Source: Rhodospirillales bacterium (GTDB lineage: Bacteria > Pseudomonadota > Alphaproteobacteria > TMED109). Taken from it: DNA of 64,000 nt. The DNA lies in assembly GCA_028824295.1 (NCBI GenBank), contig JAPPED010000034.1:1-64000 (forward strand), written 5' to 3'. Below, in pieces: positions 1 to 64,000 of this stretch; position 1 is the first letter of the stretch; the number at the start of each line of letters is the position of its first letter. The translations under genes were made by a program, and so were the position numbers. The notes under the pieces are model-generated. The model made no database searches. It was given only the letters and a program-made list of their open reading frames with translations, and had not been told where the DNA came from.

Positions 1-1
1 C

Positions 2-250
2 CGCCCGGAAATGGTGCGAGGAGACTGGATCAAGCCCGGCGCCACCGTGATCGACGTCGGGATCAATCGGATTGAGCGTGCTGGCGCCAGCCGGCTGGTC
101 GGCGATGTTGCCTTTGACGAGGCGCAGCACGTGGCTGGCGCGATCACCCCCGTGCCCGGGGGAGTGGGGCCGATGACCGTCGCCTACCTCCTGCACAATA
201 CGGTGGAGCTTTTTCACCGGCGGCGTGCGGACGGGGCGGCGCAGGCGTGA
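2..250 (+). CDS. folD: FolD C-terminal part (5' end outside window)
   Basis: Bifunctional methylenetetrahydrofolate dehydrogenase / methenyltetrahydrofolate cyclohydrolase, cytosolic one-carbon metabolism. Only the last 82 codons are present; the frame is open from base 2, so the gene enters from the left edge and the ATG at 11 is an internal Met. The fragment carries the family's C-terminal dinucleotide-binding signature, seen as VIDVGINR (about residues 17-24 of the fragment) and the very conserved [12 protein letters not shown] near the end. It ends 17 bp before the stop of convergent mutL. Identity is secure; the missing N-terminal catalytic Lys cannot be checked. Confidence 0.93.
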
Positions 251-267
251 GGTCGAGGCGCGACGTG

Positions 268-2085
268 TCAATGCCGCCCGAACAGGCGCTCGAGATCCAC
301 CCGCTTTAGTTCCACAAACGTCGGCCGGCCGTGGTTGCACTGCCCAGCATTCGGGGTTTTCTCCATGTCGCGCAGGAGTGCATCCATTTCCGCGACGGTG
401 AGGACTCGACCGGCCCGGACCGAACCGTGACACGCCATCGTTGAGCACACCTGCTCGATCCGGTCGCGAAGCGTGCCGGCCGAGCCGTGCTCGAGCAGTT
501 CGTCGGCCAGGTCCTGCAGGAGGTCGGCGACGGCCACGTTTCCGAGGATCGTCGGGGTCGCGTGCACCGCAATGGCCTCGTCACCGCTGGCCGTCAGCAC
601 AAGGCCCAGCGATTGCAGCTCCTCGGCACGGTGGCTCAGGATTTCCGCCGCCGCTGGCTCGAGCCGCACCACCTCAGGTGTCAGCAGCATCTGGCTTTGC
701 GGTTCACCCTTGTCGAGGGAGGCCTTGATGCTTTCAAGGACGATCCGCTCATGGGCGGCGTGCTGGTCGACCAGGATGAGCCCGTCGGTCGTCTCGGACA
801 CGATGAACAAGCCATGGAGTTGTGTGCGGGCGCGACCCAACGGTGGCTCGGGGACGGAGGCCAAGGGCGCGTCGGTCCCGGATCTGGCGGGCCAGGCGCT
901 TGAAGCTGGTTCGACCCGGACGCCTTCCGTCTTCCCCGCCGGGTGCGGCAGGGACGCGGCGTCAGGAACCGGCGGCGCGGCCGGGAGGCGGGACGCCTGC
1001 GGTGCTTCGGTGGGGCGGTCGAAATGCAGCCACGGCGCGGCCCGTGCCCGCCTGAGCGTCTGGTCCGTCATGGTAGTGGAGGGTCGCGGTCCCTCCTCGC
1101 GTAGCGCCATACGGACACCTGCCACGATGGCACTCCGGACGGTTTGCGGGTCGCGGAATCTGACTTCTGTCTTGGCGGGATGGACGTTGATGTCCACATC
1201 CCGCATCGCCACGTCGATGTAGAGCGCGACCATGGGCTGGCGGTCATGCGCGATCACACCTTGGTAGGCGCCACGGATGGCGCCGTAGAGGACGCGGTCC
1301 CGCACCACCCGACCGTTCACGAACAGGTATTGCGCGCGCGTGTTGGCCCGGTTGACGGTCGGCAGTGATGCCAGACCGGAGACGCGGGTGGTTCCCCGCT
1401 CGTAGTTGACGTCAACGGCATTGTCTGCGAACGCGTCACCCATGACCGCGCGCAGCCGGTTATCGCGGGCACCGTCGGACCCCGCGGGCACGCGGAGATC
1501 GAGTCGGGTGTGGCCGTCAATCTGGAGCTTGAAGGCAGTGCGCGGGTGAGCCATCGCGAGTTCGCGGATGGTTTGGGATACCGCCATCGCTTCCGCACGG
1601 TCGGACTTCAGGAACTTGAGCCGCGCAGGAGTGGCGCGGAAGAGGTCGGCAACCGTGACTCGGGTACCCCGCGAGATGGCGGCCGGCGTCACGGGGCCAG
1701 TCGATCCGGCGTCTACCGTGATCTCGCAAGCATCCTCGGCGCCATCGGCTCGTGACATCACGGTCAGCCGGCTGACGGAGCCGATCGAGGGAAGCGCTTC
1801 ACCACGGAAACCCAGGGTCTCGATGGCGAACAGATCGTCGTCGGGGAGTTTTGAGGTTGCGTGCCGCTCCACCGCCAGCGCCAGGTCGACAGCATCCATT
1901 CCATGACCGTCGTCGGTAACGGTTATCTCTGTTTTTCCGCCGCTCGCAATGCCAACGGAGATCGCCGCGGCACCGGCATCGAGCGCGTTTTCGATCAGTT
2001 CCTTTACGACGGACGCAGGGCGCTCGACGACTTCGCCTGCGGCAATTCGATTGACCGTTCCTTCAGGGAGCCGGCGGATCGGCAT
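268..2085 (-). CDS. mutL: DNA mismatch repair protein MutL (endonuclease type)
   Basis: Mismatch-repair ATPase and nicking endonuclease acting with MutS. The 605-residue protein has the GHKL ATPase region at the N-terminus (IENALDAGA about 31-39, DDGHGM 58-63, GFRGEAL 92-98) and a C-terminal domain with DQHAAHERIVLE at 440-451, which fits the DQHA(X)2E(X)4E metal/endonuclease motif. ACHG near 551 and CNHGRP near 583 complete the site. This is the MutL class of bacteria that lack MutH. The start at 2085 begins MPIRRLPEG, the normal family N-terminus; the frame stays open upstream but that part lies inside pgi. The pgi stop and the mutL ATG overlap as TAATG, so translation is probably coupled. 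Confidence 0.96.
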   Translation of the reverse strand: MPIRRLPEGTVNRIAAGEVVERPASVVKELIENALDAGAAAISVGIASGGKTEITVTDDGHGMDAVDLALAVERHATSKLPDDDLFAIETLGFRGEALPSIGSVSRLTVMSRADGAEDACEITVDAGSTGPVTPAAISRGTRVTVADLFRATPARLKFLKSDRAEAMAVSQTIRELAMAHPRTAFKLQIDGHTRLDLRVPAGSDGARDNRLRAVMGDAFADNAVDVNYERGTTRVSGLASLPTVNRANTRAQYLFVNGRVVRDRVLYGAIRGAYQGVIAHDRQPMVALYIDVAMRDVDINVHPAKTEVRFRDPQTVRSAIVAGVRMALREEGPRPSTTMTDQTLRRARAAPWLHFDRPTEAPQASRLPAAPPVPDAASLPHPAGKTEGVRVEPASSAWPARSGTDAPLASVPEPPLGRARTQLHGLFIVSETTDGLILVDQHAAHERIVLESIKASLDKGEPQSQMLLTPEVVRLEPAAAEILSHRAEELQSLGLVLTASGDEAIAVHATPTILGNVAVADLLQDLADELLEHGSAGTLRDRIEQVCSTMACHGSVRAGRVLTVAEMDALLRDMEKTPNAGQCNHGRPTFVELKRVDLERLFGRH

Positions 2086-3506
2086 TAGTGCTGGACCTGC
2101 GTCAGGATATCGATGACGCGCTCCTTGGTGCCCTCCACCGCAGGCTGACCGAAGGGATCGATTCCGAGGATGTCGGCGAGGAGGACGGTTTCGATCATGA
2201 GGTGCGCCATCAGGGCACCGTAAGCCACCTGGCTCCGGTGCGCGAACGTAAAGGTACGCACGGGGCGGCCGGAAGCAGACAGGCTCGCGGCAGTCGCATC
2301 CGCATGCGCGTTCCATAGGGATTCAAGCCGGTGGGGAAACCAGCCGGGATACCCGACTGGTTCCGCTGGAATGCGGATGTCGAGCGCGGCCGGGGCGCGC
2401 AGCAACGTAAACATTTGCCCAGGCGGTCCATCCAGCCAAAGCTGCAACTGGCTGTGCTCATCGTCGGTGCCGTACGCGGTCACGGGGGTAAAGCCCTGGT
2501 TGTCTTTCCCCAAGCTTTCGGCCACCAGTTGCCGGTACCACGATTGCAGCGGCTCCATCGCCGATTCGTAGGCGAGCGTGACCAGCGAGGCCGTCCCGTG
2601 ACGCTCATGGAAGGCGGCCATCGCCGCCGCGGATCGGGCGGCCGAACTAAGACCCTCTCTCGGAAATGCGCGGGCCAAGACGGCTCTTCCGCCAGCCAGG
2701 ACATCCGCCTTGCCGCTCTCCGATCCGTCTTGGCCGATGGCCGCTGGCAGGAGCCCGGTGATCGTGAACGCGGCGAACCGGCCGCCCACGTCGGCAGGCA
2801 CATCCAGTACGGGGACCCCGCGTACTTCGGCGAGGGTCCGGAGGGGCGATGATCGAGCTTGAGTCAGGCACACCGTTCGCTGACTGATCGCCTCGGAAGC
2901 CAGCGCCTCGCCGTACCAGTCGAGGAGTATTGCGAAATGGGCGAGCGTTTCGGTGGTGCAGCCAGACTTGCTGATGAAGACGCAGCAGACTCGTTCCTGG
3001 CCGAAGCGGTTCAGTTTCTCCCGAAGATTCGCGCATTCGTCCGGGTTGATGCTGCCGGCAAACGCGATCGAAGGTCGGATGGAACTGTCCCCACCCGTCG
3101 CTAGGGCAAATGCCTTGCCAGCGTGCATGGATCCCCCGCAGCCAACCAGGACCACGAGTTCGGCGTCGCGGGCGAACCGCCGCGCGACGTCGAGATAGGC
3201 GCGGGAAGGGGGCCCGGTGTCCAGGGCCGTAAGGAACGGCAGTCCCCCGTCCCGGTATCGTTCTTCCAGCCGTGAGAGCGCGAGCCGGGCCGCTTGCCGG
3301 TGCTTCGCTTGCCCGCCCGAGTGATCGCACCATGCCGTCAGGTCGGCGCTGACGTCGGAGGCGTCGGACAGGTCCTGGCGTTCGGCGCACGTCGCGTCCG
3401 GGAGGGCATAATTGGTGAGCGGAACGCGGTTCACGGGTACCGCCGGGCCAAAGACCGGCTCACTTGGCAATCTGCCAGGAGTCGAAGCGTCCGCCGGGAC
3501 CAGCAA
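2085..3506 (-). CDS. pgi: Glucose-6-phosphate isomerase
   Basis: Interconverts glucose-6-phosphate and fructose-6-phosphate in the cytosol. The SIS-fold sugar-phosphate loop SKSGCTTE lies at about 179-186 and DVGGRF at 239-244. The segment with QLVAESLGK (325-333) holds the conserved Glu, and the C-terminal signature FGQPAVEGTK ends at Lys461, the expected catalytic lysine. At about 473 residues it is shorter than the E. coli enzyme and resembles compact alphaproteobacterial forms. The start is uncertain: 3506 is a TTG without a clear ribosome site, and an in-frame GTG lies at 3434. It is upstream of and overlaps mutL, an unusual metabolic/repair pairing. Confidence 0.9.
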   Translation of the reverse strand: MLVPADASTPGRLPSEPVFGPAVPVNRVPLTNYALPDATCAERQDLSDASDVSADLTAWCDHSGGQAKHRQAARLALSRLEERYRDGGLPFLTALDTGPPSRAYLDVARRFARDAELVVLVGCGGSMHAGKAFALATGGDSSIRPSIAFAGSINPDECANLREKLNRFGQERVCCVFISKSGCTTETLAHFAILLDWYGEALASEAISQRTVCLTQARSSPLRTLAEVRGVPVLDVPADVGGRFAAFTITGLLPAAIGQDGSESGKADVLAGGRAVLARAFPREGLSSAARSAAAMAAFHERHGTASLVTLAYESAMEPLQSWYRQLVAESLGKDNQGFTPVTAYGTDDEHSQLQLWLDGPPGQMFTLLRAPAALDIRIPAEPVGYPGWFPHRLESLWNAHADATAASLSASGRPVRTFTFAHRSQVAYGALMAHLMIETVLLADILGIDPFGQPAVEGTKERVIDILTQVQH

Positions 3507-3582
3507 GTGCCATTCCCCGCAGGCGTGCAGAGTGATACAAGACCGCAGCCATCACCCTCAAACAAGTTGCGGAGCACTGAGG

Positions 3583-3930
3583 ATGGACACGGTGATTTAC
3601 CACAATCCCAAGTGTAGCAAGTCCCGCGCGACGCTCGCGCTGCTTCGTGAGCACGGGATCGAGCCCGAGATCGTGGAATACCTGAAGACACCGCCTGATG
3701 CCCTGACGCTCACCGAAATTCTTCGCCGACTCGGGATCGCACCGCGTGACCTCATACGCCAGCGGGAATCTGTCTATCGCGAGCGCAATCTCTCTGATCC
3801 CAATCTCGACGACACCGCCCTGATCGCTGCCATGGCGGCGGATCCGATCCTCATCGAGCGGCCGATCGTGCTGCACGGCGGCCGCGCCAGGGTCGGCCGT
3901 CCACCGGAGTCGGTGCTCGAAATCCTCTGA
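3583..3930 (+). CDS. arsC: ArsC/Spx-family arsenate reductase-like protein
   Basis: Thioredoxin-fold protein of the glutaredoxin-dependent ArsC family, 115 residues, the normal family length. The N-terminus reads YHNPKCSKSR (6-15), with the redox Cys11 and the CxxxR arrangement of E. coli-type ArsC; a basic patch with several Arg sits near the C-terminus (HGGRARVGRP). The start at 3583 is chosen because it gives the canonical N-terminus and has GGAG 8 nt upstream; the open frame before it is not conserved. No arsR, arsB or acr3 lies beside it, so a role in arsenate resistance is inferred from family only. It could instead be a general YffB/Spx-like thiol protein. Confidence 0.82.
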   Translation: MDTVIYHNPKCSKSRATLALLREHGIEPEIVEYLKTPPDALTLTEILRRLGIAPRDLIRQRESVYRERNLSDPNLDDTALIAAMAADPILIERPIVLHGGRARVGRPPESVLEIL

Positions 3931-3998
3931 CGTCGGCGAGTGTGCCACGCTGACGGTCGGGTGGCGGCGCACATTGAGCCGGTCGTGATCAAGAACAG

Positions 3999-6044
3999 TT
4001 GCATGGACGGTGGCCCGCTGTGACCCAATCGGCTGACCCGCACGCTTGGCTTCGATGCGCGGACTGGCCAGCTGTCCTGCGCGACCCGGCGGCATTGGAG
4101 CCCGGGATTCGTTCCCACCTTGAGCGGGAGAACCGGCGGACGGAGACGGCGCTTCGGCCAGTCGCCACGCTAAAGGATGACCTGGCGCGCGAACTTCGCG
4201 CGCGGATCCCGGGCAGGGATGCCGACGTTCCGGTCCCGGACGGGGCGTACGCCTATTACCAGCGATTTGAAGAGGGCGGCGAATACCCGATTCTCTGCCG
4301 GGTTCCCGCGGACGGTACGACCGAGGAAGTCTTGCTGGACGGGAACCGAGAGGCGGCCCAAGTCAGCTTCTTCAGGATCGGCGGCGCGCGCCACTCACCC
4401 GACCACGGAACGCTGGCCTATGCAGCCGACCGCAAGGGCTCGGAAAAGTACGAAGTGCGGTTCCTTGCGCTTTCTAGCCGAGCGGAACTCGCCGACCGAT
4501 TGCCGGAGACCCAGGGAGATCTGGCGTGGTCGCTCGATTCCCGGCAGCTGTTCTACACGGTCTTGGATGATCAGCATCGGCCGTGGCAGGTGCGCCGACA
4601 CCGGCTGGGCGACTCCCCCGATTCGGATGAAACGGTATTCACCAGCCCGTCACCGCAGGTGTTTGTCTCCGTCAGTCGGACCGAAAGCGGGCGCTTCATC
4701 CGCATCGATTGCCATGAGCATGCCGATTCTTCCGAGACGTACTTGATCGACGCGTCTCAGCCGGCTTCGGAACCCGTGCCGGTCTGGCCTCGGCGAGAGG
4801 GCGTGCGCTATACGGCGTCGGACCACGACGACCAACTGCTCATGCTTACGAACGACGACGGGGCGGAGGATTTCAAGATAGTTCAGGTCCCCATGAACGG
4901 GGACCGCACGGAGGCGCACGAACTGGTGCCACATCGTGCCGGTGTCTACATACTCGATATGCAGGTGTTCGCGGACTGGCTAGTCCGGTTGGAACGCGTC
5001 GCCGGATTGCCCCGGATCGTGGTCCGCAATCTGCACGACGACGTGGAATACACGATCGATGCAGGAGGGGAAGAAGCCTTCAATCTACAGCTTGTACCCG
5101 GAATGGAGTACGAGGGTCGGGCGGTTCGCTACGTCTACAGTTCCCTCACGACGCCAAGCAGAACATTTGATTTCGATCTGCGTGAGCGAACGGCCGTGCT
5201 CCGAAAGGAGCAGGAAATTCCCGGCGGACATAACGCGGATCAATACGTTACCAGGCGACTGACGGCGCAGAGTGACGACGGCGCGGAGGTGCCAATCTCG
5301 CTGGTGCATCGGCGAGACTTGGTGCTGGATGGCCGCACGCCGCTCCTTCTCTACGGCTACGGTGCCTACGGTCACGCCACGCCGGCCTCGTTCGCCCACA
5401 CCCGCTTCAGCCTGCTCGACCGGGGGTTCGTCTACGCGATCGCGCATGTTCGCGGCGGCACGGAACTGGGCTACGGCTGGTACCTGGATGGCAAGCTGGA
5501 GCACAAGGAGAACAGCTTCACTGATTTCGTTGCGGCGGGACGGGCATTGGTACAGGAGGGGTACACGGCTCGTGGGCGGATCGTTGCGCATGGCGGCAGC
5601 GCAGGAGGCCTGTTGGTGGGGGCGTCGCTAAACAGGGAATCCGACTTGTTCGGATGCGTGATCGCGGAGGTGCCGTTCGTCGACGTGCTAAACACCATGC
5701 TGGACGCTACGCTTCCATTGACTCCGCCGGAGTGGTCGGAATGGGGCGACCCGATCCGCGATGAGGCGGCCCGGGTTCGAATCGGTTCGTACTGTCCCTA
5801 CTCCAATGTGTCGGAACGTCGGTATCCGGCCGTGCTTGCGACCGCTGGTCTAACGGACCCGCGCGTCGGCTATTGGGAACCAGCCAAGTGGATAGCAAAG
5901 CTTCGAGAACATACGACTTCGGCCGCGCCGGTCCTCTTGTGGACCAATCTCGAGGCCGGTCACGGAGGGTCAGCAGGCCGGTTCGCACGCCTTGACGAGG
6001 TTGCACTCGTGTACGCGTTTGCCCTTATGACCGCAGACACATGA
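3999..6044 (+). CDS. ptrB: Oligopeptidase B-like prolyl-oligopeptidase family serine peptidase
   Basis: S9A serine peptidase that cleaves short peptides, usually after Arg or Lys in the oligopeptidase B branch. The N-terminal half (about 60-400) is the beta-propeller gate; the C-terminal alpha/beta hydrolase domain carries GGSAGG with the nucleophile Ser534, the acid in LTDPRV (Asp620) and the base in EAGHGG (His655). This numbering, counted from 3999, is within three residues of E. coli oligopeptidase B, which supports the start. No signal peptide, so cytosolic. The last four bases (ATGA) are shared with the dapE start, which points to translational coupling. Confidence 0.9.
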   Translation: MHGRWPAVTQSADPHAWLRCADWPAVLRDPAALEPGIRSHLERENRRTETALRPVATLKDDLARELRARIPGRDADVPVPDGAYAYYQRFEEGGEYPILCRVPADGTTEEVLLDGNREAAQVSFFRIGGARHSPDHGTLAYAADRKGSEKYEVRFLALSSRAELADRLPETQGDLAWSLDSRQLFYTVLDDQHRPWQVRRHRLGDSPDSDETVFTSPSPQVFVSVSRTESGRFIRIDCHEHADSSETYLIDASQPASEPVPVWPRREGVRYTASDHDDQLLMLTNDDGAEDFKIVQVPMNGDRTEAHELVPHRAGVYILDMQVFADWLVRLERVAGLPRIVVRNLHDDVEYTIDAGGEEAFNLQLVPGMEYEGRAVRYVYSSLTTPSRTFDFDLRERTAVLRKEQEIPGGHNADQYVTRRLTAQSDDGAEVPISLVHRRDLVLDGRTPLLLYGYGAYGHATPASFAHTRFSLLDRGFVYAIAHVRGGTELGYGWYLDGKLEHKENSFTDFVAAGRALVQEGYTARGRIVAHGGSAGGLLVGASLNRESDLFGCVIAEVPFVDVLNTMLDATLPLTPPEWSEWGDPIRDEAARVRIGSYCPYSNVSERRYPAVLATAGLTDPRVGYWEPAKWIAKLREHTTSAAPVLLWTNLEAGHGGSAGRFARLDEVALVYAFALMTADT

Positions 6045-7276
6045 ATACAGACGCCTCAAGTCCATACGGCCGTCTGGCCGATCCGCTGGAACTCGCCCAG
6101 GCGCTGATCCGCTGCCCCAGTGTCACGCCTACCGACGCCGGCGCCCTCGGCGTTCTGGAGGAAGCTCTCGCGGGTCTCGGGTTCTCGTGCAAGCGGCTTT
6201 CCTTCGGAGATCCCGATAGCCAGGGTCCAGATGCGCTGGTCGAGAACCTGTACGCCCGCATCGGCGCAGGCCGACCCAATTTCTGCTTCGCCGGCCATAC
6301 GGACGTTGTGCCGCCCGGCGCCATAGGATCGTGGGACAACGATCCGTTCGCAGGCATCACCCGGAACGGAATCCTGCACGGGCGCGGCGCCTCGGACATG
6401 AAGGGCAGCATCGCCGCATTTGTGGCAGCGTGCTCGAGGTTCCTGCGCGGTTCGCACGCGTACGGCTCAATCAGCCTTTTGATCACGGGTGACGAAGAAA
6501 AAGACGCACGAAACGGCACAGTTCGGGTCCTGGATTGGATGCAGCGGCACGATGAGCATATCGATGCGTGTCTCGTGGGCGAACCGACCAACCCACAGCG
6601 ACTGGGCGACATGATGAAAATTGGCCGTCGCGGCAGTGTCAACGCCAATCTGGTGGTTGAAGGCACGCAAGGGCACGTCGCATATCCGGAACTCGCTGAC
6701 AACCCAATCCCTCGCCTGGTTGCATTGCTTTCGTCGCTCCTGGCGGAGGCGCCGGACAACGGGACCGACCATTTCCAGCCGTCCAACGTGGAAGTTACGT
6801 CGGTGGATGTCGGGAATCCAGTCACCAATGTCATACCAGATAGTGCCACGGCGTGCTTTAACGTGCGGTACAGTCCGGCGCACTCGCCCGAGTCGTTGGA
6901 AAGGTGGCTGCGTGAGCGGCTCGATCGCGCGGCGGCCGGAACCTACCTGCTGGAACTGGACTGGAGCGGGCCGGCGTTCCTTACCGAGCCCGGCCGGTTG
7001 ACGGAAGTGATTTCGCGAGCCGTGGCGGATGTGACGGGGCGACAGCCGGAGGCTTCGACGAGCGGCGGCACGTCCGACGCTCGGTTCATTCAGTCGGTTT
7101 GCCCGGTGGTCGAGTTCGGCGGGGTAGGGAAGACGATGCACCAGGTGAATGAGCACATTCTGATCGAGGATCTGCGGGCACTTGCGGATGTGTACGAACG
7201 GGTTCTCGGGCTTTTCTTCGAGACCGAGGGAGACATTGGCAGGAAGCGGAGCGGCCGGGGGTCGGACGCGGCATGA
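6041..7276 (+). CDS. dapE: Succinyl-diaminopimelate desuccinylase
   Basis: M20 metallohydrolase converting N-succinyl-LL-diaminopimelate to LL-diaminopimelate and succinate in lysine and peptidoglycan synthesis. All expected metal or catalytic positions are visible: the His and Asp in GHTDVVP, the bridging Asp in RGASDMKG, the Glu pair in DEEKDARNG, the Glu in VGEPT and the C-terminal His in KTMHQVNEH. TSGGTSDARF is also typical. At 411 residues it is slightly long because of a basic tail after the last conserved segment. It overlaps ptrB upstream and the monooxygenase downstream by 4 bp each, so the three are probably co-translated although their functions do not obviously match. Confidence 0.93.
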   Translation: MNTDASSPYGRLADPLELAQALIRCPSVTPTDAGALGVLEEALAGLGFSCKRLSFGDPDSQGPDALVENLYARIGAGRPNFCFAGHTDVVPPGAIGSWDNDPFAGITRNGILHGRGASDMKGSIAAFVAACSRFLRGSHAYGSISLLITGDEEKDARNGTVRVLDWMQRHDEHIDACLVGEPTNPQRLGDMMKIGRRGSVNANLVVEGTQGHVAYPELADNPIPRLVALLSSLLAEAPDNGTDHFQPSNVEVTSVDVGNPVTNVIPDSATACFNVRYSPAHSPESLERWLRERLDRAAAGTYLLELDWSGPAFLTEPGRLTEVISRAVADVTGRQPEASTSGGTSDARFIQSVCPVVEFGGVGKTMHQVNEHILIEDLRALADVYERVLGLFFETEGDIGRKRSGRGSDAA

Positions 7277-8967
7277 GCTCGCGGGCGGACGACGATCGTC
7301 CTCCGGAGACCGACGTCGAGTTCGACGTGGTCGTCATCGGCGGCGGGTTCGGCGGCATGTACATGTTGCATCGCCTGCGCGGCGTCGGAATGTCGGCACG
7401 AGCCTATGAGGTCGCGGACGATGTAGGTGGCACGTGGTACTGGAACCGCTATCCGGGTGCGCGATGCGACGTGGAGAGCATGCAGTACTCGTACTCGTTT
7501 TCGGAGGACCTGGAGCAGGACTGGAGCTGGTCGGAAAAGTACGCGTCGCAGCCAGAGATTCTCGAGTACGCCCGGCACGTCGCGGATCGCTTCGATTTGC
7601 GGAGGGATATCCGGTTTCGAACCCGTGTGACGACGGCGAGTTTTGACGAGCAAACGCATCGATGGACGGTTGAGACGAACCGAGGAGACCGGGTAACCGG
7701 GCGGTTCCTCGTTTCGGCGGTGGGCTGTCTGTCCGCCGCCAACTTGCCGGCCTTCGAAGGGATGGACGACTGCCAGGTGCCGATCCTGCACACCGGGCAA
7801 TGGCCGCACCGGGGCTTTGACTTTTCTGGTCTCCGCGTCGGTGTGATCGGGACGGGCTCTTCCGCCATCCAGTCCATTCCGGTCATTGCCCGGGACGCCG
7901 AGTCGGTGGTCGTCTTTCAGCGCACGCCAAACTACGCGGTTCCGGCACGAAACACGCCGATGAACCGAGACTATGAGCGCAGGGTCAAGGCGAGCTATCC
8001 CGACTTCCGTGCCCTGGCCCGCACCCGTATGCCGGCCTTCCTGTTTCAATATGACAAACGCTCGGCTCTGGAGGTGCCGCCTGTTGCCCGCGACCGGCAC
8101 TACGAGGACTACTGGCGTCGGGGCGGACTTGGATTTCTGGGCGCGTTTTCCGACCTTCTGCTGAACCAGGAATCGAACGACAGCGCCGCGGAATTTGTTC
8201 GCGGCAAGATCCGTTCGGTGGTCAAGGATCCGGTGGTTGCCCGGTTGCTGTCGCCCAGCAACGTATTCGGCTGCAAGCGCCTGTGCGTCGATACCGGCTA
8301 CTACGAGACCTTCAATTTGCCGCACGTGAATCTGGTCGACGTGTCCGAGACGCCGATCCGGTGTTTCACCGAAACCGGCTTAGTGGTCGCTGACCGGCGC
8401 TACGACTTCGACGCCATCGTGTGCGCCACCGGATTCGCGGCGATGACAGGATCGCTCGACCGCATACGTATTACTGGTCGAAACGGCATGACATTGAAAG
8501 AGAAGTGGAAGGCGGGTCCCAGAACTTACCTCGGCCTGACATCCGCCGGATTCCCGAACTTCTTCACGGTCACGGGGCCAGGAAGCCCGTCGGTCTTGGC
8601 CAACATGATGCCTGCCATCGAGCAGCACGTGGACTGGATCACACACTGCCTGCTTCGAATGGAAGAGGCCGGTTCTCGGACCATTGAGCCCTTGGCGGCA
8701 AACGAGGATGACTGGGTCGGCCACGTCAACGACGTTGCCAGTGAATCCCTGCGGTCGAGCTGCAGTTCCTGGTACATCGGCGCGAACATTCCAGGCCGTC
8801 CCCGCGTGTTCATGCCGTACATCGGTGGATTTCCGGCGTACCTTGAGCGATGCAACTCAGAAGCCGAGTCGGGCTATGCCGGTTTCGCAATTGAGGGTGG
8901 AGCGCCTGTAGCGCCGCCACGCGCCTTTCCGTGGACGACAAGGTGGTCAGTGGTGACATCGAATTGA
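7273..8967 (+). CDS. Flavoprotein monooxygenase, Baeyer-Villiger/cyclohexanone-monooxygenase type
   Basis: FAD- and NADPH-dependent oxygenase, 564 residues, resembling cyclohexanone monooxygenase. The FAD Rossmann motif GGGFGG is at 23-28, followed by GGTWYWNRYPGARCD, typical of this class. The NADPH Rossmann motif VIGTGSS is near 192-198 and CATGF near 380. The family fingerprint FxGxxxHxxxWP is degenerate: positions 167-178 read CQVPILHTGQWP, so His173 and Trp177 are kept but Phe and Gly are Cys and Val. The substrate cannot be told; steroid, cyclic ketone or long-chain ketone oxidation are all possible. The ATGA overlap with dapE suggests coupled translation. A 6-bp hairpin spans the stop (8964-8980). 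Confidence 0.85.
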   Translation: MSSRADDDRPPETDVEFDVVVIGGGFGGMYMLHRLRGVGMSARAYEVADDVGGTWYWNRYPGARCDVESMQYSYSFSEDLEQDWSWSEKYASQPEILEYARHVADRFDLRRDIRFRTRVTTASFDEQTHRWTVETNRGDRVTGRFLVSAVGCLSAANLPAFEGMDDCQVPILHTGQWPHRGFDFSGLRVGVIGTGSSAIQSIPVIARDAESVVVFQRTPNYAVPARNTPMNRDYERRVKASYPDFRALARTRMPAFLFQYDKRSALEVPPVARDRHYEDYWRRGGLGFLGAFSDLLLNQESNDSAAEFVRGKIRSVVKDPVVARLLSPSNVFGCKRLCVDTGYYETFNLPHVNLVDVSETPIRCFTETGLVVADRRYDFDAIVCATGFAAMTGSLDRIRITGRNGMTLKEKWKAGPRTYLGLTSAGFPNFFTVTGPGSPSVLANMMPAIEQHVDWITHCLLRMEEAGSRTIEPLAANEDDWVGHVNDVASESLRSSCSSWYIGANIPGRPRVFMPYIGGFPAYLERCNSEAESGYAGFAIEGGAPVAPPRAFPWTTRWSVVTSN

Positions 8968-9185
8968 CGTGAGCCGTCAAGCGTCCACCATCGGGCGAAT
9001 TCTCAGTTGCGGCTATGTTTAGTCTGATTCAAGCGTACGAGGATTGCTAGCGGCGACGGGCGGACAGGCGCTTGGTGCCGCTAGGCCGCGCCAACCGGCA
9101 CCCCCTGCTGCCCACACACGTTCAGGCGTCGTGGGCCGCACCGATTTCGTTGACCCATCCGCGGAGTTCAATTATGTCTAATCCC

Positions 9186-9803
9186 ATGTGTGGCCGATAC
9201 AGCCTGACCGATCCCGCTGGCGCCCGGCGCGACCTTTTCGGGGACCCGAACGGGTCCGTGCCTGAACCAAACGCCCACATTGCCCCGGGAACGGAGGTGC
9301 TTGCCGGCGGACGAAGTGCCGAGGGCCAGATTCGCGCGGCGATACTGTTCTGGGGCCTTTCGTCGGAACGTTCCGAATCGTCTGGTTTGGTCGTGAACGC
9401 GCGGGCCGAGAACGTGGCCCGGAACCCGTCATTCAGGGAATCCTTCCAGCGCCGCCGTTGCTTGATTGCGGCGGACGCCTTCTACGAATGGGGGATGCCG
9501 GAGGAAGGCGCCCAGATCGCGTGGAAGTTCAGGGCGGCTGACGACGGTTACCTGGCGTTTGCCGGGATCTATCAGCCGTTGCGCTCGGCCAGTGAGGGTG
9601 GTCCGGCTACCGGATGCGTGATCGTGACGACGGCGTCGAACGGCCTCGTGGGCCGGGTGCACGACCGCATGCCGGCGATCGTCACGCGGGCCGATTTTGA
9701 TACCTGGCTGGATCCCGAGACACCTAGGGAAGAATTGCAAGATCTGCTTCGACCTCTTCCCGATGAGGAACTGCAGGCCGAGGAGCTGGAACCACTTTCG
9801 TAG
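9186..9803 (+). CDS. SRAP-domain protein (YedK/HMCES family abasic-site shield)
   Basis: SRAP proteins crosslink to abasic sites in single-stranded DNA through residue Cys2 and so protect them from cleavage. The start at 9186 is preferred over the in-frame ATG at 9174 because only this one places the cysteine of MCGRYSLT at position 2, where it must be exposed after Met removal. The other active-site residues are present: Asn71 (VNARAEN), Glu101 (FYEWG) and His159 (VHDRMPAI), close to E. coli YedK numbering. 205 residues, normal length. Stand-alone gene; the 218 bp before it hold no gene. It converges on ychF with 65 bp between. Confidence 0.93.
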   Translation: MCGRYSLTDPAGARRDLFGDPNGSVPEPNAHIAPGTEVLAGGRSAEGQIRAAILFWGLSSERSESSGLVVNARAENVARNPSFRESFQRRRCLIAADAFYEWGMPEEGAQIAWKFRAADDGYLAFAGIYQPLRSASEGGPATGCVIVTTASNGLVGRVHDRMPAIVTRADFDTWLDPETPREELQDLLRPLPDEELQAEELEPLS

Positions 9804-9868
9804 TTCCGTCGCCGCGGAGCAGCCGGGTGCCGTCCGCCTGGAAGCACGTTTCATGCAGATGCGTTTCG

Positions 9869-10966
9869 CTATAGGTTGAAGCGAAACAGGATGACGTCGC
9901 CGTCGCGGACAACGTAATCGCGGCCCTCGCTGCGGAGTTGGCCTGACGCGCGGGCCCCTTGCTCGCCACCTGCTTCCACAAACGTGTCGAAGGCTGCTGT
10001 CTCCGCGGCGATAAACCCGCGCTCGAAGTCACTGTGGACCACGCCGGCCGCGCTCCCGGCCGCCGTCCCGGCACTGATCGTCCAGGCACGCGTCTCTTTC
10101 GGGTTGGCAGTGAAGAACGTGATCAATCCCAGTAGCGCGTAGCCCGCGCGCGCCACCCGAAGGAGCCCCGACTCGGAGAGCCCGACGCTGCCAAGGAATG
10201 CCTCGCGGTCTTCCGCAGCTTCGAGCTCAATGAGTTCGGCTTCCAATTGCGCCGACACCAGCAGCAGGTCCGCATCGTGCGTGGCGGCGTGGGCTGCCGC
10301 AGCCTGCGTCAGCGCGTTGCCGTGGTGAACATCTGACTCGGCGACGTTGGCAACGAACAACACTGGCTTGTTCGTCAGCAGGCCCAGCTCCCGAAACAAC
10401 GCCGCATTGCTCTCGTCGGCCAGCTCTCGTGCTGGCTGACCGTCTCCCAGCTGCTGGATGCTGCGTTCCACGATCTCAAGCCGCTGCCGGCTACTTCGGT
10501 CGCCGCTCCGAGCCGATTTGATCAAGCGATCCTGGGTTCTTTCCAGAGTTCCGAGATCGGCAAGCAGGAGTTCCGTTTCCACGACTTCTGCGTCTGCCAC
10601 GGGGTCCGGTCGCCCGGTCACGTGAGTGACGCGGTCGTCGTCGAAGCAACGCAGCACGTGGACGATCGCATCAACTTCCCGGATGCGCGCGAGAAATCGG
10701 TTGCCGAGGCCCTCGCCTTGGCTGGCGCCTTTCACCAGGCCGGCGATGTCCACGAAGTCGATCACGGCAGGGGTGCGGACAGCGGATCCGGAAATGGCGG
10801 CCAGCCGATCAAGGCGTGAATCGGGAACCGGTACGCGACCAACATTTGGCTCGATGGTGCAGAAGGGGTAGTTGGCTGCCTCCGCGGCGGCCGCTCCGCT
10901 TAAGGCATTGAACAGAGTGGACTTTCCGACATTGGGCAGCCCCACAATGCCGCACCGGAATCCCAT
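9869..10966 (-). CDS. ychF: Ribosome-binding ATPase YchF
   Basis: Obg-family P-loop NTPase that binds ribosomes and prefers ATP because the G4 motif is changed. P-loop GLPNVGKS (9-16), switch region DIAGLVKGASQGEGLGN, an altered NVAE in place of NKxD, and a C-terminal TGS domain with FFTANPKETRAW. 365 residues, normal size. The start at 10966 gives the family N-terminus MGFRCGIVG; the upstream open frame is inside pth and ignored. Last gene of a minus-strand set prs-rplY-pth-ychF with gaps of 33, 24 and 10 bp. Confidence 0.95.
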   Translation of the reverse strand: MGFRCGIVGLPNVGKSTLFNALSGAAAAEAANYPFCTIEPNVGRVPVPDSRLDRLAAISGSAVRTPAVIDFVDIAGLVKGASQGEGLGNRFLARIREVDAIVHVLRCFDDDRVTHVTGRPDPVADAEVVETELLLADLGTLERTQDRLIKSARSGDRSSRQRLEIVERSIQQLGDGQPARELADESNAALFRELGLLTNKPVLFVANVAESDVHHGNALTQAAAAHAATHDADLLLVSAQLEAELIELEAAEDREAFLGSVGLSESGLLRVARAGYALLGLITFFTANPKETRAWTISAGTAAGSAAGVVHSDFERGFIAAETAAFDTFVEAGGEQGARASGQLRSEGRDYVVRDGDVILFRFNL

Positions 10967-10976
10967 GGCGGGTGCC

Positions 10977-11567
10977 TCAGTCTCCCCCCGCCGCGGGCGG
11001 CGGTGCATCCAGCACCACACGATTCATAAAGCGATCGTCTTCGCCGCTGACCAGCAGCGGCGCCGAGGTTGCCATCGCGGCCAGCAGCGGTTGCAGCCAG
11101 TCAAGTTCGGCCCGACCAAAATCCCTGAGGACATACCGCTCCGCCGGTTCGTCATGGGGCGGACGGCCGATCCCGATCCGGACCCTTCGATAGTCGCGTC
11201 CGAGACAGCGATCGATGCTGTCAATGCCCCGGTGGCCGCCACTGCCGCCGCCGTGGCGAACCCGGACTTTTCCGGCCGCGAGATCAAGGTCGTCGTAGAA
11301 CACCGTTACCCGCGCCGGAGGTACCTTGTAGAACCGGCAGGCCAAACTCACGGACTCGCCCGAGCGGTTCATCCAGGTAAGGGGACACAGCGCCAAGACG
11401 GAGGTGCCGTCAATCCGGCCTGAACGGATGGCGCCACGAAATCGCTGCCTCGTACGCCCAAAACGGTGTTCGGCGGCGATCGAGGAAAGCGCCATGAAGC
11501 CGGCGTTGTGTCGCTGGCGTGCGTGCGTTGCTCCCGGGTTGCCGAGCCCGACGAAAACCTGGTCCAC
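10977..11567 (-). CDS. pth: Peptidyl-tRNA hydrolase
   Basis: Releases peptides from peptidyl-tRNA dropped by stalled ribosomes. 196 residues. Conserved catalytic and substrate residues are visible: Asn10 (GLGNPG), His20 (RHNAGF), Asn67 (LTWMN) and Asp92 (YDDLDL). The fourth usual residue, the Asn of the GGHNG motif (Asn114 in E. coli), is Arg113 here (GGHRG). That Asn orients the substrate, so activity may be altered, though Pth is essential and the gene is intact and in its normal place between rplY and ychF. The C-terminal tail is Pro/Ala rich. Confidence 0.94.
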   Translation of the reverse strand: MDQVFVGLGNPGATHARQRHNAGFMALSSIAAEHRFGRTRQRFRGAIRSGRIDGTSVLALCPLTWMNRSGESVSLACRFYKVPPARVTVFYDDLDLAAGKVRVRHGGGSGGHRGIDSIDRCLGRDYRRVRIGIGRPPHDEPAERYVLRDFGRAELDWLQPLLAAMATSAPLLVSGEDDRFMNRVVLDAPPPAAGGD

Positions 11568-11591
11568 GAGATCGGCCTCGCGACCGGGTGG

Positions 11592-12263
11592 CTACTCTTC
11601 CGTTGGTGCTTCTTCCAGTTCGGGAGTCTCCTCGAGCTCCTCCCCTTCCTCTACTTCTTCTTCTTCCTCTTCAGCAGTTGCGGCGGAGACCAGCGCGGAA
11701 GGTGCGACGATGCTCGCAACCGTGAAATCCCGATCCCCGATGGTGGGCTGCACGGCGGGATCCAGCTCGGTGTGGCTGATATGGAGGCTGTCACCGATTT
11801 CCAGTTCCGCGACGTCGAATTCGATTGCTTCCGGGATCAGGCTGGCCGGGCAGTTCACGTTGATGGTGCGTCTGACGATGTTGAGCACGCCGCCGCGCTT
11901 GAGGCCAGGGCAGACCTCCTGATTGAGGAACGCAACCGGGACTTCGACGGTGACCCGGGTGTCCGGTCCGACACGCAGGAAATCCAAGTGGACCGGATCA
12001 TCGGTGACCGGATGGTAGGCGACAGCCTGCGGCAGCACCCGGATCGCGGAGTCCCGGTTCAGATCGATGTCGTACAGCCTGGTTCGAAAGCCTGGTCGCC
12101 GGATTTCGCGACGGCTGAAATCGAGATCGATGTCGATGGCGACGGGTTCGAAGTCCTTGCCGTAGATGATGGCCGGCAGCCGGCCCTTTCGGCGGAGCTC
12201 CCGTGCCCCTCCCTTGCCGCGAGGTGTGCGCACCTCGGCTTTGATGGTCGACGTGTTTTCCAT
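11592..12263 (-). CDS. rplY: Ribosomal protein L25 (Ctc-type, long form)
   Basis: 5S-rRNA-binding ribosomal protein of the two-domain Ctc form, 223 residues. The N-terminal L25 domain (about 1-95) begins ENTSTIKAEVRTPRGKGGAR and continues through LPAIIYGK; the C-terminal beta domain contains VEVPVAFLNQEVCPGLKRGG. The final 26 or so residues are nearly all Glu with Pro and Thr, an acidic disordered tail. Lies between prs and pth in the normal alphaproteobacterial order. Confidence 0.95.
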   Translation of the reverse strand: MENTSTIKAEVRTPRGKGGARELRRKGRLPAIIYGKDFEPVAIDIDLDFSRREIRRPGFRTRLYDIDLNRDSAIRVLPQAVAYHPVTDDPVHLDFLRVGPDTRVTVEVPVAFLNQEVCPGLKRGGVLNIVRRTINVNCPASLIPEAIEFDVAELEIGDSLHISHTELDPAVQPTIGDRDFTVASIVAPSALVSAATAEEEEEEVEEGEELEETPELEEAPTEE

Positions 12264-12296
12264 AGGTCCGTCCCGGGGGCGAACGATGCCCCCGCC

Positions 12297-13229
12297 TCAG
12301 TCAAAGAGGTTGGATACCGAGCGATGATCGCTGATCCGCCGGATCGCCTCGGCGACCAGCGGGACGACCGAGAGTGTCTGGATTTTCGGCGATTTTGCAA
12401 CCTCGTCGCGCGCGGCGATGCTGTCGGTCACCAGCAGCATGTCCAGCGTGGAACCATCGATCCGCTCAACTGCCGGGCCTGACAGCACACCGTGGGTCGC
12501 ATAGCACGCAACGCGGCTGGCTCCGGCCGTCGTCAAAGCCTGCGCCGCGTTACAAAGAGTGCCCGCGGTATCGACGATGTCATCCACGATGATGCAAACC
12601 CGCCCGCGGACTTCTCCGATGATGTTGACGACTTCGGAGACGTTCTCGCGGTCGCGCCGCTTGTCGACGATGGCCAAGCTGCTGTCCACCCGGGCGGCCA
12701 GGTACCGCGCTCGAGCGACGCCGCCGACGTCGGGCGAGACCAGTACATAGGAATCGTTCTGGAACCGCTCCCGGATGTCGGCAGCGATTACCGGCGCGGC
12801 GTACAGGTTATCGACGGGGATATCGAAGAATCCTTGGATCTGGTTTGCGTGCAGATCTATGGTCAGCACGCGACTGGCACCGGCCGTCGTGATCAGGTTG
12901 GCGACAAGCTTGGCCGAGATCGGTGCGCGGGGCGCCGCCTTTCGGTCCTGGCGCGCATAGCCGAAGTAAGGGATCACTGCCGTAACGCTGGCCGCAGAGG
13001 CACGTCTCAGGGCGTCGATGCAGACCAGCAGCTCCATGATGTGATCGTTAGCGGGAGGAGACGTGGATTGCAGCACGAACACGTCCTGGCCCCGGACGTT
13101 TTCACGCACCTCGACGAACACCTCGCCGTCCGAAAATCGCCGAACATCGGCAGCTGTCAGCCTGAGGCCCAACTCATCGGCAACCGCGCTAGCGAATTGC
13201 TCATTGCTGTTTCCAGCCAGTAGGCGCAT
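12297..13229 (-). CDS. prs: Ribose-phosphate pyrophosphokinase
   Basis: Makes PRPP from ribose-5-phosphate and ATP for nucleotide, His and Trp synthesis. Shows [16 protein letters not shown], the ATP loop region [32 protein letters not shown] and the PRPP-binding loop [11 protein letters not shown]. The start at 13229 gives [11 protein letters not shown], the common N-terminus, and 310 residues; in-frame starts at 13241, 13268 and 13283 would add a Gly/Pro-rich leader. First gene of the operon with rplY, pth and ychF; any promoter lies in the 880 bp upstream. Confidence 0.94.
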
Positions 13230-14112
13230 GGGCCGCGGCATCCCCGGTGTACCCGCGCCCGTCGTCATCGACCTGCGCAACAAAAAATCTACTCATGCAC
13301 CGCATCGGGGTAAAGGGACGGGCCGATCAGGAAGTACCGCCAGCGCACGCGTCGAAGGCCTGGAACGGCCCGTCGGACGCCAACGTCCCCGCACCGGTGC
13401 GGCGTTCCGGGAACCTGCCGGAAAGGATCGCGTCGCCACCGCCTACCGGCGGCGGATCCGTGCCACCTCGCCGCAGGCCCGCCGTCGCCGCCCCACCAAG
13501 ACTCCACGCAAGCGACCATCCGGCCGATCGTCATGCCGACGGAAGCCCCGGTGATTGCGCAGTTACTGGCGGCGGGTTCAGGGGGCCCAATGCCCTCTCC
13601 GGTCCCGAGCACCGGGCTGGGTAGTCGCTGTCACTGATCAAAGCTTGGATGCCGGCGCGGTTCGCCCATAGTCTTCAGAGTCAGTCAATGCGACCGCGAG
13701 TGCTCGCCAGCCGGTTTCTACGAACTTGGCGAGGCTTGACCGGGGCTCCATTCTGGTCGACGTCCCGTTCTCATCGTCTCAGTCCGGCGGTTCGGACTCC
13801 GGAACGAGATGTCTTTGCCGCCATCCGTCCGGAGAGTCCGCAATGCGATGGGATTTCCCGCCCGAGGACGTGCGCCCTACAAAGCTCGAACACGACCACA
13901 AACGCGCAAAGAATCGATTGGCTTTGCTAGCTGCCTCGATGCCGTGTCGTCACGGTCAATCGGGCTTGCGAACGCGAATAGAGTGCGCTCGTTGCGGTTT
14001 GCCTTCCCGCCATATGCCGTCATCTATCAATGATGGGGCGACCGTCCGGGATGGCAAAAGATGATACATTGGGTGCGTCGTCCTTGCCTTAACTCATAGA
14101 GGAAACCGACCC
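13230..14112. other. Gene-poor region between prs and the ACP gene
   Basis: About 880 bp between divergent genes. Several open frames of 60-160 codons exist on both strands, but they are rich in Arg, Pro and Gly, overlap each other and match nothing I recognise. The second half (from about 13640) looks by eye less GC-rich than the surroundings, in keeping with acquired or decaying DNA next to the ACP/hydrolase pair. No tRNA or convincing promoter was identified. Confidence 0.5.
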
Positions 14113-14343
14113 ATGTCGTCCACGGAAGCCCGCCTTAGGACCCTCATCAGGGAGAATCTCGACTTGGACCATGAACCTGACTTCGACCTGCAGTTCAGTG
14201 AAGTCGGGGTTTCTTCCATCGATGCAGTGGCATTCTACAAGTTGGTCAACGATGAGTTTCAGCTAAACATGGTGGCGGAGGATTGCTTGCAATTCCGGAC
14301 CCTGCGGGATCTGGTCGCGCATATTGATTCGCGCGCGGGCTGA
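14113..14343 (+). CDS. Stand-alone acyl carrier protein
   Basis: 76-residue carrier protein, distinct from the housekeeping AcpP at 37822. The helix-II segment GVSSIDAVAFYKLVNDEF aligns with the phosphopantetheine site GADSLDT, so Ser35 is the expected attachment residue, with Ser in place of the usual Asp before it. Acidic overall, as carriers are. AGAGGA lies upstream of the ATG. No synthase, ligase or phosphopantetheinyl transferase is beside it; the next gene on the strand, 173 bp on, is an alpha/beta hydrolase that could act on its acyl thioester. The pathway is unknown. Confidence 0.82.
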   Translation: MSSTEARLRTLIRENLDLDHEPDFDLQFSEVGVSSIDAVAFYKLVNDEFQLNMVAEDCLQFRTLRDLVAHIDSRAG

Positions 14344-14516
14344 AGCTTCCTTGTCGTTCGTGTACGTCTATTCGATATCGTACTTGCTGCAGCTTGAGCC
14401 GGGCTGATCGTCCTTTGGTTGGGCGGCAGTTACCGCCTGCACGGAGTGCCGGACTGTCGCCCGGCGTGGCAGGCGTATCGGCCAAGTGATGCTATCGAAA
14501 GGCAGATGGCGAACCC

Positions 14517-15419
14517 ATGAGGACTGAAGCAGCGTGGGAACTACCAGAGCCGATTTCAACTTGCCGGGTGGAGATAGACGACCAGACAACGACGACCGTG
14601 CGACAGCACGGCAATCCTGATGCAGACGTCCGGATTGTCTTGAGCCACGGAAGCGGGCTCGCCGCCGACCTCTACTATCCCTTTTGGTCGCTGCTGGCGG
14701 ACGATTTCGACCTGTTCATATACGACCTCAGAAATCACGGTTGGAATAGTGTTGGCGCGCGACGAGATCACAACATCCCAAGATTGATTCACGATCACGA
14801 CGTCATTCTCGAATCCATCGACCGCAACTTCGAGATGAAACCGACGGTGGGCATCTTTCACTCACTTTCCACGCTCGTGCCGCTTCTTTCCTTCACCAAA
14901 CGCTACTCGGCGCTCGTACTGTTCGAACCGCCGCTGTGCAAACCAGGTGCCAGTCAGCTGGAGCTTCATGATGCCGCTGAACACGCTGCCGCGCTGATCA
15001 GGAAGCGGGGACATCGATTCAAGACACGAGAAGAGTTTTCCGATTTTCTTCGTCTGGTACCAACTTTCGCTCGGGTTCTGCCCGGAGTGCGGGAATTGAT
15101 GGCCCTGACAACGTTACGAAAATCCGCAGACGGCGAAGGCTACGAGCTGCGTTGTCCAAGGGAATATGAGGCCCAGCTCATGGATTACGGTCGCAGCTTC
15201 TTTCCGCTGCTGAACCTCGATTTGCTGTCATTCCCGACGAAGGTCATCGGCGGTGATCCGACAATCCGAAATACGTATCTGCCCACATTTGATTTGGAAC
15301 ACGTTTCGGCTGTCGATTACGACTTCGTACCCGAGGCGACGCACCTGCTTCAACTGGAAAAACCCGCAGAATGCGTAGCCGTCACCCGAGCGTTCCTGGA
15401 ACGGCTGGCGATCGTGTAG
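14517..15419 (+). CDS. Alpha/beta hydrolase, possible thioesterase partner of the ACP
   Basis: 300-residue single-domain alpha/beta hydrolase. The oxyanion segment LSHGSG is near 42-47. The nucleophile elbow reads GIFHSLS with Ser116, a departure from GxSxG because the final Gly is Ser. The probable acid is the Asp in IGGDPT near 243, and the base is the His of PEATHLLQ near 275. No signal peptide. It follows the ACP gene on the same strand, so hydrolysis or transfer of an ACP-bound acyl group is a reasonable inference, but ester, lactone or other substrates are equally possible. I do not recognise a named subfamily. Confidence 0.75.
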   Translation: MRTEAAWELPEPISTCRVEIDDQTTTTVRQHGNPDADVRIVLSHGSGLAADLYYPFWSLLADDFDLFIYDLRNHGWNSVGARRDHNIPRLIHDHDVILESIDRNFEMKPTVGIFHSLSTLVPLLSFTKRYSALVLFEPPLCKPGASQLELHDAAEHAAALIRKRGHRFKTREEFSDFLRLVPTFARVLPGVRELMALTTLRKSADGEGYELRCPREYEAQLMDYGRSFFPLLNLDLLSFPTKVIGGDPTIRNTYLPTFDLEHVSAVDYDFVPEATHLLQLEKPAECVAVTRAFLERLAIV

Positions 15420-15992
15420 GGGTCAGATCTGCCATCGACGGACGGGCCGCCGCAAAGCCCGCGGTTGGATTGAGAGGCGTGTCTATCGTCCAGTTCCGGA
15501 TGATCCAGTTTTTCTTGCCAGATTCGTCGAGGGTCGGTGCGCCAATCCGCTAGCCTGCAGCTCGACCAAGTCGGACAATCCAAGCTCCCCAACTGGAGGC
15601 TCTACACCCCTCGCTTGGATTTAACCGAGCGTGGCGAGGTGGCCACAGCGCTTGTGCACCCGCTCGAACTCCATACGGAGGTCGTTCATGAGCATCGGTT
15701 CGATCAGTCGAACCGGTAGGCGTCCAGCAGTGTCCCGCGCATCGGCGCGTCCCGTTCCGAGCGCAGGGTCAGCGGTCAGCTCCTGCGGGCGCAACGGAGG
15801 CACGGCTCGGGTCGCACCGTGACGGGGCGGTGCGTTCGGAAACTGCACGGTTTCTCCCGGGCTGGTCCCGGCCGCTCCGTGGATTTGGTGTTGTCGTTGC
15901 TCTATTCGAAAACTATCCTCCCCGCAGTTCGGCGGCGACGCCCCGAACACCCCACGCTCTCGGTACGTTCATTTCATGAAGGGTTTTCGCCC
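15420..15992. other. Intergenic stretch with one perfect hairpin
   Basis: 573 bp with no convincing gene. A perfect 8-bp inverted repeat (CGGTTCGA / TCGAACCG, 4-nt loop) lies at 15696-15715. It has no T-run after it, so it is not a standard intrinsic terminator, and the arm looks like a tRNA T-stem but no other tRNA arms surround it. The promoter of the cytochrome c gene should lie in the last 100 bp. Confidence 0.4.
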
Positions 15993-16379
15993 ATGATTCG
16001 AGTTCTCACGGTCGCGGCCGTTCTTGGCGCCTTGGCCATTTCCAGCATGGCTTCGGCAGGCGACGTCGCGAATGGCGAGAAAGTCTTCCAGAAGTGCAAG
16101 GCGTGTCATACCGTTGACGAAGGGGGCAAGGATCGCGTCGGTCCCAACCTCTGGGGAGTCTTTGATACGGCCCTGGGGACCAATCGGCCTGACTACAAGT
16201 ACTCCAAGGGCCTGAAGGCGTTGGGCGAGGAAGGCAAGACCTGGACCGACGAGTTGATGGACACGTGGATTACCAATCCGAAACAGGTAGTTGCCCGCTC
16301 GAAGATGATCTTCCCGGGCCTGAAGAAGCCTGACGACCGCGCGGACGTCATTGCGTACCTCAGACAGTTCGGCGGTTAG
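15993..16379 (+). CDS. Secreted class I cytochrome c (c2/c550 type)
   Basis: Small periplasmic electron carrier, 128 residues before processing. Signal peptide 1-22 ends ASA before GDVANGEKVF. The haem-binding motif is C35-K-A-C38-H39, and the distal ligand is Met105 in SKMIFPGLKK, the arrangement of mitochondrial-type and bacterial c2 cytochromes. The start at 15993 directly precedes the signal peptide. coxG follows 28 bp downstream on the same strand, so the cytochrome may serve a redox enzyme of the neighbouring molybdenum-hydroxylase cluster; that link is inference. Confidence 0.93.
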   Translation: MIRVLTVAAVLGALAISSMASAGDVANGEKVFQKCKACHTVDEGGKDRVGPNLWGVFDTALGTNRPDYKYSKGLKALGEEGKTWTDELMDTWITNPKQVVARSKMIFPGLKKPDDRADVIAYLRQFGG

Positions 16380-16394
16380 GCGGGCACCAAGCTA

Positions 16395-16398
16395 GGAG
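16395..16398 (+). promoter_or_regulatory. Ribosome-binding site for coxG with ATC start
   Basis: GGAG ends 9 nt before ATC 16408. This spacing is what makes a non-canonical ATC initiation more likely than the downstream GTG at 16522, which would truncate the protein. Confidence 0.55.
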
Positions 16399-16407
16399 CC
16401 CCCGACC

Positions 16408-17013
16408 ATCGACTTCAGCGGGCAATTCCAGATCCCGGCGCCGCGGGCCCGGGTCTGGGATGCCCTGAATGATCCGGATGTTCTGAAGCAGTGCATTCCC
16501 GGATGCGAGCATCTGGCCTCGGTGGGTCCCGACGCGTTCGAAGCTCGGGTTCGGGCCCGGGTGGGTCCGGTATCGGCAGCGTTTTCCGGGTCAGTCAAGC
16601 TGTCGGAAGTACAACCTCCCGAGAGCTATGTCCTGGTCGGCGAAGGCAAGGGTGGGGCCGCCGGCTTCGCGAAGGGATCGGCGCGCGTAGCGTTGGCCGA
16701 GAGTGACGACGGCGGAACCGTACTGAGTTACACGGTGGAGGTCGGTGTCGGCGGCCGTCTGGCCCAACTGGGTTCCCGGCTGATTGGGGGCGCGATGGAC
16801 CAGTACTCCACCTCGTTCTTCAATTCCTTCGCCGACATCGTTGCGGCGGAAGCGGCACCGGCAGAGGCTTCCTCCCATGACGCGCCGGTGAAGGATTCGG
16901 TTTCCTCGCGAGAAGAGCCTCCAGCCCGTGGCTCACGTCCTGGCTGGCAAACTCCGCTGCTCGTGGCCTTGGGGATACTGGCGGTGCTCTTGGTGCTGGC
17001 GTCGTTCAGCTGA
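16408..17013 (+). CDS. coxG: CoxG-like SRPBCC protein with C-terminal membrane anchor; probable ATC start
   Basis: CoxG-family protein (SRPBCC fold) linked to CO-dehydrogenase-type enzymes, thought to help tether them or their maturation factors to the membrane. The conserved N-terminus is encoded from 16408: DFSGQFQIPAPRARVWDAL then DPDVLKQCIPGCE. In that frame the only codons between the upstream TAG (16393) and the conserved region are GAG CCC CCG ACC ATC, with GGAG 9 nt before the ATC at 16408. No ATG, GTG or TTG is available until GTG 16522, which would delete 38 conserved residues. A hydrophobic segment at about 178-198 is a membrane helix. It converges on the cox operon with 30 bp between. 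Confidence 0.85.
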   Translation: MDFSGQFQIPAPRARVWDALNDPDVLKQCIPGCEHLASVGPDAFEARVRARVGPVSAAFSGSVKLSEVQPPESYVLVGEGKGGAAGFAKGSARVALAESDDGGTVLSYTVEVGVGGRLAQLGSRLIGGAMDQYSTSFFNSFADIVAAEAAPAEASSHDAPVKDSVSSREEPPARGSRPGWQTPLLVALGILAVLLVLASFS

Positions 17014-17043
17014 TCGACGACTCCGATTTGGGCCGCTGAGCCC

Positions 17044-18633
17044 TCAACAACTGCGCCGCTTTGCCAGGGCCTCGGGGGTGTCGAGGTCGACCAGCGGGGC
17101 GCTCGTGCCGCACTCGACCTCACACACTGCCTCGTCGTTGGAGTCCACGACGTGACGGGCGCCCGTGTCGCCGGTCACCCGCAGGATCTCCGCGAAGTAC
17201 TGGCGCGCGAACAGCACCGGATTGCCGCGGGTCCCGTTGTGCGTGGCGACCACGATACCCCGCCCCTCAATCGGATCGAACGCGGCCATCAGCTGGTCGA
17301 CCAATCCGGCGTCCACGTCCGGCATGTCGGCCAGCATCAGGACGGCCCCATCGTGGCCTGCGGGAACTGCCGCAAGGCCCGCATGCACGCTCGACGAGAG
17401 CCCTTCCCGGAAATCGCTGTTGTGGACGAGTGTGACGTCCAGCCCGTCCAGGACCGCCGCGACTTTGTCCGGTTGATGGCCCGTTACAACGATGATCGGA
17501 GCGGCTTCAGAGGCGATGGCGGCGCTGGCAGCCCTGGCAACCAGAGGTTGGCCGTCGACTGACTCCAGAAGCTTGTTGCCGCCTCGCATTCGCTGCGACC
17601 GGCCTGCGGCCATGATCACGGCTGCAATTCGCGGGGCCCGGCTCTGACGCCGGCGCGCGGCCGTTTTCTTCAGCAGGCCGCCGGCTCCCATGGCAATGAC
17701 AGCGGCCGAGTCCACATCGAGATCAGCAGCAAATCGTTCGAGAACCATGTCCAGCCCGTTGCGGGCGGGAGCTCTCGCGCAGCCGGGCAGACCGATGACG
17801 GGCGTGGACTGCAGGGTGCCCAACAGGAGCAGGTTGCCCGGGTCCACCGGCATGCCAAAGTGATCGATCCGTCCGCCAGCCCGTTCAATGGCCGCCGGGA
17901 TCACGTCTCGCCGGTCGACGATCGCCGAGGCGCCACTCACGAGTACCAAATCCGGCTTGCCAAGGAGTGCTTCAGTCAGGGCGTCGGCCAGCTGTGCCGT
18001 TTCGTGTGGGACCGTGCGTTCTTCGGCCACCGTGCCACCGAGTTCCACGATCCGGTTGCCGACACCGGTCCGGGACAGCTTCAGAAGTTTGGGCGTTGTG
18101 TCGGAAAGGGTCGTCAGCACATGCCCGACCGAGAGGGGCCGGAACGGCGCTACGGAAAGCAGGCCCTCGGCAGACATGCAGGCGGTTTCGACGTCGCCCC
18201 TGGGCACGGCAAAGGGAATGATCTTGATCGTCGCGATGAGGTCACCGGTTCGGACTCGCGCCCCATCGGCCAGCGTTGCGATCGTGATGGCTTCCGAAAC
18301 CAGATTGCAGCGTCGCATGGCGCCGGCATCGACCTGGACGAGGCCGTCGGCCGTTGCCATGACGTTGACACGCCCACCGAACGGCTTGCGAATTTGAGTG
18401 CCTGCGCTGGCGGCCGCCTTTGCGAGCGCGGTGGCTGCCGTGTCTTCTTCCATGTCGTCGGGGCCGAGCCGGGCCACCGTCACTCGATCGATGCCAGCCT
18501 GGCACAAGGCGTCGATGTCGGCAGCGCTCAGTACGCGACCTTTGCGGAACCTGGTGCCGGCCACCCGAAGCGAATGGGCCAGGATGGCTCCTTCGCAGTT
18601 CGAGGCCGGCTGCAGGCCGAAATCCACGGTCAA
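17044..18633 (-). CDS. MoeA-like molybdopterin-binding domain fused to MocA/MobA-type nucleotidyltransferase
   Basis: 529-residue fusion. The N-terminal about 1-320 resembles MoeA/MoCF molybdopterin-binding regions (LAHSLRVAGTRFRKGR at the start, DLVLVSGASAIVDRRDV in the middle). The C-terminal about 337-529 is a nucleotidyltransferase with IMAAGRSQRMRGGNKLL, the NTP loop of the MobA/MocA class, and LADMPDVD. In molybdenum-hydroxylase clusters such proteins are expected to attach CMP to molybdopterin, giving the cytosine dinucleotide cofactor of CO-dehydrogenase-like enzymes. Nucleotide choice is inferred from context. ATG 18633 overlaps the preceding stop (ATGA). Last gene of the operon. Confidence 0.88.
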   Translation of the reverse strand: MTVDFGLQPASNCEGAILAHSLRVAGTRFRKGRVLSAADIDALCQAGIDRVTVARLGPDDMEEDTAATALAKAAASAGTQIRKPFGGRVNVMATADGLVQVDAGAMRRCNLVSEAITIATLADGARVRTGDLIATIKIIPFAVPRGDVETACMSAEGLLSVAPFRPLSVGHVLTTLSDTTPKLLKLSRTGVGNRIVELGGTVAEERTVPHETAQLADALTEALLGKPDLVLVSGASAIVDRRDVIPAAIERAGGRIDHFGMPVDPGNLLLLGTLQSTPVIGLPGCARAPARNGLDMVLERFAADLDVDSAAVIAMGAGGLLKKTAARRRQSRAPRIAAVIMAAGRSQRMRGGNKLLESVDGQPLVARAASAAIASEAAPIIVVTGHQPDKVAAVLDGLDVTLVHNSDFREGLSSSVHAGLAAVPAGHDGAVLMLADMPDVDAGLVDQLMAAFDPIEGRGIVVATHNGTRGNPVLFARQYFAEILRVTGDTGARHVVDSNDEAVCEVECGTSAPLVDLDTPEALAKRRSC

Positions 18634-19328
18634 CTCGCCGCCGCACCGCCGCGCCGCACGCTTACGACTTGGGCGAGAATGGCAGCGGCGATCTCGGCTG
18701 GAGCCCGCGCGCCGATCGCCAGTCCAACCGGTCCATGGATACGGGCGATCTCGGAATCCGAGAAGCCTTCCCGGCGGAGGCGCTTGCAGCGGGCCGCATG
18801 CGTGCGCGTGCTGCCGAGCGAACCCACGAAAAAGGCAGGACTTCGAAGCGCAACGCCGAGGGCCGCGTCGTCCAGCTTTGGGTCGTGGGTGAGCGTGATC
18901 ACGGCTGTGCGGGAGTCCGGCCGGAGCGATGCCATCGCCTCGTCGGGCCAGAGGTCGACAACCTCGACGCCCGGGAACCGCGCGGCAGTGGCGAACGCAC
19001 TCCGCGGATCGATCACGATGGTGTCAAATCCAGCCAGAACCGCCATCCTCACCAGCGGCTGGGCAATGTGGACGGCCCCGACGACGACCATCCGGTGCGG
19101 CGGGGTGTGGACATGGACGAACCACGTCTCACCGTCGGCCACGACGGTCCCGCTCTCGTCGTCCGCGAGCCGCCGCGAGGCGTCCGCCACAGCCTCCTCG
19201 GGTAGGGAGGGGTCCGCGCCGTCGTGCGACACGACCCCCTGCGCGCCATCACTTACTCTGGTGACAACGGCGAGCGGTTGGCGGGCGGCACGTGCCTCGA
19301 GAATCCGTGCTAGCGTGGCGTCCTTCAC
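18630..19328 (-). CDS. XdhC/CoxI-family protein, Rossmann-domain half
   Basis: 232-residue XdhC-family factor, involved in binding the molybdenum cofactor and its sulfuration or insertion into xanthine-dehydrogenase-type enzymes. Central Rossmann-like segment VVVGAVHIAQPL and the C-terminal signature VGSLGSTRTHAAR ... RIHGPVGLAIGARAPAEIAAAI are typical of the XdhC C-terminal domain. The start is GTG 19328, since it overlaps the stop of the upstream XdhC gene as GTGA; the frame open beyond it lies inside that gene. Same operon as coxS-M-D-E. Confidence 0.9.
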   Translation of the reverse strand: MKDATLARILEARAARQPLAVVTRVSDGAQGVVSHDGADPSLPEEAVADASRRLADDESGTVVADGETWFVHVHTPPHRMVVVGAVHIAQPLVRMAVLAGFDTIVIDPRSAFATAARFPGVEVVDLWPDEAMASLRPDSRTAVITLTHDPKLDDAALGVALRSPAFFVGSLGSTRTHAARCKRLRREGFSDSEIARIHGPVGLAIGARAPAEIAAAILAQVVSVRRGGAAAS

Positions 19329-19699
19329 GGGGAGTCGCCAACCCGTTCGACAAGTACCTTGATCCGGCCGCCGCACGCGAGTCCGACTTCCCAGGCGCGT
19401 TCGTTCGTCACGCCGAACTCGAGGAGGCGGGCCTTGCCGTCGGCCATGGCCGCCTGAGCTTCACCAATCACGGCTCCTTCGATGCATCCGCCCGACACCG
19501 AGCCGACGATTTCGAGATCGGCATTGACGGCGAGCTGACTTCCCGGCTGACGGGGACTGGATCCCCACGTGGCGACGACGGTGGCCAGCGCGACAGGGTG
19601 GCCCGCCTGCCGCCAACGCCGCGCTTGGGCGAGTACTTCGTCCGTCGGGGCTGCCTGGGTGGCGGCATCTTCCCGCGGCGGCGGAGCGGAATCCGTCAT
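19325..19699 (-). CDS. XdhC/CoxI-family protein, N-terminal domain only
   Basis: 124-residue protein consisting of the XdhC/CoxI N-terminal domain: ATVVATWGSSPRQPGSQLAV, SVSGGCIEGAV and GLACGGRIKVLVE. It lacks the Rossmann domain, which is encoded by the next gene, so the two together make one XdhC-like unit. Expected role is handling of the molybdenum cofactor for the hydroxylase. 17 bp after coxE; the GTGA overlap with the next gene indicates coupled expression. Confidence 0.9.
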   Translation of the reverse strand: MTDSAPPPREDAATQAAPTDEVLAQARRWRQAGHPVALATVVATWGSSPRQPGSQLAVNADLEIVGSVSGGCIEGAVIGEAQAAMADGKARLLEFGVTNERAWEVGLACGGRIKVLVERVGDSP

Positions 19700-19716
19700 G
19701 ATTGTTCCCGTAACGA

Positions 19717-20895
19717 TCAGGCGTGGCGGACAGGCGTGGTGGCCAGAGAATCTGCCAGGGCACGCAGGCTGTCGAGAGTATGGACTGTCCGGGACTCGTC
19801 AACGTGAGCTGCGATCGCGGCCATTCCTCCGGCGCGTGGCTCGAAGGCAGCGTAGCGCATGAGCGGATTGAGCCATACGAGGCGACGGCACGAGCGCCGC
19901 AGAAGCGCGGCTTCGGCTCCGACATCCACGCCCGGATCGCGCTCGAGGCCGTCGGTCACCAGCAAGACCACCCCGCCGTCGGTGAGAACCCGGCGGGACC
20001 AATGCCGATTGAATGACCGCAACGCCGCTCCGATACGGGTACCGCCGGACCAGTCATGCACCTGACTCACGGCGCGCTGCACTGCGCGGTCAGGATCACC
20101 CTGGCGGAGAGCCCGGGTGACGTCGGTCAGGCGTGTACCGAAGACGAAACTGAACACTCGACGCCGGGTCTGGCCCAACGCGTGCATGAAGTGCAGGAGC
20201 ATGCGGGTATAGGCGGACATGGAGCCGGAGATGTCGCACAGCACGATCACGGTGACCGGGCGGGTGCGACGCTGGCGAAGCTGCAGGCGCAGCGGAATGC
20301 CGCCGGTTCGCGACGCTAGTCGAAGGGTACCGCGAAAGTCGATGCCGTCCCGTCCTGCCCGCGTGGTCCGGAAGCGTCGCGTCGGTAGGTCGCCCAGCGG
20401 CCGGACCAGCCTCTGGACCGCGTCCTGAGCCGCCTGCATCTCTTCCACGCTCATGTCTGCAACGTCGATGGAACCCAGCCGTTCCAGTCGGGATGCACTG
20501 AGGGCAGCCGTGGTCGGAGGGGATTCTCGACCATCGCTTGACGGGGGCAGCGCGCCGAGAGCCTCGGCGACCCGCCGTTGGGCCGGAGCAGGGCGACGAC
20601 GCTTCCCGAAGACGTTCGACTGGCCGACCGGTTCGAGGGCGATCCCCTGCCACAGCGCACGAAATGCGTCATCAAACACATCGACGTCGGCGGCGCGGCG
20701 CACCAGGGTGGCACGAAGGCCCCAGTAGACGTCGTCACGCCGGCGGAGGCCAACCGTTCGGAGCGCGGTCGCCGCCGCGATGCCGTCGGCGGGCCCGAGT
20801 GTCATGCCGGCACGACGGAGCAGTCGAATGAACGTGAGCAGATTGGCCGCAATGTGTCCGCCTCGACGCCCGCTTGCGGGGTCGGGGGTTACCAT
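19717..20895 (-). CDS. coxE: CoxE-like VWA-domain protein
   Basis: 392-residue protein with a von Willebrand factor A domain in the C-terminal half. The MIDAS metal site is present as DISGSMS (Asp221, Ser223, Ser225), with SGGTRIG supplying the Thr and TDGLERD the Asp. In the Oligotropha cox system CoxE works with the AAA+ protein CoxD in sulfuration and assembly of the Cu/Mo centre. Here it is 2 bp downstream of coxD. N-terminal about 1-200 is Arg-rich and typical of the family. Cytosolic, possibly membrane-associated through CoxG. Confidence 0.92.
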   Translation of the reverse strand: MVTPDPASGRRGGHIAANLLTFIRLLRRAGMTLGPADGIAAATALRTVGLRRRDDVYWGLRATLVRRAADVDVFDDAFRALWQGIALEPVGQSNVFGKRRRPAPAQRRVAEALGALPPSSDGRESPPTTAALSASRLERLGSIDVADMSVEEMQAAQDAVQRLVRPLGDLPTRRFRTTRAGRDGIDFRGTLRLASRTGGIPLRLQLRQRRTRPVTVIVLCDISGSMSAYTRMLLHFMHALGQTRRRVFSFVFGTRLTDVTRALRQGDPDRAVQRAVSQVHDWSGGTRIGAALRSFNRHWSRRVLTDGGVVLLVTDGLERDPGVDVGAEAALLRRSCRRLVWLNPLMRYAAFEPRAGGMAAIAAHVDESRTVHTLDSLRALADSLATTPVRHA

Positions 20896-20897
20896 GC

Positions 20898-21788
20898 TCA
20901 GGCTGCTTTCCGGTGTGCCTCGGCCAGGAGGCGCGCGGCCTCCGGCCCCCGGACCTGGTCGATGTCGTCCTGGTACTTCAATAGCACGCCGAGAGTCTGA
21001 TCGACGGAGTCGTCCTCGAGTCGCGTGCAGTCCAGCGCGATCAATGCATGCGCCCAGTCCAGCGTTTCGGCGGTACCCGGAGGTTTGAACAGATCGGTCG
21101 AGCGCAACTCTCGGACGAAGGCGACCACTTCCCGTGCCAGCGTGGGCGGTGCCTCCGGCTGACGAACTCGGAGAATTTCGAACTCGCGGGCGGCATCCGG
21201 GTATCCCACCCAGTGGTAGAGGCAGCGCCGTTTGAGGGCATCGTGGACCTCGCGAGTCCGATTGGACGTGAGAACGACCGGCGGCGGACTGGCCGCAACG
21301 ACGGTGCCGAACTCAGGAATGGTGACTCGAAAATCGGAGAGCAATTCAAGCAAGAGTGCTTCGAAGGGGGCGTCGGCGCGATCGACTTCATCGATCAGGA
21401 GTACCGGCGGGCCGTCCTCGTGGGCTTCCATGGCCTCCAGCAGGGGGCGGCGCACCAGGAATTGGTCGGTGTACAAGTCGGGCGGATCGTCGTCGTTCTT
21501 CACCGACTGGAGGGCCAGCATCTGCGCCGGGTAGTTCCACTCGTAGACGGCGCTCGCGAGATCGAGACCGTCGTGGCAGGAGAGCCGCACCAGCTTGCGC
21601 CCGAGTCCGGTCGCCAGCACGTTGGCGATTTCCGTCTTGCCCACGCCGGTTTCACCCTCGAGAAGCAGGGGACGTTCCATGCGCAAGGCCAAATAGACGA
21701 CCGTGGCCAAAGCCCGGTCGGCGACGTAGTGGCCCGCCTGCAGCAGTTCCAACGTGGCGTCGACCGAAGCCGGCACGGCGTGTGGCAT
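20898..21788 (-). CDS. coxD: CoxD-like MoxR-family AAA+ ATPase
   Basis: 296-residue MoxR-type AAA+ ATPase. Walker A GETGVGKT at 45-52, Walker B VLLIDEVD with Asp133-Glu134, and sensor segment VLTSNRTREV. Acts as a chaperone ATPase with the VWA protein CoxE in maturation of CO-dehydrogenase-type enzymes. Placed between coxM and coxE, the usual MoxR/VWA pairing. Confidence 0.93.
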   Translation of the reverse strand: MPHAVPASVDATLELLQAGHYVADRALATVVYLALRMERPLLLEGETGVGKTEIANVLATGLGRKLVRLSCHDGLDLASAVYEWNYPAQMLALQSVKNDDDPPDLYTDQFLVRRPLLEAMEAHEDGPPVLLIDEVDRADAPFEALLLELLSDFRVTIPEFGTVVAASPPPVVLTSNRTREVHDALKRRCLYHWVGYPDAAREFEILRVRQPEAPPTLAREVVAFVRELRSTDLFKPPGTAETLDWAHALIALDCTRLEDDSVDQTLGVLLKYQDDIDQVRGPEAARLLAEAHRKAA

Positions 21789-21805
21789 TTTCAGGGTGTC
21801 CCGCG

Positions 21806-22597
21806 CTAGCAGGCTGCGACGGCCCGCTTCGCCATGATGCCGATTAGGTGTGCGCGGTAAGCGGCGCTCGCGTGCAGGTCGCTGGTGAGGCCTGCTTCGT
21901 CCACCGGTACGCCGGCCGCCGCTTCGGGGGTGAATGATGCGTCGAGGGCAGCCTCGAACGCTGGATAGCGGGCGGCATATGGCCCGGCGCCGGTCACTGC
22001 CACGCGTACCCCGTCAGCGTGTCGGGCGACGAACACGCCGACCAGCGCAAATCGTGAAGCTGGATTGGGAGCCTTTTGGTAGCCCGCCTGGGCTGGTGTG
22101 GCGAAGCGGACGGCAGTGACGAGCTCGCCGGGTGCCAGCGCGGTCGAGAAAAAGCCCGTGAAGAAATCCGCCGCGGCGATCGTGCGCCGGTTGGTGATCA
22201 CTTCTGCGTCAAGCGCCAACAAGGCCGCCGGATAGTCGGCCGCAGGGTCTGCATTCGCGATGGATCCGCCAATGGTTCCCCGGTTCCGAACGGCCGGGTC
22301 GCCGATGCGGCTGGCAAGCTCCGCCAGCGCCGGCATGCGGTCTGCAACCAACGCGGAGGCGGCAACTTCGGCGTGGGTAGAGGAGGCTCCGATCCGGAGT
22401 CGGCCATCCTCTTCGGAGATGCCGCGCAATTCCTCGACGCCTCCGAGGTCGATCAGGTCGCTGGGATTGGCGAGGCGAAATTTCATCGTAGGAAGCAGTG
22501 TCATGCCGCCAGCGAGATAGCTGCCGTCTTCCGTGGATGCGGCGAGCTGGACCGCAGCGTCCAGGGTGGCCGGCTGATGGTAGGTGAAGCGATACAC
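21806..22597 (-). CDS. coxM: CoxM-like FAD-binding subunit of a molybdenum hydroxylase
   Basis: FAD subunit that passes electrons from the iron-sulfur subunit to the quinone or other acceptor. FAD-binding motifs AGGMTLLP (29-36) and TIGGSIANADPAAD (108-121) are the two classical signatures, slightly varied from AGGHSLLP and TIGGSLAHADP. The start GTG 22597 gives VYRFTYHQPATL, the usual N-terminus, with AGGG upstream, and lies 11 bp after the coxS stop; 263 residues, a little shorter than typical. No large subunit gene lies between this gene and coxS or after it. Confidence 0.93.
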   Translation of the reverse strand: MYRFTYHQPATLDAAVQLAASTEDGSYLAGGMTLLPTMKFRLANPSDLIDLGGVEELRGISEEDGRLRIGASSTHAEVAASALVADRMPALAELASRIGDPAVRNRGTIGGSIANADPAADYPAALLALDAEVITNRRTIAAADFFTGFFSTALAPGELVTAVRFATPAQAGYQKAPNPASRFALVGVFVARHADGVRVAVTGAGPYAARYPAFEAALDASFTPEAAAGVPVDEAGLTSDLHASAAYRAHLIGIMAKRAVAAC

Positions 22598-22608
22598 GGG
22601 TCGGCCCT

Positions 22609-23094
22609 CTACTGACGCATGGCGGCGGCACCGGCCAGCACCGCCTGCACGATGTTGTGGTAGCCGGTACACCGGCAAATGTTGCCTTCAAGGCCCTCGC
22701 GTACCCGCTCCGGAGTCAACGGTTCCGCCGACTGCGCGAGTTCGATGGCCGTCATCACCATGCCCGGAGTACAGAAGCCGCACTGCAGGCCATGATGTTG
22801 GCGGAACGCCTCCTGCATGGGGTGGAGCGACCCGTCGGCGTCGGCCAGCCCCTCAATGGTGCGAACCTCTCGGCCGGCCGCCTGCACCGCCAGCACGCTG
22901 CACGACTTGACGGCGATGCCGTCGAGGTGCACCACGCATGCCCCGCACTGGCTGGTGTCGCAGCCGATATGCGTGCCGGTGAGCCGGAGAGTGTCACGCA
23001 GAAAGTCCACGAGCAGCGTGCGCGGTTCCGCAGGACCTTCAACGTCCTTGCCGTTCACACGGAAGGTAATGGGAGCGGACTGGTCGGTTGCCAC
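22609..23094 (-). CDS. coxS: CoxS-like [2Fe-2S] subunit of a molybdenum hydroxylase
   Basis: 161-residue iron-sulfur subunit. The plant-type [2Fe-2S] cluster is bound by Cys45, Cys50, Cys53 and Cys65, the second cluster by Cys105, Cys108, Cys140 and Cys142 (CGFCTPG and CRCTGY). The start is GTG 23094 with GGAGG 6 nt upstream; the longer open frame before it is unrelated. First gene of the minus-strand cox operon, divergent from the decarboxylase gene with a 298-bp gap in which no other gene is seen. Confidence 0.96.
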
Positions 23095-23100
23095 GGGTTT

Positions 23101-23105
23101 CCTCC
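23101..23105 (-). promoter_or_regulatory. Ribosome-binding site deciding the coxS start
   Basis: A perfect GGAGG on the minus strand ends 6 nt before GTG 23094. It settles the start of coxS against longer in-frame alternatives reaching 23214. Confidence 0.8.
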
Positions 23106-23392
23106 GGACCGGGCTGGGCGGGCGCCGGCCATGCCGGCACCGAACCGTCAAGATGAAGCGAAAAGGCCAATGGGTCAATTCGCAGGAACCGGGAGCGGGA
23201 CCGCTGTCCCGCACTCCGTACCCCCCTCTAGCCGGGGTGCAGCCCGCCGAACCCAGCGCTTCATGGAGTCGTCAGTGCCCGCCTGCCCCTACGTATCTCG
23301 TCCCGGCCGTGGCAGGATCACCGCGTGACCCCGACGGAGGCAGGGGAACGGCGTCCCGCCGCTGTTCGGGAGTACGGCAAGGAGATCTGATC

Positions 23393-24844
23393 GTGGATTC
23401 GGACACCTTCCGCGCTCATGCGCACGCATTTGTCGATTGGATGGCGGATTATCTGGCTGGTATCGAGCAGCGACCGGTTCGTGCGCAAGTTCGGCCAGGT
23501 GACGTCCTGCGCTTGCTGCCTGCGGAGCCTCCGGCGAAGGGCGAACCCATGGAGGCGATTTTTGCCGACTTCGAAAGGGACATTCTCCCGGGCGTGACCC
23601 ACTGGCAGCATCCTCGGTTCTTCGCCTATTTCCCGGCGAATGCCAGCCCGCCGTCCGTGTTGGCGGAAATGCTGACCGCGGTTCTTGGAGTCAACTGCAT
23701 GGCGTGGGAGACGTCGCCCGCGGGGACGGAACTCGAAACGCGGGTACTCGAATGGCTCCGACAGATGCTGGACCTGCCGGAAAGCTTCGAAGGCGTGATT
23801 CAGGACTCCGCTTCAAGCGCCACGCTGGTGGCTCTTCTTGCCGCCTGCGAGCGGGCCACAGACGGCGCGGCCGCGGCTCGCGGTCTTGCGGGGCATCGCG
23901 CCCATACCGTCTACGCCTCCGCCGAGACGCACTCCTCCATCGACAAGGGGTTGATGATCGCGGGGCTGGGCCGGGAAAATTTGCGGAAGATCCCGACGGA
24001 TTCGTCGTTCGCGCTGCGACCCGAGGCGCTCGCCAACATGATCCGTCAGGACCGGGAAGCCGGACTGATCCCTGCGTGCGTGGTGGCCACCCTCGGTACG
24101 ACGGCCGTCGGCGGAATCGATCCGCTCGCCGCCATTGCTGCGATCACGCGTCGGGAAGGCCTGTATCTCCATGTGGATGCCGCATGGGCTGGAAGCGCCC
24201 TTGTTTGCGAGGAGTTCCGGCAACTGCTCGCCGGGATCGACGACGTCGACAGCTTCGTGTTCAATCCGCACAAATGGCTGCTCACCAACTTCGACTGTTC
24301 TGTCCAGTTTTTCCGTAACATGGGAGAAGTCGAACGAGCTCTCACGGTATCGCCGGCGTACCTCCGGACCGCGGCCGGCGACCAGATCATCGACTATCGC
24401 AACCGGAGCGTTCCGTTGGGCAGGCGGTTCCGGGCGCTGAAGCTCTGGTTCGTGATCCGGCACTACGGCATCGCGGGGCTGCAGGCGCATGTGCGTCGCC
24501 ACATCGAACTGGCCCGGGAGCTCGAGACGCGGATTCGACACGCGCCTGGTTTCACCCTGGCCGCGCCGCGGTCCCTGTCCCTCGTCACATTCCGATATTG
24601 CCCGGAGGGCCTGGAAGACGAAGCGGCAGTGGACCGGGTCAATCGGGACCTGCTGGTTCGGGTGAACGAAGGCGGACTGGCGTACCTCAGTCCGTGCGAG
24701 GCCCGCGGCCGGGTCGCCTTGCGGCTCGCAATTGGGGCACCGGCAACGGAATCCCGACACGTCGCCGAGGCCTGGGATCACATCGCGCATCTGGCTAGCC
24801 TTTGCGTCCCGCCAGCGTCGGGGGGCGGTGCCGGCACACCTTGA
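23393..24844 (+). CDS. Group II PLP-dependent decarboxylase (aromatic-L-amino-acid decarboxylase-like)
   Basis: 483-residue pyridoxal-phosphate enzyme of the DOPA/tyrosine/tryptophan decarboxylase group. Conserved features: [23 protein letters not shown] near 65-90, DSASSATL for the phosphate region, [10 protein letters not shown] with the cofactor-stacking His, [10 protein letters not shown] with the PLP Asp, and [12 protein letters not shown] with the Schiff-base Lys294. GTG 23393 has AAGGAG 8 nt upstream and is preferred to the long unconserved upstream frame. The substrate is not predictable; aromatic amines or, less likely, other amino acids. Convergent with the PotF-like gene. Confidence 0.9.
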
Positions 24845-24916
24845 CGGCGGTTACTGAGAGCGGCGGCGCTCCGGTGCGCGGGACCATGGAAACCGGTGTC
24901 CGCGGGGGTCTCCCGT

Positions 24917-26005
24917 TCACCGGGCCCCGCGGACACGAGTCCACAAACGGCTGACGAACTCCTGCACCTCCGGTGGGTACGGGCTTGCGACGTAGAGGCT
25001 TGCCCGTACCTCGTCGGACGGATGAACACCCGGCTCCGTGATCAGCTCGGCGTCGAGGTGCGGACATGCCGCGGCGTTGGCGTTGGCGTAGAACACATGA
25101 TTGGAGATCTCGGCGATCACATCCGGCCGCATGACGTAGTTGATGAAACGGTGCGCGTGTTCCGGATTGGGGGAGTCTGCCGGGATCGCCATCATGTCGA
25201 TCCACATGAGGGCCCCTTCTTCCGGGATCACGTAGCGGATCTCGGCGTCGTTGCCGGCTTCCAGGCTGCGCGCGCGCGCCTGCAGCATGTCGCCCGACCA
25301 CCCCATGGTCAGGCAGATGTCGCCGTTCGCCAGCGCTTGGATTTGCTCGGAGTTGTGAAAGCCGCGGATATATGGCCGGATGGCCATCAGGACGGGTTCC
25401 ACCCTTGCGATCACGTCGGGATCCTGGCTGTCCGGGTTCTCGCCGATAAAGCTGAGAACGGCTGGAATGACTTCGTCCGGCTCATCCAGGACATACACCC
25501 CGCAGTCGGCGAACCTGGAGACGACTACCGGATCGAACAGCATCTGCCATGAGTTGGTGGGAGCAGCGGCATCGCGCTCGGCGATCTGTCGGGCGTTGTA
25601 GCCGAGCCCGGTCGTGCCCCACAGGTAGGGTACCCCGTGGCGATTGCCGGGATCCCACCGACGGATCTGCGTCATGAATTGGGGGCTCATGTGCCGGAGA
25701 TTCGGCAGCTGACGCTCATCCAGCGCCTGAAACACGCCGGCCAGACGCTGCCGGGCGAGGAAACTGCCGCTGGGCACGACGACGTCATATCCGCTATTCC
25801 CCACGAGCAACTCTGTTTCGAGGGTGTAGTTGGAATCGAAAACGTCGTAGATCACCCGGATGCCGGTTTCGGCTTCGAAGCCCGAAACGATGTCCGGATC
25901 GATGTAGTCGGACCAGTTGTACACCTTGACAACGGCGGTGTCGGTGGCCGCGGCCGAGACCGTGAGCAGCGTCACTGCACAGGTCAGCAAGAGGGTCGGT
26001 CTGAT
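24917..26005 (-). CDS. PotF-like polyamine-type periplasmic binding protein, orphan; start uncertain
   Basis: Type 2 periplasmic binding protein of the spermidine/putrescine family. Mature part begins with VKVYNWSDYIDPDIVSGFE, the classical PotD/PotF N-terminus, and continues with VFDSNYTLETELLVG, VPSGSFLARQ and PYLWGTTGLGYN. About 362 residues counted from 26005. The signal peptide is best read from ATC 26005 (then RPTLLLTCAVTLLTVSAAA), with AGGGAGG 5 nt upstream; the only in-frame ATGs are 26086 and 26125, with weak ribosome sites and a poor signal-peptide n-region. No permease or ATPase gene is adjacent, so it is an orphan that must share a transporter or act as a sensor ligand protein. 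Confidence 0.85.
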   Translation of the reverse strand: MRPTLLLTCAVTLLTVSAAATDTAVVKVYNWSDYIDPDIVSGFEAETGIRVIYDVFDSNYTLETELLVGNSGYDVVVPSGSFLARQRLAGVFQALDERQLPNLRHMSPQFMTQIRRWDPGNRHGVPYLWGTTGLGYNARQIAERDAAAPTNSWQMLFDPVVVSRFADCGVYVLDEPDEVIPAVLSFIGENPDSQDPDVIARVEPVLMAIRPYIRGFHNSEQIQALANGDICLTMGWSGDMLQARARSLEAGNDAEIRYVIPEEGALMWIDMMAIPADSPNPEHAHRFINYVMRPDVIAEISNHVFYANANAAACPHLDAELITEPGVHPSDEVRASLYVASPYPPEVQEFVSRLWTRVRGAR

Positions 26006-26081
26006 GACGGCCTCCCTGGATTGGGTCGCGCGTCGGCGCGTGAACCAGTGGCCAGACGGACACCCGCTGCTGCGACCATGG

Positions 26082-26108
26082 TACATATCAGGGTCCGCCT
26101 TCGAGCAA
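26082..26108 (-). promoter_or_regulatory. Candidate promoter for the PotF-like gene
   Basis: On the minus strand TTGCTC (26108-26103) and TATGTA (26087-26082) are separated by 15 nt. The spacing is short and the match only partial. If real, transcription would start after the ATG at 26086 and only a start near 26005 could be used. Confidence 0.25.
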
Positions 26109-26123
26109 GGATCCCGGCCCGCC

Positions 26124-27242
26124 ATGTACAGGTTGTCCCTCTACATCGCCCGCCAGCTTGCCGCTCCCTACGCGTTCGTCCTGCTCGCGTTGATCAGCCT
26201 GATCATCGTGATTCCTTCTCTGCGCCTGATCGACGTCGTGCTGTCGAAAGGCCTCTCGCCGGAGGCCTTTGTTGGCTTGCTTATCGCCTACGCCCCGCGG
26301 GATCTGGCATTCGCACTGCCGTTCCTGGTCTTTCTCGCGACGGCGAGCGCATACGGACGGCTCAGCTTGGACTCGGAACTCGTGGCGCTTCAGGCGACCG
26401 GCCGGAGCAACCTCCAGCTCATGACGCCGGCGCTCGTCTTCGGCCTGCTCGCGGGGATCGCGGCACTGGTCCTGGAAACCTGGCTGGCGCCCGCGGGATA
26501 CCAGCGCTATCGCGACCAAATCCAGGAAATCCGCAGCAGTTACGCCAATCTGCTGCCGCAGGAGGCGACGTTCGTGTCGCCAGTCCAGGGGCTCACCGTG
26601 TTCGTGCGCGAACGCGATCCCGATGGGACGCTCAGAGGCCTTCTGATCCACGACGGCCGCGACCCCGGCCGCTCGGTCTCGATCGTGGCGCGGGAAGGAC
26701 GGAGTCAGTTCAGCGGCGGGTTGCCGCGGTTCGTGGTGTACGAGGGCAGCCGGCACGAAATGGGACCGATTCGCGATCAGATCCATACGCTGAGCTTTGA
26801 CCGGTACGTTTTTGAGGTGGCCGCAGGGGACCGTCCAGCCGGTAAGCGGCGAACGCGCTCGGTTGCGGAACGTTCGCTGTGGGAGCTTCTCGATGCGCCC
26901 CCGGACACCGCGACGTCCGTCCGACGGCAGTTCGAGGCCGAGGCGCAACGCCGGTTGCAGGCGCCGCTGTTTCTCCTGTTGATGGCGCTCGCGGGCGTGA
27001 CACCGTTTCTTCTTAAGCACCGGATGCGGGAACACCCCCTGCGCCCGCTGCTGTCGGCGAGCGTAGCGGCCGTGACACTGGAGGTCCTCTTTATTGCCGC
27101 ACCCTGGGCATACGCTTCGTTTCCAGTCCTCATCCCGATTTCCTACGGTGCGCTGATCACGGCGATCGCACTGACCCTTGCCTGGGCGCACGTGCACGAC
27201 ATTCGCCGTCGCTCGCTGCGGATCTCCAGGAGCGCCGCATGA
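26124..27242 (+). CDS. lptF: LPS export permease LptF
   Basis: Inner-membrane permease of the LptB2FG complex that extracts lipopolysaccharide. 372 residues with membrane helices near 10-35, 55-80, 95-115 and three more after about 280 (PLFLLLMALAGVTPFLL onward), and a periplasmic beta-jellyroll domain between. The family pattern VALQATGRSNLQLMTP follows the second helix. Start ATG 26124; AAGGA is 13 nt upstream, rather far. First gene of lptF-lptG-lptD-surA-rsmA; overlaps lptG by 4 bp. Confidence 0.93.
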   Translation: MYRLSLYIARQLAAPYAFVLLALISLIIVIPSLRLIDVVLSKGLSPEAFVGLLIAYAPRDLAFALPFLVFLATASAYGRLSLDSELVALQATGRSNLQLMTPALVFGLLAGIAALVLETWLAPAGYQRYRDQIQEIRSSYANLLPQEATFVSPVQGLTVFVRERDPDGTLRGLLIHDGRDPGRSVSIVAREGRSQFSGGLPRFVVYEGSRHEMGPIRDQIHTLSFDRYVFEVAAGDRPAGKRRTRSVAERSLWELLDAPPDTATSVRRQFEAEAQRRLQAPLFLLLMALAGVTPFLLKHRMREHPLRPLLSASVAAVTLEVLFIAAPWAYASFPVLIPISYGALITAIALTLAWAHVHDIRRRSLRISRSAA

Positions 27243-28336
27243 CGACATCGATCCGGATCTGGGCCTATCTGGCCCGGCGCCATGTCGCAGGCATCGCAAT
27301 CGGTTTCGCGGTGATTTCCGCACTAGTTCTGGCCGGAAACTTCGTTGAGTTCTGGCGCCGGGCCGTTGCACGCGACATTGGTGACCTCGGCCTGGTGGGC
27401 GGGATGGCGCTGCTGCACTTTCCCTTCCTGATCGAGCACTTCCTGCCTGCGATCGTGTTGATCGGCGCGATGCTGTCCTACCGCCACCTGGGTCGTCATG
27501 GCGAGTTGGTGGCGGTGCGCGCCACGGGAATTTCGTGGATGCATCTCGTCATGCCAGGCATCGCGATTGCCGCCGTTATCGGCGCTGGCTGGCTATTCGT
27601 GGGAAATCCCGTCAGCGCGGCCACGCAAACGCGCCTGGACAGCTTGGAGGCCAGCCACTTCGGTCGCGATACGGGCCGGCTGACGTTGCTGGGTTCCGGT
27701 TTTTGGATCCGTGAGACCGGTCCCGCGGGGGAGACGATCGTCCACGCGCGGACGATCGATCTGGCCACCATGCGGCTGGCCGACGTCGTGGTCTTTCGAT
27801 TCGGGCAGGGCGATCACCTGGACGAATGGATCAACGCCGACTCGGCGCTGCTGGACGGCCGGGGAAACTGGCAACTGCGGGACGGCGTGATCGTCGACCG
27901 GGAACGCGAAGTCGAGCGCGTAACCACTTATTCGATTGCCAGCACGCTCGATCGCCACGCGATCAACGAGGGCTTCACGCCGGCGGGAATGATCCCGTTG
28001 TGGAAACTGCCGCAATATGTCGCAACGCTGGAACAGTTCGGTTTTTCGGCCCGCGTGCACGCGATGCAGTTCCATACGCTGCTGTCCCTGCCGGCCACGC
28101 TCATCAGCATGATGCTGCTGGGAGCTGCGTTCATGGTTCCGAGCCTGGGCCGTTCGGCTCCGTGGCTCCGGTATTCGGGCACACTGCTCGGCGGCGTGTT
28201 GTTCTACGCAGTACGCGATTTCTGCCGCAGCTATGGGGAAACCACGGATGTTCCGGTAGCGCTCGCCGCTTGGCTGCCGGCGCTGCTGCCGGCGGTTTTC
28301 GGTGTGGCGGCCATCCTGCACCACGAGGATGGATGA
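27239..28336 (+). CDS. lptG: LPS export permease LptG
   Basis: Partner of LptF in the LPS-extracting ABC transporter. 365 residues with the same layout: N-terminal helices, LVAVRATGISWMHLVMPG cytosolic coupling region near 85-100, periplasmic domain, then helices ending with FGVAAILHHEDG. ATGA overlaps at both ends (lptF before, lptD after) indicate one translationally coupled unit. Confidence 0.94.
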   Translation: MTTSIRIWAYLARRHVAGIAIGFAVISALVLAGNFVEFWRRAVARDIGDLGLVGGMALLHFPFLIEHFLPAIVLIGAMLSYRHLGRHGELVAVRATGISWMHLVMPGIAIAAVIGAGWLFVGNPVSAATQTRLDSLEASHFGRDTGRLTLLGSGFWIRETGPAGETIVHARTIDLATMRLADVVVFRFGQGDHLDEWINADSALLDGRGNWQLRDGVIVDREREVERVTTYSIASTLDRHAINEGFTPAGMIPLWKLPQYVATLEQFGFSARVHAMQFHTLLSLPATLISMMLLGAAFMVPSLGRSAPWLRYSGTLLGGVLFYAVRDFCRSYGETTDVPVALAAWLPALLPAVFGVAAILHHEDG

Positions 28337-30459
28337 CGATGCCGGGCGGTTGCGTCCGCTTGGCCGGTTGCGTGGTGCTGTTCGCGCTGTACCTGCCGAG
28401 CACCGTCGCCGCCGTCGAATCGGATATCGAGGCCGATCGGTTTACCGTTTGGGAAGAGACGTCGGTCGTCGAGGCGATCGGCAATGTCCGGCTGCGTTCG
28501 GGCGCTCGCACGTTGACCGCCGACCGAATCGAGTACCGGTATGCGGAGGGCCGGATCTTCGCTGAGGGTCAGGTGAACCTGACTGATGCTGACGGGACGG
28601 TCCACGCAGTGGAACGGGTCGAGCTGACCGATGACCTGCGTAGTGGCGCGTTCAGAGCACTGCGTTCGCAGTTTGCAGCCGGCGGCGTGCTCTCCGCTCG
28701 GTCGGCGCGGCGAACTCGGGGCGTTCGGACCGATTTCAGGGAAGTCACCTACACGCGTTGCGAGACGTGCCCCGATTCCCGCGACCCTCCCCCCTGGCGC
28801 GTACGCGCCACGGCGGCGACCCATGAAACCCGTCAGCAGACCATCACCTATCGAGACGTCTTGCTGGAGGCCTTCGGCGTCCCGGTCATGTATCTGCCGT
28901 GGGCGCAGTTCAAGGACTTCTCTGTCCGCCGCGCCAAGGGGTTCCTGCTGCCTGCAGTCCGATCGGACCGCGCGCTGGGTTTGGTGGTGGAAACTCCCTA
29001 TTTCCTGCCGCTCGGGCCGTCCCAGGACCTGCTGCTGCGCACGGGTTACTCCACGCGCGAGGGGCCGCTGCTGGGTGGCGCGTGGCGCCGCGCCGGGATC
29101 AGTTCCGACTATCGCGTCGAGGCTTCGGCAACCCGCGGCAGCCGGACGCAGGCCGACGGCACCCGTGCCCAGGAACTACGGGGTCACCTTTCCGCCAAAG
29201 GGGCCATCGGTCTAGCCAAGGGCTGGTCCGTCGGCTGGGACGCGACGCGAGCCAGCGACGCGTCGTACCTTGCACGTTACGGTCTCGGCAGGGGAATCAA
29301 CGTGTTGTCCCAGTACGCGTACCTACGCAAGCGAGGTGACCGGCTCGACGCGGACCTCGAAATGTATGGGTTCCAGAATCTGTCCATTCTTTCCGAGGAT
29401 GATCGGGTACCGTTCATCTTTCCGCGCGCGCGCCTGCGCTGGGACAGCGGCCCTGCTGTGTTTGGGGGCCGAATCGTTGCCGTTGGTGATGCCTTGGCGC
29501 TGGCGCAGGATGATGGTCGGCGCAACCACAGGCTGTCGATCGAAGGCAGATGGGAGCGCAGCTTCCCGCGCGACGCCGGATATGTGCTCGACGCCGTCGT
29601 GCGTCTTCGGGCGGATGGCTTTGACGTGCGGGCCGGTGAGAGCGACGCGCCCATCAGCGATCATCGCATAACCCGTTTCGCGCCCTCGGCGGAACTCGGC
29701 TGGCGGTTTCCCCTGGTACGGCAGTTCGCGGACGGGCAGGTCGTGGTCGAGCCCGTGCTCCAGGCGCTTGTCGCTCCCGAGGGGCTCAACCGCGATCCGG
29801 TTCCCAATACGGATTCGGTCGATGTCGAACTCAGTCATGCCAGTTTGTTTGAGTCCAACCGGTTTCCTGGCCTTGATCGGGTGGAAGGCGGTGTCCGCGT
29901 CAACATGGGGATGCGAGGGACGTATCAAGGGACGGGCGGCATCGTCGCACGTGGCACCGTTGGCCGCGTGCTGCGCCTGACGAGCGAGAGCGACTTCGAC
30001 CCTCATACCGGCCTGGCAGATCAGTCCTCGGATCTCGTGGGCGAGGTCGCCGTGAGGATCGAAGGGGTGGGGGCTGGTTACTGGAATTTCCGGCGGTCTC
30101 CGGCGGTTTCCGGCGTCCGGCACGACCAGGTGGGCGCGGAGATACGTCTGGGCCCGGTGGAGACCGCGTTCACGTACGTCCGGCTGCACGACGATCCGAC
30201 ATCGCTGTCCACTGCGAGCTCGGAACAGGTTGGAAACCATGTCGCTTGGCAGATCACGCCGGAATGGAAGCTGACGGGTTATCATCTTCGGGATTTGGGC
30301 CGTGCGGCGTATTCTTCGACGCTGAAGGCCGGGCTCGGCCTGAGTTTCCGGAACGAGTGCCTGGATCTGTCCTTGAATTTTCAACGGGAGCCCACGCGCG
30401 CGTCGGATATTCCTCCCTCGTCCTCGGTGGGTTTGAAAATCACCCTGCTCGGATTCTGA
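28333..30459 (+). CDS. lptD: LPS-assembly outer-membrane protein LptD
   Basis: Outer-membrane barrel that inserts LPS at the cell surface with LptE. 708 residues: signal peptide about 1-32 (GCVVLFALYLPSTVAA), an OstA/LptA-like beta-jellyroll (about 35-130, NVRLRSGARTLTADRIEYR), then the barrel. The pair CETC near 140 fits the conserved disulfide-forming cysteines. FGVPVMYLPWAQF is a conserved barrel-entry segment. The start ATG 28333 overlaps the lptG stop. It is 6 bp before surA, whose product assists barrel folding. Confidence 0.93.
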   Translation: MTMPGGCVRLAGCVVLFALYLPSTVAAVESDIEADRFTVWEETSVVEAIGNVRLRSGARTLTADRIEYRYAEGRIFAEGQVNLTDADGTVHAVERVELTDDLRSGAFRALRSQFAAGGVLSARSARRTRGVRTDFREVTYTRCETCPDSRDPPPWRVRATAATHETRQQTITYRDVLLEAFGVPVMYLPWAQFKDFSVRRAKGFLLPAVRSDRALGLVVETPYFLPLGPSQDLLLRTGYSTREGPLLGGAWRRAGISSDYRVEASATRGSRTQADGTRAQELRGHLSAKGAIGLAKGWSVGWDATRASDASYLARYGLGRGINVLSQYAYLRKRGDRLDADLEMYGFQNLSILSEDDRVPFIFPRARLRWDSGPAVFGGRIVAVGDALALAQDDGRRNHRLSIEGRWERSFPRDAGYVLDAVVRLRADGFDVRAGESDAPISDHRITRFAPSAELGWRFPLVRQFADGQVVVEPVLQALVAPEGLNRDPVPNTDSVDVELSHASLFESNRFPGLDRVEGGVRVNMGMRGTYQGTGGIVARGTVGRVLRLTSESDFDPHTGLADQSSDLVGEVAVRIEGVGAGYWNFRRSPAVSGVRHDQVGAEIRLGPVETAFTYVRLHDDPTSLSTASSEQVGNHVAWQITPEWKLTGYHLRDLGRAAYSSTLKAGLGLSFRNECLDLSLNFQREPTRASDIPPSSSVGLKITLLGF
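30089..30118 (+). repeat. Three near-identical 10-bp tandem units inside lptD
   Basis: Units TCCGGCGGTC, TCCGGCGGTT and TCCGGCGTCC follow one another. The period of 10 is not a multiple of 3, so a change in copy number would shift the lptD frame. Confidence 0.6.
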
Positions 30460-30465
30460 ACGTCC

Positions 30466-31452
30466 ATGCCTCGATTCTCTGAATCTCCGACGCCACTTCG
30501 TGTGCCCCGCACGCGGCGCATTCCGTTCCGCTTGGTGGTGCTGTGCGGTGTGATGCTGACCTATTCGACAGGCCCGGCAGTGGGGCAGGAGCAGGAGATC
30601 ACCCGCGTCGTGGCAGTTGTCAACGACGAACCGATTTCGGTGCTCGACCTGGCGGCTCGGGTCCGTTTCACGGTCGCCACGCTTGGCGCCCCTGAAGACG
30701 AGAGTGAGCGGGAGCTCATGGTGCAGGAAGTGCTGGAAACCCTGATCGACGAGCGCCTCAAGGTGCAGGCTGCCGAGCGCCTCTCCGTCGAAATTCGAGG
30801 CAGTGAAGCTGAAGCCGCGTACGTGCGATACGCGGGGACGTTCGGGATGGAACCGGACGCGTTCACCCGGACCCTGAGGCAGCAAGGCATCTCTGAGGTC
30901 ACCGTCTGGTCGAAGATCGACGCCGACTTGCGATGGGGCCGCATCATCCGGGGCCAGGTGGTCGTGGCGCCGGATGCGGTAGAAGCGGAGATCGCCAGCA
31001 TCCGTGCCGCCGAGGGGCAGCCGGAGTACCGGATTCGTCGGATCGTGCTCCTGGCCGACGGCGACAGCGATCGGGCGCGTGTCCGGGAGGATGCGGCCCG
31101 GCTGCGCGAAGAACTGGAAGCGGGGGCAGACTTTCGGCTGCTTGCGCTCCGCCACTCGCAGGGACTACCGGATTCGCCAGGTGGCGACTGGGTGCGCGGC
31201 GATGCCGTTGATCCGGTTTTGGCGGAGGTGCTCGCCCGGCTGGACGAGGGCGCGGTGTCGGACCCGGTGGAGACAGCCGGAGCCATCTATCTCGTGCTGT
31301 TGCTGGATCGTCGGGCGGTCACCGTGCCCGATGATGAAACCGCCCTTCGCCGCCAGGCAGAAGACCTGGTCTTCAGGCGCAACGCCCTGACGACCAATCG
31401 CACGTTGGTGCGGCAACTGCGCGCGAGCGCTCTGATCGACCGCCGCCTCTGA
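30466..31452 (+). CDS. surA: SurA-like periplasmic peptidyl-prolyl isomerase/chaperone
   Basis: Periplasmic chaperone for outer-membrane proteins. 328 residues: signal sequence about 20-41, SurA N-terminal domain (VVAVVNDEPISVLDLAARV, about 47-65, through about 170) and a single parvulin domain (about 185-285) with RHSQGLPDSPGGDWVRG. E. coli SurA has two parvulin domains; one is usual in alphaproteobacteria. Lies between lptD and rsmA, with 6 and 3 bp gaps; pdxA, often found after surA, is missing. Confidence 0.9.
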   Translation: MPRFSESPTPLRVPRTRRIPFRLVVLCGVMLTYSTGPAVGQEQEITRVVAVVNDEPISVLDLAARVRFTVATLGAPEDESERELMVQEVLETLIDERLKVQAAERLSVEIRGSEAEAAYVRYAGTFGMEPDAFTRTLRQQGISEVTVWSKIDADLRWGRIIRGQVVVAPDAVEAEIASIRAAEGQPEYRIRRIVLLADGDSDRARVREDAARLREELEAGADFRLLALRHSQGLPDSPGGDWVRGDAVDPVLAEVLARLDEGAVSDPVETAGAIYLVLLLDRRAVTVPDDETALRRQAEDLVFRRNALTTNRTLVRQLRASALIDRRL

Positions 31453-31455
31453 CAC

Positions 31456-32328
31456 ATGGGCGGTGCCGACGCCACGATTTCGGCTCTGCCGCCAATTCGT
31501 GATGTCGTGACAGCTGCCGGCATCGCGCCGCGCAAGTCCTTCGGTCAGCATTTCCTGTTCGATCTGAACGTGGCAGCTCGCATTGCGCGGGCGGCCGGAG
31601 ACCTATCGTCGGGGACCGTGGTGGAGGTTGGTCCCGGACCCGGCGCCCTGACGCGGGCGTTGCTGCTCGCCGGTGCTCGACGAGTGGTTGCGATCGAACG
31701 GGATGCCCGCTGCGTTGCCGCACTGCAGGGCCTGATCAAGGCCGCTCCGGGGCGGCTGTCGGTGATCGAGGCGGACGCCCGCGGCCGGCGGCTCGAAGAT
31801 TGCGGAGAGCCGCCCGTGCGCGTGGTCGCCAACCTCCCGTACGGCATCGCATCGCGGCTTCTGGTTGACTGGCTCCCTGCGGGTACCGGGGTCAAGGGGT
31901 TCACCCTGATGTTCCAGCGCGAGGTCGCGCAACGCATCACCGCTGCTCCCGGCACGTCGGCCTACGGCCGGCTGTCGGTTCTCGTGCAATGGGCAGCGAC
32001 GGCGCGGATCCTGTTTTCGATTCCACCTGGCGTGTTCGTGCCGCCGCCGCAAGTGCATTCGGCCGTCGTGGAGATCATCCCGCGCGGTTCCACAGAAACG
32101 GACGGGCCCACGATGGAGGATCTTCGAGCAGTTGTGCGACAGGCTTTCGGGCAACGCCGGAAAATGCTGCGGTCGTCGCTCGCGGCGCTTGGCAACCCCG
32201 AAGCGCTGCTAGCGCAGGCCGGGATTGCGGCAGATCGTCGTGCCGCGGAGCTTTCCGTTGCCGAGTTCGCCCGGTTAGCGAAGGCGGTGGGGCAGCGGGG
32301 GGTCAGGTACGCAGCATCATCTCAATGA
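31456..32328 (+). CDS. rsmA: 16S rRNA dimethyladenosine transferase RsmA (KsgA)
   Basis: SAM-dependent enzyme that dimethylates two adjacent adenosines in helix 45 of 16S rRNA. 290 residues: KSFGQHFLFD near the N-terminus, SAM motif I VEVGPGPGALT, and catalytic motif IV NLPYGIAS. C-terminal small domain with FGQRRKML. Ends within the 3' end of gmk on the opposite strand (26-bp overlap). Last gene of the lptF operon. Confidence 0.95.
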   Translation: MGGADATISALPPIRDVVTAAGIAPRKSFGQHFLFDLNVAARIARAAGDLSSGTVVEVGPGPGALTRALLLAGARRVVAIERDARCVAALQGLIKAAPGRLSVIEADARGRRLEDCGEPPVRVVANLPYGIASRLLVDWLPAGTGVKGFTLMFQREVAQRITAAPGTSAYGRLSVLVQWAATARILFSIPPGVFVPPPQVHSAVVEIIPRGSTETDGPTMEDLRAVVRQAFGQRRKMLRSSLAALGNPEALLAQAGIAADRRAAELSVAEFARLAKAVGQRGVRYAASSQ

Positions 32329-32971
32329 AGCTGCCAATGCTCTTGCCTCTTCGGCGGATTTGCTCCACCCGGACGACGGACCGGATTTCCTCGACGCAGG
32401 TATCAAGGTCGTGGTTCACGATGACGTAGTCGAACTCATGCCAGTGCGATATCTCTTCCTCGGCCTTGGCCAGGCGGTGTTTGATCGTGGTGTCGGAGTC
32501 CTGGGCGCGCGCGCGGATTCGTCGCTCCAGCTCCGTCATGGAAGGCGGCAACATGAACACCGAGACACATCGATTGCCCAATGCCAACCGCATGCTTTCG
32601 GCGCCCTGCCAGTCGAGGTCGGCGACCACGTCCAGGCCCTGCGCCAGACGCGCTTCGACGGGACCGCGCGGGGTTCCGTACCGGCTGCCGAAGACTTCGG
32701 CGTGCTCCAGGAGCCCACCGGACCGGGCAAGTCGGTCGAATTCAGCTTCGCCAACAAACCGATAGTGATCGCCGCGCCGTTCCGTCGCCCGCGGTTTCCT
32801 CGTGGTCACCGAAACCGACATCGCCAGTCGTGGTTCGGTCTCGAGCAGCCGGCGAAGCACCGTCGTCTTGCCAGATCCCGAGGCGGCCGACAGCACCAGG
32901 ACCATGCCGTCGCGCGTGGCGTCCAGCCGAGCATTGGACGGTTGGGCGGCGTTCGTATCGGGCGCATTCAT
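32303..32971 (-). CDS. gmk: Guanylate kinase
   Basis: GMP kinase, 222 residues. P-loop SAASGSGKTT near 27-36 (the usual SSPSGAGKTT with changed residues but intact GKT), SVSVTTRKPR, GDHYRF and DLDWQGAESMR, all standard for Gmk. Start ATG 32971 (MNAPDTNA); more upstream frame is ignored because it reaches into the intergenic region. Its 3' end overlaps rsmA by 26 bp. In relatives gmk is preceded by yicC and mltG; here two unrelated genes intervene. Confidence 0.95.
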   Translation of the reverse strand: MNAPDTNAAQPSNARLDATRDGMVLVLSAASGSGKTTVLRRLLETEPRLAMSVSVTTRKPRATERRGDHYRFVGEAEFDRLARSGGLLEHAEVFGSRYGTPRGPVEARLAQGLDVVADLDWQGAESMRLALGNRCVSVFMLPPSMTELERRIRARAQDSDTTIKHRLAKAEEEISHWHEFDYVIVNHDLDTCVEEIRSVVRVEQIRRRGKSIGSFIEMMLRT

Positions 32972-33243
32972 CCGTCGAAGTCGCGCGAAAGGCCGCAGAT
33001 CACGTCGGTTCCAAGAGCATCGCCGTAGTATAGGCGGCGCGTGAAACACCATCGCCATTGGCCTCGCCGGCCAAGCCGTGGTGCCGTGTCAAACCGCGGA
33101 CTTATGCCCTCGGGTATCCATACGGGATGGGAGCTTCGCGAGTACGCGCGTCTAGGGCGTGACGCTGGCTCGGCCGCCTGGGCCCCGCCGTCGCCATGCT
33201 CGTGTGCACCCACGCAATACGGGACGGAAGGGGCGGGGAAGCA

Positions 33244-34719
33244 ATGGCGAACGATGCATACCGGCGGCTGGTACAGAATTTCGCCGCCATCCAGGACCTG
33301 AATTCCGCGGCGAACACCCTGGACTGGTACGCAAGGACCAAGGCTCCGAAAGCTGCGCAGCCGGGGCTTGGAAGCCAGATCGCGACGCTGAGAAAGCAGG
33401 CACATGAACTGCTCGTGAACCCCAGGAGTGCCGACGACCTTGCGGCCGCCACAGCGTGCGAGCCCTGGGAAGCCGCCAATCTGCGTGAAATGCGTCGCCG
33501 ACATCGCCTTGCCACAGCCCTGCCGGCCGATTTCGTGGAGGCTCAGGTTTTGGCGGCCTCCCGAGCCCAGCTGGTCTGGGAGAGGTCGAGGCCGGAAGCG
33601 GATTTTGCGGCTTTTCTGCCAGCCCTGAGGGAGTTTCTCGGGCACGTTCGCGAACGGGCTCGGATACAGGGCAGGGCCCTCGGGCTGTCGCCCTACGATG
33701 CGTTGTTGGAGGCGCACGATCCGGGCCGGCGGAACGCCGACATAACGAGGATGTTCGGAGAATTGGAAACGGTCCTGCCGGGCATCGTCGACCAGGTCCG
33801 CGGCGGACCGAAGCCGGCCGGGCCGACCGGGAAGAAGAGGAAGCTCAAGCGGGTCGCCCGTCGGATGATGACGATGATTGGCCTGCCGGCGACCCATGCT
33901 CGCCTGGATACATCATCCCATCCGTTCACCGCTGGCGAGCCCGAAGACATTCGCATTACGACCCGTTATTCCGGAGCCCCGGGCGAAACACTGATGGCGG
34001 TCCTCCACGAGTGCGGGCATGCGTTGTACGTCGCGGGCTTGCCCGCGGCCCATCGCCGGCAGCCGGTCGGGGCAGCCCGGGGCATGACCGCCCATGAGAG
34101 CCAGAGCCTATTGATCGAGATGTTCGCCTGCCGGTCGCGCGGCTTCGCCGTCCACTACGCACGGCTGCTTCGGGACGAGTTCGGCGAAGAGGGCGCGTGG
34201 GATCCGGACCGACTGCACAAGGTGCTCACGCATGTCGAGCCTGGCGTCACGCGCGTCGAGGCAGACGAGGTCACATACCCGCTGCACATCGTCATTCGCC
34301 ACCGCTGTGAAACCGCAATGCTCGACGGGACGCTCGACCCGGCCGACCTGCCGGACGCCTTCAACGACGCCATGGTGGCGCTGCTCGGAATCCGCCCCAC
34401 GAATCCGCGTGAAGGCTGCCTTCAAGATCCGCACTGGACTCTTGTGGAGGGTTGGGCCTACTTCCCGACCTACGCGTTGGGAGCACTCATGGCTGCACAG
34501 CTGGCCGAGACCATGTGGGCTGTCTTGCCCGATCTCAACGGCGATCTCGCGCGGGGCGACTTTGCTCCGCTTGCCAAGTGGTTGCGGGAGAATGTGCACA
34601 GCCGGGGCTGCTTCGATTCGTCGGCGGACGCGTTGCTGGAGCACGCAACCGGCCGCCCGCTCGATACCGGGGCGTTCATGCGCCATCTGGAACGCCGTTA
34701 CCTGTGCCGCAGGTCATAA
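33244..34719 (+). CDS. M32-family metallocarboxypeptidase (carboxypeptidase Taq type)
   Basis: Cytosolic zinc carboxypeptidase, 491 residues, normal size for M32. The zinc motif HECGH is at 255-259, followed about 40 residues later by HESQSLLIE and then by EADEVTYPLHIVIRHRCE, both family landmarks; PHWTLVEGWAYFPTYALGAL near 400-420 is also typical. Start 33244 (MANDAYRR) has GGGGAAG just before it; a further upstream start at 33196 has no support. It is a single plus-strand gene between gmk and the TPR gene, where yicC would be expected. Confidence 0.94.
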   Translation: MANDAYRRLVQNFAAIQDLNSAANTLDWYARTKAPKAAQPGLGSQIATLRKQAHELLVNPRSADDLAAATACEPWEAANLREMRRRHRLATALPADFVEAQVLAASRAQLVWERSRPEADFAAFLPALREFLGHVRERARIQGRALGLSPYDALLEAHDPGRRNADITRMFGELETVLPGIVDQVRGGPKPAGPTGKKRKLKRVARRMMTMIGLPATHARLDTSSHPFTAGEPEDIRITTRYSGAPGETLMAVLHECGHALYVAGLPAAHRRQPVGAARGMTAHESQSLLIEMFACRSRGFAVHYARLLRDEFGEEGAWDPDRLHKVLTHVEPGVTRVEADEVTYPLHIVIRHRCETAMLDGTLDPADLPDAFNDAMVALLGIRPTNPREGCLQDPHWTLVEGWAYFPTYALGALMAAQLAETMWAVLPDLNGDLARGDFAPLAKWLRENVHSRGCFDSSADALLEHATGRPLDTGAFMRHLERRYLCRRS

Positions 34720-34822
34720 CGTCCGGCCCCTCGATTCGGGGATTCGGCGTGGACCGCAGTCGGCGGGGGCGGAGGTACGCGCGCTGACACTCGATCCCGC
34801 CTGGCGCCGCGACACATCCGGG

Positions 34823-35347
34823 CTAGCGTCGGCGATCGTCCATCTTTGCGAGAAACAGGCGTATGTGTTCGGCGACCCAGCTGGGCAGTTCCTCCGCGAG
34901 GGCTAGTTCGAAATGTCTTCTTGCCGTCTGATCGTCCTCCATCAGAAAAAAGGTCGTGGCGAGTTCGATCCGGGCGCGCACATATTCCGGGCGCGCATCC
35001 AGGACCTCGCCGAAAGCCGAGACCGCCTCGTCAAGCAGCGCCTGCCGCTCTGGCGCAGGTACCTGCAGATACTGGACCTTCCCGGCCGACGCCAAACCAA
35101 GAAGGAAGAAAAGATCTGTGTCAGTTGAACCGGCTTCCCGGTGAGCGCGCAGCATGGGAAGCACCTGGTCGAAGTGGCCGATCGCGAGCAAGAGACGGGC
35201 CTTGTCAATGGTTTCTGCGACCGACGGCAGGGGCGCCGGCTGATCTGATTGCGAATCTTCCGCGTATACGCAAGTGCCACCGGTGAACGTCAGCAGCGCC
35301 GCGAATGCGAGCGCCTGCAGCGTGAGGCAAAGTCTCGGGATATCCAT
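34823..35347 (-). CDS. Exported TPR-type protein, like the N-terminal domain of a Slam protein
   Basis: 174 residues with a signal peptide about 1-29 (ending VYAEDSQ). The rest is helical and TPR-like: IDKARLLLAIGHFDQVLPMLR, AVSAFGEVLDARPEYVRARIELATTFFLMEDDQTARRHFE. The C-terminus LPSWVAEHIRLFLAKMDDRRR matches the linker that normally leads into the beta-barrel (DUF560) of surface lipoprotein assembly modifiers, yet a stop follows at once and no barrel is encoded beyond it. It is either a truncated Slam or an independent periplasmic TPR adaptor. Function not assigned. Confidence 0.7.
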   Translation of the reverse strand: MDIPRLCLTLQALAFAALLTFTGGTCVYAEDSQSDQPAPLPSVAETIDKARLLLAIGHFDQVLPMLRAHREAGSTDTDLFFLLGLASAGKVQYLQVPAPERQALLDEAVSAFGEVLDARPEYVRARIELATTFFLMEDDQTARRHFELALAEELPSWVAEHIRLFLAKMDDRRR

Positions 35348-35549
35348 AGCCAGCTGCGGTATCGCGTGTTCTCAGCCGCCCGGGGGCAGGTTCGGTCCAT
35401 CACGTGCCGGCTCCCCGGCTGTCGGGACCGGCAGTCTGGAAGGCGCGGACGGGTGATGCTAGCGACCTGACGACCGCGAATCATGCGTGGGGCAGTACAG
35501 CCGGGCACAATGGGACTTCGGACGGCACGGGCCTCGGCAAGTCCGCCCG

Positions 35550-36527
35550 CTACTCCGCGGCGTGCGAAGCCTCTTGCGTACGGCTGCGAAGAGCTTTCCA
35601 ACGCGCAACGTTCCGATTGTGCTGCCGTAGCGTTGTCGCGAACGCATGACCTCCGGAACCGTTGGCGACGAAATAGAGGTCGTCGGTTGTCGCAGGACGG
35701 ATGGCGGCGTCGATGGAGGCGAGGCCCGGAATGCCGATCGGTGTCGGTGGAAGGCCCCGTATCCGGTACGTGTTCCAGCGATGCGGACGTTTCAGGTCGG
35801 CCTTTGAAAGTTTCCGCGAAGAGTCGGGATCCATGCCGTACAGCACCGTGGGATCCGACTGCAGGCGCATGCCGCGGTGCAGCCGATTGACGAATACGGC
35901 GGCAATACGGCGCCGCTCCGATTCCTGCGCGGTCTCCGCCTCGATCATTGAGGCTAACACGAGTGCTTCTTCGGGAGCGCGGTACGGGAGGTCGGGACTG
36001 CGTCGCCCCCACGCGGTCGCCAGAATTTCTGTCATCCTGGATTGGGCCCGGTCGATGATTGCACCCCGGGGCGAGCCGCGCCGAAAGAAATAGGTGTCGG
36101 GAAACAGCGAGCCCTCCGGCGGCATCGTCGCAATCGTGCCGGTCAGCAACTCGTTCCGTTCCAGCAGGGCCACCGCTTGGCGGACGGTGATGCCTTCGAC
36201 CAACGTGATCCGATGGAGCACGGATTCGCCGCGGGCCATGATGTCGGCAACCTGCCACATCGATGCGCGAGCCGGGTAGGCATATTCGCCGGCCTGCAGG
36301 CGACGCCCAACCCCGGTCAGGCGCAAGCCCGCTTCGAACAGCACCGCCGAACGAATCACGCCGGCACGTTCGAGACGCGACGCGATCCCGTTCAGCGAGG
36401 TGCCCGGAGCCACAACTACCGTGGTCGGTTCGACATGTGGCCCGTCGATCTGAAAGGCCGAGTACAGCAGCGCGGCCGCGAAGACCGGGGCCAGCAATCC
36501 GGCAGCAACGAGCCATCGGCCCGGCAT
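35550..36527 (-). CDS. mltG: Endolytic murein transglycosylase MltG
   Basis: Inner-membrane lytic transglycosylase that cuts nascent glycan strands and sets their length. 325 residues: N-terminal membrane helix about 5-25, LysM-like region, then the YceG catalytic domain with EGSLFPDTYFF (138-148) and ASMIEAETAQESERR holding the catalytic Glu (196 region). ATG 36527 lies 4 bp after the fabF stop, the usual fabF-mltG arrangement. Confidence 0.94.
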   Translation of the reverse strand: MPGRWLVAAGLLAPVFAAALLYSAFQIDGPHVEPTTVVVAPGTSLNGIASRLERAGVIRSAVLFEAGLRLTGVGRRLQAGEYAYPARASMWQVADIMARGESVLHRITLVEGITVRQAVALLERNELLTGTIATMPPEGSLFPDTYFFRRGSPRGAIIDRAQSRMTEILATAWGRRSPDLPYRAPEEALVLASMIEAETAQESERRRIAAVFVNRLHRGMRLQSDPTVLYGMDPDSSRKLSKADLKRPHRWNTYRIRGLPPTPIGIPGLASIDAAIRPATTDDLYFVANGSGGHAFATTLRQHNRNVARWKALRSRTQEASHAAE

Positions 36528-36531
36528 GGGA

Positions 36532-37800
36532 TCAGTCGGCGTGGCCGACGATGAGTGATGCGTTGGTCCCGCCAAACCCGAACGAGTTCGACAGCGCGGC
36601 CCGCACCGGGCGGTCCCTCGCTGCATGCGGCACCAGATCAAGCCCCTCGGCCCCGCGGCACGGGCGGTCAAGATTCAGGGTGGGCGGGACGGCACCGTGC
36701 ACCACTGCCAGCAGGGCGTAAATCGTTTCAACGGCGCCGGCTGCTCCCAAGAGGTGTCCGATGGAAGACTTGGTCGAACTGATCGATACGTCGGCCGCCC
36801 GGTCACCAAACAGGCGTCGGATGGCTCCGAGTTCGATCTCGTCGCCTAAGGGAGTCGACGTCCCGTGTGCGTTCAGGTAGTCGATGTCCGCTGGCGTCAT
36901 GTCTGCGTCCTCGAACGCGGCCTGCATGCTGCGGAATCCGCCGTCCCCGTCGGGCGCGGGCGCCGAGATGTGGTGCGCGTCCCCCGACAGGCCGTAGCCC
37001 TTGATTTCACCGTAGATCCGCGCCCCGCGCGCGCGCGCGTGTTCAAACTCCTCGAGCACCACGACGCCGGCACCTTCCCCCATGACGAACCCGTCACGGT
37101 CCTCATCCCACGGGCGCGAGGCGCGCTGCGGCGCATCATTGAAATTGGTGGAGAGTGCCCGCATGGCGGCAAATCCGGCAATGCCCAGCCGGCAGACCGA
37201 TGCTTCCGCCCCGCCCGCCACCATGACATCTGCCATTCCTGCGCGGATGATCCCGGTGGCGTCGCCGATCGCATGCATGCCCGTCGCGCAGGCCGTCACC
37301 ACCGAGTGATTGGGGCCCCGAAAACCATAGCGGATCGATACCTGCCCCGATGCGAGATTGATGAGACTCGACGGAATAAAAAACGGGGTGATGCGGCGCG
37401 GTCCCCTTTGTTCGAGCACGACCGACGCCTCATAGATCGACTGCAGGCCGCCGATCCCGGACCCGATCATGACGCCAGTCCGGTTGCGCGCTTCGGTCGC
37501 CTCCTCGTCCGGTGCCCAGCCGGAATCCTGAATCGCCTCGTCGGCCGCCGCGATGGCGTAGAGGATGAATGGATCGACACGCCTCCGATCCCGAGCCGGC
37601 ATCAGGGCATCGAGGTCGAGGCCATCACCTGCATCGGCACCTGGTACCTGTCCGGCGACCCGGCATGGGAGATCTTCGGTGTCGAAACCGGTCATCGGGC
37701 CGAGCCCCGATTCACCCGCCAGCAACCGCCGCCAATTGGCTTCGGTTCCAACAGCAAGTGGCGTGACCAGGCCGACCCCGGTGACGGCGACTCGTTTCAT
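36532..37800 (-). CDS. fabF: 3-oxoacyl-ACP synthase II
   Basis: Condensing enzyme that elongates acyl-ACP in type II fatty-acid synthesis. 422 residues. Active-site Cys171 in VTACATGMHA, the first His in NAHGTSTPLGD near 311 and the second in IGHLLGAAG near 348; GFGGTNASL at the C-terminus. Lies 21 bp after acpP and 4 bp before mltG. Confidence 0.96.
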   Translation of the reverse strand: MKRVAVTGVGLVTPLAVGTEANWRRLLAGESGLGPMTGFDTEDLPCRVAGQVPGADAGDGLDLDALMPARDRRRVDPFILYAIAAADEAIQDSGWAPDEEATEARNRTGVMIGSGIGGLQSIYEASVVLEQRGPRRITPFFIPSSLINLASGQVSIRYGFRGPNHSVVTACATGMHAIGDATGIIRAGMADVMVAGGAEASVCRLGIAGFAAMRALSTNFNDAPQRASRPWDEDRDGFVMGEGAGVVVLEEFEHARARGARIYGEIKGYGLSGDAHHISAPAPDGDGGFRSMQAAFEDADMTPADIDYLNAHGTSTPLGDEIELGAIRRLFGDRAADVSISSTKSSIGHLLGAAGAVETIYALLAVVHGAVPPTLNLDRPCRGAEGLDLVPHAARDRPVRAALSNSFGFGGTNASLIVGHAD

Positions 37801-37821
37801 GCAGGTGTCCCGCGAGAGCGG

Positions 37822-38058
37822 TCAGCTCACCTGTTGTTCGATGTACTGGATTGCATCCTGAACGGTCACGATCTTCTCTGCTGCATCGTCGGGAATTTCG
37901 CAGCCGAATTTCTCTTCGAATGCCATGACCAGCTCAACCGTGTCGAGACTGTCAGCACCCAGGTCATCGACAAAACTTGCATTCTCGGTGACTTGCTCCA
38001 ATTCGACGCCGAGATTTTCAACGACGATGTCTTTGACGCGCTGCGCGATATCGCTCAT
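37822..38058 (-). CDS. acpP: Acyl carrier protein
   Basis: Housekeeping ACP, 78 residues. Phosphopantetheine Ser37 in [19 protein letters not shown]. Acidic throughout. The leader of about 246 bp that separates it from fabG contains a strong hairpin, so acpP-fabF-mltG may have its own promoter, as the high cell demand for ACP would suggest. Confidence 0.97.
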
Positions 38059-38110
38059 AGCAAAAATCCGTCAGGTGGGTTGAGGTTGGGGACAAGAGGA
38101 CATAGCGCGA

Positions 38111-38128
38111 CTGGCGCATCCGCGCCAG
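38111..38128. terminator. Hairpin between fabG and acpP
   Basis: Perfect 7-bp inverted repeat CTGGCGC / GCGCCAG with a 4-nt loop, about 50 bp upstream of acpP on the minus strand. No T-run follows, so it is a weak terminator candidate or an mRNA stability element that would set fabG and acpP levels apart. Confidence 0.35.
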
Positions 38129-38304
38129 CCCACTGAGCCCGAGCCCAGCATCGCCTCGTTACCATACTTCCGCCGGGATGCAAGCACCGGGGCTGACAGG
38201 GCCCGAACCGGGCGCCCCCCGGACGGCGGCCGACCCCGCGAATCGTGCAGGCGCCGGTGCCGCGGTCAGGCAGCGTCCGGCCCGGCCCGGCCGGTCACCC
38301 GTGA

Positions 38305-39036
38305 TCAACCCAGGCCACCAGCGATCGTCAGCGTTTGACCGGTCAGATAGCCGGCTTCATCCGATGCCAGGTAGACCGCCGCGGCGCCGATATCCTCCGG
38401 GGAACCAAACCGGCCCATGGGTACTCTCGCCAAGGCGTCATCGCGGACCGCTTCCGGCAAGGCATCGGTCATCGCGGTCTCGATAAATCCCGGTGCGAGA
38501 CAGTTCACCGTGATGCCGCGAGTCGCGACCTCAAGGGCCAAAGCCTTCGACATCCCGATCAAACCTGCCTTTGACGCCGCGTAGTTGGCTTGGCCTGGAT
38601 TACCCAGCAGGCCGGAAACCGACGAAATATTGATGATTCGCCCGGAGCGGCGGCGCATCATGCCGCGGAGTGCGGCCCGAGTAAGCCTGAACGCGGCCGT
38701 CAGGTTCACGTCGAGAACAGCCTGCCAATCATCATCCTTCATTCGCAGCGCCAACCCGTCGCGGGTGATCCCGGCATTGTTCACCAGCACGTCGATGGGA
38801 CCGAGCGCGGCTTCGGTTTCCTTCACCAGTGCGCCGGCGTCGCCCCCGCCCGCAAGATTTGCTACGACAACGTGTGCCCGCTCCTCGAGGCGATCGGCCA
38901 GCTGGCGAAGGGCGGTCTCGCGGGTTCCGCTCAGCGCCACAGCCGCACCGGCACGATGGAGCGCCTGGGCGATGGCGGTACCGATACCGCCAGAGGCCCC
39001 GGTCACCAACGCGACCCGATTGTGGAGTTCGAACAT
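38305..39036 (-). CDS. fabG: 3-oxoacyl-ACP reductase
   Basis: NADPH-dependent SDR reductase of fatty-acid synthesis, 243 residues. Cofactor motif TGASGGIG (12-19), NNAG (87-90), catalytic Ser138/139 in INISSVSG, Tyr152 and Lys156 in NYAASKAG. 19 bp downstream of fabD. Confidence 0.96.
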   Translation of the reverse strand: MFELHNRVALVTGASGGIGTAIAQALHRAGAAVALSGTRETALRQLADRLEERAHVVVANLAGGGDAGALVKETEAALGPIDVLVNNAGITRDGLALRMKDDDWQAVLDVNLTAAFRLTRAALRGMMRRRSGRIINISSVSGLLGNPGQANYAASKAGLIGMSKALALEVATRGITVNCLAPGFIETAMTDALPEAVRDDALARVPMGRFGSPEDIGAAAVYLASDEAGYLTGQTLTIAGGLG

Positions 39037-39055
39037 CTGCGGTTCCTCCGCTCCG

Positions 39056-40003
39056 TTACAGGACGCGCAACAGGGTTTCCAGGTCCTCTGGCTCGGCCAC
39101 GTTCATCAACTCGAAACTGCGATCGATTCGCCGGGCCAATCCGGCGAGTACCGCTCCTGGTCCGACTTCGATCAGCGTCCCGACCTCGTCCTGGCGCAGC
39201 CGCTCCATGGATTCCCGCCATCGCACCCGGCCGGTGACCTGGGCGACCAGGAGCTCACGGATGGTGGCAGGATCATCCATCGGTTCGCCGCTGACGTTGG
39301 CGATGACCGGGACAGCTGGCGGTCGGATCGTCTGGTCGTCCAGCGCCGTTCTCATCTCCTGTGCGGCTGGCTCCATCAGGGCGCAGTGGAAGGGGGCGCT
39401 GACCGTCAGGCGGATGGCGCGCCTGAAACCGTGCTCCCGGGCCAGTTCGGCGGCCCGGTCGACGGCGGTTGCGGCTCCGGACACGACGACCTGTCCGGGT
39501 GCATTGTCGTTGCCGATCTCCAGCACCTCGCCTTCCGCGGTGGCGGCGATGAGTGCATCGGCGGCCGCAAGGTCGCCGCCGACTAGCGCCGCCATTCCGC
39601 CTTCGCCGACGGGGACTGCCGCCTGCATGGCCCGTCCGCGCCGCCGGACCAGCCGCACGGCGTCCGCTAGGGGAAATGCGCCTGCAGCGGTCAGCGCGGT
39701 GTACTCCCCCAAGGAATGACCGGCCACGTACTTGGCGGCGCTGGCGATGCTCACGCCGCCCTCGCGCTCCATCACGCGCAACATGGCCAGGGAATGGGTC
39801 AGCAGCGCCGGCTGTGCGAATTCGGTTCGAGTGAGGTCGGCTTCAGGTCCCTCGAAGGCGAGTCGCGACAGCGCGAACGACAACGCGTCATCGACCTCTT
39901 CCCACGTTTCAGCCGCAGTCGGGAAGGCGTCCCGAACTGCGCGCCCCATTCCGGGCGTTTGTGATCCTTGGCCGGGAAAAATGAATGCGCGTGCGGTCGA
40001 CAT
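39056..40003 (-). CDS. fabD: Malonyl-CoA:ACP transacylase
   Basis: Loads malonyl groups onto ACP. 315 residues from ATG 40003. GQGSQTPGMG (11-20), nucleophile Ser97 in GHSLGEY, catalytic His in APFHCALM near 203. The long frame upstream of 40003 is not conserved. First gene of the minus-strand fab block. Confidence 0.96.
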   Translation of the reverse strand: MSTARAFIFPGQGSQTPGMGRAVRDAFPTAAETWEEVDDALSFALSRLAFEGPEADLTRTEFAQPALLTHSLAMLRVMEREGGVSIASAAKYVAGHSLGEYTALTAAGAFPLADAVRLVRRRGRAMQAAVPVGEGGMAALVGGDLAAADALIAATAEGEVLEIGNDNAPGQVVVSGAATAVDRAAELAREHGFRRAIRLTVSAPFHCALMEPAAQEMRTALDDQTIRPPAVPVIANVSGEPMDDPATIRELLVAQVTGRVRWRESMERLRQDEVGTLIEVGPGAVLAGLARRIDRSFELMNVAEPEDLETLLRVL

Positions 40004-40365
40004 GGCTTCGGCTGCGGTTCCGGTTGAGCTGGCGGGTTCGCGAGGATACAGGGGGATAGTTCTTCCGGTGACCCGGCGGCAAAGCGAGTAACCGACAGCG
40101 GGACAGCACGCGGTCCGACCTGCTGCAACAGGACGGCAGGAGGGTCGCCCGCGGAGACCATTCGGGACACGATCGAGCCGATCCGTTGCACGAGGCTGGG
40201 AGCAATGTACACTCGTCACAAATCGAGGAACCCGGTCATCGGCAGTAGAAGGACGGTCAGGTAGTCGCGTTGCAAGTGGTCACAAGACGTCAATTTCCGA
40301 CGATGCATAGGTCAGTTTTCGGTTGAAGGTTACGATTTGGTTTCGAGAGGTGCGTCCCGCACGCA
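40004..40365. other. Divergent intergenic region fabD / SprT-like gene
   Basis: 362 bp between oppositely directed genes. It must hold the promoters of the fab block (minus) and of the SprT-like gene (plus). It becomes less GC-rich toward 40200-40365, but I could not single out a convincing -35/-10 pair. No gene or RNA recognised. Confidence 0.4.
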
Positions 40366-41130
40366 ATGGATACGATTGATGCTTTGAAGGCCCGGATTTC
40401 ACCGGGCGACACCGTAGAATTCTCGTACAGGAACAGTCAGATCGCCGGGCGCGTCGTATCGCTCGGACAGAAATGTGCCGTGGTCCGCTGCGATCGCGGC
40501 GAGCAGTACCGGGTCCCCTACGGCCGCGTCCGGCCGCGTGGTCCGGGCAAGGACCATTCGGCGGCCGAGGGTCGGGCCCTGCGGCGCTGCCGGGAGTTGT
40601 TGGACCTGCACGGCCTCAGCGCGACCGGATGGACTGCGAGACTCGACGAATCGCGTTCCCGGGCAGGCGCCTGCAACTTCACGAAAAAGCGCATCTTGCT
40701 GTCCAGGCTCTATGTGAGGGTGGCGGCCGAGCCAGAGCTCGATGACACGATCCTGCACGAGATCGCCCATGCGCTTGTAGGCCCGCACCACCACCATGAT
40801 GCGACCTGGCGGGCCAAGGCCCGTGCCATCGGATGCTCAGGGGACCGTTGCCACACGGTGCAGTTCAGCCCACCGCGTTGGATCGTGGCCTGTGCCGCCG
40901 GCTGTTTTTCGCGCTCGGCGCATCGCCGCCGCCGCCGCGCCGTCTGCCGCCGTTGCGGCGGCCCGATTACGTGGCGCGCCTGGGACGGGGAACCGACGCA
41001 CGAATCGACCGTTGCCCACCCCCGGGTGGCTGCGGCGAAGAGGACTGTTTCGAGCAAGCCGGAACGGTCGCCGAGTGTCAGCAGCGGCGCGTTCCCGGAG
41101 CAACGCGAGTTCGACTTCGCAACATGTTGA
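40366..41130 (+). CDS. SprT-like zinc metallopeptidase with N-terminal barrel-like and C-terminal zinc-ribbon regions
   Basis: 254-residue protein. The centre is a SprT-like domain with HEIAH (His131, Glu132, His135) and the His-rich PHHHHDATWRAKARAIG, which should supply the third ligand. Before it, residues 12-55 (PGDTVEFSYRNSQIAGRVVS) look like a small SH3/KOW-type beta barrel. After it, C176xxxC180 and C194xxC197 with Arg-rich linkers form a probable zinc ribbon. SprT-like enzymes in eukaryotes degrade DNA-protein crosslinks; bacterial members are mostly unstudied, so the substrate is unknown. Not part of the fab or ribosomal operons by strand and spacing. Confidence 0.82.
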   Translation: MDTIDALKARISPGDTVEFSYRNSQIAGRVVSLGQKCAVVRCDRGEQYRVPYGRVRPRGPGKDHSAAEGRALRRCRELLDLHGLSATGWTARLDESRSRAGACNFTKKRILLSRLYVRVAAEPELDDTILHEIAHALVGPHHHHDATWRAKARAIGCSGDRCHTVQFSPPRWIVACAAGCFSRSAHRRRRRAVCRRCGGPITWRAWDGEPTHESTVAHPRVAAAKRTVSSKPERSPSVSSGAFPEQREFDFATC

Positions 41131-41390
41131 CATCGAAGCGATGCGCGTCCTGACGTTCGGCCGTCGGGTGGCGGAACTGATGGGCTGACGGATGTGGCAG
41201 GTGCCGCGGGCGCGCTCCCCTTGCCTTGGCCAATCCCGCGAACCGCTTTGGCTCGGCCCGTGCAGCGGAAGATTCGGCGTTTGCCAGCAGCAATGGGTCT
41301 GGCTATGGTCGGTCGGCGCACCCTCGGGTTGCGGTGGACACGTTTTCGACTCCGCCTCTACGGGCGGGGGGCGTGCCCGGTGGTTGGCAA

Positions 41391-41948
41391 ATGCCGTATT
41401 ACGAATCCGTTCTGATTGCTCGGCAGGAAATTGGTGGTGGCGATGCCGAGCGGCTAGGCGAACATTACGAAGAACTTCTGAGCAAGGAAGGCGCCAGCGT
41501 CGTCCGGCGTGAGTACTGGGGACTGCGGCGGCTGGCCTATCGCGTTCGCAAGAACCGGAAGGGCCACTACCTGATGTTTCACGTGGACGGACCGGGGCCC
41601 GCGATTCAAGAATTGGAGCGTCAGCTCCGAATCGATGAGAACGTCGTTCGCTACCTGACAATGCGCCTGGACCGGCTGCCCGAGGGTCCGTCAATCATCA
41701 TGAAGGCACGGGCCGAGCGCGAGGAACGGCGGGACCAGGAAAGCACGCGCAGGGAAGCGGAACGGCAGGCCGCGGACGCGTCCGGCGGCGAGACCGATGC
41801 AGCGGAGTCCGAAGCAGCGGAGTCCGAAGCAGGCGGGGAATCCGACAAGCCGGAGGAGGCTGAACCGGCGCCGGAGACTGGTGCTGCCGGCTCCGAGCCA
41901 GAGGCCAGCGTCGCGCCCAGCGGCGAAGCGGAAGGAGAGGAGCAATGA
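41391..41948 (+). CDS. rpsF: Ribosomal protein S6 with long acidic tail
   Basis: 30S protein that pairs with S18. 185 residues: the S6 fold occupies about 1-100 ([43 protein letters not shown]). After about 110 comes a charged, then strongly acidic Glu/Ala/Ser/Pro tail with a 15-bp duplication. ATG 41391 is preferred; longer frames upstream are not conserved. The stop shares ATGA with rpsR. Confidence 0.95.
41799..41828 (+). repeat. Tandem 15-bp duplication in the rpsF tail
   Basis: Two exact copies of GCAGCGGAGTCCGAA encode the repeated AAESE of the acidic tail. The unit is a multiple of three, so copy changes keep the frame. Confidence 0.85.
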
Positions 41949-42211
41949 GCGAGGACCAGTCGACTGCGGTACGACCAGCAGGCGGTCCTCGCCGGACGTT
42001 CTCCCGGCGACGCAAGAGTTGCCCGTTCTCGGGGCCCAATGGCCTGGAAATCGACTACAAGGACGTCAAGACGCTCCAGCGTTTCCTCTCCGAGCGCGGC
42101 AAGATCGTGCCGAGCCGGATCAGTGCCGTGTCGGCCCCCAAACAGAGGCAGCTTGCACGCGCCATCAAGCGGGCCCGCATCCTGGCGCTGCTCCCGTTCG
42201 TGATTCGATAA
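41945..42211 (+). CDS. rpsR: Ribosomal protein S18
   Basis: 30S subunit protein binding S6. 88 residues with [29 protein letters not shown] and the ending [12 protein letters not shown], all diagnostic. Overlaps rpsF by 4 bp. Confidence 0.97.
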
Positions 42212-42233
42212 GGACATTTGGCTTCTGAGCCGC

Positions 42234-43166
42234 TTGGGCAAGCCGGAGCACCTCGCGCTCGGTGTGGTAGCGGGCGCGCTCAGCGCGGCCCTGTTCGCCA
42301 GCGCCCTGGCCGATTCGGGAGGCTTGGCCGCCGTCTTTCCGGTGCATTTCACGTCGTTGCCGATCCTGTTCGCGAGCGTGAGCCTGGGCGCTGCGCCATT
42401 CGCCGCAGCCTGTGCGACCGGGGTGCTCGGGGTTGCCGTCGGGTCGGGTGCCGGATTCTACGGCGGACTGATCTACATGGGCATTCATCTGGTGCCCGTT
42501 AGCCTGATTTACGTCCGGCTCCACTTCGCCAAGCAAAACTTGGATACGCCGGGATTCATTGGCCGACTGGTATGCGAACTCACGGTCCTCGCAGCGGTCG
42601 CGCTGCTCATCATTTTGGCGGGCGCAGGCTTTGACGTATCGCGGTTGACCGAAGACGTCGCGGTTGCGTTCGGCAAGCTGCTCGGGGCAGCCGCCCCGGA
42701 CGTACCGAGCGATGCCCGCGAGACGTTCGTCGCGGAGCTGGTCCGCTATTTCCCCGGCTTCGTGGCCGTCTGGTGGCTGCTCTCGCTCGTCGTCTGCGCA
42801 GTGTTGGCGCAGGCGGCGGCTCGCCGGTTCGGCATGGCCCGCTTTCCGACCCCCCAATACCGGGCGTTCGAGGTGCCAGTGTGGCTGGTGGGGCTTTTCC
42901 TGGTCACGCTGCTCCCCGCCGCATTGCTGCGCGGCAACGTCGCCTCGGTGGCAGGGTCATTTGCATTGCTCTTCGGGACCCCGTTACTCTTGCAGGGATT
43001 GGCCGTCATTCACACGGTCAGCCGCTCATGGCCGGGCCGCAGGCTCCTGCTATTCGCCTGCTACGGATCCTTGATCTGGCCGTTCGCCCCCTTGGCTTGG
43101 GCCCTCGTCACAGCGCTCGGAGTGATCGAGCACTTCGGTCAATTTCGTCGACCGCATCTTGTTTGA
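42234..43166 (+). CDS. DUF2232 multispanning membrane protein
   Basis: 310 residues with roughly eight hydrophobic segments spread along the chain (for example LALGVVAGALSAALFASALA at the start and VAVWWLLSLVVCAVLAQAAA near 180). Alphaproteobacterial genomes often place such a DUF2232 protein between rpsR and rplI. Function unknown; possibly a transporter-like or ECF-type S-component fold. The start TTG 42234 is uncertain: AAGGA lies near the rpsR stop, about 20 nt away. Confidence 0.8.
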   Translation: MGKPEHLALGVVAGALSAALFASALADSGGLAAVFPVHFTSLPILFASVSLGAAPFAAACATGVLGVAVGSGAGFYGGLIYMGIHLVPVSLIYVRLHFAKQNLDTPGFIGRLVCELTVLAAVALLIILAGAGFDVSRLTEDVAVAFGKLLGAAAPDVPSDARETFVAELVRYFPGFVAVWWLLSLVVCAVLAQAAARRFGMARFPTPQYRAFEVPVWLVGLFLVTLLPAALLRGNVASVAGSFALLFGTPLLLQGLAVIHTVSRSWPGRRLLLFACYGSLIWPFAPLAWALVTALGVIEHFGQFRRPHLV

Positions 43167-43175
43167 GAGTGAATC

Positions 43176-43892
43176 ATGCAGGTCATACTGCTCGAAAGAA
43201 TTGGCAACCTAGGCAACCTCGGCGACACCGTGGATGTTCGGCCTGGCTACGCGCGGAACTATCTGTTGCCACAGGGTAAGGTGCTACGTGCAACCCCCGA
43301 GAACGTCCGCCGCTTCGCGGAGCAACGCGAAGAGATCCTGGCTGCCAACGCCGCCCGTCGTGAAAGTGCCGAGGCGACGGCCAAGACGTTGCAAGACCTG
43401 TCGATTGTCGTGATCCGGCAGGCAAGCGAGCGGGGCGTTCTCTACGGTTCCGTCAGCGCCCGGGACATTGCGCAAGAAGTCGGTCGACAGGCCGGCAAGA
43501 TCGACCGGCACATGGTGCGCTCCGAGGGAACCATCAAGATGCTGGGTGTCCACATTGTGGAAATTGCCCCGCATCCCGAAATCGCGATTCCGATCACGGT
43601 CAACGTCGCCAGAAGCGAGGAAGAGGCCGTTCTTCAGGCGGAGCGCTATGCGCGGGGCGAGGACGTGCTGGCTCTGGGTTCCGACGCCGAAGCTGGCGAC
43701 GAAGCCAGCGTGGACGAAATGTTCAACGATCCGACCCAGTTCCGTCCGCGGGTGCAGGAAGAGATACCCGACGAACCGGACCCGGCGGAAGCCGAGGCCG
43801 ACCGGGTTAACCAGCTACTGGACGGCGACAGGCCCTCGGAGTCTCCGGATCCGGAGGCCGTTCCGGAAGCGGCTTCTGGCGACGAATCGTGA
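43176..43892 (+). CDS. rplI: Ribosomal protein L9 with acidic extension
   Basis: 50S protein. 238 residues: the canonical L9 (MQVILLERIGNLGNLGDTVDVRPGYARNYL split over 1-30, C-terminal domain to about 150) is followed by an about 85-residue acidic, Glu/Asp/Pro-rich extension. 9 bp after the DUF2232 gene. Confidence 0.96.
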   Translation: MQVILLERIGNLGNLGDTVDVRPGYARNYLLPQGKVLRATPENVRRFAEQREEILAANAARRESAEATAKTLQDLSIVVIRQASERGVLYGSVSARDIAQEVGRQAGKIDRHMVRSEGTIKMLGVHIVEIAPHPEIAIPITVNVARSEEEAVLQAERYARGEDVLALGSDAEAGDEASVDEMFNDPTQFRPRVQEEIPDEPDPAEAEADRVNQLLDGDRPSESPDPEAVPEAASGDES

Positions 43893-43925
43893 GCCTACGT
43901 AGCTAGCCACCATTGGGCAGACGAC

Positions 43926-45113
43926 GTGTTTGCCGAACGCGTGCTCCATCGACTGGTCCGTTTCGGCGGTGTCGAAGTGGTTTTGCCTGATGGCCGGGAG
44001 ATTGCCGCCTCGGGGCACGACCGGCCACGTTTTCGTATCCGCTTCTGGAGCTGGACCGACCTGTTTCGGCTACCGTTCCAGCCGACGCTGGCGTTCGCGG
44101 AGGCTTACATGGCCGGCCGGCTTACGGTCGAAAACGGGTCCCTGCACGAACTGGTCGATTTCCTGTATGCGAATCAAGTCGATGCCGAGGCCACGGGGCC
44201 GGCACGGCTGCTGCGGAAGATCATCTTTCCGGTCCGCCGGTTCTGGCAGCACAACACGGCGTTCCGCGCCCGGCGAAACGTCAAGCATCACTACGACATT
44301 CCCGGCGAAATCTACGAGCTCTTTCTGGATTCGGACCGTCAGTACAGCTGCGCCTACTTTCCGCGCGAGGACATGACGCTGGACGAGGCGCAGGAGGCGA
44401 AGAAGCGGCGCATCGCCAGCAAGCTTCAGTTGCAGGAACACCAGCAGGTGCTGGATATCGGTAGTGGCTGGGGCGGCCTCGCACTTCATCTCGCCAAGTT
44501 TCACGGGGTCGCCGTGAAGGGACTCACGCTCTCGTCTAACCAGTTCGAGATCGCCTCAAGGCGGGCTGCCGACGATGGTCTTTCCAAGCAGGTGTCGTTT
44601 GAACTCGGCGATTACCGAAACGAGTCGGACCGATTCGATCGAATCGTTTCGGTCGGGATGTTCGAGCACGTGGGACTTTCCTACTATCGCTCGTTCTTCG
44701 AGACCATCCGGCGCTGCTTGGTGGACGACGGCATTGCGCTGCTCCACACCATCGGCCGGTCTGCGGGGCCGGGCGTGACGGATCCATTCATACGCCGATA
44801 CATCTTTCCCGGCGGGTACATTCCGGCGCTGTCGGAAGTTCTGCCCGTCATTGAGCGGACGGGTCTGCAGGTGACGGACGTAGAGGTGCTGCGGCTGCAC
44901 TATGCCTACACGTTGAGCCATTGGCGGCAAAGGGTGCTAGCGGCCCGCGACAAAGTGCTCGAAATTGCCGACGAGCGGTTCTTGCGGATGTGGGAACTCT
45001 ACCTCTCGGGCAGCGAGGCCGCATTTCGCCACGGTGGGATGGTGGTGTTCCAGATTCAGATGGCCAAGAAGGTGGACGCGCTGCCGCTGTCGCGGAACTA
45101 CATGTCCGACTGA
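43926..45113 (+). CDS. cfa: Cyclopropane-fatty-acyl-phospholipid synthase
   Basis: SAM-dependent enzyme that converts unsaturated acyl chains of membrane lipids to cyclopropane forms. 395 residues. N-terminal lipid-binding region (RIRFWSWTDLFRLPFQPTLAFAEAYMAGR), KHHYDIPGEIYELFLD with the bicarbonate region, SAM motif VLDIGSGWGGLALHLA near 176-191 and VSVGMFEHVG. GTG start 43926. Stand-alone after rplI. Confidence 0.94.
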   Translation: MFAERVLHRLVRFGGVEVVLPDGREIAASGHDRPRFRIRFWSWTDLFRLPFQPTLAFAEAYMAGRLTVENGSLHELVDFLYANQVDAEATGPARLLRKIIFPVRRFWQHNTAFRARRNVKHHYDIPGEIYELFLDSDRQYSCAYFPREDMTLDEAQEAKKRRIASKLQLQEHQQVLDIGSGWGGLALHLAKFHGVAVKGLTLSSNQFEIASRRAADDGLSKQVSFELGDYRNESDRFDRIVSVGMFEHVGLSYYRSFFETIRRCLVDDGIALLHTIGRSAGPGVTDPFIRRYIFPGGYIPALSEVLPVIERTGLQVTDVEVLRLHYAYTLSHWRQRVLAARDKVLEIADERFLRMWELYLSGSEAAFRHGGMVVFQIQMAKKVDALPLSRNYMSD

Positions 45114-45123
45114 GGGGTGGCCC

Positions 45124-45213
45124 TTGAGTAACTCGGCCCTATGCATTTTGTGCATGTGCCGCATGCGTGACCTCGATCTGCAGATCGCCGTATACGCCAT
45201 TGGTTTGGTATAA
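45124..45213 (+). CDS. Possible 29-codon Cys-rich upstream reading frame before serC
   Basis: TTG 45124 follows GAGGGG with about 7 nt spacing and opens a 29-codon frame ending at TAA 45211-45213. The product contains two Ser early and a CILCMC cluster, then a mostly hydrophobic end (IAVYAIGLV). It lies 54 bp before serC and overlaps a 14-bp palindrome. It could be a leader peptide that senses Ser/Cys supply, a small protein, or chance. Low confidence. Confidence 0.25.
   Translation: MSNSALCILCMCRMRDLDLQIAVYAIGLV
45174..45187. promoter_or_regulatory. Perfect 14-bp palindrome upstream of serC, candidate operator
   Basis: CGATCTGCAGATCG is self-complementary. Its centre lies about 31 bp upstream of the centre of TATAAG (45209-45214), where a -35 element would be, so a bound regulator could control serC-serA. 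Further short inverted repeats (ATGCA...TGCAT at 45141-45155) lie just upstream. Confidence 0.4.
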
Positions 45214-45214
45214 G
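45209..45214 (+). promoter_or_regulatory. Candidate -10 element for serC
   Basis: TATAAG, close to the TATAAT consensus, 53 bp before the serC ATG. No good -35 at 17 nt; the palindrome at 45174-45187 occupies the region just upstream. Confidence 0.35.
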
Positions 45215-45224
45215 CGGCCCGCCG

Positions 45225-45240
45225 CGGGTTTCTTCACCCG
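45225..45240 (+). promoter_or_regulatory. Small hairpin in the serC leader
   Basis: CGGGT / ACCCG with a 6-nt loop TTCTTC, 27 bp before the serC ATG. A serC RNA motif has been reported upstream of serC in alphaproteobacteria; whether this hairpin belongs to it I cannot tell without a covariance model. Confidence 0.3.
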
Positions 45241-45267
45241 GACTCTTCCTGCCGCGTATCCAGCCTC

Positions 45268-46422
45268 ATGATTCCTTCAGAGCGCCCGCTTAATCCGTGT
45301 TTCTCGTCAGGGCCGTGCGCCAAGCGGCCTGGCTGGACGCCCGACGTTCTCCGTGACGCCCGTCTCGGCAGGTCGCATCGGGCGCCCATCGCCTTGGATC
45401 GGATCCGCGAGGTGCTGGACCGTACGCGAGAGCTGCTGTCGCTCCCCGTGGATTACCGGATTGCGCTGGTTCCTGCTTCCGACACGGGCGCGATGGAAAT
45501 GGCGTTGTGGTCTCTCCTGGGGGCCCGCGGCGTAGATGTACTGGCTTGGGAAAGCTTCGGCAAAGGGTGGGCCACCGACGTCACTTCCCAGTTGCAGCTG
45601 ACAGATGCGCGCATCTTCGAGGCCCCGTACGGGGAACTGCCCGGTCTCGATCAGGTCGATTTCGACCGCGACGTGGTGTTCGCTTGGAACGGCACGACGT
45701 CGGGCGTGTGCGTTCCGGACGCAGCTTGGATTGGCAGTGGCGAGGGGCTAGTGATCTGCGACGCGACATCGGCAGCGTGGGCGATGCCGGTTCCATGGAG
45801 CCGTCTGGATGTCGCCACCTTTTCCTGGCAGAAGGCAATGGGCGGGGAAGCCCAGCACGGCATGCTGATTCTGTCGCCACGCGCCGTCGAACGCCTGGAG
45901 TCGTACCGACCACCGTGGCCGCTCCCCAAGATCTTTCGCATGGTGAAGCGGGGCCGCGTCGACGAGGCCCTGTTCCGAGGCGGTACCATCAACACCCCGT
46001 CTCTCCTCTGCGTGGAGGACGCCCTCGACTCGTTGCGTTGGATCGCTGCCATTGGCGGGGAAGTCGAAACGAGAGCCAGAAGCCGGGCAAATCTGGAAGC
46101 AGCGAGCCGATGGGTCGCCGGTTCCCGGTGGGCGGATTTTCTTGCCGCCCGGCCCGAGATTCGCTCCTCCACATCGATGTGTTTCCGGATCACCGATGAA
46201 TGGTTTGCGGGACTAGATACCGGCGATCAGCGCGCGCGTGTCGAGGAGTTGGTGGGGTTGCTGGAAGAAGAGGGGGTCGCCTATGACATCGCTTCCTATC
46301 GCGAGGCACCGCCGGGACTGCGCGTGTGGGGCGGTGCCACGGTCGAAACGGCCGATCTCGGTCGGTTGTTTCCGTGGCTGGACTACGCGTTCTCAGAAAT
46401 CAAGCGGAAGGCCGGGGCGTGA
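45268..46422 (+). CDS. serC: Phosphoserine aminotransferase (long alphaproteobacterial/Methanosarcina type)
   Basis: PLP enzyme that aminates 3-phosphohydroxypyruvate to phosphoserine. 384 residues. Begins near NPCFSSGPCAKRPGW, typical of the long SerC subtype, has CDATSAAWAMPV with the PLP-binding Asp and FSWQKAMGGEAQHG with the Schiff-base Lys189. Ends in a GTGA overlap with serA, so the first two steps of serine synthesis are translated together. Confidence 0.95.
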   Translation: MIPSERPLNPCFSSGPCAKRPGWTPDVLRDARLGRSHRAPIALDRIREVLDRTRELLSLPVDYRIALVPASDTGAMEMALWSLLGARGVDVLAWESFGKGWATDVTSQLQLTDARIFEAPYGELPGLDQVDFDRDVVFAWNGTTSGVCVPDAAWIGSGEGLVICDATSAAWAMPVPWSRLDVATFSWQKAMGGEAQHGMLILSPRAVERLESYRPPWPLPKIFRMVKRGRVDEALFRGGTINTPSLLCVEDALDSLRWIAAIGGEVETRARSRANLEAASRWVAGSRWADFLAARPEIRSSTSMCFRITDEWFAGLDTGDQRARVEELVGLLEEEGVAYDIASYREAPPGLRVWGGATVETADLGRLFPWLDYAFSEIKRKAGA

Positions 46423-47996
46423 CTGACCGGGTCCTGATTGCCGATCGCCTGAGCCCGCGCGCCGAGGAGGTGTTTGCTGGCCATGGTCTCGAGGCCATCG
46501 TAGAGACAGGCCTTGACGAGGCGGCGCTGATCCGCCGCATCCCCGAATTCGCGGGCCTTGCGGTGCGCTCGTCGACCCGAATCACCGAGGCGGTGCTGGA
46601 GGCGGCTCGACGCCTTCGGGTGATCGGCCGCGCCGGGATTGGGGTCGACAACATCGACGTGGCAGCCGCCACCCGCCGCGGCGTCGTGGTGATGAACACG
46701 CCGTTTGGCAACTCGATCACCACCGCCGAACATACGATCGCCCTGATGTTGTCGCTCGCGCGCAACATTCCGGCCGCGAGTGCATCAACGCATGCGGGCC
46801 GCTGGGAGAAGTCGAGGTTTGGAGGGGTTGAGCTCTATCGCAAGACTCTGGGGCTCGTGGGTTGCGGCAACATCGGTGCGATAGTTGCCAATCGGGCTCT
46901 TGGGCTTGGGATGCGCGTGATCGTTGCCGACCCGTTCCTTGCCGAGGAGCGAGCCACCGAGCTGGGCGTCGAGGTGGTCCAGTACGATGAGCTGCTCGGC
47001 CAGGCGGATTTCATCAGCTTCCATGTGCCGCTGAACGACTCAACCCGGAACATGATGGACGCGGCAGCCCTTGACCGTTGCCGACCGGGCGTACGGATCG
47101 TCAACTGCGCCCGCGGGGGCTTGGTAGACGAAAAGGCCCTCAGAGCGGCGATCGAGGCTGGCCGTGTGGCGGGAGCGGCCGTCGACGTGTTCCAGAACGA
47201 GCCAGCCCGGGAGAATCCCCTGTTCGGTCTGGAGCAGGTGGTGGCGACACCGCACCTTGGCGCATCGACGGAGGAGGCCCAGGAGAACGTGTCGGTCCAG
47301 GTGGCCGAGCAGATGTCGGACTTCCTGCGGACGGGTGCGGTCGCCAATGCGCTGAACATTCCCTCTGTCACCGCCGAGGAAGCGAAGAAGCTGGCTCCGT
47401 ACATGCGACTCGCGGACCAGCTTGGTCGGCTCGCGGGCCAAGTGGCCGCCACGGGGTTTCGCAGTGTCCATATCGAGTTCGGCGGCCAGGCCAGTACCTT
47501 GAACGTTCGCGCCCTGACGTCCGTGGCTCTGGCAGGGCTGCTCAGCCCGCAGCTTGATTCCGTGAACATGATCAACGCCCCGCTGATCGCCGAGAGCCGT
47601 AATATCCGGGTGACGACTGCGACCAGTGAATCGCCGGGTGACTACGCGACGGAGATTCGGCTCACCGTGCAGACACAGCGGCAGCGGCGCGAGGTCGCCG
47701 GGACGCTACTGGGGCGTGAACCTCGCATCATCGGCATCATGGGAATCGACATCGAGGCCCAGCTTGGACCGAACATGCTTTTCATTACCAATGCCGATGA
47801 ACCCGGACTTATTGGCGCGCTCGGTACCGCCCTGGGCAACAACGGCGTCAACATCGCGACGTTCCATCTCGGGCGCAGCGCGCCCGGAGCAGACGCCCTG
47901 GCCCTGGTGGAGGTCGACCAGCCGGTTTCGCCGGAGCTCACCGAGGAATTGGCCAAGTTGCCGCACGTGCGGAGCGTCCGGGTCCTTCATTTCTGA
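46419..47996 (+). CDS. serA: D-3-phosphoglycerate dehydrogenase
   Basis: NAD-dependent first enzyme of serine synthesis. 525 residues from GTG 46419, which overlaps the serC stop. Catalytic residues lie in NCARGGLVDE (Arg), VDVFQNEPA (Glu) and ATPHLGAST (His); Rossmann motif VGCGNIG. An intervening domain and a C-terminal ACT domain (MLFITNADEPGLIGALG) follow, the long type 1 SerA with likely feedback by serine. Confidence 0.96.
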   Translation: MTDRVLIADRLSPRAEEVFAGHGLEAIVETGLDEAALIRRIPEFAGLAVRSSTRITEAVLEAARRLRVIGRAGIGVDNIDVAAATRRGVVVMNTPFGNSITTAEHTIALMLSLARNIPAASASTHAGRWEKSRFGGVELYRKTLGLVGCGNIGAIVANRALGLGMRVIVADPFLAEERATELGVEVVQYDELLGQADFISFHVPLNDSTRNMMDAAALDRCRPGVRIVNCARGGLVDEKALRAAIEAGRVAGAAVDVFQNEPARENPLFGLEQVVATPHLGASTEEAQENVSVQVAEQMSDFLRTGAVANALNIPSVTAEEAKKLAPYMRLADQLGRLAGQVAATGFRSVHIEFGGQASTLNVRALTSVALAGLLSPQLDSVNMINAPLIAESRNIRVTTATSESPGDYATEIRLTVQTQRQRREVAGTLLGREPRIIGIMGIDIEAQLGPNMLFITNADEPGLIGALGTALGNNGVNIATFHLGRSAPGADALALVEVDQPVSPELTEELAKLPHVRSVRVLHF

Positions 47997-48045
47997 GAAA
48001 ATTGCGCGCCGTTGCCAACCCTGCCGCGTGCTAGATTGAAGCGAG

Positions 48046-49191
48046 ATGACCTCCAACGACCAAGTCCTGTTGCCTGCGGGGCTGGCAGACCTGCTGCCGC
48101 CAGACGCGGAACGAGAGGAAGCCGCATCGCGCGCCTTGGTCGATGTCTTCCGCAGTCACGGTTACGAATCGGTGCGCCCGCCACTGCTGGAGTTTGAAGA
48201 CACACTGACCGCCGGCCTAGGCGCCGCGGGCGCGGGGTCCACGTTTCGCCTGATGGATCCGCATTCGCAGCGGATGTTGGGAGTCCGGGCTGACATCACG
48301 CCGCAGGTCGCCCGTATCGCTACCACCAGACTGGCCTCGGCCGATCGCCCGCTCCGGCTCTGCTACGCCGGGGATGTGCTGCGGGTCAACGCGAGCGCCA
48401 ATGGCGGGGAACGCCAGGTCCGACAGATCGGCGCCGAACTGATCGGCTGCCCCGGCGCCGAGGCGGACGTTGAGATCCTGCTCCTGACGATCGAAGCGCT
48501 GGGGACGCTGGGTGTCGAGTACTTCACGATCGACCTGACGAGCCCGAACCTGGTTCCGGCGGTCATGGAGTCGTTCGCGCTCAGCCCCGCCTTGCAGGCG
48601 GAAATCCGGGACGCGCTCCGCCGAAAGAATGCCTCCGCGCTCGAGGGCCTGTCGGGAGATGCGCCACGGATCCTTGCGGAGTTGGCCGCCGCAGCCGGTC
48701 CGGTCGAGGAGTCGGAGAACCGGCTTCGATCGATTGAGCTGCCGGCGGAGGCAGCTGCGGTCCGCGATCGCACGCTTGAGGTCTTGGGACGGTTGCGCAC
48801 CCATGCGGCCGGGGTCGCGCTCACGCTGGACCCGGTCGAGAATCGGGGATTCGGCTATTACGCAGGCGTCGGGTTCGCAGTGTTTGCGCCGGGCGCCCGC
48901 CGGGAAATCGCGTTCGGCGGCCGCTACCGAATCAGCGCGGATGAAACGGCGTTCGGCGTCTCGTTCTTCACCGATGCGCTGCTCAGGGTGGCGTCGGATT
49001 CCGCATCGCTACGCAAGGTGCTCGTGCCCCGCGGACAGGATCCGGAAACCGCCGCTGCGCTGCGCCGTGACGGCTGGATTGCCATCGTGGATCTCCTGGG
49101 ACCGGGTGATGCCGAGGCGGCACGGAGAGCCCGGTGCAGCCACGTGCTGCAAGACGGCACGCCAGTCCCGCTGGTGCCGGACAACCACTGA
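48046..49191 (+). CDS. hisZ: ATP phosphoribosyltransferase regulatory subunit
   Basis: HisRS-like paralogue lacking synthetase activity that activates the short HisG in the first step of histidine synthesis. 381 residues: [18 protein letters not shown] at the start, [23 protein letters not shown] as motif 2-like region, and [24 protein letters not shown]. hisG itself is not in the window. The stop overlaps the purA start by 1 bp (TGATG). Confidence 0.93.
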
Positions 49192-50480
49192 TGGCGAACG
49201 TCACCGTCGTAGGTGCACAGTGGGGTGACGAAGGCAAGGGCAAGATCGTCGACTGGCTGTCCCACCGGGCCGACGTGGTCGTCCGGTTTCAGGGCGGTCA
49301 CAATGCCGGTCACACCTTGGTGGTGGACGGCAGGACCTACAAGCTGAGCCTGCTGCCTTCAGGCGTCGTGCGGGGCAAGCTCTCCATCATCGGTGACGGG
49401 GTGGTGATCAATCCCTGGGCGCTTTGCGACGAGATCGCGACCGTCCGGGACCAGGGATTGCACATCACGCCGGACGTGTTGCGCGTGGCGGAGGGCGCGA
49501 GCCTGATCCTGCCCTACCACTGGGAACTGGATCGCTTTCGGGAGGACGATGCGTCGGACCGTGCGATCGGCACGACCCGACGCGGTATCGGTCCCGCATA
49601 CGAAGACCGGGTGGGGCGGCGCGCGGTCCGCGTGTGCGACCTGTACGACCGGCCGGGCCTGCATCGCCGGGTCGAGACCGCGCTCGACTACCACAACACG
49701 TTGCGCCGCGGTCTCGGTCGGACGCTTCTCGACAGGAGTGAATTGCTTGAATCGTTGACGGATGTCGCAGATGTGCTGCGTCCGTTTGTCACGAACACGG
49801 CAGCGTTGCTGGACCAGGCCCGCAGGAACCGTCAGACAGTCCTGTTCGAAGGGGCGCAAGGAATCATGCTGGACGTGCATCATGGGACGTACCCATATGT
49901 CACTTCGTCCAACACCGTTCCGGGACAGGCCGCTGGCGGGGCTGGCACCGGCCCCGCGAGCGTGGGCTACGTGCTTGGAATCACGAAGGCATACACTACC
50001 CGGGTCGGGGCGGGGCCGTTTCCGACGGAGCAGGCAAACGACATCGGTCGAACCCTGGGACAACGAGGGCACGAATTCGGGACTGTCACGGGCCGACAGC
50101 GCCGCTGCGGCTGGTTTGACTCGGTCATGGTACGGCAGGCGGTGCGGGTGGCCGGCATCGACGGCATTGCCCTGACCAAGCTCGACGTGCTTGACGGGTT
50201 TGAGACGCTCCGCGTCTGCGTCCGCTACCGGGCCGGGAACGAAACCTTCGACTATTTCCCGCCCGGGGAGACGGCGCGCGCATCCGTCGAGCCGGAGTAC
50301 GAGGAACTCGAGGGCTGGTCAGACAGCACGCGTGGGGCCCGTTCGTGGGCGGACCTACCGGCGACGGCTGTCAAGTACATCCGCCGAATCGAGGAATTGA
50401 TCGGGGTGCCGGTCGCATTGCTGTCCACCAGTCCCGAGCGCGAGGACACGATACTGGTCCGCGATCCGTTCGCCGAGTGA
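49191..50480 (+). CDS. purA: Adenylosuccinate synthetase
   Basis: Condenses IMP and Asp with GTP in AMP synthesis. 429 residues. GTP/phosphate loop QWGDEGKGK (10-18) with Asp13, [29 protein letters not shown], and C-terminal [12 protein letters not shown] 49191 is one base into the hisZ stop, so translation is coupled. Confidence 0.97.
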
Positions 50481-50594
50481 TGCGGGCGTCTGGCGGGCTG
50501 CTGTTGCTCAGCCGGTCGCATTGCCGGACGGCTCGCCAGCGTGATGAGCGCAAGACTGCCACCGACAACGTTTGACCGCGGAGGAAACGTAACA

Positions 50595-51386
50595 ATGGAT
50601 CTGGATCTACAAGGGCGGACAGCGCTCGTTACAGGTTCCACCCGGGGAATCGGGTTTGCCACGGTGTTGGGGCTTGCCCGTATGGGAGCCCGCGTCGTCC
50701 TGCACGGGCGCACCGAGGAATCGGTGGCCAAGGGACTTCAGCGCTTTCAGGATGCACTCGGTACGGCTGGCGAGGGCGTGGCTGGTGACCTCGGCAACGT
50801 CGAGGGCTGTTCCAGCGTGTTCGCGGCAGTTCCGGAAGCCGACATACTCGTCAACAACATGGGCATTTACGAGATGCGTCCGTTTGACGAGATCGACGAT
50901 GCCACGTGGCTTGACTACTTCCAGATCAACGTGATGAGCGGGGTCCGGTTGGCGCGCCACTATCTTCCCGCCATGCGTCGAAAGGATTGGGGCCGCGTGG
51001 TGTTCATCTCGAGCGAGTCCGGGGTGTTCATTCCGCCTGAGATGATTCATTACGGCTTCACGAAGGCGGCCCAGCTGGCCATCGGACGCGGTCTTGCCGA
51101 GACCACGGTAGGGACGGGAGTGACCGTCAACTCAGTGCTCCCTGGTCCGACCTGGGTCGAGACCCAGGAGGAGCGCCTTGGAAAGCGGGCAAAGGACGAG
51201 AACCGCACCATTGAGGATCTGCAGGGCGACACCTTTCGGCTGCGGCGCACGTCGTCGCTGCTGCAGCGCTACGCAACCGTCGACGAAGTGGCGAACCTGA
51301 TCTGCTACGTCTGCAGCAAGGCTTCGTCGGCGACAAACGGCGCGTCCCTGCGCGTCGACGGTGGGGTCGTGCGGACGTATATCTGA
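50595..51386 (+). CDS. SDR-family oxidoreductase
   Basis: 263-residue classical short-chain dehydrogenase. Cofactor motif TGSTRGIG (13-20), NNMG (87-90) in place of NNAG, catalytic Ser140 in FISSESG, Tyr153 and Lys157 in HYGFTKAA. C-terminal LRVDGGVVRTYI. ATG 50595 has GGAGG about 9 nt upstream; an earlier in-frame start at 50541 is not conserved. Resembles 3-oxoacyl-ACP-reductase-like SDRs of unknown substrate. Confidence 0.9.
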   Translation: MDLDLQGRTALVTGSTRGIGFATVLGLARMGARVVLHGRTEESVAKGLQRFQDALGTAGEGVAGDLGNVEGCSSVFAAVPEADILVNNMGIYEMRPFDEIDDATWLDYFQINVMSGVRLARHYLPAMRRKDWGRVVFISSESGVFIPPEMIHYGFTKAAQLAIGRGLAETTVGTGVTVNSVLPGPTWVETQEERLGKRAKDENRTIEDLQGDTFRLRRTSSLLQRYATVDEVANLICYVCSKASSATNGASLRVDGGVVRTYI

Positions 51387-51418
51387 GAGACGGACTGTCT
51401 GTTCAATCCGCCGCCCCC

Positions 51419-51441
51419 GGGTCGCCTGCGCCGCAGGACCC
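51419..51441. terminator. GC-rich hairpin after the SDR gene
   Basis: GGGT...ACCC outer stem and CCTGC/GCAGG inner stem with loop GCC and a 2-nt bulge. No T-run, so a factor-independent role is uncertain. Confidence 0.35.
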
Positions 51442-51547
51442 ACGTTGCACGGACCGGGTACCCCGACGCGCGCTGCAGGGCATCTTCGTCGTTTCAGCCT
51501 GGGAAGGCTCGGCTGCCGCCACAGGACCTGCCCGTGCTGGAGACCCC

Positions 51548-51569
51548 GGGGAGCCGGAGCGGGCTCCCC
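51548..51569. terminator. Perfect 8-bp hairpin between SDR and porin genes
   Basis: GGGGAGCC / GGCTCCCC with a 6-nt loop GGAGCG. Symmetric, so it could act for both converging transcripts. No flanking T-run. Confidence 0.4.
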
Positions 51570-51693
51570 ACGGCGGTATCAGCCTGCCCCGGGCAGCGGC
51601 TTCCGAACGTCGTTGGGTCGGTCGTTCCCGGTGCCCAACCCCATCCGACCGCGTGCGTCTGGCCTGCCGGACGGCCAATCCGCCTGAAGCCGG

Positions 51694-52725
51694 CTAGAAG
51701 CTGTACCGCATCGAAACGACGGCTTCGGTTTCTTCCACCTGCAGGAACGTCGCGCCATCCACGGTGACATCGGCTTGCCTGTGATTCAGACCCAGGTTTG
51801 CAGAAAGACCACGGGCAAGGTCGTACTGAATTCCCAGCGCGGCTGACTGCTCATCCTGTCCCTCGATGCGTCCGAAGTGTGCGCCTATGGAAAACCCAAC
51901 CACGCCTGCCTTGGTACGTACGCCTGCCGACACGAACCTGCGGTCAGCCTTCCGGCCGGATGACGCCAGGCGTTCGAGACCGACGCCGGCATCAAGAGTG
52001 GTGCTGCCATAGATCATCTCGACGACCACTGCCGCGGCCCGGGTATCGAATCGTTCCAAGGCAGTGTGATAGACGCCGTCTGTGGCGCGGAAGGTAATTC
52101 GGTAGTCGCGATTGCCGGCCGGCCGCTGGAACATGGCGCCGGTATCCAGATTCCCGTCTCCGTCCGCCACGGCGCTCAACACCCAGGGGCCGAACCGGCC
52201 CAGGTAGGCTCCTCCGAACTCATCGAGCTGGCCCATGACGTCGTCGAAGGCCAGGACACCGTTGCCGACGCCGCGATGCCGTCGAGTCTGTTCGCGAACG
52301 ATCCCCGAGACATCACCACCCAGTATCGTTCCCCACGCACTCCCGACGGAAACCGCGCCGTTACCGATGGTTCGTTCGTCGGAACGGAACCCGGCGGTGC
52401 CCTCCGTCGCATACTGGCCGAAGTAGGTCAGCGAAACCCGCCAGCTGTTCGACAACTGCGTCAGGATTGCCAATTGGGCGTTGCCGATCAGGCCAGTATC
52501 GGAAGTGCCGTCGTGCTCTGCGCCATCGGAAAGCGAGGCATCGAGAAGTCCGGTCAACACCAGGGTGACGTCGCCGACTTCGGTCGCGAGCGGCTCCTCT
52601 AGGGACGACAGGTTCTCGTAGTTGAGGGAAACATCTTGGGCATCCGCAGACTCGCATGCCGCGGCAAGGATGATCGAGGCGATGCCAAGACCAAGAAAAG
52701 GTCGGTGCAGGGATTGCAACGCCAT
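51694..52725 (-). CDS. Gram-negative porin-like outer-membrane protein
   Basis: 343 residues with a signal peptide about 1-29 (LGLGIASIILAAACESADA before QDVSLNYEN). The mature chain alternates short beta-strand-like segments and ends in MRYSF; a C-terminal Phe is the outer-membrane barrel signature. Residues such as GNAQLAILTQLSNSWRVSLTYFGQY fit the general porin family. The start 52725 follows the haloperoxidase stop by 4 bp, so the pair is probably co-transcribed. Substrate unknown. Confidence 0.8.
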   Translation of the reverse strand: MALQSLHRPFLGLGIASIILAAACESADAQDVSLNYENLSSLEEPLATEVGDVTLVLTGLLDASLSDGAEHDGTSDTGLIGNAQLAILTQLSNSWRVSLTYFGQYATEGTAGFRSDERTIGNGAVSVGSAWGTILGGDVSGIVREQTRRHRGVGNGVLAFDDVMGQLDEFGGAYLGRFGPWVLSAVADGDGNLDTGAMFQRPAGNRDYRITFRATDGVYHTALERFDTRAAAVVVEMIYGSTTLDAGVGLERLASSGRKADRRFVSAGVRTKAGVVGFSIGAHFGRIEGQDEQSAALGIQYDLARGLSANLGLNHRQADVTVDGATFLQVEETEAVVSMRYSF

Positions 52726-52729
52726 TGCC

Positions 52730-54121
52730 CTAGACCTTGTCCGGAAAGGTGGTGTGGAAGGCCTGCCGGGCAATCGCGCGGCCGGCGTTCATGGCGGCAG
52801 TGTGGTCCATCTCCCAGTGCACGCCGCCGTAGAGCCTGCTCATCCCGTTCTCTTCCGCCATGTGAGACAGACTGGTCCATCGCCGCGTGACGCCGTTCAA
52901 CTGCGGCCACAGGACCGCGTCCGGCGACTGACCGGAAAACACAACATCATCTCGGCCGTAGACCAACGCGATCAGTTCAGCGGCAGCGGCACCGAACGTG
53001 GAATGACCCGATGTGTAGGACGGAAACTCTGGGGTCGGGATATAGCTGCGCCAGCCTGGTTCCTGCGCGATCCGTGGGTCCGGATTCTCGAACTCGGGTG
53101 CGCGTACGCGTATCGCGCTCTCCGGACGGACAATGTCGTAGTGGTACTTGCAGTCCCACGCGCAGATGGACGCGTCACACTGTGTCATTCCGATCAGGGC
53201 GAATGCACGTGCAAGCTCGATGAAGCTGAGATCACGATCCTGCAGGATCTGCATCGCGACACAGACGAAATGCCCCGGTGGGGTGACACCCCAGGGACCG
53301 TCCTCCCAGAACAGCGCAATTTCCGACTCGTCGGCGGTTCGAACGGCGCTGTCCACGCCTCCTAGCCGGCGAGTCATGTCGAACGCCTCGGCGAACTCGG
53401 GGCTCGCCGGGTCGTAGAAACTGGCCGGCCGGAATTGTGATCCGCTGGCCATCGTCCACGGTTTGATCTGACCCTGTCCCGGGTAAAGACCTCGATCAAA
53501 CGAGGCGAACGCCGGTCCGGGTTGGGCTCCGTAGAACGGACCCGTCGGCAGCCATCGCAGCGCGTCCGACCGTTTTTGGTAACGGTCCAGGTAATAGTTG
53601 ACTTCGCTCGGCTCAGATCCGTCGTCGACTCTCATCCTGATCACGTAGCGCCCGACAGCTCGACCCCATTCGGCCCCCAAGGTCTTGGCTTCGCTCGCCG
53701 GAAAGCGGCTCAGAAAGGCCATTCGCTCGAAGAAGAACGGCTGCTGAAAGGCTTCCGAGGCTGCGGTGGCGAAAGCCATTCCGTACGCGACCTCGGGGTC
53801 TGCGCCGCGAGGGCCAGCGCCGACACCGAAGGGTTCGTCGTACGCCTGGACAATGCCGTTCGCCGCCAGGAAGCCGGCGGACATCGCCAGTCCGAAATTG
53901 TAAGCGGCCCGCGGCACCAGGACCCGCTGATCCCGCACCTGTTGGAGCGCCACGTCCACCCAATGGAAGACGGTGTTCCAGTTCCTCGGCTGCACTACCT
54001 GGGTGGCGTAGGACGACGGATGCCCGAATGTGGCCACCCGGGGCGCGACACAGGCCGAGAGCGCGCTTACCGATGCTGCGGCTGCTCCGGCAGCCAGAAA
54101 GTACCTTCTTGAATTTCGCAT
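52730..54121 (-). CDS. Vanadium haloperoxidase/PAP2-family enzyme, Tat-exported lipoprotein
   Basis: 463 residues. The vanadate/phosphate site is complete: KYHYDIVRP (Lys325, Arg332), TSGHS (371-373) and SRLYGGVHWEMDH (Arg429, His435, His440). The N-terminus has a twin-arginine motif SRRYFLA (4-10) and a lipobox LSAC (Cys24), so the folded enzyme should be exported and lipid-anchored. Start ATG 54121 has AGGA upstream. Either a halide-oxidising peroxidase or an acid phosphatase; sequence alone does not decide. Co-directional with the porin gene. Confidence 0.85.
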   Translation of the reverse strand: MRNSRRYFLAAGAAAASVSALSACVAPRVATFGHPSSYATQVVQPRNWNTVFHWVDVALQQVRDQRVLVPRAAYNFGLAMSAGFLAANGIVQAYDEPFGVGAGPRGADPEVAYGMAFATAASEAFQQPFFFERMAFLSRFPASEAKTLGAEWGRAVGRYVIRMRVDDGSEPSEVNYYLDRYQKRSDALRWLPTGPFYGAQPGPAFASFDRGLYPGQGQIKPWTMASGSQFRPASFYDPASPEFAEAFDMTRRLGGVDSAVRTADESEIALFWEDGPWGVTPPGHFVCVAMQILQDRDLSFIELARAFALIGMTQCDASICAWDCKYHYDIVRPESAIRVRAPEFENPDPRIAQEPGWRSYIPTPEFPSYTSGHSTFGAAAAELIALVYGRDDVVFSGQSPDAVLWPQLNGVTRRWTSLSHMAEENGMSRLYGGVHWEMDHTAAMNAGRAIARQAFHTTFPDKV

Positions 54122-55172
54122 GATGATCCTGTTTTCCTGAGGCAAGGGACGACAACCCCCGTTTCCGGGTTCCGCCGGATCAAGTCGGACGAAGCTGGAA
54201 AGGAAACGAGCGGCGCGACTACCGACTGCTAAAGCCGGTGGAAATATCCGCTCTCGTGTTCACGCATGTACGCGGGCGAGGCCCGGGGTGCGTCGCGGCC
54301 GGACGGGAGGACGGTAGTCCGGCCGCGCCGTGCACGTTCCGGAACGGCGGGGTGGCACACCTGCGATGATGCGGAATGGTCGCTTGCCTGCGCGGCTTGC
54401 TCGCTCGAAGCGCGAAAGCAACTCCTGCCGGTGCCACGCGTTGGAACTCACTGCGACCCGTCGATCCTCAATTTGTTGTCGGTTGGGGCGTCGGCGCATC
54501 TTGGGCCCGGCGGCGGTCAACGTTGACCATGGGGTGTTGTCTGCGACGGTTGAAATTTGTTCGGTACCCTGACAAGACAGTGAGACCCATGTGCCGGCGG
54601 GCAACCTTTCGTTTTTCCGGCAAGCCGGCGCAGGCAGCGCACTAGTTTTCATCGCCCGGATTGCTCCGCTGGTCGTTGATTTGGCACTACCGCAGGCGCG
54701 AGATCATGGCTGTCGCGGCCCAGCGTCACAATTGCTGGACAGCGACGCCAAGCGCAAATGTGCGAAGAAGTGACAGGAATCCGGCACCGGGCGTCCAGCG
54801 GGCAGGCCGATGCGACCACGGTCGGAGCGGGTGCCGACGGCGTCGTAGCGTGCCGATGTCAAGTCCGACGGGTGCCTCGATCAGAGACGTCTCAACGCCT
54901 GCTGCCACGCGGCGGCGGCCAGCCAGCCCGCGCATCGGCCACTTCTCGGCCCATCTCTCCCCAGTGCGAGCCCACCATCTCACTCGGTTCGTCGGCGGTC
55001 TCGACCATTCCCATCGAACACGTGCTTTCTGTTTTCGTTCCTGGACCGCGCTTCCTGCCGGGTGGCCGACTGTGTTCCTCAAGGTGTTCGGGGCGCTTCC
55101 GCTGGCTCTGGTGTCGAACCGATGGCCCAAGTTGGCCGACTCCCCCAGGCCGTAACCGTTCCGTACTTGGTC
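54122..55172. other. 1.05-kb gene-poor region
   Basis: Between the divergent start of the haloperoxidase gene and the 3' end of oppF. Overlapping open frames on both strands are Arg/Pro/Cys rich and resemble nothing I know. No tRNA, transposase or repeat seen. The haloperoxidase promoter must lie in its first 200 bp. Confidence 0.5.
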
Positions 55173-56207
55173 CTACTGCGCCAGAACCGATCGCTTGAAC
55201 GGCGGCAGCCGCTCCTCCTCGACGGCGTGGCAGGCAACCATGCCTTGGCCACGTTGCAGTGGGGTCGGAATGTCTTGCCGGCAGCGTTCGTTTGCGAACG
55301 GACATCGCGGATGGAAGGCGCAGCCCGGTGGCGGATCAATCGGGTCGGGAACCTCGCCCGGCACGGACACGCGCTCCCGGCCGGTCATCTCGACATCGGG
55401 GATCGTGTCGAGCAGCAAGCGCGTATACGGATGCTGGGGACGGCGAAACAGGTCCTTCGCGGCAGAAATCTCGCATAGCCGTCCGAGATACATCACACCG
55501 ATGCGGGACGATACGTGATAGACGATCGAGAGGTCGTGGCTGATGAACAGGTAGGTCAGACCGAACCGCTGCTGCAGATCTCTCATGAGGTTGAGGATTT
55601 GCGCCTGGACAGACACGTCGAGCGCCGAAGTCGGTTCATCGCACACCAGGAAGTCGGGATTCGCGGCGAGCGCGCGGGCAATCGAGACGCGCTGGCGTTG
55701 CCCACCCGAGAATTCGTGCGGAAACTTGCGCGCGTCTTCCGGTGAAAGGCCCACTTGCCGGAGGGACTCCGCCACCTTCCCTCTCCGCTCGGACCGGTTG
55801 GTCACCAGCCCAAAGGCGTCGATGGGTTCCGCCACGATGTCTTCCACCCGCCAGCGAGGGTTCAGGCTCGCGTATGGATCCTGAAAGATCATCTGCATTC
55901 GGCGGCGCAGCGGCGCAATGTCGGACCGTCGCCGGAGGTGCGCCAAGTCCGTCCCATCGAAGAGGACGCTTCCCCGGGTCGGCCGGTCCAGGCCAACCAC
56001 CATGCGCGCCACGGAGGACTTTCCGCATCCGGACTCGCCGACCAGGCTGAAGGTCTCGCCTCGCCGGATCGTGAACTTCACACCGTTGACCGCTTTGAGG
56101 GTTTGCGCCGGCAGCCGTTCCAGAACGCGCGCGAGCCAAGGTCTCGAAACGTCGTACGTCTTCACTAGGTCGTGTACTTCGATAAGGGGCCCAGTAGAGT
56201 CAGTCAT
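55173..56207 (-). CDS. oppF: Oligopeptide/dipeptide ABC transporter ATP-binding protein (OppF type)
   Basis: 344-residue ATPase. Walker A GESGCGKS (57-64), signature LSGGQ-like FSGGQRQR, Walker B LVCDEPTSALD, and the oligopeptide C-terminal extension with CAFHPRCPFANERC, which in relatives binds an iron-sulfur cluster. Start ATG 56207 overlaps the oppD stop by 8 bp. Last gene of oppA-B-C-D-F. Confidence 0.94.
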   Translation of the reverse strand: MTDSTGPLIEVHDLVKTYDVSRPWLARVLERLPAQTLKAVNGVKFTIRRGETFSLVGESGCGKSSVARMVVGLDRPTRGSVLFDGTDLAHLRRRSDIAPLRRRMQMIFQDPYASLNPRWRVEDIVAEPIDAFGLVTNRSERRGKVAESLRQVGLSPEDARKFPHEFSGGQRQRVSIARALAANPDFLVCDEPTSALDVSVQAQILNLMRDLQQRFGLTYLFISHDLSIVYHVSSRIGVMYLGRLCEISAAKDLFRRPQHPYTRLLLDTIPDVEMTGRERVSVPGEVPDPIDPPPGCAFHPRCPFANERCRQDIPTPLQRGQGMVACHAVEEERLPPFKRSVLAQ

Positions 56208-57174
56208 CTGGCCGCTCCTGGTCGAAGAGAAAGCAGGCTGCTGCAGCATCCCTCGTGGTCTGCAGAACCGGACGCCTCCGGCGGCACAGATCGAACGCAT
56301 GGGGGCACCTGGAGTGGAATGCGCATCCGTCCGGGATCTCGTGCAATCGCGGCATGGCCCCGTCAATCTGCGCTAGGTCCGCATCGTCGCGCCCGAGCCG
56401 CGGGATGGAATCCATCAGGCCTGTCGTATAGGGATGGTTGGGCGCTCTCAGGATCTGGCGGACACGCCCGACTTCGACGATTCGCCCCGCATACATCACG
56501 GCGACACGATCCGCTGTTTCAGCGATCACCCCCATATCGTGGGTAATGAGCATGATCGCAGTGCCCTGGTCACGGCACAGGCGCTTGAGAAGCGCGATGA
56601 TCTGGGCCTGAATCGAGACATCGAGTGCGGTCGTCGGCTCATCCGCAATGATGAGGCGTGGGCCTGCGCAAACCGCCAAGGCAATCACGACGCGCTGGCG
56701 CATTCCGCCCGAGAACTCGTGCGGATAGGAGTCGATCCGATGTGCGGCGGCCGGGATTCCGACATCCTCCAGTAGGCGAAGCGCGTGCCGGCGGGCGTCG
56801 TCCGCGGATCGATCGGAGTGTGCGAGGATGGTCTCGACCAACTGTTGGCCGACGGTGAAGAGCGGATTGAGGCTGGTCAGCGGGTCCTGGAAGACGGAAC
56901 CGATTTCTTTGCCTCTGATACGGCGCTTCTCTTCGCCTGATAGATGGTCGATCCGGCGACCATCAAATCGAATCTCGCCCCCGGACACCCTCCCGGGTGG
57001 CTCGATAAGCCCAATGATGGCCGCCCCCGTTACCGACTTGCCGGCTCCCGATTCGCCCACCACGCCCAGGACCTCGCCCGCTTCGATCGTCAGTGAAACG
57101 TCGTCGACCGCGACGAGCGCTCGCCGGCGCGTTGGGAACTCGACGCGCAGTTGGTCGACTTCGAGGAGCGCCAT
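56200..57174 (-). CDS. oppD: Oligopeptide/dipeptide ABC transporter ATP-binding protein (OppD type)
   Basis: 324-residue ATPase. Walker A GESGAGKS (40-47), FSGGMRQR signature, Walker [13 protein letters not shown], and the OppD/F tail [14 protein letters not shown]. Works with OppF as the motor of a peptide importer. 2 bp after the oppC stop. Confidence 0.94.
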
Positions 57175-57176
57175 CG

Positions 57177-58121
57177 TTACCGCAGTTTCGGATTGAAGGC
57201 GTCGCGCAGCCAGTCACCAAGCAGGTTTACTGCGAGAACGAGAATTGCCAGCGCTGCCCCCGGGAACATCGTGATCCACCACTCGCCCGAGAACAGGAAG
57301 TCGTTGCCGATTCGGATCAGGGTCCCGAGCGATGGTTCCGTCGGCGGCACTCCCACGCCCAGGAAGGAGAGCGTGGCCTCGGTAATGATGGCGACCGCCA
57401 GGTGAATCGTCGCAATGACGAGTACCGGGCCCATGGTGTTCGGCAGGATGTGCCGCAGCATGATCATCAGCGGATGAATGCCGATCAGGCGGGCGGCCTG
57501 GACGTACTCCTTGTTCTTCTCAACCAGCGTGGTGCCGCGCACGGTCCGCGCGTACTGCACCCAGCCGGAGATCCCTATCGCCACGATCAGTACCGGAATC
57601 GCCAGCTGATCCTGCAATTCCGCCGGCAGGATGCTGCGCATCACGCCGTTGAGCAGCAGCGCGATCAGGATGGTGGGGAACGATAGCTGGATCTCCGCCG
57701 TGCGCATGATCAGTGCGTCCAGACGCCCGCCGGCGTAGCCGGCGAGGAGCCCCAGGCTCACGCCGAGTACCAACGCAAGCGCAACCGAGGCAAACCCCAC
57801 CCCGATCGAAATCCTTGATCCGTAGAGAATCGCCGACAGCACGTCTCGGCCCTGGTCGTCGCTGCCCAGCAGGAACCGATGGTCGGCCGCTGCCATCCAT
57901 GCCGGCGGGATGTGCGCATCCAGAATGCTGAGCGCGGCGAGGTCAAATGGATCTTGCGGGGCGATCAGGGGCGCGAAGAGCGCCGCCATCATCATGATTG
58001 CCGCGACCCCTGCGGCGACAACGACAGTTGGCGAGCGTGAGAAACTGAACCAGAGATCGCTGTCGGCGATTCGGCGGTACATTCCCCCCGCGCGGCTTCG
58101 TTGAGGCGCGCCCATTGGCAT
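57177..58121 (-). CDS. oppC: Oligopeptide/dipeptide ABC transporter permease (OppC type)
   Basis: 314-residue inner-membrane permease. N-terminal OppC_N region about 15-75 (SPTVVVAAGVAAIMMMAALFAP), then the BPD_transp_1 domain with the ATPase-contact EAA loop EYVQAARLIGIHPLMIMLRHILPN. Start ATG 58121 is 4 bp after the oppB stop. Confidence 0.93.
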   Translation of the reverse strand: MPMGAPQRSRAGGMYRRIADSDLWFSFSRSPTVVVAAGVAAIMMMAALFAPLIAPQDPFDLAALSILDAHIPPAWMAAADHRFLLGSDDQGRDVLSAILYGSRISIGVGFASVALALVLGVSLGLLAGYAGGRLDALIMRTAEIQLSFPTILIALLLNGVMRSILPAELQDQLAIPVLIVAIGISGWVQYARTVRGTTLVEKNKEYVQAARLIGIHPLMIMLRHILPNTMGPVLVIATIHLAVAIITEATLSFLGVGVPPTEPSLGTLIRIGNDFLFSGEWWITMFPGAALAILVLAVNLLGDWLRDAFNPKLR

Positions 58122-58125
58122 CCGC

Positions 58126-59112
58126 TCAAGCCTCCGGATCAGCGTTGCGTGTGGTGCGCAACCGCGGATCGATGACGTAGTAGAGGATGTCGACCACGAG
58201 GTTGATGGCCACGACGACAAACGCGATCAGGATCAGGTAGGCCGACATGATGGGAATATCCACGGTCTGGATGGACTGTAAGAACAGGAGCCCCATGCCC
58301 GGCCACTGAAACACGGTCTCGGTGATGATCGCGAAGGCGATGATCGACCCCAGCTGCAGGCCGGTGACCGTGATGACCGGTATCAGCGCGTTCTTCAGCG
58401 CGTGCCGGAAGTTGACCACGTGCTCGGGCAGGCCGCGGGCCCGGGCAAACTTGATGTAGTCGGTCCGCAGTACTTCCAGCATTTCCGAACGCACCAGCCG
58501 CATGATGAGCGTCATTTGGAACAGCCCGAGGGTGATTGACGGCAGGATCAGTGCTTTCAGCCCGGCGACGGTCAGCAATCCGGTGGACCACCAGCCGAAA
58601 TCGACCACCTCACCACGCCCGAACGAGGGGAGCCAGCCCAGCATCACCGCGAACACGAAAATCAGCAGGATGCCGATGAGGAACGTCGGCAGCGATACGC
58701 CGGCCAGAGACACTGTCATCAACACGTGGGCGAGAAGCGTGTTCCGACGCAGGCCGGTGTACACCCCCATGGGGATGCCGAGCGCGAGCGCCAGCAGCGC
58801 GGAGAAAACAGCGAGTTCGAGGGTGGCCGGCATGCGCGACAGGATCATGTCGGCGACCGGCTTCTTGTGCTGGTAGGAAATACCGAAGTCGAAGGTGACT
58901 GCGTCCAGCACGAACCGGCTGAACTGCACGAGGACGGGGTCATTGAGCCCCAGCGCTTCTCTCAGCTCCTCTCGCTCTTCAAGCGTGGTCTCAATGCCAA
59001 CCATCTGGTGCACCGGGTCACCGACGAACTGGAACATCGAGAACGCGATCAGCGCCACGAAGAACATCACCAGCAGCGACTGCATCAGCCGTTTCAATAT
59101 GAAGGCAAGCAT
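58126..59112 (-). CDS. oppB: Oligopeptide/dipeptide ABC transporter permease (OppB type)
   Basis: 328-residue permease. N-terminal helix MLAFILKRLMQSLLVMFFVA is characteristic of OppB/DppB; the EAA loop is DYIKFARARGLPEHVVNFRH. Six predicted membrane helices. Between oppA (394 bp upstream) and oppC. Confidence 0.94.
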   Translation of the reverse strand: MLAFILKRLMQSLLVMFFVALIAFSMFQFVGDPVHQMVGIETTLEEREELREALGLNDPVLVQFSRFVLDAVTFDFGISYQHKKPVADMILSRMPATLELAVFSALLALALGIPMGVYTGLRRNTLLAHVLMTVSLAGVSLPTFLIGILLIFVFAVMLGWLPSFGRGEVVDFGWWSTGLLTVAGLKALILPSITLGLFQMTLIMRLVRSEMLEVLRTDYIKFARARGLPEHVVNFRHALKNALIPVITVTGLQLGSIIAFAIITETVFQWPGMGLLFLQSIQTVDIPIMSAYLILIAFVVVAINLVVDILYYVIDPRLRTTRNADPEA

Positions 59113-59506
59113 CGTCGTCGATTTCGCCTCGCGCGAGCCAGTCGCCGAATCGGTCGCAAGGAGCGCGGTCGGGCTACGTGGCGGGTCCCGAACTGCAATC
59201 GCGGCCGAGGCCTGAGGCTAAACATGCCTGCGGGACGGGACAGACGCCAACACCCTGCACGCGCGACTGCCAACGGGGATCCGTTCGATGCCGGGGCTGC
59301 CGGCGTGCCTCGCCTGCCCGGTCACTTCTGGCAGCGGACAGAAGCGGTTCTGGCCGGGCAGGAGCACTGCTCCTCGCACGTGGTTCGTGCCCCGCCATTC
59401 CGGGAGACACCGACCGAGAGCTCCATGTTCAGGCGTCGGATGCCGAAGGTCCGGGCCGCGGCTGGGGGATCAGCACCGCGTCTCCCGCCAAGCCGGGGCC
59501 AGCGGG
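59113..59506. other. Gap between oppA and oppB
   Basis: 394 bp inside the transporter operon without a recognisable gene. Such gaps after a binding-protein gene often hold a stem that keeps binding protein in excess; I did not find a clear terminator, only GC-rich sequence. Confidence 0.4.
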
Positions 59507-61081
59507 TTACCGGATGTTCACGTAGTACAACATGAACTGGTTGTCCGGGCTCTGCACCAAGTCGACCAGGTCACTTTTTCCCCAAGCCAGGCCCTGCTGG
59601 TGAAGCGGGATGTACCCGAAGTCGTCGTGCACCAGCCGGTAGGCCTCCGCAATCATGGCATCGCGCGTGATGGGGTCGGTCTCGACAAGAATCTTCTCGG
59701 TCAGCGCATCGACCGCCGGATTACAGTAGTTGCCGAGGTTGAACTTGCCCGCGCCGTCGGCTTCCTGGCAGTGGATCAAGTTGTAGAGCACGTTCCAGCT
59801 GTCGAAGCTGCCCGGCGTCCATCCCAGCAGATAGAGACTCGTCTGGTAGGCAGGCCCCAGGACTTTCTTGAAAAAGAGTGCTTTTGGCTGGGCGAGCAGC
59901 TTCACCTTGATGCCGATCTTGGCGAGCATCGCGCTGACGGCGATGCAGATTCGCTCGTCATTGACGTAACGGTTGTTCGGACAGTCCATGCCGATCTCGA
60001 AGCCGTCCGGATATCCGGCGTCCGCCAGCAGCTGCCTTGCCAGCGCAGGATCGAAGGTGTGCCGCGCGAATTCGCCGGAACGCGCGAACAGCGTGGGCGA
60101 GATCATGAGGGCGGATGGCGTCGCAAGATTTCGCATGACCTTGCTCCCGATCGCCTCGACGTCGACTGCGTGATACAGGGCGGCCCGGACCCGCTTGTCC
60201 TTGAACGGATTGTTCCCCCGAACGTCGGATTCCAGCAATTCGTCACGACCCTGATCGAACCCGAGAAAGATCGTTCTCAGTTCCGGACCGACCAGCATCG
60301 ATGTCCCGTCGTTTGCCTGCACCCGTCTGATGTCCTGCACGGGCACCGGATAGGCCATGTCGATTTGTCCGGAGAGCAGCGCCGCCACACGCGTTGCGTC
60401 CGAACTGATGGGCGTCATTACCACCTCGGTCAGATTGTGTCTGGGTTGGTCCCACCAGTCCGGATTCGGCTTCAGGACGGTTCTGACGTCGGTCTCCCGC
60501 TCCACGACCATGAACGGACCCGTGCCGTTGGTGTGGAAGTTGGCGTAGTTCTCGGTGCCCGCGGTCACGCTCGCCGGCTGCACGGCGTGGTGCTCTTCCG
60601 TCCACTCCTTGTCCATGATGTACCAAGTGCCCCACTCGGAGTGGAGAATTGGGTTGGGTGCCGGGGTAATGAAATCGACGGTGTGAGTGTCGACTTTGAC
60701 TACCTTGACGTCTGCCGCGATTCGGGTCTTGAGATCAGAGCCCGTGGCGCGGACCCGGTTCGCCGAAAACACCACGTCGTCGGCATCGAAGGCGTTCCCG
60801 TTGTGGAATTTCACGTTCTGCCGTAGGTGGAACCGCCAACGCGTCGGCTCTAGGACTTCCCATCGCTCGGCCAGCGCCGGCTGAACTTCGAGGTCCGGGC
60901 CGCGCCGGATCAGGCCTTCGTAGACGTTGCCCAGGAAACCCAGCGTGAACGTCTCGTTCAGGACGTAGGGATCCAACCCTTGGGCGTCCCCCTGGAACGC
61001 CCATCGAAGCGTCTTCGCCTCGACGGCGCCAGCTGTCGCAACGGCAAACAGGGCCGCACAGATCATCGCCGTTCGTGCCAT
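59507..61081 (-). CDS. oppA: Oligopeptide/dipeptide ABC transporter substrate-binding protein
   Basis: Periplasmic binding protein of the SBP_bac_5 family, 524 residues. Signal peptide about 1-22 (MICAALFAVATAGAVEA before KTLRWAFQGD). LRWAFQGDAQGLDPYVLNE, VYEGLIRRGPDLEVQPALAERW and YNLIHCQEADGAGKFNLGNYCNPAVD are family landmarks. Probably binds peptides, though nickel, sugars or other ligands occur in this family. First gene of the oppABCDF set. Confidence 0.93.
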   Translation of the reverse strand: MARTAMICAALFAVATAGAVEAKTLRWAFQGDAQGLDPYVLNETFTLGFLGNVYEGLIRRGPDLEVQPALAERWEVLEPTRWRFHLRQNVKFHNGNAFDADDVVFSANRVRATGSDLKTRIAADVKVVKVDTHTVDFITPAPNPILHSEWGTWYIMDKEWTEEHHAVQPASVTAGTENYANFHTNGTGPFMVVERETDVRTVLKPNPDWWDQPRHNLTEVVMTPISSDATRVAALLSGQIDMAYPVPVQDIRRVQANDGTSMLVGPELRTIFLGFDQGRDELLESDVRGNNPFKDKRVRAALYHAVDVEAIGSKVMRNLATPSALMISPTLFARSGEFARHTFDPALARQLLADAGYPDGFEIGMDCPNNRYVNDERICIAVSAMLAKIGIKVKLLAQPKALFFKKVLGPAYQTSLYLLGWTPGSFDSWNVLYNLIHCQEADGAGKFNLGNYCNPAVDALTEKILVETDPITRDAMIAEAYRLVHDDFGYIPLHQQGLAWGKSDLVDLVQSPDNQFMLYYVNIR

Positions 61082-61492
61082 GGTGGTTCCTCACTGTCAT
61101 CGCTGCTTATCAACTCGAAACCGAACAGGCCGGTTCTGTCCCGAAGCCGTCCACGCCGACACTAGAACGCGATCCTCCCCAAGAGAACCGGCACCGGACC
61201 TGTGCGGCGCAACATGGGGTTTGTCGCCGACGTAGGTGGTGGCCACCGCCAGGTGCCCGAAGGCGGCTGGTGGTGCGCGGCGAACCACGCCGTCCGACAG
61301 ACCGACGGCAGCCCCATTGCACGGACCTCATGCCAGGTCCAGGAGATTCCGCTCCGGGCCCCACGAACGACTGCGGACTCGGCCCGACGCGCGGCGTCCG
61401 CATCCGCGGGTCGGCATCATCCCATCGAGAACGTCGGAACGCCGGATCAATCTGCCGATGCAGTTTCCCCGGCCGGACTATGTCCGTTTAGT
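61082..61492. other. Gap between RND gene and oppA
   Basis: 411 bp; the opp promoter (minus) should be in it. No gene, RNA or clear hairpin recognised. Confidence 0.4.
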
Positions 61493-63820
61493 TCACCGTT
61501 GATCAGTTGCGGTCCTGCGCGGACGCACGAGCCAGGCACCCAGGGCCGGCAGCAGGACGACCGCCCCGATCATGTTGACCAGGAACATGAACGTCAGCAC
61601 CGTGCCCACGTCGGCTTGGAACTTCAGCGGCGCGACGATCCACGTAGCGACCCCAACGGCCAGGGTGAGGGCGGTGAGCACGACCCCCGCTCCGGTGGTG
61701 GCCAGCGTCCGCTCGTAGGCCGTGGCGAAGTCGAGGCCCTCCGCGAGCAGGGTGCGGAGCCGCCCGTAGATGTAGATGCCGTAGTCCACCCCGATTCCTG
61801 CCCCAAGCGCCACGACCGGCAGGGTGGAAACCTTGAGGCCGATCTCAAGCAGCCCCATGAGGGCGTAGGCAAGCAGGGAGACCACCGCGAGCGGCGCAAT
61901 GATGCACACGGTCGCCGCCGCCGACCGGAAGGAGAGCAGGCACAGCACGATGACCGCGGCGTACACGTAGGCGAGGATCGGGAACTGCGACGCTGCCACC
62001 TCTTCGTTGGTCGCCGCCATCACCCCGACGTTGCCGGAAGCGAGTCGGAACGCGATGCGGTCGTCCGGATTCGCGGCGTCGAACGCCTTCACTGCGTCGA
62101 CCACACGCTCAATGGTCTCGGCCTTGTGGTCGGTCGTGTAGACTGACACTGGCATGACGCTGCAGTCGAGGTTCAACAGCCCGCTGCTCGTGGGCACCGG
62201 GGAGACGGACTGAACGATCATGTAGCGATTGCGGGGAACGGTCCGCCATTTGAGGCTGCCCTCGTTCCACATCGCGTTAATGCTGCTCATGGTGCCGGCC
62301 AGCCCGCGCACCGACTGGACGCCATCCACGTTGCGGACGTGCCATTCGAAAGCGTCGAGGGTGCGCATCACGTCGTAGTCGATGCAGCCCTCCGCCACCG
62401 TCTCCACGATCACCGTCAGGACATCGACGCCGATATCGAAGCGCTCCGTGATCACGGCGGAGTCGAGGTTGTAGACGGACTCCGCCCGCAGCTCCGGCAC
62501 GCCCTGGTGCTCGTCGCCGATCCGAACCTCGGGGGCCACGTACGCTCCGGCGGCCAGGAGCATCAGGGCCACACCGATCACAGCGGCGGCGGGGCCCCGG
62601 TGCGCGAGACGCGCCATCCGCGACCAGACCGGCTGCAGCAGGTCGTCGCGCTCGCGGGTCGCGCGGCGCTGCGCATCGCTCGCCTCGAAGTACGAGAGCA
62701 GCACCGGCAGTAGCGCTAGGTTGGTGAGGATGATCGCCGCGACCCCGAGGCTCGCGGTGATGGCGATCTCCTTCATGACCTGGACCTCGATGAACGAGAT
62801 GGTGATGAATCCCACCGAATCGGAGGCCAGCGCGACCGCGCCCGGCAGCAGGAGACGGCGGACGCTCGCCCGCGCGGCCGAGAGACCATCGGCGCCGCCC
62901 GCTTCCTCCGCGCGCATCGAGCTCACCATCTGGACCCCGTGGCTCACGCCGATCGCGAACACGAGGAACGGCACGAGGATGGACATCGGATCGACGCCGA
63001 AACCCAGCGCCGTGACGCCGCCGAGCTGCCAGACCACCGCGACGAGGGAACAGGCGAGCGGCGGTATGGTCAGCCGGAGCGACCGGGTGTAGACATAGAC
63101 GAACAGCGCGGTGATCAGGACCGCGATCCCGAAGAACGCTACGACCCGGGTCGCCCCGGCTGCGATGTCCCCCACCACCTTGGCGAACCCGATGACGTGT
63201 AGGTCGACGTGCACCTCCACGTCCGCGCTCACCGACTGGCGGATGCGCTCGAGCTCGCCCGCGACCTCGATGTAGTCGAGCCGCTCGCCGGTGTTGGGGT
63301 GGAACTCCTGCAGCTTGGCGGCCACGATCGCGCCGGTGAAGTCGTTGGCCACTAGGCGTCCGACGAGGCCGGCCTTGATGATGTTCTCCCGCACCCGGGC
63401 GAAGCCCGCCTCGGTGGGCTCGAAGTCCACCGGCAGCACGTTCCCAGCCGCGACGCCGTCTTCCACCACCTCGATGAACCGCACGTTCGGCGTGAGGATC
63501 GAGAACACCTGGGTACGATCGACGCCCGGCAGGAAGAACGTTGCATCGGTCACCTGCCGAAGCGCCGCGAAGAATCCGGGCGTGAACATGTCGCCCTCGC
63601 GCGCCATCACCGCGATCAGGACGCGGTCGGCGCCGCCGAACTCGTCGCGGTACTCGAGGAAGGTCTGCATGTACTCGTGCTCGACGGGCACCAGCTTGGT
63701 GAAGCCGGCATCGACGCGGAGCCCCGTCGCGGACCATCCCATCGCGATGGTGACGAGCGCGAACGCGGCGAGCACGAGCGGGCGGCGGGCGAACAGGAGC
63801 CGTTCGATGCGCTCCGTCAC
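61493..63820 (-). CDS. RND/MMPL-superfamily transporter
   Basis: 775-residue membrane exporter. Two halves, each with an initial helix (LVLAAFALVTIAMGWSA near 15-31; AAVIGVALMLLAAGAYVA near 405), a large periplasmic loop and a five-helix bundle (VVAFFGIAVLITALFVYVYT; FPILAYVYAAVIVLCLLSF). Conserved charged residue patterns GIGVDYGIYIYGR and GVSHGVQM sit in the bundles, as in MMPL/RND proteins. Lipid or hopanoid export is typical of the group; the substrate here is unknown. 108 bp after a YCF48-like gene, with which such exporters are commonly paired. Confidence 0.88.
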   Translation of the reverse strand: MTERIERLLFARRPLVLAAFALVTIAMGWSATGLRVDAGFTKLVPVEHEYMQTFLEYRDEFGGADRVLIAVMAREGDMFTPGFFAALRQVTDATFFLPGVDRTQVFSILTPNVRFIEVVEDGVAAGNVLPVDFEPTEAGFARVRENIIKAGLVGRLVANDFTGAIVAAKLQEFHPNTGERLDYIEVAGELERIRQSVSADVEVHVDLHVIGFAKVVGDIAAGATRVVAFFGIAVLITALFVYVYTRSLRLTIPPLACSLVAVVWQLGGVTALGFGVDPMSILVPFLVFAIGVSHGVQMVSSMRAEEAGGADGLSAARASVRRLLLPGAVALASDSVGFITISFIEVQVMKEIAITASLGVAAIILTNLALLPVLLSYFEASDAQRRATRERDDLLQPVWSRMARLAHRGPAAAVIGVALMLLAAGAYVAPEVRIGDEHQGVPELRAESVYNLDSAVITERFDIGVDVLTVIVETVAEGCIDYDVMRTLDAFEWHVRNVDGVQSVRGLAGTMSSINAMWNEGSLKWRTVPRNRYMIVQSVSPVPTSSGLLNLDCSVMPVSVYTTDHKAETIERVVDAVKAFDAANPDDRIAFRLASGNVGVMAATNEEVAASQFPILAYVYAAVIVLCLLSFRSAAATVCIIAPLAVVSLLAYALMGLLEIGLKVSTLPVVALGAGIGVDYGIYIYGRLRTLLAEGLDFATAYERTLATTGAGVVLTALTLAVGVATWIVAPLKFQADVGTVLTFMFLVNMIGAVVLLPALGAWLVRPRRTATDQR

Positions 63821-63928
63821 GGGACTGGCCTGCTGACGGCGCCCGTCGTCATCCCGGCGAGCGCGCGGCTCGGCCGGCGATGCCTTCGCTCATGCGGCGA
63901 GCGGACGAACACGGCCTCCATCGGGGCG

Positions 63929-64000
63929 CTAGTCGGCGTCCAGCCAGCGCTGGACGCCGAATTCTCCGACCAGCAGCACGCCGCCGTCGGAAAGCGGCAG
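63929..64000 (-). CDS. 3' end of a probable YCF48/BNR-repeat protein (partial)
   Basis: Twenty-three codons and a TAG stop, continuing beyond the right edge. The peptide LPLSDGGVLLVGEFGVQRWL resembles the last blade of YCF48-like beta-propeller proteins that lie beside RND/MMPL transporters. The fragment is too short for certainty. A 7-bp hairpin (GTCCAGC/GCTGGAC) lies in its end. Confidence 0.5.
   Translation of the reverse strand: MPLSDGGVLLVGEFGVQRWLDAD

Follow-up and report, generated by a model that had tools for sequence, protein, structure and literature searches.

An ATC codon conserved within one alphaproteobacterial genus is the probable start codon of coxG

The coxG gene of a Rhodospirillales bacterium has no ordinary start codon, and it is very probably translated, at a low level, from an AUC (ATC 16408) at which an SD-like motif would place the ribosome; initiation there would probably be limited by IF3 and perhaps be coupled to the cytochrome gene upstream. 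The product is predicted to be an accessory protein of an enzyme of the carbon monoxide dehydrogenase type. The gene lies in the 64,000 nt stretch of contig JAPPED010000034.1 that we analyzed (the window). The earlier note had proposed the ATC start from the letters of the window, and its description of this region proved accurate: the coxG frame is closed upstream by an in-frame TAG, there is no in-frame ATG, GTG or TTG between this TAG and the GTG at codon 39, and sequence conserved in the CoxG family is in frame from 16411, upstream of any ordinary start. The codons after the TAG are GAG CCC CCG ACC ATC GAC TTC AGC GGG, and the source genome has no ATG, GTG or TTG between -32 and +9 of the ATC in any of the three frames. 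The AGGAG motif, 9 nt before the ATC as the note had observed, overlaps the TAG. Family membership is clear (115 bits with Pfam CoxG against a gathering cut-off of 22.2). Starting at the GTG would drop codons 1-38 and lower the score to 65.9 bits; the profile match would then begin at position 37 of 140, leaving the 36 positions before it unmatched. The coordinates of these and other features are collected in Table 1.

Table 1. Coordinates of features at the coxG locus and of other frames discussed in the text (window positions unless a contig is given)
Feature	Position	Strand	Evidence
c-type cytochrome gene upstream, 128 aa, CKACH	15993..16379	+	Pfam Cytochrom_C E 1.3e-11; stop TAG 16377-16379
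In-frame TAG	16393..16395	+	at -15 in 6/6 genus members
AGGAG, SD-like motif	16394..16398	+	same distance in 6/6 genus members: AGGAG in 4, AGGGG in 2
coxG CDS, 201 codons + stop	16408..17013	+	Pfam COXG (PF06240) E 2.8e-33; aligned with five genus members and G007; dN far below dS
ATC, inferred start codon	16408..16410	+	ATC in 6/6 genus members; ATG or TTG in 24/24 other loci
GTG, first ordinary in-frame start, rejected	16522..16524	+	GCA in G001 and G003
C-terminal hydrophobic stretch, possible membrane anchor	16945..17010	+	seen in the sequence; hydrophobic in each of the six genus copies
rsh	G000:C3 187544 onward		HD_4, RelA_SpoT and TGS domains; ATT the only plausible start, 7/7
Two short, weak flagged ORFs	C34 90754-92089; C3 7408-7840	-; -	

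Within the genus, coxG is present in six of the seven genomes, the source genome included. All six copies carry the ATC, the TAG 15 nt upstream and the AGGAG or AGGGG motif, and none has an ordinary in-frame start before the conserved region. TTG codons near the ATC occur in G003 alone, where both are out of frame. The SD duplex is predicted at -5.6 to -6.5 kcal/mol across the six members, using an anti-SD tail that may differ from that of the host. The copies fall into two clades, one comprising the source genome (G000), G002, G004 and G005 and the other G001 and G003. In the seventh genome, G006, coxG is lost or missing: a 4.9-kb query around the gene found an alpha/beta hydrolase region and three short hits there, and no coxG. 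The earlier note had also raised the possibility of a sequencing or assembly error at base 16410, with an ATG read as ATC. The window comes from a genome in 35 contigs (3.02 Mb), but the identical ATC stands in the MAG records of the five other genus copies (L031 to L035). With flanking sequences that vary among these records, the same mistake in all of them is not credible, and we give this explanation practically no weight. By this comparison, the ATC looks like a real, inherited feature.

Outside the genus, a different codon is found at the aligned position. A homologue listing gave 43 places, from which 30 loci were fetched (6 from the genus, 11 from elsewhere in the family and 13 from other families); the aligned codon is ATC in 6 (all from the genus), ATG in 22 and TTG in 2. 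For other genera of the same family, ATG stands at exactly the aligned codon in the loci read, bar one TTG. A second set of 52 loci, which may overlap the first, comprised 5 ATC (again all from the genus), 42 ATG, 2 GTG, 1 TTG, 1 GTC and one position off the contig. This amounts to an ordinary start codon in 45 of the 47 non-genus loci, the two exceptions being L052, which has the GTC and an in-frame ATG two codons upstream, and L075, which is cut by the contig end. The ATC is thus not conserved beyond the genus in either set and, judging from the alignments, most likely arose from an ATG, no later than in the ancestor of the genus.

These comparisons also bear on the GTG at 16522, which is the first ordinary in-frame start codon and would give a protein without the first 38 residues. 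The earlier note had held that homologues starting there would count against the ATC. None of the relatives for which a start could be read begins at that position; their starts stand at the ATC position, and two of the six genus members carry GCA in place of the GTG itself. In addition, the solved relatives 2pcs and 8uds both align from query residue 4, upstream of a start at the GTG, and codons 2-38 are under purifying selection. We consider translation from the GTG most unlikely.

The evidence for selection on the N-terminus comes from comparing the two clades. For codons 2-38, dS is 0.38-0.59 and dN is 0.05-0.09, and in the stretch ahead of the first canonical start that G000 and G001 have in common, codon position 1 has 3 changes, position 2 has 4 and position 3 has 20. 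Because dN is far below dS in codons 2-38 and the second clade has GCA where the GTG stands, the substitution pattern indicates that coding constraint begins near codon 2. For codons 39-145, dS is 0.73-1.26 (53 synonymous differences over an estimated 87 sites between G000 and G001) and dN is 0.06-0.08; that dS is lower in codons 2-38 would be in line with additional constraint close to a start, in a small sample. The missing canonical start could alternatively mean that translation of coxG ceased when its start was lost. This is highly improbable, given that the frames are open in all six genus copies and that dN is 0.06-0.08 against a dS of 0.7-1.3 between clades over codons 39-145. The comparison of congeners at a dS near 1 can reveal near-cognate starts without proteomics.

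The gene arrangement upstream of coxG is also conserved. A CxxCH frame precedes coxG in all six genus loci, and this cytochrome gene ends exactly 28 nt before the ATC in each of them. Nine of the 11 other family loci fetched have a CxxCH frame before coxG as well, with a gap of 3, 6 or 14 nt and an ATG as the coxG start; no such frame was found before coxG in the 13 loci from other families. Coupling of the two genes is uncertain, as 28 nt exceeds the 3-14 nt that separate the cytochrome from coxG elsewhere in the family. The adjacency and constant spacing would be in keeping with a fused product, made by reading through the cytochrome stop codon and shifting to the +1 frame. However, such a fusion needs two recoding events, first passing the cytochrome TAG and then shifting between TAG 16393 and 16408, and the spacer differs strongly between clades with no shared slippery run (GCCCCCG vs GCCTCAG), making a fusion very unlikely. 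The base-call error, the GTG start, the cytochrome fusion and the loss of translation were all rejected on the evidence given for each.

Downstream of coxG, coxM-, coxS-, coxD-, coxE-, xdhC- and mobA-like genes lie on the other strand at 17044-23142. One frame among them (17044-18633, minus strand) joins a MoCF_biosynth (molybdopterin-binding) part and a MobA-like NTP transferase part. The set thus holds accessory, small-subunit and medium-subunit genes of the cox type. The window has six ORFs of at least 600 aa; five were scanned, and none of these five has a domain of the molybdenum (large) subunit, so that a CoxMSL enzyme as the partner of CoxG is a possibility only. In one published model, CoxG passes electrons from the enzyme to quinones (PMC13077300).

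We propose that the AGGAG or AGGGG motif 9 nt upstream would place the 30S subunit at AUC 16408, where the fMet-tRNA (anticodon CAU) would pair with the first two bases of the codon and mismatch the third. If fMet-tRNA decodes the AUC, CoxG would begin with Met, as MDFSGQFQIP, and the predicted N-terminal peptide is MDFSGQFQIPAPR (or DFSG...). Ribosomes finishing the cytochrome c gene 28 nt upstream may re-initiate at coxG. The AUC is expected to initiate weakly and to be disfavored by IF3, which would lead to a CoxG level below that of the cytochrome; that the level is set in this way is conceivable. A regulatory role of the AUC is the least certain step of this proposal. A 64-codon measurement in E. 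coli was reportedly made by Hecht in 2017. According to an in vitro survey, weak third-base pairs are excluded by IF3: AUU was down to 31.1% with the anticodon CAU, and no product came from AUC at 1.5 µM IF3 with UAU or AAU, two anticodons other than the CAU of fMet-tRNA (PMC10158994). These data point to weak output from AUC and are the main biochemical argument against its efficient use. For the GTC start of sigR, extra IF3 is described as lowering SigR and IF3 fidelity mutants as raising it (PMC5472188).

The AUC may also be used without any regulatory role, as a nearly neutral substitution that was fixed in the genus ancestor. We consider this a substantial possibility without favoring it, and it is compatible with our proposal except for the regulatory part. 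A single codon cannot show selection, and the invariance of one codon across two clades is no proof that ATC itself is selected for; ordinary starts are also missing from further genes of the genus (see below). Against neutrality, the one-base reversion to ATG is seen in none of the six species at a dS of up to about 1.3.

With respect to the components that would act at the AUC, an initiator anticodon-arm pattern (with CAU or GAU allowed) matched in only one of the seven genus genomes (G006, CAU form), and ARAGORN detected no tRNA in the 2.1-kb G006 locus with this match. There were 41 tRNA matches in the source genome, among which ARAGORN named one tRNA-Met(CAU); judged by eye, this tRNA-Met(CAU) lacks an initiator-type anticodon stem. 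An unusual initiator tRNA in the genus is possible, because the exact pattern yielded no initiator tRNA from the genus MAGs. A comparison of IF3 from six genus members with 19 outgroup sequences (5 of 24 outgroup loci were unparsed) revealed four genus-specific changes at positions at least 80% conserved, two K to R, one K to S and one E to D, and no obvious IF3 fidelity lesion.

Other genes of the genus appear to lack an ordinary start as well. For rsh, an ATT follows GGAGGA in all seven genus members, with an in-frame stop 21-30 nt upstream and no canonical start from this stop to +60. Among 13 rsh loci of other families, the codon just before the aligned one is ATG or GTG in 11, the aligned codon itself is ATG in one, and one locus was unparsed. 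A rarA-like ATPase gene (G000:C8 91411 onward) has CTG at the expected start in 7/7 genus members, and GTG or ATG is found at that codon in four of the eight loci examined from other families. This case is weaker, since it shows no clear ribosome site and the frame runs on without a stop for 60 nt upstream. Finally, infC (G000:C32) has a conserved ATC 8 nt after GGAG at the family start in all six complete genus copies (that of G004 being truncated), and canonical codons are absent between -57 and +105. In-frame GTG codons are located beyond this stretch, anywhere from -57 to -267 according to the genome and at positions that differ between clades, and the ATC start of infC is therefore probable but not forced. 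By inspection, ATA is common near the expected infC start in other infC loci (21 of 24 parsed).

We also scanned 642,334 bases of the 3.02 Mb source genome for near-cognate starts against 0.55 Mb of G001. The scan flagged 24 of 306 ORFs, of which 16 are overlapped by a longer frame and so are probably its shadows. The other eight were coxG, rsh, the rarA-like gene, prfB, an SLC13-like candidate, a C8 gene with an ATG after a conserved leader and two short, weak ORFs. The prfB flag, which we take to be such from its +1 frameshift site, serves as a positive control. The frame that by eye resembles an SLC13 transporter (G000:C3 about 33615-35193, minus strand) has a conserved N-terminus before any canonical start, and a CTG overlapping the TGA of the upstream gene is a possible start. 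In a control pair from an AT-richer genus of the same family (G014/G020), one of 125 ORFs was flagged, again prfB. The difference of 3/306 versus 0/125 is not significant (about 0.36 one-sided, by hand), and looser scans gave more flags, again mostly short overlapping frames. The cases found suggest that near-cognate starts may be unusually frequent in the genus. A wider reading would be that ATC, ATT and CTG starts serve numerous ordinary genes of the genus (roughly 1% of the genes scanned), through relaxed initiation fidelity or an IF3-set program linking coxG, rsh, the rarA-like gene and probably infC; we regard this as rather unlikely. The upstream GTG codons of infC, the poor ribosome site of the rarA-like gene and the in vitro data on IF3 slightly reduced our confidence both in initiation at the AUC and in the genus-wide reading.

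Near-cognate starts are a known kind of feature. The literature searched, which was screened by titles and abstract openings, contained no near-cognate start for coxG, nor this handful of such genes within a single genus. Few conserved near-cognate bacterial starts have been tested, those met here being infC, pcnB, sigR, cvfC1 and ccpN. A gene finder restricted to ATG, GTG and TTG would shorten CoxG by 38 residues. With the AUC of coxG, the AUU of rsh and the CUG of the rarA-like gene in one genus, the idea that such starts are an overlooked layer of control becomes testable.

Among the known systems, translation of E. coli pcnB (AUU) is limited by its weak start codon; the codon and the gene differ from those of coxG. 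Like coxG, infC has a near-cognate start behind an SD motif, given as ATC in Streptomyces and ATT in E. coli (PMC5472188) and as AUA in S. aureus (PMC13009471). However, infC is self-regulating, whereas coxG is a metabolic accessory gene whose relatives outside the genus start with ATG, GTG or TTG. The Streptomyces sigR gene shares with coxG a genus-wide noncanonical start, reported as GTC in 32 of 34 species and GTT in two, and the sigR GTC is described as IF3-repressed and as setting the ratio of two co-transcribed genes (PMC5472188). The two cases differ in codon, gene and phylum, and sigR was tested experimentally while coxG is known here from sequence. The S. aureus genes cvfC1 (AUU) and ccpN (AUA) likewise have conserved near-cognate starts, with reporter output given as about 10% of that from AUG in poor medium and, for ccpN, up to 30% in rich medium (PMC13009471). 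Both have extended SD motifs, in contrast to coxG, which has only AGGAG or AGGGG.
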